Under the pieces are notes generated by a model. The model was not told where the DNA came from and searched no databases. It was given only the letters and a program-made list of their open reading frames with translations. A stretch of DNA of 21,920 nt from a virus. Positions 1 through 21,920 of this stretch are shown in pieces. The translations under genes were made by a program, and so were the position numbers. Numbering within the stretch: the stretch's first letter is position 1; each line of letters begins with the position of its first letter. The stretch spans positions 1 to 21,920 of IMG/VR virus record IMGVR_UViG_3300021962_000736; one strand, 5' to 3'.

Positions 1-25
1 TCATTTCTTCACCTTTCTTCATCAT
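1..25 (-). CDS. Start of a gene running off the left edge
   Basis: Only the first codons are inside the window. On the minus strand two ATG codons in tandem (ending at 25 and 22) open a frame reading MMKKGEEM before the edge. It is preceded by a well-formed promoter whose -10 box ends only nine bases before the first ATG, so the mRNA would have almost no leader, and no Shine-Dalgarno sequence is visible. The placement just after a promoter supports a real start, but the product cannot be identified from eight residues. Confidence 0.4.
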
Positions 26-34
26 AATAGAGTT

Positions 35-63
35 ATTATGCCCTAAGTTGCAATTAAAGACAA
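35..63 (-). promoter_or_regulatory. Sigma70-type promoter, left-edge gene
   Basis: Minus strand: -35 TTGTCT (58-63), 17 bp spacer, -10 CATAAT (35-40) preceded by GGG. It belongs to the promoter family that recurs in the window (TTGtCT, 17 bp, GGnATAAT). The -10 lies in one arm of a 7-bp inverted repeat CATAATA-actc-TATTATG. It follows directly after a terminator hairpin pair, so it begins a new transcription unit. Confidence 0.7.
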
Positions 64-74
64 CAACTAAATGC

Positions 75-127
75 AAAAAACCCTACACTCGGTAGGGTTA
101 TTAATGCCCCGAATCCACAGGGTTCGG
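75..127 (-). terminator. Double terminator hairpin after the Sm-like gene
   Basis: Two stems follow the 152-454 gene on the minus strand. The first to be transcribed is a bulged CCGAACC/GGTTCGG type stem at 109-127. The second is a perfect 8-bp AACCCTAC/GTAGGGTT stem (79-99) with a 5-base loop, running into a T tract. The second has the classic Rho-independent form. Near-identical AACCCTAC/GTAGGGTT stems recur at 8497-8515. Confidence 0.75.
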
Positions 128-135
128 AGGGAGGG

Positions 136-151
136 GTAAGTTAGTACTTAC
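136..151. repeat. GTAAGT-N4-ACTTAC gene-end hairpin, copy 1
   Basis: Perfect 6-bp inverted repeat GTAAGT/ACTTAC with a 4-base centre, directly against the stop codon of the Sm-like gene (152-154). The same dyad with a different centre overlaps the gp46 stop codon at 11019-11034, and the flanking bases (GGTT..GGAGG..) are also shared, so the two gene ends are related by duplication or common constraint. Confidence 0.6.
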
Positions 152-454
152 TTACTTAATGCTCGCTAGAGCCGATGCAGGGACGACTTCGATCCCAGAG
201 CCAAAGATTCGGTTGTACTCATTGACCATCTTCTGGTCTGGCTCTGCATCTGATGCGATGGCAGTACGATGTAGATTGATGTTTCCAGTAGCATATGCCA
301 TGTAAGGCATAAGACCAACACCAACACCCTGCTGGGTTTGTTGAATGATGATGGTTGCTGGAGATTTTAGTTCGATGTGTCTATCAAAATGATTGAAGAT
401 CTCTGCAATAATTTCTTCACCACTGATAAGTTTAAAGACTCGGATGCCCTTCAT
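152..454 (-). CDS. Sm-like (LSm-fold) phage protein, 100 aa
   Basis: The N-terminus (FKLISGEEIIAEI, then HIELKSPATIII and GVGLMPYMAY) has the strand pattern and the [LIV]-x-G-E-x-[LIV] signature of Sm1-type motifs seen in small proteins of aquatic T4-like phages. Sm folds assemble into rings that bind RNA, so an RNA-binding role is possible, but this is inference from the motif. There is a good Shine-Dalgarno (GAGG, about 7 bases before ATG) overlapping the end of the upstream gene, so the two are co-transcribed. A second Sm-like protein is encoded at 15952-16416; the two share the N-terminal motif but differ in length and C-terminus. The gene ends in a terminator array. Confidence is high for the gene, moderate for the fold. 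Confidence 0.75.
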   Translation of the reverse strand: MKGIRVFKLISGEEIIAEIFNHFDRHIELKSPATIIIQQTQQGVGVGLMPYMAYATGNINLHRTAIASDAEPDQKMVNEYNRIFGSGIEVVPASALASIK

Positions 455-456
455 TA

Positions 457-663
457 TTATTCCTCAGTAACAAGTTGTTCGATAAAGTCTGCTGCATGAT
501 GTTGATTGGTGAAATATCGAACAATAAGATTTTCCAATTCATAGCAATTCTGTGCAACTACCATTATCTGTTTGTTTTTAAAAACAGATACCTTTAGCAC
601 CCATTCGCCACGACGAACAGGAACAAACGAGATCATGTTAGGAGATATTTTTGCTTTCATCAT
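457..663 (-). CDS. Hypothetical protein, 68 aa
   Basis: I do not recognise this protein. It is small and mixed, beginning MMKAKISPNMISF, with a basic first half and an acidic tail (EQLVTEE), and looks globular with no membrane segment. The start is supported by position: a T4-late-like box CTAAATA (669-675) lies five bases upstream of tandem ATG codons, and no Shine-Dalgarno is present. This is the same layout as the tail gene at 18390-18932. Its stop lies within the ribosome binding site region of the Sm-like gene downstream, so they form a two-gene late unit. Starting at the second ATG (660) is equally possible. Confidence 0.65.
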   Translation of the reverse strand: MMKAKISPNMISFVPVRRGEWVLKVSVFKNKQIMVVAQNCYELENLIVRYFTNQHHAADFIEQLVTEE

Positions 664-668
664 AATAG

Positions 669-675
669 TATTTAG
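669..675 (-). promoter_or_regulatory. T4-late-like promoter box CTAAATA
   Basis: Minus-strand CTAAATA five bases before the ATG at 663. T4 late promoters are a single box, TATAAATA, recognised by gp55, and this phage encodes gp55. The box lies within the 3' arm of the hairpin at 671-698, so termination of the preceding unit and initiation of this one share sequence. Confidence 0.5.
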
Positions 676-698
676 GGAGAGCCGAAACTCTCCCTAAA
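671..698 (-). terminator. 11-bp hairpin ending the Hsp20 operon
   Basis: Perfect 11-bp inverted repeat TTTAGGGAGAG/CTCTCCCTAAA with a six-base loop (TTTCGG on the minus strand), just downstream of the small ORFs. There is no T tract after it, so it may be a processing or 3'-stabilising hairpin rather than a full intrinsic terminator. Confidence 0.55.
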
Positions 699-701
699 CT
701 A

Positions 702-785
702 TCACGACTTTGGCTGAGTAGGTGTTTTACCGTTTACCCATTCCCAATCATCATCTGTCATTGGGATCCAGTTGTTTACTTGCAC
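702..785 (-). CDS. Possible 27-aa protein with GTG start
   Basis: An open frame starting at GTG with GGAG eight bases upstream encodes 27 residues including WIPMTDDDWEWVNGK, a composition that looks like protein rather than noise. It overlaps the 3' end of the 44-aa gene by ten bases and ends just before the hairpin at 671-698. I know no function. The size and non-ATG start keep confidence low. Confidence 0.35.
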   Translation of the reverse strand: MQVNNWIPMTDDDWEWVNGKTPTQPKS

Positions 786-910
786 TTCGCATACTCCTCC
801 ATCAACTCGGTGGCTCTTTTATTATCGCCATTACGAGCAGCTTGGGCTGCAGCACGTGCGTAACCAAATCCTTTTAACATAATGTACATTGAGCGGAGAA
901 TCTTTTTCAT
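776..910 (-). CDS. Hypothetical protein, 44 aa
   Basis: This is a short frame starting MKKILRSMYIMLKGFGYARAA and ending KCK. Its ATG overlaps the TGA of the Hsp20 gene (ATGA) and a strong GAGGAG Shine-Dalgarno lies just upstream, so it is translationally coupled to hsp20. The pattern (short hydrophobic-basic helix, then GYARAAAQAARNGD, then an acidic helix) recalls small conserved proteins of aquatic T4-like phages, but I cannot assign a role. It is likely a single helix-turn-helix-like hairpin with no transmembrane segment. Confidence 0.65.
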   Translation of the reverse strand: MKKILRSMYIMLKGFGYARAAAQAARNGDNKRATELMEEYAKCK

Positions 911-1395
911 TCATTCTCCTCTGTCAGCAATTTCTTTTCTGACTTTTGACGAACAGGAATTTTCTTTGGTTGCTTATGTTCTGGAATCAAACGCTCCAAG
1001 AAAATTTTAAGCATACCATTAATCATCTCTGCGTCTTTAACTTCGACTTCATCATTCAATACGAATGAGCGAGTGAAGGCACGATTAGCGATACCTTTGA
1101 ACAAGAAGTTCTCAGTATCTTCGTTAGCTTTTAACTCTCCACGAACAACGAGTTTACCATCATTCATTTCGATATCGATGTCTTGCTGACCAAAACCAGC
1201 TACAGCGATTTCGATGGTGTAATGATTGTCATCGTTTTTCTTGATATTGTATGGTGGATAGTTAGGAATGTTTTTGGTCAAATCCTCATGAAACTTAGCC
1301 ATGCGATTGAATTGATCGTCAAAGCCAACAAAGAACTTTTCGAAGTCTTTGAATTGAGGGTGCAATAATGTATCAGGTACAAATTTAGTCATCAT
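907..1395 (-). CDS. hsp20: Small heat-shock protein (Hsp20 / alpha-crystallin family)
   Basis: This 162-residue protein has the alpha-crystallin core. NYPPYNI precedes the domain, then HYTIEIAVAGF, DIDIEMNDGKLVVRGE and the C-terminal signature NGMLKIFLERLIPE, whose GxLxIxL form is the family hallmark. A basic tail with KKIPV follows, an I-x-[IV]-like oligomerisation motif. Small heat-shock proteins are ATP-independent holdases. Homologues are common in T4-like cyanophages and other aquatic myoviruses, where they may help assemble virion proteins. The Shine-Dalgarno AAGGAGGAGG precedes tandem ATGs at 1395 and 1392. The gene follows the possible phasin-like gene by 13 bases and overlaps the 44-aa gene, forming one operon. 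Confidence 0.93.
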   Translation of the reverse strand: MMTKFVPDTLLHPQFKDFEKFFVGFDDQFNRMAKFHEDLTKNIPNYPPYNIKKNDDNHYTIEIAVAGFGQQDIDIEMNDGKLVVRGELKANEDTENFLFKGIANRAFTRSFVLNDEVEVKDAEMINGMLKIFLERLIPEHKQPKKIPVRQKSEKKLLTEENE

Positions 1396-1408
1396 TTAAT
1401 CCTCCTCC

Positions 1409-1633
1409 TTACTTGTTAACAAATGCTTTCTTTGCATCAAAGTTGTTCAATGCCAAACCCATTGTTGTGAAGAATGTGAATGACTCTTGACCAAGTTTCT
1501 TTGCGAAAGAAGCCTGTGCGTCAATGTAAGTTTGAAGGGGTTTTTGTAGTTCTTCGTTTGGGACGAATGTCTTAACGAATTGAGTCTTTGTGCTCTGAAC
1601 TGTGTCAACGAGTGCGTTGAATGCTGAGATCAT
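1409..1633 (-). CDS. Small helical protein, possibly phasin-like, 74 aa
   Basis: The protein is predicted almost entirely alpha-helical and amphipathic: NALVDTVQSTKTQFVKTF, then NEELQKPLQTYIDAQASFAKK, then ESFTFFTTMGLAL. The 'YIDAQASFAKK...FFTT' arrangement resembles bacterial phasins, which coat polyhydroxyalkanoate granules and can act as chaperone-like surfactants. The resemblance is by eye and weak, since phasins are low-complexity helical proteins. It lies between pqqA with its structured RNA and hsp20. Its own Shine-Dalgarno (AAGGAG) sits seven bases before ATG. The alternative is a phage-specific helical protein of unknown role. Confidence 0.6.
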   Translation of the reverse strand: MISAFNALVDTVQSTKTQFVKTFVPNEELQKPLQTYIDAQASFAKKLGQESFTFFTTMGLALNNFDAKKAFVNK

Positions 1634-1658
1634 GATTTCTCCTTTTCAGCGAGATTTT

Positions 1659-1686
1659 AAAAACTCTATCCCAATAGGCGATAGAG
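1659..1686 (-). terminator. Intrinsic terminator downstream of pqqA
   Basis: Minus strand: 7-bp stem CTCTATC/GATAGAG with a nine-base loop, immediately followed by TTTTT. It lies between the structured RNA after pqqA and the ribosome binding site of the phasin-like gene. It would end pqqA transcripts, or act as an attenuator for the genes that follow. Confidence 0.65.
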
Positions 1687-1689
1687 GGT

Positions 1690-1757
1690 TAAATAGTCGG
1701 CTTTTATAGTAGTTACCGACTAACTACTTTCCCATCCCGATGGGACTATACTATTTA
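1690..1757 (-). ncRNA. Structured RNA element: three-way junction with possible pseudoknot
   Basis: Minus-strand RNA from 1757 down to 1690 contains nested perfect complementarity. P1 is an 8-bp helix pairing 1750-1757 with 1690-1697 (UAAAUAGU/ACUAUUUA). P2 is a 5-bp hairpin, CCCAU/AUGGG, at 1731-1744 with loop CGGG. P3 is an 8-bp hairpin, AGUAGUUA/UAACUACU, at 1708-1728 with loop GUCGG. That loop is complementary to CCGAC at 1696-1700 just before P1 closes, allowing a five-pair pseudoknot or, extended to seven pairs, an alternative helix that competes with P1 and P3. The first base-paired codon is the pqqA stop. A terminator follows 3 nt later. I do not recognise it as a known class. A faint local likeness to glutamine-type riboswitches (GGGAAAGUAG) is noted without weight. 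Confidence 0.5.
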
Positions 1758-1758
1758 G
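1752..1758 (-). promoter_or_regulatory. T4-late-like box overlapping the pqqA stop codon
   Basis: CTAAATA on the minus strand includes the pqqA TAA stop. If used by gp55, transcription would start near 1746 and the P2/P3 hairpins would become the 5' leader of the phasin-like and hsp20 mRNA. It may be chance, since the same seven bases also occur inside other genes. Confidence 0.35.
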
Positions 1759-1826
1759 CGATTAGCAATATACATTGTAATCTCAAAGCCAAAACGCATT
1801 TCTGTAGCAGTAGGTTTGGTCCACAT
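1755..1826 (-). CDS. pqqA: PqqA: PQQ precursor peptide, 23 aa
   Basis: The 23-residue peptide begins MWTKP, continues TEMRFGFEITMY and ends IANR. PqqA peptides share this exact plan: an aromatic/Lys-Pro start, a Gly two residues before the conserved Glu, and an E-x-x-x-Y core. Here that is Glu15 and Tyr19, the same length and positions as the 23-residue Klebsiella PqqA. In PQQ synthesis the radical-SAM enzyme PqqE, with PqqD as peptide chaperone, links these Glu and Tyr side chains; a protease (PqqF or others) frees the product; PqqB and PqqC complete the cofactor. No other pqq gene is visible, so host enzymes would be needed. Start support: AGGAG six bases before ATG. The gene stands alone between weak hairpins upstream and structured RNA plus terminator downstream. 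Confidence 0.9.
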   Translation of the reverse strand: MWTKPTATEMRFGFEITMYIANR

Positions 1827-1854
1827 AATTTTCTCCTAAGTTAAGTCCAACACG

Positions 1855-1882
1855 GACATACTACTTAGATGAAAAGTGTCAA
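1855..1882 (-). promoter_or_regulatory. Candidate pqqA promoter with TTGACA
   Basis: A perfect -35 TTGACA (1877-1882) lies 16 bp from a poor -10 TATGTC (1855-1860), 28 bases upstream of the pqqA start. It does not share the GGnATAAT -10 of the other promoters, so it might need an activator or be a chance match. A small GTCC/GGAC hairpin follows near the ribosome binding site. Confidence 0.35.
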
Positions 1883-1897
1883 TCCTACCCTAAGTGA

Positions 1898-1921
1898 AAT
1901 AATTAGTTTTGGCTAATTATT
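1898..1921 (-). terminator. AT-rich hairpin upstream of pqqA
   Basis: Perfect 9-bp stem AATAATTAG/CTAATTATT with a six-base loop, followed by TTTCACTT on the minus strand. It overlaps the stop codon of the 55-aa gene and closes the replisome operon. The stem is weak (AT-rich), so termination may be partial and allow readthrough into pqqA. Confidence 0.4.
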
Positions 1922-2084
1922 CTTCTGTTTTTGCTGCTTCTACTTGCTTAGCAATTTCTGCAGCTTGTGGGTCACCCTGTGACTTAATCTTACTTATAAG
2001 AGCAACAACCTCATCGAAAGGATGTTTGCCCAATGTACGAAGAATAGTATTAACTTCCTGGATAGTCAATTCAAGTTTGATCAT
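1917..2084 (-). CDS. Hypothetical protein, 55 aa, downstream of regA
   Basis: The frame starts MIKLELTIQEVNTILRTLGKHPFDEVV and ends in an Ala/Glu/Lys-rich helix (QVEAAKTEE). Its ATG overlaps the regA TGA (ATGA), so translation is coupled. Short proteins with an 'LTIQEVN.IL..LG..PF..V..LI..I..Q' pattern recur in aquatic T4-like phages without a known role. The predicted structure is two or three helices and no membrane span. It is the last gene of the gp45-gp44-gp62-regA operon. Confidence 0.75.
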   Translation of the reverse strand: MIKLELTIQEVNTILRTLGKHPFDEVVALISKIKSQGDPQAAEIAKQVEAAKTEE

Positions 2085-2500
2085 TTAGTTTTCTTTCCTA
2101 TGTTATATTTTGGAACAAGTTCCCACTGGTCTTTTTCTTTGTAAGAGACCACCTTAATTTGAGACAAAGATGCTTTCTGTTCTGCTTGAGACTGATGTAG
2201 TATCTTTAACAATTCCCAGTCTTGCAACAAACCAGCAATAGCATTTCTTCTCTCGATATCGCCACTTGTGATGTTAGATTCTTTTCCATCTAGAGCAAAC
2301 AACTCTTTGAAGTGAACGATGAAATACCTACCCTGTTTATGTAGGATATGGCAAGATTGATAGAGTTTATTTTCTTTCCTGGACGCAATGCCAATGCGTG
2401 TAAGAGTTTCACGAACTTTTAGGAAGTTGTCTGGTTCGGGCAGACTCACTTCAAGCATTGATTCTGGTGTCCAGTCATAATAAATCATTTCGACAGTCAT
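2081..2500 (-). CDS. regA: RegA translational repressor
   Basis: The protein is 139 residues; T4 RegA has 122. Clear T4 RegA blocks are FLKVRETLTRIGIA, LYQSCHILHKQGRYFIVHFKE and the C-terminal WELVPKYNIG. RegA binds start regions of early phage mRNAs and shuts off their translation, including, in T4, its own neighbours gp44 and gp45. Relative to T4 there is an N-terminal extension of about 14 residues; Met15 (MLEVSLPEPDNFLK) aligns with the T4 start. I keep the upstream start because GGTGG lies just before it and its ATG overlaps the gp62 stop (TAATG). The order 45-44-62-regA is that of T4. Confidence 0.95.
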   Translation of the reverse strand: MTVEMIYYDWTPESMLEVSLPEPDNFLKVRETLTRIGIASRKENKLYQSCHILHKQGRYFIVHFKELFALDGKESNITSGDIERRNAIAGLLQDWELLKILHQSQAEQKASLSQIKVVSYKEKDQWELVPKYNIGKKTK

Positions 2501-2877
2501 TATTTTCCACCTTTGTATAATTTTTCTTTTATCATTACTAACTGTTCGTCTGTGAGGATATTTAATGCCTCAGTAGCTTTCTCAGACGAGTATCCAAAGT
2601 ACTCCTTTACAAGCGAAAGAGACTCAGTTTCGGCATCTTTCTTGTGCCATTTACTGAATCTCTTCTTCTTAGGTATAGTATTTAGGAAAAAGAAAAACTG
2701 CCAATCAACTGGGATACCAGAATTTCGATTCATCTCATTAGCATATAGAATCGTATCTGGAAAGTAAGAAAGACCTCTGTTGATGATAAAAGGAACATAG
2801 TCCTTTTTGGCTAGAGGATCTTCGAATAGATTCTTCTTAGTGAGATTAATTGCATTAATAAAGTCAAATGGAGTCAT
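2500..2877 (-). CDS. 62: Clamp loader small subunit gp62
   Basis: The protein is 125 residues from the ATG at 2877, shorter than the 187 residues of T4 gp62. Shared features are AINLTKKNLFEDP, KDYVPFIINRGLSYFPDTILYANEMN (aligned to the T4 KDY..F..N..LS.FP segment) and IPKKKRFSKWHKK. One gp62 subunit joins four gp44 subunits to load the gp45 clamp on primer ends. The frame stays open upstream to a TTG at 2916, but the ATG is preferred because it overlaps the TGA of the upstream gene (ATGA), implying coupled translation. Missing C-terminal residues relative to T4 are typical of the smaller aquatic versions. Confidence 0.88.
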   Translation of the reverse strand: MTPFDFINAINLTKKNLFEDPLAKKDYVPFIINRGLSYFPDTILYANEMNRNSGIPVDWQFFFFLNTIPKKKRFSKWHKKDAETESLSLVKEYFGYSSEKATEALNILTDEQLVMIKEKLYKGGK

Positions 2878-3194
2878 AGTATAAAACCAACCTCTTTTAG
2901 GTTTTCTTCTGAACAACCAAATCGTCTTCCAGGAAACTTTTGTTTCAGTATTTCCTCTAGTTCTTCCTTGCCATTAGCCTGTGCGATGAACAAAGAGTTA
3001 TCAGAGTGGTATGCAAACAACATACCATTATGCTTCTCAATTTTAATACGAATTAAGTTTTCCTGTTCTTCTATCTCTTTCTTTACAAGATTTTCGAAGA
3101 ATCTATCTGACTGTCTAATTGCAACTCTCTCACGAGTGTTCCAACCCCAAACGAATGAAACGACAGCTACTAAAAATAAGATAAGAAAGTCCAT
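2874..3194 (-). CDS. Membrane-anchored hypothetical protein between gp44 and gp62
   Basis: This 106-residue protein has one N-terminal transmembrane helix (about residues 3-18, FLILFLVAVVSFVWGW) followed by charged residues, a coiled-coil-like stretch (RFFENLVKKEIEEQENL) and a small alpha/beta domain (GMLFAYHSDNSLFIAQ...EELEEIL). The topology suggests the C-terminal domain in the cytoplasm. The position between the two clamp-loader subunit genes is unlike T4, where 44 and 62 are adjacent. Shine-Dalgarno GAGG lies six bases before ATG. The function is unknown; a link between the replisome and the membrane is only a guess from location. Confidence 0.8.
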   Translation of the reverse strand: MDFLILFLVAVVSFVWGWNTRERVAIRQSDRFFENLVKKEIEEQENLIRIKIEKHNGMLFAYHSDNSLFIAQANGKEELEEILKQKFPGRRFGCSEENLKEVGFIL

Positions 3195-3201
3195 GTTATC
3201 C

Positions 3202-4152
3202 TCATTTGAATTTACACTGAGCCATAATCTCAGTCAGTGCTGCCATAATATTTAGTTCATGATCAGCTACGAATGCTGCCTTGTACTGATAATCAGCGAG
3301 GATAAGGACTAGTTGTGGAATGCTGTTCGCTTCCATAGTGTTTGTTGCACTATCATAAAGTTCTCTGAACAAAGAAGTAGTATCTGCATCAGAGTTCTTT
3401 GCCACCCATTTACGTACTTCAGTGAAGTCTTTATTCTTCATGAAGTTAATCAGAGTTTTAAAAGACTCCTCTGACATGTTAACCAGAATGCCAGAATCAA
3501 TCTTACCAGAAACAGAATACCTCTGAAGTTCGTTTAGGATACGACGATAATCAGGGAAGTGTTTGGTGATAAGTTCAGCAACAACCTTTGGATCGAATTC
3601 AATCTGTTCATGTTTTAGAATCTGATTGACACGCTTAAAGAAAGAAGCTGCAATTGTTTGCTTGTCTGTAGTGTCAATCTTAAACTCGATGACTGAGCAA
3701 CGACTATGAATCGGCTCAATGATACGATTCTTAAAGTTACATGTCAGGATAAAACGACAGTTGTTGGCAAACTCTTCGATGAAACCACGCAATGCTGGTT
3801 GAGTTGAGTTAGCATTTAGATAATCTGCTTCGTCCAAGATTACTACTTTCTTGGCATCAGTCAGTGAAATTGTAGATGCGAATCCTTTAATCTTGGTACG
3901 GAGTGTATCAATACCAGATTCTTCAGATCCGTTAATCATCATATACTCTGCACCAATCTCGTTACAGAGTGCTTTGGCTACGGTAGTTTTACCTACACCT
4001 GCAGTTCCAGTGAACAAAAAGTTGGGTAGTTCACCTTGTGCGATATATTCTTTGAAAGTCTTTTTAAGACTATCAGGTAGAACACAATCATCAATTTTCT
4101 GTGGGCGATACTTCTCGACCCACAGAAACATTTCGTCACGACTATCAATCAT
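3202..4152 (-). CDS. 44: Clamp loader large subunit gp44 (AAA+ ATPase)
   Basis: The protein is 316 residues. An N-terminal EKYRPQKIDDCVLP matches the clamp-loader opening. Walker A GTAGVGKT is at about 49-56, Walker B VVILDEAD ending near 110, sensor-1 Asn near 139 (LTCNFKN), and the SRC arginine-finger motif at about 150-152, which acts on the neighbouring subunit. The C-terminal helical collar follows. Four copies plus gp62 open and load the gp45 clamp. The start chosen is the ATG at 4152 because GGAG lies six bases upstream; an in-frame GTG at 4164 overlaps that Shine-Dalgarno and is unlikely. A promoter at 4185-4213 lies just upstream. Confidence 0.95.
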   Translation of the reverse strand: MIDSRDEMFLWVEKYRPQKIDDCVLPDSLKKTFKEYIAQGELPNFLFTGTAGVGKTTVAKALCNEIGAEYMMINGSEESGIDTLRTKIKGFASTISLTDAKKVVILDEADYLNANSTQPALRGFIEEFANNCRFILTCNFKNRIIEPIHSRCSVIEFKIDTTDKQTIAASFFKRVNQILKHEQIEFDPKVVAELITKHFPDYRRILNELQRYSVSGKIDSGILVNMSEESFKTLINFMKNKDFTEVRKWVAKNSDADTTSLFRELYDSATNTMEANSIPQLVLILADYQYKAAFVADHELNIMAALTEIMAQCKFK

Positions 4153-4184
4153 AAAAATCTCCACATAACAAAGAATAGAGAGGG

Positions 4185-4213
4185 ATTATACCCTCTCGTC
4201 ATTTAGAATTCAA
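4185..4213 (-). promoter_or_regulatory. gp44 promoter with -10 in the loop of a perfect dyad
   Basis: Minus strand: -35 TTGAAT (4208-4213, inside the end of gene 45), 17 bp, -10 TATAAT (4185-4190). The -10 is exactly flanked by a perfect 7-bp inverted repeat, GAGAGGG (minus 4197-4191) and CCCTCTC (4184-4178). The dyad could be an operator hiding the -10, or a hairpin in readthrough RNA from gene 45. Confidence 0.6.
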
Positions 4214-4862
4214 ATGTAGAATCTGCTTCTACTGCAACATAGTAAACCAAGTCGCTGTTCGGAGATTTAAAACGAGAAATTTTCTTGCTTGAGATTGATA
4301 CTTGATAATCTCCAGGAAGCATCTTTAGATTCTCTACCTTGAGATTGACTTTGAATTTCTTATCAGATGAACCGACTGGCTCACTGTAAGAGTTGCCTGT
4401 CGCATTCTTCTTGTCACCAACAACAGCAGTGATAGTTGAACCATCACCAACGATTGATACATCGGCTGCACGAAGAACAGAAGCAGTCTTATGAATCATG
4501 TTCAACATATTAGCAGACATGTTGAAGTTAATTTCTGCTTCAGGGAATGTGATTGCTTTCTGTGGTGCGGTAAGAACAGATGGATCTGCAGCGAAGAACT
4601 TAATATTCATACTACCTTGTTTGATCGACACATACTTATCTTGGAAGTCCAGTTCTGGATCGTCAAACAACGACATCGCTCCAAGAAATTCGTTTAGGTC
4701 ATAGATACCAAAGTCAGGGAATGTTTCTGTTACGCTGGCATCTGCCATCACATTCTTCTGACCAGAGATCGTTGCGAGTTTGTTGCCATTCTTCAATAGA
4801 AGATTGCTGTTGATTCCAGCAAAATTCTTAAAGAGTGCAACTGTTTCTTTACTTAGTTTCAT
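4203..4862 (-). CDS. 45: Sliding clamp gp45
   Basis: The protein is 219 residues (T4 gp45: 228). It starts MKLSKETVALFKNFAGINSN, nearly the T4 opening, keeps IYDLNEFLGAMSLF and the PEAEINF..SANMLNMI middle, and ends YYVAVEADSTFEF, matching the conserved T4 tail EADSTxxF. gp45 forms a trimeric ring that tethers the DNA polymerase and also activates late transcription by touching gp55 and gp33. The start is at 4862, where AGGAG lies five bases upstream; the frame's upstream TTG lies within that ribosome binding region. It is the first gene of the replisome operon, behind the promoter at 4904-4932. Confidence 0.95.
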   Translation of the reverse strand: MKLSKETVALFKNFAGINSNLLLKNGNKLATISGQKNVMADASVTETFPDFGIYDLNEFLGAMSLFDDPELDFQDKYVSIKQGSMNIKFFAADPSVLTAPQKAITFPEAEINFNMSANMLNMIHKTASVLRAADVSIVGDGSTITAVVGDKKNATGNSYSEPVGSSDKKFKVNLKVENLKMLPGDYQVSISSKKISRFKSPNSDLVYYVAVEADSTFEF

Positions 4863-4903
4863 ACTTTCTCCTGTCAAATAAAACTACATTACTATGTATA
4901 ATC

Positions 4904-4932
4904 ATTATACCTCAAAAATGTCTTTTTAACAA
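4904..4932 (-). promoter_or_regulatory. Replisome operon promoter (upstream of gp45)
   Basis: Minus strand: -35 TTGTTA (4927-4932), 17 bp, GG then a perfect -10 TATAAT (4904-4909). The -10 is one arm of a perfect 15-base palindrome GTATAAT-G-ATTATAC (4896-4910), which places a TATAAT on the plus strand as well. It fits the family spacing and the GG before the -10. Confidence 0.7.
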
Positions 4933-4934
4933 AT

Positions 4935-5726
4935 TTATTTTGGCATCATCAACGCATTGAAGTTTGCAGGGACAACGATGGTCTGTACTTTACCATTCTT
5001 AATACCCTCAGAGATATTCAATGCAGCTTGTGCGTTCATAAATGCGATAGAACTGGCAGAGTTATTTGCAAGAGCAGCCATACGTTCTGCTTCTTTCTTG
5101 GCAGTCTGCACTTCTACTTCCTTCTGCTTGTATTCATTCTTGGCACGAACAAGTGCGTTGGCAGATTCAACCACGCTGTCAGCTGGAACTACGTTACGAA
5201 TTAGAACCTGACTGATAACGATAGAGCCATCAAGTTTTTCTTCAGCAAGATTCTTTTGAATCTCTTCTTGAATCAACTTCTCCATCTGTTCACGATTGTC
5301 TGCCATGTCCAGTGCTTCATACTTACGTGCAGCTTTGTAGATAGCATTACGAGCATTCTGAACAACGTAGTTATACATCACATATGTATCACCCTTAAAC
5401 TCAGCATGGAATGCTTTGTTCTTAGTAGAATACAATTCTGCTACATTCTGCGGATTGATGTTATAAACAACCACAGCATCCAGATCCTTCATGGTGCTAT
5501 TGTCTTTAGCAACAGGGGTCATGTTCTCCAAAACTACATTAACATCCTTCACAGGGAAAGTAAGAACATCACCAATCAATACCTGATTGAAAGATCCAGG
5601 TAGCAATTCTCCAGGTTTAACCTGTTTGTCAAAACCAACACGTACACCAACTTCACCAGTTTCGATACGAGTACAACCAGTGGCAAATACAGCCAACATT
5701 GCGATAGCAAGCACACTCTTTTTCAT
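4935..5726 (-). CDS. SPFH / Band 7 (prohibitin-like) lipoprotein
   Basis: The protein is 263 residues from MKKSVLAIAM. The N-terminus is a signal peptide with a lipobox-like ATGC, so it is probably lipidated at Cys18 and anchored with the body in the periplasm. The body is an SPFH domain (ETGEVGVRVGFDKQVKPGELLPG at the start, DAVVVYNINPQNVAELY, NAIYKAARKYEALD, and a DGSIVISQVLIRNVVPADS strand block), followed by the helical ESANALVRAKNEYKQKEVE coiled coil and an ASSIAFMNAQAALNISEGI tail. SPFH proteins form large membrane rings and can control proteases. The start is the ATG at 5726, seven bases after AGGA; an ATG at 5732 is in frame but too close to that site. Host-derived origin is likely. 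Confidence 0.88.
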   Translation of the reverse strand: MKKSVLAIAMLAVFATGCTRIETGEVGVRVGFDKQVKPGELLPGSFNQVLIGDVLTFPVKDVNVVLENMTPVAKDNSTMKDLDAVVVYNINPQNVAELYSTKNKAFHAEFKGDTYVMYNYVVQNARNAIYKAARKYEALDMADNREQMEKLIQEEIQKNLAEEKLDGSIVISQVLIRNVVPADSVVESANALVRAKNEYKQKEVEVQTAKKEAERMAALANNSASSIAFMNAQAALNISEGIKNGKVQTIVVPANFNALMMPK

Positions 5727-5737
5727 AATCATTTCCT

Positions 5738-5914
5738 TTAAAATAAAATAACAATACCCACCAAAAACAAAACAACCAATAATGCAATTCCAGCACTATA
5801 TGTCGCTGTCAGAACTACATTCCACTTTTCTTTCTTCGTAAATTTTCTAAACAGATCGATACCAATATAGAAAATAATAAACAAAGAAATAAATGCAGTA
5901 ATCATCTTAATCAT
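5738..5914 (-). CDS. Two-helix membrane protein, 58 aa
   Basis: An uninterrupted frame of 58 codons starts MIKMITAFISLFIIFYIGIDLF (transmembrane helix 1, about 4-22), continues with a basic cytoplasmic-type loop RKFTKKEKW, then a second hydrophobic helix (about 41-57) rich in Val, Leu and Ile. Its ATG overlaps the TGA of the diphosphohydrolase gene (ATGA) and its stop is just before the ribosome binding site of the SPFH gene, so the three are one operon. With the SPFH protein it may form a membrane complex, as host SPFH proteins often do with small membrane partners; this is inference. Confidence 0.75.
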   Translation of the reverse strand: MIKMITAFISLFIIFYIGIDLFRKFTKKEKWNVVLTATYSAGIALLVVLFLVGIVILF

Positions 5915-6252
5915 TTTGTCTCCTTAGAGTATTTCACATCATGTTCGTACAAGAACATCAAGCAACACATTGCGTGTGCCAAGTGATTCTTTCCAGACTC
6001 AGGATCGTTTTGCTCTCCCTCTTTCCATGCCCATAGATGTCTTTGCATTGCATCAAAGTATCTACGTTTGGAATCTGGAACATGTTTCCAGTTATCTGGT
6101 TCATACTTCTCCGCACCAAAAGTAAGAATTTCTACAGTAGCTTTTAATGCGAGTGGTGGTAGTAAACCATATTGTAGTTTACCACCATCAAATTTTCGCC
6201 CACCAGTCGTAGCTGTCTGGGACTGTTTAACTACATCTCTTGTAATTGCCAT
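5911..6252 (-). CDS. dATP/dGTP diphosphohydrolase-like protein
   Basis: The protein is 113 residues from MAITRDVVK. The pattern GRKFDGGKLQYGLLPPLAL, then EILTFGAEKYEPDNW, then RYFDAMQRHLWAW, then DPESGKNHLAHAMCCLMFL is that of the small phage family annotated as dATP/dGTP diphosphohydrolase N-terminal domain, related to all-alpha NTP pyrophosphatases. Conserved Glu, Asp and His residues would bind the metal and triphosphate. The likely role is trimming of (d)NTPs in the infected cell. Start at 6252: GGAGG lies five bases upstream of the second of two tandem ATGs (6255 and 6252); an upstream in-frame TTG lacks a site. I saw no purZ-like gene, so a 2-aminoadenine genome is not supported here. 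Confidence 0.8.
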   Translation of the reverse strand: MAITRDVVKQSQTATTGGRKFDGGKLQYGLLPPLALKATVEILTFGAEKYEPDNWKHVPDSKRRYFDAMQRHLWAWKEGEQNDPESGKNHLAHAMCCLMFLYEHDVKYSKETK

Positions 6253-6273
6253 CATGACCTCCAGTAAAACCAA

Positions 6274-6301
6274 ATATGGATACTCCGAAGAATATCCATA
6301 T
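6274..6301 (-). terminator. Hairpin between the HTH gene and the diphosphohydrolase
   Basis: Perfect 9-bp stem ATATGGATA/TATCCATAT with a ten-base loop containing CTTCGGAG, which can add two pairs closed by a UUCG-like loop. It is followed on the minus strand by TTTGGTTTTA. It is probably a weak or partial terminator inside the operon. Confidence 0.45.
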
Positions 6302-6313
6302 GTAGGTTACTGT

Positions 6314-6574
6314 TTAGGCAGTACGAGTAAATACTGAAGAGCCAGCAACACGATTAGCAATTGCAACCATCGCACGAGTTGGACGACCAATGCGATACTT
6401 AACAACTTCAGCACCATTCACTACTGCAGGATTAGAATATACGCAGTAGCCTTGCTCACGCAAGTTACGGATAGTGCTTGCTGGGTGTGCAATACCAAAA
6501 GAAGATTTGATTTGCTTTGCGGTGAAAGACTTACCCTTTTGTAGATGGGTTAAAAGTAGTTCTTGTTTAGACAT
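6314..6574 (-). CDS. Winged-helix DNA-binding protein, 86 aa
   Basis: The N-terminal 60 residues read as a winged helix: QELLLTHLQKGKSFTAKQIKSSFGI (helices 1 and 2), ASTIRNLREQGYCVYSNP (recognition helix and first wing strand), then EVVKYRIGRPTRAMV. The 'AxTIRNLREQGYxVYS' pattern is typical of small phage HTH proteins in which the wing follows the recognition helix. It is probably a transcriptional regulator or DNA-binding accessory factor; its target is unknown. Shine-Dalgarno GGAG is ten bases from ATG. It is preceded by the strong hairpin at 6617-6649, and no promoter of the recurring family was found directly upstream. Confidence 0.8.
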   Translation of the reverse strand: MSKQELLLTHLQKGKSFTAKQIKSSFGIAHPASTIRNLREQGYCVYSNPAVVNGAEVVKYRIGRPTRAMVAIANRVAGSSVFTRTA

Positions 6575-6610
6575 TATGTAATATCTCCATAATAAATTGC
6601 CATCAAATGA

Positions 6611-6649
6611 AAAGAATCGCAGGGAGACGATGGCAATATCTCCCTGCGA
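6611..6649 (-). terminator. Strong hairpin with T-rich tail
   Basis: Perfect 11-bp stem TCGCAGGGAGA/TCTCCCTGCGA (6617-6627 with 6639-6649), loop of 11 bases, followed on the minus strand by TTCTTTTCATTT. It lies just after the frameshifted gene's stop and has intrinsic-terminator form. Confidence 0.7.
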
Positions 6650-6666
6650 CGAATAAAGTCTATTGT

Positions 6667-7151
6667 TTAGACTTCAATACCATTTTCTTTCAGGATCTGA
6701 TTGAAGTCCTCGACATCTTCGTCAACCTCAACAGATTCATCGATAATCTTTTGCAGACGAGAAGTCTCAATCGCTTCTTCTTTCTCTGCAACTACATTTT
6801 GTTTTTTGACCTTAACAGTCTTGGCTTTCTGAAGTTTCGCAACTTTAGCCTTAGCCTTAGCAACTTTCGGAGTTTGCTTGTCAGCAAGTTCCTTCTGGAA
6901 TGCAGTCATGTCTGCTTCAGTCGGCAGAGGGAGTTGATACACGCCACGCTCGACTTTGTTCTTGTTGAACAACCAGTTAGGATAACCGATCTTCTCACCC
7001 TTAGCACCAGTACGCTGGTCACGCAGAGTGTAATAGATTGCAGCACATTCTTTCAAAGTGATGCGACCATCTTTTTGTACTGCTTGTCATGTTCAAGAAC
7101 AGAGACAACAAAACGCTTTTGAGCCAGTGACAGGTTTGCAAATTTCAACAT
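6667..7151 (-). CDS. Phage protein related to the CobS-like N-terminus, interrupted by a frameshift
   Basis: Two frames together make one protein. The ATG at 7151, behind AGGA, reads MLKFANLSLAQKRFVVSVLEHDKQYKK and then stops at 7053-7055 after five stray residues. Shifting by -1 at the run AAAAAG (7071-7076) continues as DGRITLKECAAIYYTLRDQRTGAKGEKIGYPNWLFNKNKVERGVYQL, then a Lys/Ala-rich linker and an acidic C-terminus to 6667. The joined product (about 160 residues) is coherent across the junction. Causes could be a one-base loss in the A run (true mutation or assembly error) or -1 ribosomal slippage on C AAA AAG. The YPxWL..xKVxRGxY block also occurs in the N-terminus of the adjacent AAA+ ATPase (KYPLWLMKDKVGRGLY), so the two share a domain. 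Confidence 0.75.
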
Positions 7152-7185
7152 AATAAAGTTCCTTTTCAAGTTTTCAAGAGATTTA

Positions 7186-7214
7186 ATTATACACCAAACG
7201 CAAATTAAAGACAA
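7186..7214 (-). promoter_or_regulatory. Promoter of the frameshifted gene
   Basis: Minus strand: -35 TTGTCT (7209-7214), 17 bp, -10 TATAAT (7186-7191). It follows the end of the AAA+ gene, where a degraded GTAGGGTTATTGC remnant of the terminator module precedes the -35. Confidence 0.75.
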
Positions 7215-7238
7215 GTCCTTTTTGCAATAACCCTACCA

Positions 7239-8420
7239 TCAGAAGGGGATTTCTTCCGACTCGGGTTTCTTCGGCTCTTCCATCACCACTGCAGGTTCAG
7301 GTTGAGGGTTTGCAACTTTATCGAACAAGTCAATAAATGCAGTCTTTGTTGCAGCATCGAAACGATTGCAACAGAGTTGCACTGCCTTCATGCGATCTTT
7401 AAAAATCGCATAAGCACGAACGATGTGAATCATACGACGAGTCGTAATTGTTTCATCCACACCACCATCCTCGAAAGTGCGACGAATTGCATCCGCCCAC
7501 TTCACGAGTGTCTCTGCAAATTCCTCATCAACACAGTTGTAGGCTTGCATGAGATTCTTCACAATCTTCACTTCTACTTTTGCAGCAGGATATTCTTGCT
7601 CAAAGGTAACAGCGAATCGCTCCAAGAATGCTTCGTTCAGAATGTTCGTACCGATGTAACGACCATCGTCTGAACCCTTACCCTTAGTATTCGCAGTTGC
7701 AATCACATTGAATCCCTGAGCAGGAACAATCATCTCATTCTTGAGTTTGAAATAGTAAGGTTTACCCTCGAGAATCGGTTGCAAGCAGAGCAGAGTATTT
7801 GCTGAACCTGCATCAATTTCGTCAAGCAGTAAAGTTGTGCCATTGCGCATGGCGATAAGAACTGGACCCTCTACAACTTTGACATTACCATCTTCGAGAG
7901 TCTTCGAGCCAATGAGTTGTTCTTCATCAGTCATCATGTTAAGGTTAACACGAATGAGTGGCTTTTTATGCTTTGCACAAATTTGTTCAACCATCGTGGA
8001 CTTACCATTACCAGTTGGACCAGAGATGTATGCAGGATAAAAGATTCCAGACTTGATGATATTCTCCAAGTCATTGAAATTACCGAAGGGCACAAAGTTC
8101 GGGTCTTTCACAGGGATGAGTGCCTTAGTGTTGGTGTAGTCCACCACAAATGATTCTTGAGTCACAGGTTGTTCTTTCAATGCAGTGTTACCAACAATAT
8201 TATCTCCTTGTTTGGCACGATGCGTACCACCATTAATCGCATACAACCCACGACCAACTTTATCTTTCATAAGCCAAAGGGGATATTTCTCGCTCTTGAT
8301 TGCTTTCATGACTGCAAGCAGTTCAGGGCGACTGACTGTACCACGTGTTTGCACATCGGGATACATTTCGAAGAGTTTAATTTCAAACTCACGACGGAAA
8401 ACCATATCAATAGATGCCAT
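7239..8420 (-). CDS. cobS: MoxR/CobS-like AAA+ ATPase
   Basis: The protein is 393 residues. The N-terminal ~65 residues form a small domain (EFEIKLFEMYPDVQTRG...KYPLWLMKDKVGRGLY). The AAA+ core has Walker A GPTGNGKST at about 134-142, Walker B LLLDEID at about 197-203, a sensor-1 region IATANTKG, and TITTRR near the C-terminal lid. The C-terminus is Pro/Glu-rich (EPKKPESEEIPF). Such genes are common in T4-like aquatic phages and annotated CobS after the cobaltochelatase subunit. The closer general class is MoxR ATPases, which act with VWA-domain partners, and the VWA gene lies directly upstream. No CobN is present, so cobalamin synthesis is not implied. Start at 8420 (ATG, GGAG seven bases upstream) rather than the GTG at 8423. 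Confidence 0.88.
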   Translation of the reverse strand: MASIDMVFRREFEIKLFEMYPDVQTRGTVSRPELLAVMKAIKSEKYPLWLMKDKVGRGLYAINGGTHRAKQGDNIVGNTALKEQPVTQESFVVDYTNTKALIPVKDPNFVPFGNFNDLENIIKSGIFYPAYISGPTGNGKSTMVEQICAKHKKPLIRVNLNMMTDEEQLIGSKTLEDGNVKVVEGPVLIAMRNGTTLLLDEIDAGSANTLLCLQPILEGKPYYFKLKNEMIVPAQGFNVIATANTKGKGSDDGRYIGTNILNEAFLERFAVTFEQEYPAAKVEVKIVKNLMQAYNCVDEEFAETLVKWADAIRRTFEDGGVDETITTRRMIHIVRAYAIFKDRMKAVQLCCNRFDAATKTAFIDLFDKVANPQPEPAVVMEEPKKPESEEIPF

Positions 8421-8452
8421 CACAAATCTCCATAATCAAAGTTACAAACATT

Positions 8453-8481
8453 ATTATGCCTTAATTCTCAATAAAAGGCAA
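8453..8481 (-). promoter_or_regulatory. Promoter of the CobS-like ATPase gene
   Basis: Minus strand: -35 TTGCCT (8476-8481), 17 bp ending GG, -10 CATAAT (8453-8458). It directly follows the double terminator at 8497-8543. Confidence 0.7.
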
Positions 8482-8496
8482 GCATTTTCTGCAATA

Positions 8497-8543
8497 ACCC
8501 TACGACCAGTAGGGTCTTTGCAAACCCTTATGCTACAAGGGTT
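8497..8543 (-). terminator. Tandem terminator hairpins after the VWA gene
   Basis: Stem 1 is AACCCTT/AAGGGTT (8523-8529 with 8537-8543) and contains the stop codon of the VWA gene. Stem 2 is ACCCTAC/GTAGGGT (8497-8503 with 8509-8515, five-base loop), followed by TATTGC. Stem 2 is the same stem as at 79-99, with the same relation to a following promoter. Confidence 0.65.
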
Positions 8544-10741
8544 ACGAACCGATTCAACAGGACTCGGCTAGTCTTCTTCACATTCAGAAACTTACCGAAG
8601 TTCTTTGCAATTGCTTTAGCGTTTGCATCGGCATCCACATCAAGTTCCCCCTCTTGAATCACAGTTGAGGACTGAGGAATCAAGAACAGTTCATCACGAC
8701 CAGTGTTTTGAATCGAAGTAAAACCATTCGCACGAAACTCTTTGCGCCACTCATCAATAACAGTGGTGTAGTCACCACGGAAACTAGGCAGACTAGCATG
8801 CAAGAATTGACGCAAATCATTCTTACGATTCTGGCAGATATGGAATCCAACTACCGAAATGTTGTAACGATCTTTAATCATACGCAGAATCATGTTTGTC
8901 TGACTGCAAGAGTCACGACTGAGTTCGTATGTCTTTTGTGTGACATCATCACGAATCAAATTCTTAATCTTGATTTTCTTCCAGATACCACCAGTGGTTT
9001 CGTTGCGTTGTTCTTCAATATACCTACCACTATATGTATTCAACGAACCACCCTCACCATCAGTAAGAGTAATCAGTGTCATTTTTTCAATAGAATTATT
9101 CTTGATGTATTCACCAATCGTATTGTAAACCCAAACAAGACCCTCATTCAATGGAGTTGCGCCAGTAGAGTAACCATCGTTCCACAAGAAACGATGGTCA
9201 AGAACACGCTTTGCCATGGAATTAAATTCACTAGTGGTCATTTTGTTTGAGAACAACTCAAGCAGATGAAAACCATCATTACTACGGATCAAGTCACCTT
9301 GTGCTTGTTTTTCTGCAAAACGCTTATTTCTTTCTTCAATATACTTCTTATACGAATCAGCATCTTGATGATGCGTTGATCGATCAATATTGTCTTGATA
9401 AGAAGAAGTGAATGCAAGAACACGATATGGAATCTGAATGCGATTGCAAAACATAGCAAGATTGATAACTTGCTTTAGTGTATCATGCAAAACATCATTC
9501 ATTGAACCAGACCAGTCCACGAGCATAACCATACCATGATTCTTACCTTGTGGAGTAGTAGTCACACGCTTAAACAAATCATCCTTCAACTTGTATGCAT
9601 ATACCTTACGCATATCAAGAGAGCCAATCTTGGCAGTCTGTGCACGTTTATATAGTTGTGCAGACTTTTTCATCTCGAATTCTTTGACGAGATAATTCAC
9701 AGTTCGAGCAGATTCTGTCTTGAACCCAGTAAAGTTATCAATGAGTTTCTTGTAGTAGACAGACTTCTCCTCATCAGTCATATAGCGAGTGAGATGATCG
9801 TAATATGGACTCTCGGTGTTCTGATTCCAAGTCTCTGGTGAAAGAGTCTCATTGAGAATTTTCTTGTAACCGATGACTGGATTAAATTCATAATCCTTCT
9901 CAAACTTCCAATACTTGTACTCAGTATTTTCATCAGCAAGATCTTCGAGTTTGCTACGGAAGACACGCTCTGTCTGAGATTCTAGATCAGGTTCATCTTC
10001 CTGCTTACGTTCATCGTTCTGTTGTTTAGGTGCATTGATTTTGCTTGGATCAAGATCAGTGTCTTCATCCTCTTCAATGTCCCAATCACCATCCATGTCG
10101 ATGTCAAAGTCACCATAAATTGGATCCTCTTCATCTTCTTCCTCATTGTCTTGAGGATTCTCAGACTTCATGCGTTGCTTACGCTCTTCTGCCTTTTGTT
10201 TGGAGAAAGTATAGATGTCTTGTGCAAGTTGAATCACATCATCAATAGTTTCAGTGCGTTCAGCACGATTGACGAATTCCTTTTCGTCAGCATCAAACTT
10301 GACACCACATTGGAATCCAGCTTTAAAGTAAAGATTGATTTTGTCGATCAGTAGAATGCTGTCAAGATTCGGCATCTGTTTGACACCGAAGAAGTCACGA
10401 TCGTTGAGTTGCTTGTATCCTTCGTTCATGCGTTTACGCAATCCAGGATACTTACGCTTGATGAGTTTTTCGATACGAACATCTTCGATGATGTTCAGAT
10501 AGCCCATCAATTTTGGTGTTTCCATGATGGGAGACATATACTCTTCGCCAGTATATAGTGCATGACCGACTTCATGACCAATAAGCATGTCTTCAATCTC
10601 AGGGGTCATGTCTTTCCACATCGGCAGAGTCAATACACGACTCTTGATATCAAAAGATGCAGTACGTGTTCTGGCACGAATCACCGAAAGGTTTTCGGTA
10701 GCCAGTAGTCTTGCGGAGAGATCACTTGCTTTCATTTCCAT
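8528..10741 (-). CDS. cobT: CobT-like VWA protein with an HExxH motif
   Basis: The protein is 737 residues. Near the N-terminus is HEVGHALYTGEEY (about 56-68), a zinc-peptidase-like HExxH helix with a following Glu. A strongly acidic, low-complexity stretch (about 195-245, EEEDEEDP and EEDEDTDLDP) follows. The VWA domain has a MIDAS motif VDWSGSM at about 410 (DxSxS form) and a later TLTDGEGG. CobT-like proteins in phages pair with the CobS-like MoxR ATPase encoded downstream; such pairs act as metal-insertion or remodelling machines elsewhere, but the phage role is unknown. Start: GGAG seven bases before ATG, which overlaps the stop of the 58-aa gene (TAATG). The HExxH is intact by eye; activity is untested. 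Confidence 0.85.
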   Translation of the reverse strand: MEMKASDLSARLLATENLSVIRARTRTASFDIKSRVLTLPMWKDMTPEIEDMLIGHEVGHALYTGEEYMSPIMETPKLMGYLNIIEDVRIEKLIKRKYPGLRKRMNEGYKQLNDRDFFGVKQMPNLDSILLIDKINLYFKAGFQCGVKFDADEKEFVNRAERTETIDDVIQLAQDIYTFSKQKAEERKQRMKSENPQDNEEEDEEDPIYGDFDIDMDGDWDIEEDEDTDLDPSKINAPKQQNDERKQEDEPDLESQTERVFRSKLEDLADENTEYKYWKFEKDYEFNPVIGYKKILNETLSPETWNQNTESPYYDHLTRYMTDEEKSVYYKKLIDNFTGFKTESARTVNYLVKEFEMKKSAQLYKRAQTAKIGSLDMRKVYAYKLKDDLFKRVTTTPQGKNHGMVMLVDWSGSMNDVLHDTLKQVINLAMFCNRIQIPYRVLAFTSSYQDNIDRSTHHQDADSYKKYIEERNKRFAEKQAQGDLIRSNDGFHLLELFSNKMTTSEFNSMAKRVLDHRFLWNDGYSTGATPLNEGLVWVYNTIGEYIKNNSIEKMTLITLTDGEGGSLNTYSGRYIEEQRNETTGGIWKKIKIKNLIRDDVTQKTYELSRDSCSQTNMILRMIKDRYNISVVGFHICQNRKNDLRQFLHASLPSFRGDYTTVIDEWRKEFRANGFTSIQNTGRDELFLIPQSSTVIQEGELDVDADANAKAIAKNFGKFLNVKKTSRVLLNRFVTLVA

Positions 10742-10917
10742 TATTTATCTCCAAATGCGTCAGCCATTTCATACTCAGCCAAAAACTGTTCAATCTCTTT
10801 TCGGTTTGCAAGTTTCACAGGAAGAATTTGTTCAAACCTGCAAATATCTCCGAACCCATAGTCATGACACAAGCATGCCAATTCAAAATCATCAAAACCA
10901 CTCCACATATCATCCAT
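10741..10917 (-). CDS. Hypothetical protein, 58 aa, upstream of the VWA gene
   Basis: The frame starts MDDMWSGFDDFELACLCHDYGFGD and ends EMADAFGDK; it is acidic, with three Cys (residues 15, 17 and 26) and one His that could bind a metal. Its TAA overlaps the ATG of the VWA gene (TAATG), so the two are coupled and probably functionally linked. Shine-Dalgarno GGAG is seven bases before ATG, and a family promoter lies at 10944-10972. The function is unknown. Confidence 0.75.
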   Translation of the reverse strand: MDDMWSGFDDFELACLCHDYGFGDICRFEQILPVKLANRKEIEQFLAEYEMADAFGDK

Positions 10918-10943
10918 AACGAATCTCCATGAGTTATACCGTA

Positions 10944-10972
10944 ATTATTCCCTAAAAAAGAATAAAAGACAA
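10944..10972 (-). promoter_or_regulatory. Promoter of the 58-aa / VWA operon
   Basis: Minus strand: -35 TTGTCT (10967-10972), 17 bp ending GGG, -10 AATAAT (10944-10949). It directly follows the terminator module after gp46. Confidence 0.65.
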
Positions 10973-10992
10973 GCACTTTTTGGAGGGCTGCA

Positions 10993-11014
10993 AACCCTGT
11001 GGAGATCAGGGGTT
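10993..11014 (-). terminator. Terminator hairpin after gp46
   Basis: Bulged 7-bp stem AACCC(C)TG/CAGGGTT with a seven-base loop on the minus strand, followed by TGCAGCCC. It belongs to the same family of AACCC/GGGTT stems as at 79-99 and 8497-8543. Confidence 0.5.
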
Positions 11015-11018
11015 GGAG

Positions 11019-11034
11019 GTAAGTGACTACTTAC
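11019..11034. repeat. GTAAGT-N4-ACTTAC gene-end hairpin, copy 2
   Basis: 6-bp inverted repeat GTAAGT/ACTTAC with centre GACT, overlapping the gp46 stop codon. It matches the dyad at 136-151 next to the Sm-like gene, with shared flanking GGTT..GGAGG. Confidence 0.55.
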
Positions 11035-12749
11035 GGAGCAGAAATTACACTGAAATCATTGCGTTTTTCAAACTTGATGACGGATCTAAACTTATCGAAC
11101 AGCTGATCGCCTTTGTGTGAGATAACAAAGATGTTGGAGTTTTCACCAAACGAATTCATAAGACTGAGGAAGTAATCTGTTCCTGCAGTATCAAGAGAAG
11201 AATCAAAGATCTCATCTAGTATGAGTAGGTTTGTATTGACAGAGTTCTTCATTTTAGCAACTTGTCGCCAAGTAAAAAGAATTGCTAAGTCAATACGCAT
11301 CTTTTCACCTTCAGAAAAACTAGCGTAAGTGAAATCATCACGATGACGAGACTTCACAATCTCATTAAACGCTTCATCCAACTCGAAGTGGATGTATGCA
11401 TCCATCGCATTTAAATACTTGTTGATGAGTTTATTCATCACTGGTAGATACTCACGAATGATTGCAGTTTTGATGCCAGTATCTTTCAGAAGAATGGATG
11501 CGACCTCTTCAAGATTACGAGTTTCCTGTAGCTGGTTCTTCTGACTAATCTTATCGAGGGCATCCTTAGCGAGTGTTTTCAACTTCGCTTTTTCTTCATC
11601 AAGATTCGTAGTGTCTGCAGTCTGTGTTTTAATTTCTTCTTCAAATTCAGTTATCTGTTTATTCAACAGAGAGATCGTTGAGTTCTTTGTAGACAACTCA
11701 ATGTTCTTATCTGTGATTGTGTTGATAACTTCATTTATCTTTATCAGTTTAGTTGTGAGTGTAGAAAGAGCAGTCTCAAGTTCATTAATCTTGTTATTAC
11801 TTTCCTGCATTTTTTCATGCAAGTCATGAATAATTTTAGACTTGTGATCTTCAGGTATGTCTTGTGAACACTGTGGACACACATCATGTTCTGTAAAGAA
11901 CTCAGCATTGTGCTCACACGTTTCAACTTTCTGATCAAACTTTGCTTTTAATTGCTTGGCTTTCTCGATATCTGTCGTAATCTTATCCTTAGACTCAATC
12001 TGCGACTTAAGTAATGTAATCTCTCCGATGAGTTTGTCAATTTCACCTTGCGTTCCAGAAACTTGAGACAAGTTAGAATCAATCTTACTCTGGATTGCTT
12101 TGATACTTTCGGTCTTCGCATTTGCGATAGTATTAATGAGTACCTGTTGTGCTTCGACTTTATCTTTCGATGACTTGATTTCTGATTCAATTCTGGTAAT
12201 CGCATCTTTGGTCTCCTGTGCCTTCTCCTTGAGCAATGAGTTCATTGTAGAGAAGATACGAATATCAAGGATGTCTTCAATCACCTCTCTGCGTTGTCCT
12301 GGAGGTAATTGCATAAATGGAACAAACGATGCACTACCCAGAATAACAACCTGTGTAAATGTTTTGTAATTCAGTTTCAGAATCTGTTGCTCAAGAACTT
12401 TTTGATAGTCACGAGATGCAGCATCCTGATTGAGCATCTCACCATCAAGATAAATCTCAAAAATATTTGGCTTTATTCCACGTACAATTTTGTACTCTTT
12501 TGTACCGATAGAAAATTCTATTTCAACGAGACATTTTTTACCATTGATAGAATTGATCAACTGATTCTTGTTGATGTTACGGAATGGTTTACCGAAAAGC
12601 GAAAAGCACAATGCGTCTAAGATTGTGCTCTTACCTTCACCATTCTTACCAATGATAAGAGTAGTAGTTGATTTGTTTAGTAATACCTTGTTCGGAGAAT
12701 TACCAGTTGACAGAAAGTTCTGCCACTGAACGCTCTTAAATACAATCAT
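11031..12749 (-). CDS. 46: Recombination nuclease subunit gp46 (SbcC/Rad50-like)
   Basis: The protein is 572 residues, the T4 gp46 size (560). Walker A is GKNGEGKST at about 34-42. Long coiled coils flank a zinc hook CPQC near residue 290. The C-terminal lobe has the ABC signature SEGEKMRIDLAI (about 480) and Walker B LLILDEIFDSSLD (about 511-523). With gp47 it forms the phage Mre11/Rad50-type complex that resects DNA ends for recombination-dependent replication and helps degrade host DNA. The start ATG overlaps the TGA of the 96-aa gene (ATGA), with GGAAGG four bases upstream. The end is marked by the GTAAGT dyad and a terminator. Confidence 0.95.
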   Translation of the reverse strand: MIVFKSVQWQNFLSTGNSPNKVLLNKSTTTLIIGKNGEGKSTILDALCFSLFGKPFRNINKNQLINSINGKKCLVEIEFSIGTKEYKIVRGIKPNIFEIYLDGEMLNQDAASRDYQKVLEQQILKLNYKTFTQVVILGSASFVPFMQLPPGQRREVIEDILDIRIFSTMNSLLKEKAQETKDAITRIESEIKSSKDKVEAQQVLINTIANAKTESIKAIQSKIDSNLSQVSGTQGEIDKLIGEITLLKSQIESKDKITTDIEKAKQLKAKFDQKVETCEHNAEFFTEHDVCPQCSQDIPEDHKSKIIHDLHEKMQESNNKINELETALSTLTTKLIKINEVINTITDKNIELSTKNSTISLLNKQITEFEEEIKTQTADTTNLDEEKAKLKTLAKDALDKISQKNQLQETRNLEEVASILLKDTGIKTAIIREYLPVMNKLINKYLNAMDAYIHFELDEAFNEIVKSRHRDDFTYASFSEGEKMRIDLAILFTWRQVAKMKNSVNTNLLILDEIFDSSLDTAGTDYFLSLMNSFGENSNIFVISHKGDQLFDKFRSVIKFEKRNDFSVISAP

Positions 12750-13036
12750 TTAGCCTTCCATTTCACGCCCATAATCTTATAGAGATATCTTCTAAAGATA
12801 CTAGGTTTATTTTTAGACAACACTGTTAGTGGAGTCTGGTCGATGTCAATACAAAAAGATGGTTCAATGTTACTCAAAGTTGCCCATGTAACTCCTGTCC
12901 CACCAGCAATCAATACAGAACCAGAAATCATGTCTGCTCGTTTCTTTTCTTCATATGCATAACTCGGTTTAAAGTCCAAGTCAAGAGGGATCTGTTCTGT
13001 CAGTGGAAAGAAATACTGAATCTCAAGTTGTTGCAT
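12746..13036 (-). CDS. Hypothetical protein between gp47 and gp46, 96 aa
   Basis: It begins MQQLEIQYFFPLTEQIPLDLDF, has a central stretch SGSVLIAGGTGVTWATLS (hydrophobic, could be a weak membrane span), a strand-rich SFCIDIDQTPLTVL and a basic C-terminus RRYLYKIMGVKWKAK. I do not recognise a domain. It is tightly placed inside the 47-46 operon: one base after the gp47 stop, with GAGG before ATG, and a 4-base overlap with gp46. The position suggests a role near the recombination complex, as with the small 46.1/46.2 genes of T4, but homology to those is not claimed. Confidence 0.75.
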   Translation of the reverse strand: MQQLEIQYFFPLTEQIPLDLDFKPSYAYEEKKRADMISGSVLIAGGTGVTWATLSNIEPSFCIDIDQTPLTVLSKNKPSIFRRYLYKIMGVKWKAK

Positions 13037-13037
13037 T

Positions 13038-14090
13038 TTATACCTCTACATTAACAGCTTCCGTATACAATGTTCTCATAAATGTTTTAATCTTTTCTTT
13101 ATCAACATCTGTTTCAACAGAGTCAACATAGTTGGAGAGAACAGACAATGTATCTTCTAGATTAATTTCTTCGCCAATCTCACCATCTTCAAACTCAGAG
13201 AGATCTTCGATAATCTTAATATCGTATGCTCCCTTATTATACAACTTAGTAATAAATTTGTCAAATTTATAATAGTCTGTTTTGTTTACAACCACCAATT
13301 TCAAATATGTTTCTTTGAGATCTAATGCATCTAAATCGATCGGTTCACTATCCTTATCGTTGTATTCGATTCTGGCAAACATAGTATTAGTATTTGGGAT
13401 GAAGCATAATTCCCTGCTTGATAAATCGAACAAGTGAAATCCTCTGGTATCGTTGTAATCTTGCCAAGTGAGTTCATATGGATTTCCGAGGTAGAAGATA
13501 TGTCCATCATCACTTTTGTGATGATAATGCCCACTAAAAACCAGATCAAACTTATTGAATGTCTCTTTAGAAAGTCCTTCATTTGACTGCATTCCTCTGT
13601 GCATAGCAAACCCTGCGATCTCGAAATGACCCATACAGAGTTCTGATGTTGTTGTCTGCATCTCATCTAGAGATGCTTGATAGTTCTCTGGGCAAATCCA
13701 TGGCATCATGCAAATCTTAATACCATTAATTTCAATAGTTGTAGGTTTATCAATCACATTGATGTTAGAATACTCTCGCAGAAGTAAATCTGGAGAGTTT
13801 ACATCATTGGTGTTTTTGAAATAGGTATCGTGATTTCCTGCCAACATGTGAACACTTATATTCAAGTCACGCAAACGATCGAAGAACATTTTCTTTGCAC
13901 GATCAAGTGCATAGAAGTTTACATATTTACGACGATCGAATGTGTCACCAAGAATTAATACCGTATCGATTTTATTTTCAACTAGTGTTGGAAAGAATAT
14001 GTTATCATAAAACTTTTGAAAGAAATCAAGAAACGCTATGCTGTCATTTCTAGCACCGAAGTGCTGGTCTGTGATAATTGCTACTTTCAA
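13038..14090 (-). CDS. 47: Recombination nuclease subunit gp47 (SbcD/Mre11-like)
   Basis: The protein is 350 residues. Calcineurin-type phosphoesterase motifs appear in order: DQHFG (8-12), GDTFDRR (48-54), GNHD (85-88), a His in CMGHFE (about 155) and GHYHHK (187-192). These bind two Mn ions in Mre11/SbcD. It is the nuclease partner of gp46. The start codon is TTG, not ATG: the N-terminus KVAIITDQHFGA follows the TTG at 14090 exactly where family proteins begin, AGGTAGG lies upstream, and no nearby in-frame ATG exists. The TTG overlaps the stop of the AAA+ gene by four bases (TTGA), so translation is probably coupled and rate-limited. Confidence 0.95.
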   Translation of the reverse strand: MKVAIITDQHFGARNDSIAFLDFFQKFYDNIFFPTLVENKIDTVLILGDTFDRRKYVNFYALDRAKKMFFDRLRDLNISVHMLAGNHDTYFKNTNDVNSPDLLLREYSNINVIDKPTTIEINGIKICMMPWICPENYQASLDEMQTTTSELCMGHFEIAGFAMHRGMQSNEGLSKETFNKFDLVFSGHYHHKSDDGHIFYLGNPYELTWQDYNDTRGFHLFDLSSRELCFIPNTNTMFARIEYNDKDSEPIDLDALDLKETYLKLVVVNKTDYYKFDKFITKLYNKGAYDIKIIEDLSEFEDGEIGEEINLEDTLSVLSNYVDSVETDVDKEKIKTFMRTLYTEAVNVEV

Positions 14091-15277
14091 ATAAAACCTA
14101 CCTTTCTGGTTGTTTTGGCAGTAGATGCTTGTTCAGATTGCTGATTGAAAACTTCAGCAATAGAATAAGGTGCAGCTCCTTCGCCCCATGGACGAACAGG
14201 AAGAGTAACTCCAAGTTTCTTGGCAAGAGTGTTTGCTTGCTCAACATTCAATGCGTCAAACGTAACAATATCAAAACATCTTCCTGGACGAACCAACGCA
14301 TCGTCAATATCACGAATGCTTGGAAGATTGGTAGAGAAAATCATTTTCTTACCTTTTGTAGTTACAAGACCATCACCAACATTCAAGAAACGATGCATCA
14401 TTGTGTTGCCATCGCTACGAGATTTTAGGAATGCGTCACTGTCTTCAAGAACCATAACTTCTGCATCATCTTCAATAAAACGTGCAAAGAAACCATCTTT
14501 CTCAAGAATACCTGCATCATATGTTACGATTGCAGAGCATGAACGATGTGCAAGCAGACCACGAATAAATGTAGTCTTGCCAGTTCCAGGTGGTCCAATC
14601 AACAGGAGAATGTTCGCAGAAGATTCCATATAACGATCGTAGTAGTCTTCAAGAGACTCACCATTAAGGAATGGATACATCTCAGCAACTGGAAGACGAT
14701 CACGATTAAGAGGAACATTTACTGACTGCCCATCAGAAGAATAAATCCATTCAATGTATGATGTCACAGCAGTAAAGTTAGATTCAACAATCTCGATTAT
14801 ATCTTCTGCGAACTGTTCATCACCAAAGGCACGAACAGTTGTAGAGTTTGAGTTCACATCAAACTTAATAAGATTGTTTGTTTCTTCTTCGATGATAAAA
14901 CCAGAAGAAGAATTCGTTTGCACGAACATAAAGTCTTTGAATTGACTCTCAGCCCATTTTTGCCATTGTGAGCGATTGCAGAGCACAGTTGTTTCACGTT
15001 GTACCGTAGAGAGATTTGCATCAACACGAAGACGCATCACCTCTGATGTTACTAGGTCTTCAAAATCAGAAACACCTAGAAAAATTTTATCACTTTGATT
15101 ATCCATAATTTTACTCAAATTAAATTGATTGTCTGAACCATCCCATGTAAATCTTTTTAAGAATCTTTTACCTCTAGATTTATTAGGTCTTACTCTTCTT
15201 GCTGTGGCTAGTCTTTGTCTCAATGCTCCACTTTCTAAATTTCTTATCAAATCACTTATCGGTCTCGCTTGGCTCAT
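14087..15277 (-). CDS. AAA+ ATPase (Bcs1/Cdc48-like core)
   Basis: The protein is 396 residues. An N-terminal ~200-residue region, basic at first (RRVRPNKSRGKRFLKR), is unlike anything I can name. The C-terminal half is an AAA+ module: LLIGPPGTGKTTFIRGLL (Walker A), a Walker-B-like VMVLEDSDAF with ED in place of DE, sensor-1 IFSTN, and DALVRPGRCFDIV, the second region of homology with the arginine finger as in classical AAA proteins. This type is found near gp55/gp47 in aquatic T4-like phages; the role is unknown, perhaps protein remodelling. Start at ATG 15277 with AGGTGA five bases upstream; a GTG at 15286 is in frame. The start lies inside the end of gene 55. Confidence 0.8.
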   Translation of the reverse strand: MSQARPISDLIRNLESGALRQRLATARRVRPNKSRGKRFLKRFTWDGSDNQFNLSKIMDNQSDKIFLGVSDFEDLVTSEVMRLRVDANLSTVQRETTVLCNRSQWQKWAESQFKDFMFVQTNSSSGFIIEEETNNLIKFDVNSNSTTVRAFGDEQFAEDIIEIVESNFTAVTSYIEWIYSSDGQSVNVPLNRDRLPVAEMYPFLNGESLEDYYDRYMESSANILLLIGPPGTGKTTFIRGLLAHRSCSAIVTYDAGILEKDGFFARFIEDDAEVMVLEDSDAFLKSRSDGNTMMHRFLNVGDGLVTTKGKKMIFSTNLPSIRDIDDALVRPGRCFDIVTFDALNVEQANTLAKKLGVTLPVRPWGEGAAPYSIAEVFNQQSEQASTAKTTRKVGFI

Positions 15278-15806
15278 CTGTCTCACCTAAAAAATCATCT
15301 AGATCTACTTGCTTCTTTTTACGTTTTGCTTTCTTGCGTTCCATAAATGTATCATCAAAGTTATTGTTCTGTTGCATAAACTCTAAGTATGCATTATGAA
15401 AGTCAGCACCCTCATCACCCTCTTGTAACTCAAATGCTTCAAATGGCATATCTTGGATTAATTTACCTTTGATGTAACTTTGTTTCTTTTCTTTTGCGAT
15501 TCTACGAAGAAATGCATAGTAGATAATCTGTGTAAAGTATGAAAAAGGATTGTTAGATTTACTCGGATCAAAGTTGTCTATGTATTGAATGCAATTTTCC
15601 ACACCATCGAGAATCATATCATCTCGATAACTGTAGTTTATAAAATTGGGTTTATAAGATAGATGTGTTGCAATCTTAAGAATGCATTCACCGATATAGT
15701 TGCTGACGATGGGCTTTGGGTTGCCTTCTGTTTTTGCTTGTGAACACTTCGCTCGATACTCGATAAGTGCCTGCAAAAAGTCAGCGTTATTTACATAGTG
15801 AGCCAT
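15252..15806 (-). CDS. 55: Late sigma factor gp55
   Basis: The protein is 184 residues (T4 gp55: 185). It starts AHYVNNADFLQALIEYRAKC like T4's YVNNKELLQAIIDW, keeps RDDMILDGVENCIQYIDNFDPSKSNNPFSYFTQIIYYAFLRRIAKEKK (sigma region 2, binding the -10-like late box) and ends with a Lys-rich segment followed by VDLDDFLGE, comparable to the T4 SLDFLYE clamp-binding tail that contacts gp45. It directs RNA polymerase to late promoters, here the ATAAATA/CTAAATA boxes. The promoter at 15842-15870 is in front; Shine-Dalgarno GAGGA is about ten bases from ATG. The ORF overlaps the AAA+ gene start by 26 bases. Confidence 0.95.
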   Translation of the reverse strand: MAHYVNNADFLQALIEYRAKCSQAKTEGNPKPIVSNYIGECILKIATHLSYKPNFINYSYRDDMILDGVENCIQYIDNFDPSKSNNPFSYFTQIIYYAFLRRIAKEKKQSYIKGKLIQDMPFEAFELQEGDEGADFHNAYLEFMQQNNNFDDTFMERKKAKRKKKQVDLDDFLGETDEPSETDK

Positions 15807-15841
15807 ACATAAAACTTCCTCATATAATTAAACATACTGTA

Positions 15842-15870
15842 ATTCTACATCAAACTCATTGAAAAGACAA
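15842..15870 (-). promoter_or_regulatory. gp55 promoter
   Basis: Minus strand: -35 TTGTCT (15865-15870), 17 bp, -10 TAGAAT (15842-15847). It is divergent from the plus-strand promoter at 15895-15923, with 24 bp between the two -35 boxes. Confidence 0.65.
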
Positions 15871-15894
15871 ATCTTATTTCATTACAAAATACAT

Positions 15895-15923
15895 TTGCCT
15901 TTTTATTTGTCTTGAGGCATAAT
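15895..15923 (+). promoter_or_regulatory. Plus-strand promoter, antisense to the Sm-like/uvsW genes
   Basis: TTGCCT (15895-15900), 17 bp ending GAGG, then CATAAT (15918-15923) on the plus strand. The -35, the spacer and the GGCATAAT form match the minus-strand family members at 35-63 and 8453-8481. No plus-strand gene follows. Transcription would begin near 15930 and run against the Sm-like gene and uvsW. Confidence 0.5.
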
Positions 15924-15951
15924 CTACGGTGTTGGGGTTTGAAGAGATAGA

Positions 15952-16416
15952 TTAGTGTACTGTATCGTTTCCTCTGACAAGAGTTAACGGTAGTTCTTCT
16001 TCTTCTGGTTTTCTTCTTAGCAGTTCAGCAAGCATTTTGATTCTTTTCTCTGCTTCTTCTACTGTAATCTCGTCTGCATCATCCCAATGTTCTAATAATT
16101 CTTTATTGTCTTTGCTAACAAAAGAAGTTTCCTCGTGTTCTTTTACAATCTTCATATAATGAGGAATAAAAACGTGATGTAGTTTCTTACAAAACATCAC
16201 ATCCTTTTTTAGGATTACATATACTTTATCATCAGAAAATTGACACAATGGGTGAGCAGTGATATGCTCACGACCTGTTTCTAATACAGGAATTGATCTC
16301 ATGACCATTGGGGTTTCAAGTAGGATACGATCCTCATCTTCTTGACGCAAGACAGCCATAACCTGTTCACCTGAACAGAGTTTCAATACTACAAAAAATT
16401 CTGAGCCATCTAACAT
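15952..16416 (-). CDS. Sm-like (LSm-fold) phage protein, 154 aa
   Basis: The N-terminal half reads FFVVLKLCSGEQVMAVLRQEDEDRILLETPMVMRSIP, the Sm1-type strand pattern with a G-E pair, then KVYVILKKDVMFCKKLHHVFIPHYMKIV, a possible Sm2 region. The C-terminal third is charged and helical (ITVEEAEKRIKMLAELLRRKPEEEE). Proteins of this form follow uvsW in some aquatic T4-like phages. An RNA-binding ring is possible, but unproven. It starts seven bases inside the uvsW end, with GAGG seven bases upstream. A second, shorter Sm-like protein is at 152-454. A plus-strand promoter fires toward it. Confidence 0.7.
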   Translation of the reverse strand: MLDGSEFFVVLKLCSGEQVMAVLRQEDEDRILLETPMVMRSIPVLETGREHITAHPLCQFSDDKVYVILKKDVMFCKKLHHVFIPHYMKIVKEHEETSFVSKDNKELLEHWDDADEITVEEAEKRIKMLAELLRRKPEEEELPLTLVRGNDTVH

Positions 16417-17888
16417 AGATCAACCTCTACAATTTTTGTTTTGAATTCTTCTTCAGCATACGTTTTGTAACGCTCTGCTGCATGATTTAGAGTATGATTT
16501 TTCCAAGACTTCCAATGTAAATCGTCAGCAATATCAAAAAGATTACACTGAGATTTACCATCCTTTAATCTTAACCCACGACCAATACTTTGCAGGTTAC
16601 GAATCTTGGACTTGCTTGGCGATGCAAAAATGACATTCTCGATAGACGGTATATTGATCCCAGTTGAGAATGTACCAAAACTAGCAACAATAATAGCATC
16701 GCTTTCTTGTTCAGTGATATGACGAATTGCTTCTCTATCTGAAACATCAGTTCCGCCATAAACAAAAAATATTTTGCGATCTTCGTGTACCTTTTCTTTA
16801 ATCAATTCATAGAGAATCTTACCATGCTTCTCTACATACTGGAACAGAACAAGTGTATTTCCTGCTGATTTGACTGCGAGATTGCGTATAAATTTATTTC
16901 TTTGTTTGCAACCTACCAACCAGTCAATTTCCTCTTGATATGTATTGTTCTTGCGTTCCTTGCGTATCTCTTCCGTGTACTTGAGAATGATACACATTAT
17001 ATTTAGGCTAGACAATCTTCCAGAATCCATAAGGATTTTCGTGGTAGTGACTTTATGCACTGGACCAAAAATACCCTCAAGAACTAAACGATGTACTTTC
17101 TTGTTATCAAGAGTTCCTGTTGTTCCAATCCTGTATGGAATTGTATCCATCTTTTCCATAACACCAGTAAGAGACTTTGCTTTAAACTGATGTGCCTCAT
17201 CACCAAAGATAACTTGGAATTGTTTAAACCAAGCACGTGGTTGTAGATAGATTGATTGCCAAGTTGTAATTAAAACATCTTTAGTAAATTCTTTTGGAAA
17301 TCCAGCATAGAGTTTTTGACAATGAGTTGACACTGACCAATCATTTACGCTAGAATAATCTTGAAAGTCAGAATACATCTGCTCAACAAGAGATGTAGTA
17401 GGTACGATAAGAACACACTTACGACCATTCTGAACATGCCAACGCATGACAGAGTATATAATAAAAGATTTACCTGAACCAGTAGGAGAGAGCAACAATG
17501 TTCTTTCTTCATTGATTGCTTTTTGAATAGCGTCTATTTGATAATCACGAATTTCGATCTTTTCAGGAAGATCTAATTCACGAACATATGATTCTATTTG
17601 TTCGTGTGTGATATTGTTGTTTGGTTGAAAGTCTGTCTTGTATGTTAAAAGATAATCATTTCTTTCACAGAACTGTTCAACGTAATTGATAAGACCAATG
17701 TAAAGAGTTTTTCTTACTTGGTCATACAGACGAACCTTACCATCCCACAATCTTGCTCTATACTGTGGTGTAAATCTTGCACCTGGATATTCGTATGTAA
17801 AGAAGTCAGTGAGTTCTTGTTCAACACTCGGATCACCAAAAACTCTAACGTACACATCATCTAACTTCTCAATCGTTAATGTCGTCAT
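16410..17888 (-). CDS. uvsW: Recombination DNA/RNA helicase UvsW
   Basis: The protein is 492 residues (T4 UvsW: about 500). An N-terminal domain (RFTPQYRARLWDGKVRLYD) matches the T4 WDGRIRLLD region. The helicase core has LLLSPTGSGKS (Walker A, 131-141), VPTTSLVEQM, FGDEAHQF (DEAH box 230-233; T4 has DECH), GTTGT (motif III), VASFGTFSTGI and NLQSIGRGLR (motif VI). UvsW unwinds D-loops and R-loops, drives branch migration, and in T4 shifts replication from origin-dependent to recombination-dependent mode. The start is ATG 17888, with AGGG just before it and sharing its A with the uvsY TAA; in-frame upstream sequence to 17915 lies within uvsY. Confidence 0.95.
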   Translation of the reverse strand: MTTLTIEKLDDVYVRVFGDPSVEQELTDFFTYEYPGARFTPQYRARLWDGKVRLYDQVRKTLYIGLINYVEQFCERNDYLLTYKTDFQPNNNITHEQIESYVRELDLPEKIEIRDYQIDAIQKAINEERTLLLSPTGSGKSFIIYSVMRWHVQNGRKCVLIVPTTSLVEQMYSDFQDYSSVNDWSVSTHCQKLYAGFPKEFTKDVLITTWQSIYLQPRAWFKQFQVIFGDEAHQFKAKSLTGVMEKMDTIPYRIGTTGTLDNKKVHRLVLEGIFGPVHKVTTTKILMDSGRLSSLNIMCIILKYTEEIRKERKNNTYQEEIDWLVGCKQRNKFIRNLAVKSAGNTLVLFQYVEKHGKILYELIKEKVHEDRKIFFVYGGTDVSDREAIRHITEQESDAIIVASFGTFSTGINIPSIENVIFASPSKSKIRNLQSIGRGLRLKDGKSQCNLFDIADDLHWKSWKNHTLNHAAERYKTYAEEEFKTKIVEVDLC

Positions 17889-18325
17889 TACATCCCTGCT
17901 AAAAACTTCTTCCATTCAACAGCAGTTTTGATTTGCCAATCACGTGCTTTGATTTGTTGAAGGACAGATTCAAGAAAATAAATCATCGTTTCAAGATAAT
18001 CCATTTTCACCTTTAATAGATTTAGGTCGTCATCACCAGTGAGAAATTCATCCATCTCATTCTTCAATGGCTTAACACCTTGCCATTGTGACCAACTAAG
18101 ATCTGCTAATTCATCACGTGATAGTTCACCACGATAATAACGAAACTTATTCTTGCGTAGAAGATTGTATTCTGCTTGGAGTTTAGTATGTTTGAGTTTA
18201 ACTTGCACCAAGAGTTTTACATACTTGGCATGAAGTTTGGGTGTTGCTGTGGAATTTTCTCCGAGACAATTGTCATCAATCTCGCAGTCGCTGTCCCACA
18301 TTTCTTGCAATTGTTCAATATTCAT
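17888..18325 (-). CDS. uvsY: Recombination mediator UvsY
   Basis: The protein is 145 residues (T4 UvsY: 137). Shared features are an acidic opening IEQLQEMWDSDCEID, an RYYRGE segment (T4 DYYSGR), LLKVKMDYLETMIYFLESVLQQIKARDWQIKTAVEWKKFLAG, which aligns with the T4 C-terminal oligomerisation half and its AIKSRGFAIKH block. UvsY loads the UvsX recombinase onto gp32-covered single-stranded DNA. The coding region has GAGG five bases before ATG, and the promoter with an 8-bp dyad lies directly upstream. Its stop overlaps the uvsW start (TAATG), coupling the two. Confidence 0.92.
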   Translation of the reverse strand: MNIEQLQEMWDSDCEIDDNCLGENSTATPKLHAKYVKLLVQVKLKHTKLQAEYNLLRKNKFRYYRGELSRDELADLSWSQWQGVKPLKNEMDEFLTGDDDLNLLKVKMDYLETMIYFLESVLQQIKARDWQIKTAVEWKKFLAGM

Positions 18326-18344
18326 AATAACCTCAATGATTTAT

Positions 18345-18382
18345 ATGACTACTATTATACCGTAGTCATTACAAAAAAGCAA
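18345..18382 (-). promoter_or_regulatory. uvsY promoter enclosed by an 8-bp dyad
   Basis: Minus strand: -35 TTGCTT (18377-18382), 17 bp ending CGG, -10 TATAAT (18354-18359). The -10 sits at the centre of a perfect inverted repeat ATGACTAC (18345-18352) and GTAGTCAT (18362-18369) separated by nine bases. The dyad covers the spacer and the region just downstream of the -10, where a repressor could block polymerase. Confidence 0.7.
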
Positions 18383-18389
18383 ATTTGTC

Positions 18390-18932
18390 TTACAAGAATT
18401 TGTAGTAAGTGTAGCGGAAAGTTGCACTGCCAATCAGATATTGCACATCAGTGCTTGTAGATTGGAATGTTAAACTTTCTAAAGAGATAGGGAATATATC
18501 TACAAATTGCACTGTTGATGCAACTGTATTATTTCCCTTTAGAATTGACAATGTTGCATCTGAATAGTTCTTCGCCAACTCAGTGTATCTATTCTCATCA
18601 TCATTAATAAAGTCTGCATACTGAGAGTAGTTTTCTGGGAAAGATAGTGCAACTAACCAGTTGTGTATTGCCTTATAGTTTCTCATCTCAGAATCAATTA
18701 GGAACTGAACTTGTAATTGATCAAACACTGCCATCTCTCCTGGAATTGGATTGATAGAGAATGGTGTGCTTTGCTCAGGAGAACCAATTGATAATGTTGG
18801 TAAGTTTACCTGTTGGCAAAAGAATGTTAAATCTGGTAACTTTAAAATATTAAAGTTGAACCCATTCGGCGACATCGGTGTGATGTTCGCTGGAACTGGG
18901 CAAGAGATAGTGTTTTGATTTAGAGTAGCCAT
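18390..18932 (-). CDS. Tail-tube-fold structural protein, probably gp3-like sheath/tail completion
   Basis: The protein is 180 residues. NGFNFNILKLPDLTFFCQQVNLPTLSI, then PGEMAVFDQLQVQFLIDSEMRNYKAIHNWLVALSFPENYSQYADF, then VQFVDIFPISLESLTF..ATFRYTYYKF have the strand layout shared by T4 tail tube gp19, gp54 and gp3 type proteins (LPG-like turn, 'D.l.v.F..D..m.NY..I..WL', and a final Y-x-x-F strand). In aquatic T4-like phages gp3 often lies beside gp23 and uvsY, which makes it the best guess, but I cannot tell it firmly from other members of the fold. It has no Shine-Dalgarno; CTAAATA lies five bases before ATG. Confidence 0.75.
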   Translation of the reverse strand: MATLNQNTISCPVPANITPMSPNGFNFNILKLPDLTFFCQQVNLPTLSIGSPEQSTPFSINPIPGEMAVFDQLQVQFLIDSEMRNYKAIHNWLVALSFPENYSQYADFINDDENRYTELAKNYSDATLSILKGNNTVASTVQFVDIFPISLESLTFQSTSTDVQYLIGSATFRYTYYKFL

Positions 18933-18937
18933 ACTAT

Positions 18938-18944
18938 TATTTAG
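18938..18944 (-). promoter_or_regulatory. T4-late-like box CTAAATA before the tail gene
   Basis: Minus strand CTAAATA, then ATAGT, then ATG. It begins just beyond the U tract of the gp23 terminator, so the tail gene has its own late start. Spacing to the ATG equals that at 669-675. Confidence 0.6.
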
Positions 18945-18948
18945 GAAT

Positions 18949-18977
18949 AAAAAAGAGGGATCCGAAGATCCCTCTTT
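18949..18977 (-). terminator. Strong intrinsic terminator after gp23
   Basis: Perfect 11-bp stem AAAGAGGGATC/GATCCCTCTTT with a TTCG tetraloop on the minus strand and a run of six T. It is a textbook Rho-independent terminator that keeps abundant capsid transcripts from running on. Confidence 0.92.
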
Positions 18978-18997
18978 AAGTACCGCTTCTATGTCGG

Positions 18998-19018
18998 TTT
19001 AGTCAAAAACTGACTAAA
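18998..19018 (-). terminator. Secondary hairpin directly after the gp23 stop
   Basis: 8-bp stem TTTAGTCA/TGACTAAA with a five-base loop GTTTT, three bases after the gp23 stop codon. It probably stabilises the mRNA end or acts with the main terminator at 18949-18977. Confidence 0.5.
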
Positions 19019-19021
19019 AGA

Positions 19022-20317
19022 TTACATTAGGTTAGTAACCTTAACACGACGATAGTAGTAGTTTACGTCAGCAGTTAGGTTGTCCTGACCAGCAGTGCCA
19101 TCGTCTAGGTTAACGAATGGGTTAGCAACTAGACCGTAACGAGTCTTGAAGCCAATCTTTGGCTGGAAGCTGTTTGGATCAACTGCACGAACCATTTGTA
19201 GAGGAACGTATGGGCAGTAGAACAAACCAGCGTCAAATGCAGAAGTACCTTTGTAACCAACTACGAAGAATTGAGTTGCAGATACGTTTGCAGTATATGG
19301 ATCAACATAAACTTTGTACTTGCCATTTAGAACACCAGCGAAAGTAGTGCTTGTGTCATCAATGTTCAAGTTGCTGTTGCCTTGTAGAGCAGGAGTGTAG
19401 TCTAGAACACCAGCCATCGCTAGAGCAGACGCTACGTCAGCTGAAGTGATGATGAAGTTACCACGACCACGACGAGTTTGCTGACCAATCGCATTTGCTT
19501 CACGCTCGATTTGGAACATCAAACCTTTGAACTTCTCAACAGACCAACGACCATTAGAATCAGTGTCTAGGTCGAAAGTACCAGCAGCAGTAGTACCAAC
19601 TGCAGCACCTGGCTTAGCAGTCTTGTAGATTGTGCGGATAACTTCACGATTGATCTCAGCAAGGATCTCAGTTGAAAGGATGTTGCTTAGCTCACCTTCA
19701 GCATCAAGACCATGAACGCTCTTCATGTCTTGTGCAAGTTCAACAGAGTACTCAGCTTTTAGAGCACGAGTCTTTGCAGTAACAGAAGTCTTCTCGATAG
19801 AGAATGCCATCTGACCGAAAGAACCATCGCCTGAGCCACCTTGACCAAGACGCTCAGCTGCGCTAGTTGCTAGACCAGTACCAGTAGTCTCAGAACCACC
19901 GAAGTCATAAACACCACTGTGAGTGCCAGTACCAGAGAAATCAGTATCTGCTTCGTTGAATAGAGCCTCAGTACCACCTTGAGTGCTGTAGCGTGACTTC
20001 ATTGCGAAGATCAAGCCAGTTGGTTGAGTCATTGGCTGAACACCAGCAACATCATAAGCGATAAGTTGTGGCATTGCACGACGAACTAGGCTGATAAGAA
20101 CTGGATCGAACTTAGCGAAACCACCAGTGTCAGCATAAGAGCCAACTGCGTTTGCTGGAGCAGCTTCGAAAAGTGCTTCACGCTGTTTAGCCATCTCACG
20201 CTCTTGGTTCTCTAGGAGAACTGCAGTAACTTCTTTACGATAGTTATCTTTGATTGGGGATGCACCCTCGTGTTCGAGGATTGGAGCCCACTTTTTAACT
20301 AAATCTTGACGATTCAT
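19022..20317 (-). CDS. 23: Major capsid protein gp23
   Basis: The protein is 431 residues, shorter than T4 gp23 (521) as in many aquatic T4-like phages. Features are LVKKWAPILEHEGASPIKD at the N-terminus, PVLISLVRRAMPQLIAYDVAGVQPMTQPTGLIFAMKSRY, the classic gp23 core with the conserved QPMTGP-like turn, LKAEYSVELAQDMKSVHGLDAEGELSNILSTEILAEINREVI, and GKYKVYVDPY. ALFE|AAPANAVG near residue 51 is a probable gp21 cleavage site, giving a mature protein of about 380 residues. It forms the hexamers of the head with an HK97 fold. Shine-Dalgarno AAGGA is six bases before ATG; the gene follows gp22 by 12 bases and ends in a strong terminator. Confidence 0.97.
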   Translation of the reverse strand: MNRQDLVKKWAPILEHEGASPIKDNYRKEVTAVLLENQEREMAKQREALFEAAPANAVGSYADTGGFAKFDPVLISLVRRAMPQLIAYDVAGVQPMTQPTGLIFAMKSRYSTQGGTEALFNEADTDFSGTGTHSGVYDFGGSETTGTGLATSAAERLGQGGSGDGSFGQMAFSIEKTSVTAKTRALKAEYSVELAQDMKSVHGLDAEGELSNILSTEILAEINREVIRTIYKTAKPGAAVGTTAAGTFDLDTDSNGRWSVEKFKGLMFQIEREANAIGQQTRRGRGNFIITSADVASALAMAGVLDYTPALQGNSNLNIDDTSTTFAGVLNGKYKVYVDPYTANVSATQFFVVGYKGTSAFDAGLFYCPYVPLQMVRAVDPNSFQPKIGFKTRYGLVANPFVNLDDGTAGQDNLTADVNYYYRRVKVTNLM

Positions 20318-20329
20318 TTTAATTCCTTT

Positions 20330-21316
20330 TTATTTAAGTTTGTTAAGTGCAGTTAGATATGCTGACATTTGAGGATCAAGATCAACTTTCTTCTCTTCTG
20401 TCAATGACTCTACTGGAGTGTCAGTAACTACAGACTTAACATCTGCGGTTGATTTGTTTGTGAAATAATTTTCACGGATAGTCTTTACTTTGGTCTCAAA
20501 AGATTCTGCATCTTCGTATGATAGCTCTTCAACTAATGCATTAAACTTTTCAGTTTCTGTATCAGTCAAACCTTCGCTAACTGTCTTAACGATTTCGCTG
20601 CGTTTTTGCTCAGCGATAGTTTTAGACATATCGATATTAGCAGCAACTTGTTCATTAAGTTTTGCTTCTAATTCTTCGATCTTAGATTCCATTTCACCAA
20701 GCACGTCATAACGCTCTTCTGGAACATCAATGTAGTGCTCTTCAAATAGATTCTTCATACCAAGAACGAAACTCTCAAGAATTTCAGACTTCATACCACG
20801 ATCAAGGGCAATTTCATTTTGTGTCATCCACTGCTCAGCTACATAGCCGAGATATCCATCAACCTGTTCAACTAGACCCTCTACATTCTTTGCAACTTGC
20901 TCAGCAAGTTTACCTTCGAATTCTTCTTCTAAGCGAGCAACTTCTGCTTTGACACGAGTCATAACAGCTGCTTCAAAAATAGTAGTTGCTTTTGCTTTAA
21001 ATTCTTCAGAAAGATTTTCGCCATTTAGAAGTGCATCAACGTCTTCTTTAACACCTTTTAGATGACTTGGCTCTGCAGCAACTGCGCCTTTGGTAGCTGC
21101 GTTTTCTTTCTTAGAAGTGCCACCTTCTGCTTCCTTCTCATCTTCGACATTGTTGCGAGCATTGTCTGGATTTGGATTTTCTGGAGCAGGTTTGACAGCT
21201 TCCTCTTCAATTCCTTCTTCTGTAATCTGCTCATCAGTCTCGTCAGCTACTTGCTCAGCAAGTTTAGCTTTTTTAGATTCTGCTAAGAGATCAGCAATTT
21301 TTTGTTCGATTGACAT
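20330..21316 (-). CDS. 22: Prohead core scaffolding protein gp22
   Basis: The protein is 328 residues, highly acidic and helical. It starts MSIEQKIADLLAESKKAKLAE, then a disordered Glu/Pro/Asn stretch (EEGIEEEAVKPAPENPNPDN), then coiled coils (ARLEEEFEGKLAEQVAKNVEGLVEQVDGYL, EMESKIEELEAKLNEQVAANIDMSKT) and a conserved YLTALNKLK end. This is the expected composition of T4-type gp22, the internal core degraded by gp21 during head maturation. It lies between the protease and capsid genes as in T4. AGGAG lies six bases before ATG; late-like ATAAATA boxes lie at 21351-21365. Confidence 0.93.
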   Translation of the reverse strand: MSIEQKIADLLAESKKAKLAEQVADETDEQITEEGIEEEAVKPAPENPNPDNARNNVEDEKEAEGGTSKKENAATKGAVAAEPSHLKGVKEDVDALLNGENLSEEFKAKATTIFEAAVMTRVKAEVARLEEEFEGKLAEQVAKNVEGLVEQVDGYLGYVAEQWMTQNEIALDRGMKSEILESFVLGMKNLFEEHYIDVPEERYDVLGEMESKIEELEAKLNEQVAANIDMSKTIAEQKRSEIVKTVSEGLTDTETEKFNALVEELSYEDAESFETKVKTIRENYFTNKSTADVKSVVTDTPVESLTEEKKVDLDPQMSAYLTALNKLK

Positions 21317-21350
21317 CGTTTTCTCCTGTAACTGGATAGTTCTATTAAAT

Positions 21351-21365
21351 TATTTATTATTTATC
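21351..21365 (-). promoter_or_regulatory. Late promoter boxes before gp22
   Basis: Two overlapping T4-late-like boxes on the minus strand, GATAAATA (21358-21365, across the gp21 stop) and AATAAATA (21351-21358), about 35-42 bases upstream of the gp22 ATG. They are close to the T4 consensus TATAAATA and in the expected place for the scaffold/capsid late transcript. Confidence 0.6.
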
Positions 21366-21920
21366 TGATTTTACTCAGAAAATCTTGGAAAGCACGCATT
21401 TTGGCTTCCTCTAGATTCTTTGAAGAAGTTCTACGAATAACGTGTTTAACTTCTTCTATATGTTTTTCCACAAACTTTCCATCAACAAATACCCACTCCT
21501 TATTCTCCATTATACCACGAACATATGCGTCTGGAGCAGATGGGTCTGCAACGATGTCTGCTGCTGTAGACAGCATAAAATCGTCTTGAACAATGGAAAC
21601 ACCTTCGTTGTTTGTAACGAGTGAACCAAGTGCTCTACTAGAAACTCCAAGATTCGCACCGCCATCTAAAAGACCACGTGCAATTTGACCCATTGGTGTT
21701 TCTAAAATCTTCGCTTTACCAACATAATTAGTTCCCTCTTTGCGCAAGGAAACAATAAGGTGTGATACTCTGTCGAGATTAATTGATGGTGTATCTGGGT
21801 GACCTAATTCACCGTAAGCACGATTAGTTTCGACTTGTTCTTTAATATAACGAGCAACTTCTTTATCCATTACTCGTTCTTCATACATGCGTTTGTTGCG
21901 ATTAACAATATTGGATTGAA
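21361..21920 (-). CDS. 21: Prohead core protease gp21 (partial, 5' end off the window)
   Basis: The frame stays open to the right edge, giving about 185 C-terminal residues; full-length proteins are somewhat over 200. NRNKRMYEERVMDKEVARYIKEQVETNRAYGELGHP matches T4 gp21 (RNGRLYP..V...V..YI.EYVETN.A.GELNHP) including the probable catalytic His. GKAKILETPMGQIARGLLDGGANLGVSSRALGS carries the probable catalytic Ser in GVSSR. It then continues FMLSTAADIVADPSAPDAYVRGIME. The protein is an assemblin-type serine protease that cleaves core and capsid proteins before DNA packaging. The ATG at 21888 is internal by comparison with T4; the true start is beyond 21920. Confidence 0.95.
   Translation of the reverse strand, partial: QSNIVNRNKRMYEERVMDKEVARYIKEQVETNRAYGELGHPDTPSINLDRVSHLIVSLRKEGTNYVGKAKILETPMGQIARGLLDGGANLGVSSRALGSLVTNNEGVSIVQDDFMLSTAADIVADPSAPDAYVRGIMENKEWVFVDGKFVEKHIEEVKHVIRRTSSKNLEEAKMRAFQDFLSKIR

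Follow-up and report, generated by a model that had tools for sequence, protein, structure and literature searches.

The window, the whole stretch of DNA analysed here, is a 21,920-base IMG/VR virus record that covers part of a genome. On its minus strand, from 1826 to 1755, lies a frame of 23 codons that starts with ATG and encodes MWTKPTATEMRFGFEITMYIANR, followed by a stop. A Shine-Dalgarno sequence, AGGAG, can be read directly at 1837-1833, 6 nt 5' of the ATG, giving a stand-alone short open reading frame (ORF) with its own predicted translation start. The product matched the TIGR02107 profile over the full model (positions 1-21 of 21; E = 6.6e-11, 41.8 bits) and the PF08042 profile over positions 1-19 of 19 (E = 2.7e-10, 40.4 bits), roughly twice the cut-offs of these families (20 bits, curated, and 21.1 bits, respectively). 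It carries the E-x-x-x-Y pair, Glu15 and Tyr19, that becomes PQQ in PqqA, and ends in Arg. The frame at 1826-1755 is a genuine phage pqqA, encoding the 23-aa precursor peptide of PQQ. An earlier note on this DNA had proposed PqqA at 1755-1826, with Glu15, Tyr19, a terminal Arg and a Shine-Dalgarno sequence; the profile searches bore out the identity, and these features and the coordinates stand, with the addition of the minus strand, which the note had omitted. A plus-strand reading of the same positions had no family match, was meaningless and was discarded.

The neighbouring genes, all on the minus strand, are those of a phage. To the left of the pqqA site lie a RegA-type translation repressor (2081..2500; phrog_242, E = 5.5e-61) and, between regA and pqqA, a 55-aa ORF (1917..2084) without a PHROG match that tblastn found to be conserved in relatives. 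Downstream of pqqA are a 74-aa ORF (1409..1633), which occurs only in some relatives and has no family match, and the small heat-shock protein Hsp20 (907..1395; phrog_432, E = 3.6e-43), which marks the right boundary of the site. Together with the clamp-loader proteins gp62 and gp44 near pqqA and the major capsid protein gp23 further along (E = 7.7e-143), RegA and Hsp20 identify the window as a fragment of a T4-like phage, as the earlier note had it. Because RegA and Hsp20 flank pqqA in independent contigs and gp23 lies in the window, the gene sits within a genuine virus genome and is not host contamination. The window also encodes a predicted 265-aa lipoprotein (4935-5732, minus strand; phrog_200, E = 4.1e-34). 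Profile searches of the 21,920 bases found no PqqE, PqqD or PqqC, so pqqA is not linked to pqqBCDE here, in agreement with the earlier statement that no other pqq gene is present; such linkage is common but not obligatory, and hence does not define PqqA. A consensus scan for a dedicated pqqA promoter or terminator gave nothing clearly above shuffled sequences, a TAAGTA-like stretch common to pqqA upstream regions was not established as occurring above chance in the window, and a TATAAATA late promoter was absent.

Candidate RNA elements also lie near pqqA. A ROSE-like RNA thermometer candidate directly precedes the 74-aa ORF/hsp20 genes (1639-1686, minus strand, in the window; L363:4883-4945), in which a covarying hairpin is followed by a CUC-G-CU segment that pairs with the AGGAG ribosome site and leaves a G bulged. 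Its consensus has 13 pairs, six of them with changes on both sides, and the pattern CTCGCT...AGGAG was present in 42 of 59 related loci having an hsp20 match. The Hsp20 leader of the cultured phage Melnitz scored 34.1 bits (E = 5.4e-6) against Rfam ROSE_3, short of its gathering score of 43, and our literature search found no report of a phage ROSE element. Just 3' of pqqA (1696-1745, minus strand), a hairpin, UCCCAU-CGGG-AUGGGA, is followed by a possible H-type pseudoknot with stem GUAGUUA/UAACUAC and loop GUCGG with CCGAC. Inspection by eye showed this arrangement, in different letters, in L153, L157, L159, L161, L170 and L201, whether or not pqqA is present. The leader folds with a z-score of -3.15; the region had no Rfam match and is possibly an undescribed phage RNA element.

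A RegA scan yielded 80 related loci, the 42 nearest of which (L127-L168) have RegA identities of at least 79%. The earlier note had proposed looking for the same frame near hsp20/regA in related phages, and we found it at one fixed spot in 15 of these 42 relatives, following regA by 109-420 bases and preceding hsp20, or the 74-aa ORF that comes before hsp20. In the remaining 27, no pqqA was detected between regA and hsp20; whole-record HMM searches of most loci agreed with this pattern of presence and absence. Since most near relatives have no pqqA at the site, the gene is dispensable within the group. On a regA tree of 46 rows, pqqA presence is clustered, yet about seven state changes are needed, at least three of them forced by well supported branches, which points to repeated gain or loss at a single site. 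Where present, the gene is under purifying selection and is maintained: for 13 syntenic alleles, pN/pS was 0.20, and it was still 0.37-0.40 when residues fixed by our search patterns were left aside. Across 108 distinct viral alleles, Glu15, Tyr19, Gly13, Phe14, Arg11, Trp2 and Pro5 were invariant, several of these seven having been fixed by the search pattern. Conservation of the frame and of its Glu and Tyr, another check that the note had put forward, thus came out in favor of PqqA.

We then searched 50,697 phage records by tblastn with three different PqqA queries. All nine Methylophilales phage records returned carry pqqA (Melnitz, four records; Venkman; MEP301; MEP401; MEP402; P19250A), a count made on records other than those of the methylophages named in the taxonomy as MEP431-434, HIM624-A and Venkman EXVC038S. 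These nine records represent about five distinct phage types from several unrelated lineages, and each representative phage pqqA that we tested scored above the TIGR02107 cut-off. The sole other real phage in the collection with a match was an uncultured spring podovirus (MW202481). Two matches labelled 'Acinetobacter phage' were set aside as phage evidence; the one inspected, 'Acinetobacter phage MD-2021a' (L126, CAKLQF020000010.1), proved over this stretch to be a bacterial pqqABCDE operon adjoining the polyphosphate kinase gene ppk, apparently a mislabelled contig. As in the window, the pqqA genes of Melnitz, Venkman, P19250A, MEP301 and MEP401/402 are unlabelled and 23-24 codons long, whereas their positions and genome types differ; Melnitz pqqA, for instance, lies beside tRNA-Leu rather than between regA and hsp20. 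None of the matched phage records annotates pqqA as such: the match lies either where no gene is annotated or beneath a 'hypothetical protein' (an antisense call where inspected). The remark that so short a gene is easily missed by gene callers therefore applies to all nine Methylophilales phage records. In IMG/VR, a degenerate pattern matched at least 120 loci, all short PqqA-like frames with an SD-like purine run upstream, although some of these contigs, which were checked in part, could be host or prophage DNA. Because just 15 of the 120 matches listed share any protein with the window, viral pqqA spans many phage types.

These phages carry pqqA without the enzymes that act on its product. 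Searches of 14 virus records, five of them cultured phage genomes, found no PqqD or PqqC and no PqqE above its cut-off, with the PqqC search validated in host genomes. Weak radical-SAM-like matches in three virus contigs might suggest that the peptide serves some purpose other than PQQ, as a regulatory peptide or as the substrate of a phage-encoded modifying enzyme, and the formation of PQQ from the phage peptide is itself proposed from sequence. However, these matches lie far below the PqqE cut-off, do not occur in any of the five cultured phages and are found in all control genomes as well, and the phage peptide retains the hallmarks of PqqA. We consider such a different use improbable.

A methanol dehydrogenase beside pqqA was found in 1 of 50 virus records, and we dropped the idea that this enzyme is a general partner of viral pqqA. 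The exception is a 72 kb virus contig on which pqqA is accompanied by a PQQ dehydrogenase of the methanol/ethanol type (607.9 bits) and the alpha subunit of a formate dehydrogenase (884.8 bits), at 3990-5864 and 5944-8784 of L362 (G060:C1:30000-48000), both above their NCBIfam cut-offs; by eye, it also encodes apparent NrdA/NrdB and GroEL. This contig resembles the Lake Baikal phages of Coutinho et al., 2020 (PMC7678222), who reported T4-like Methylophilaceae phages with both PqqA and methanol dehydrogenase and interpreted them as we do. The earlier note was unsure whether a phage pqqA had been described before; it had been, in these Lake Baikal viruses in 2020. Like the window, their VP_266 and VP_139 are T4-like with pqqA and the same proposed role, but they carry a methanol dehydrogenase, which the window does not, and the passages that we consulted mention neither pqqA in cultured methylophages nor a fixed site. 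A 2026 paper on reservoir sediment (PMC13188868) also lists viral pqqA. PQQ goes unmentioned in the papers on Venkman, MEP301 and MEP401/402, and the sole mention that we found in the Melnitz paper is as a medium supplement. In the open-access literature, we found no account of an unannotated pqqA throughout the retrieved cultured methylophages, of its fixed site, of selection on it or of phages carrying only the consumable component, and the extent of phage-borne pqqA across cultured methylophages seems unreported.

The hosts have both the enzymes and several copies of pqqA. PqqE exceeded its cut-off in 112 of 120 Methylophilaceae genomes, PqqC was present in the four genomes examined, and pqqA occurred in 1-12 copies per genome (60 of 60 genomes), in line with a published survey reporting 3-12 pqqA against a single pqqBCDE (PMC4109929). 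As in phages, host pqqA is multi-copy and scattered. Methylophilaceae PqqA, MWT[KT]PAATEMRFGFEVTMYV[MC]N[KR], shares with the window peptide its length, MWT[KT]P start, ATEMRFGFE core, Glu15/Tyr19 and basic last residue, but the phage-encoded peptide of the window ends in ITMYIANR, in contrast to VTMYV[MC]N[KR] in the host. Residues 1-15 are thus Methylophilaceae-like, whereas the ending EITMYIANR is Burkholderiales-like; we found no identified genome that combines Methylophilaceae-like residues 1-15 with an IANR ending, and in an attempt to trace the host from PqqA, the exact core EMRFGFEITMY was present in 1 of 399 genomes of the order. The host of the window virus is probably a methanol-eating bacterium.

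Such differences in C-terminal residues between phages and hosts are what might be expected of a decoy, a peptide that would occupy PqqD/PqqE unproductively, lower PQQ and slow host respiration. We regard this as very improbable given that many viral peptides match Methylophilaceae PqqA residue for residue, that the seven residues listed above do not vary among viral alleles (several of them pattern-fixed), and that one virus has a PQQ dehydrogenase on the same contig. Even less credible is a functionless passenger recently picked up by accident with host DNA, which would fit the patchiness of pqqA among close relatives but not its purifying selection, its shared site in divergent contigs or its restriction, among the identified phages of the collection, to unrelated Methylophilales phages.

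PqqA is consumed one molecule per PQQ, and PqqB-E are reusable catalysts. We therefore consider it likely that phage pqqA is an auxiliary metabolic gene that supplies substrate and so sustains or raises host PQQ synthesis during infection. The phage would transcribe and translate PqqA, host PqqD/PqqE would accept it and cross-link Glu15 and Tyr19, host proteases and PqqB/PqqC would complete PQQ, and the cofactor would then fill periplasmic PQQ-dependent dehydrogenases, which in methylotrophs include the XoxF/MxaF methanol dehydrogenases. Given one-for-one consumption, a phage shutting down host transcription would need to replace just pqqA to keep or raise cofactor synthesis. The earlier proposal, that the gene would provide more substrate for host PqqE/PqqD and hence favor PQQ-dependent dehydrogenases, is partly supported; it fits our findings of phages with pqqA alone, of hosts equipped with the enzymes and with several copies of pqqA, and of one contig that adds a methanol dehydrogenase. 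Cyanophage psbA offers an analogy, since there, too, the phage provides the protein that a host energy pathway uses up fastest, although psbA encodes a reaction-centre subunit and pqqA a substrate peptide.

We infer that PqqA supply limits PQQ during infection. Cell-free extract is cited as converting added PqqA peptide to PQQ at 70-80% (in PMC9851590). In Acetobacter, plasmid-borne pqqAB raised PQQ by 29%, as against eightfold for pqqABCDE (PMC7936290), which suggests that PqqA need not be strongly limiting and that the gain may be modest. Phage and host alike amplify pqqA alone of the PQQ pathway. With unrelated phages carrying just the consumable substrate, as hosts amplify just pqqA, we lean towards the broader view that phages of PQQ-dependent methylotrophs have acquired pqqA repeatedly and carry it near-universally as an overlooked auxiliary gene, and that PqqA supply is a control point for methanol oxidation in infected cells.

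Published annotations can overlook a 72-base gene throughout an entire group of phages. In coastal seas and lakes, OM43/LD28-type methylotrophs are important oxidisers of methanol. If methylophages generally carry pqqA, limitation of PQQ by PqqA could be tested with phage-host pairs already in culture, and infection would act directly on methanol oxidation.
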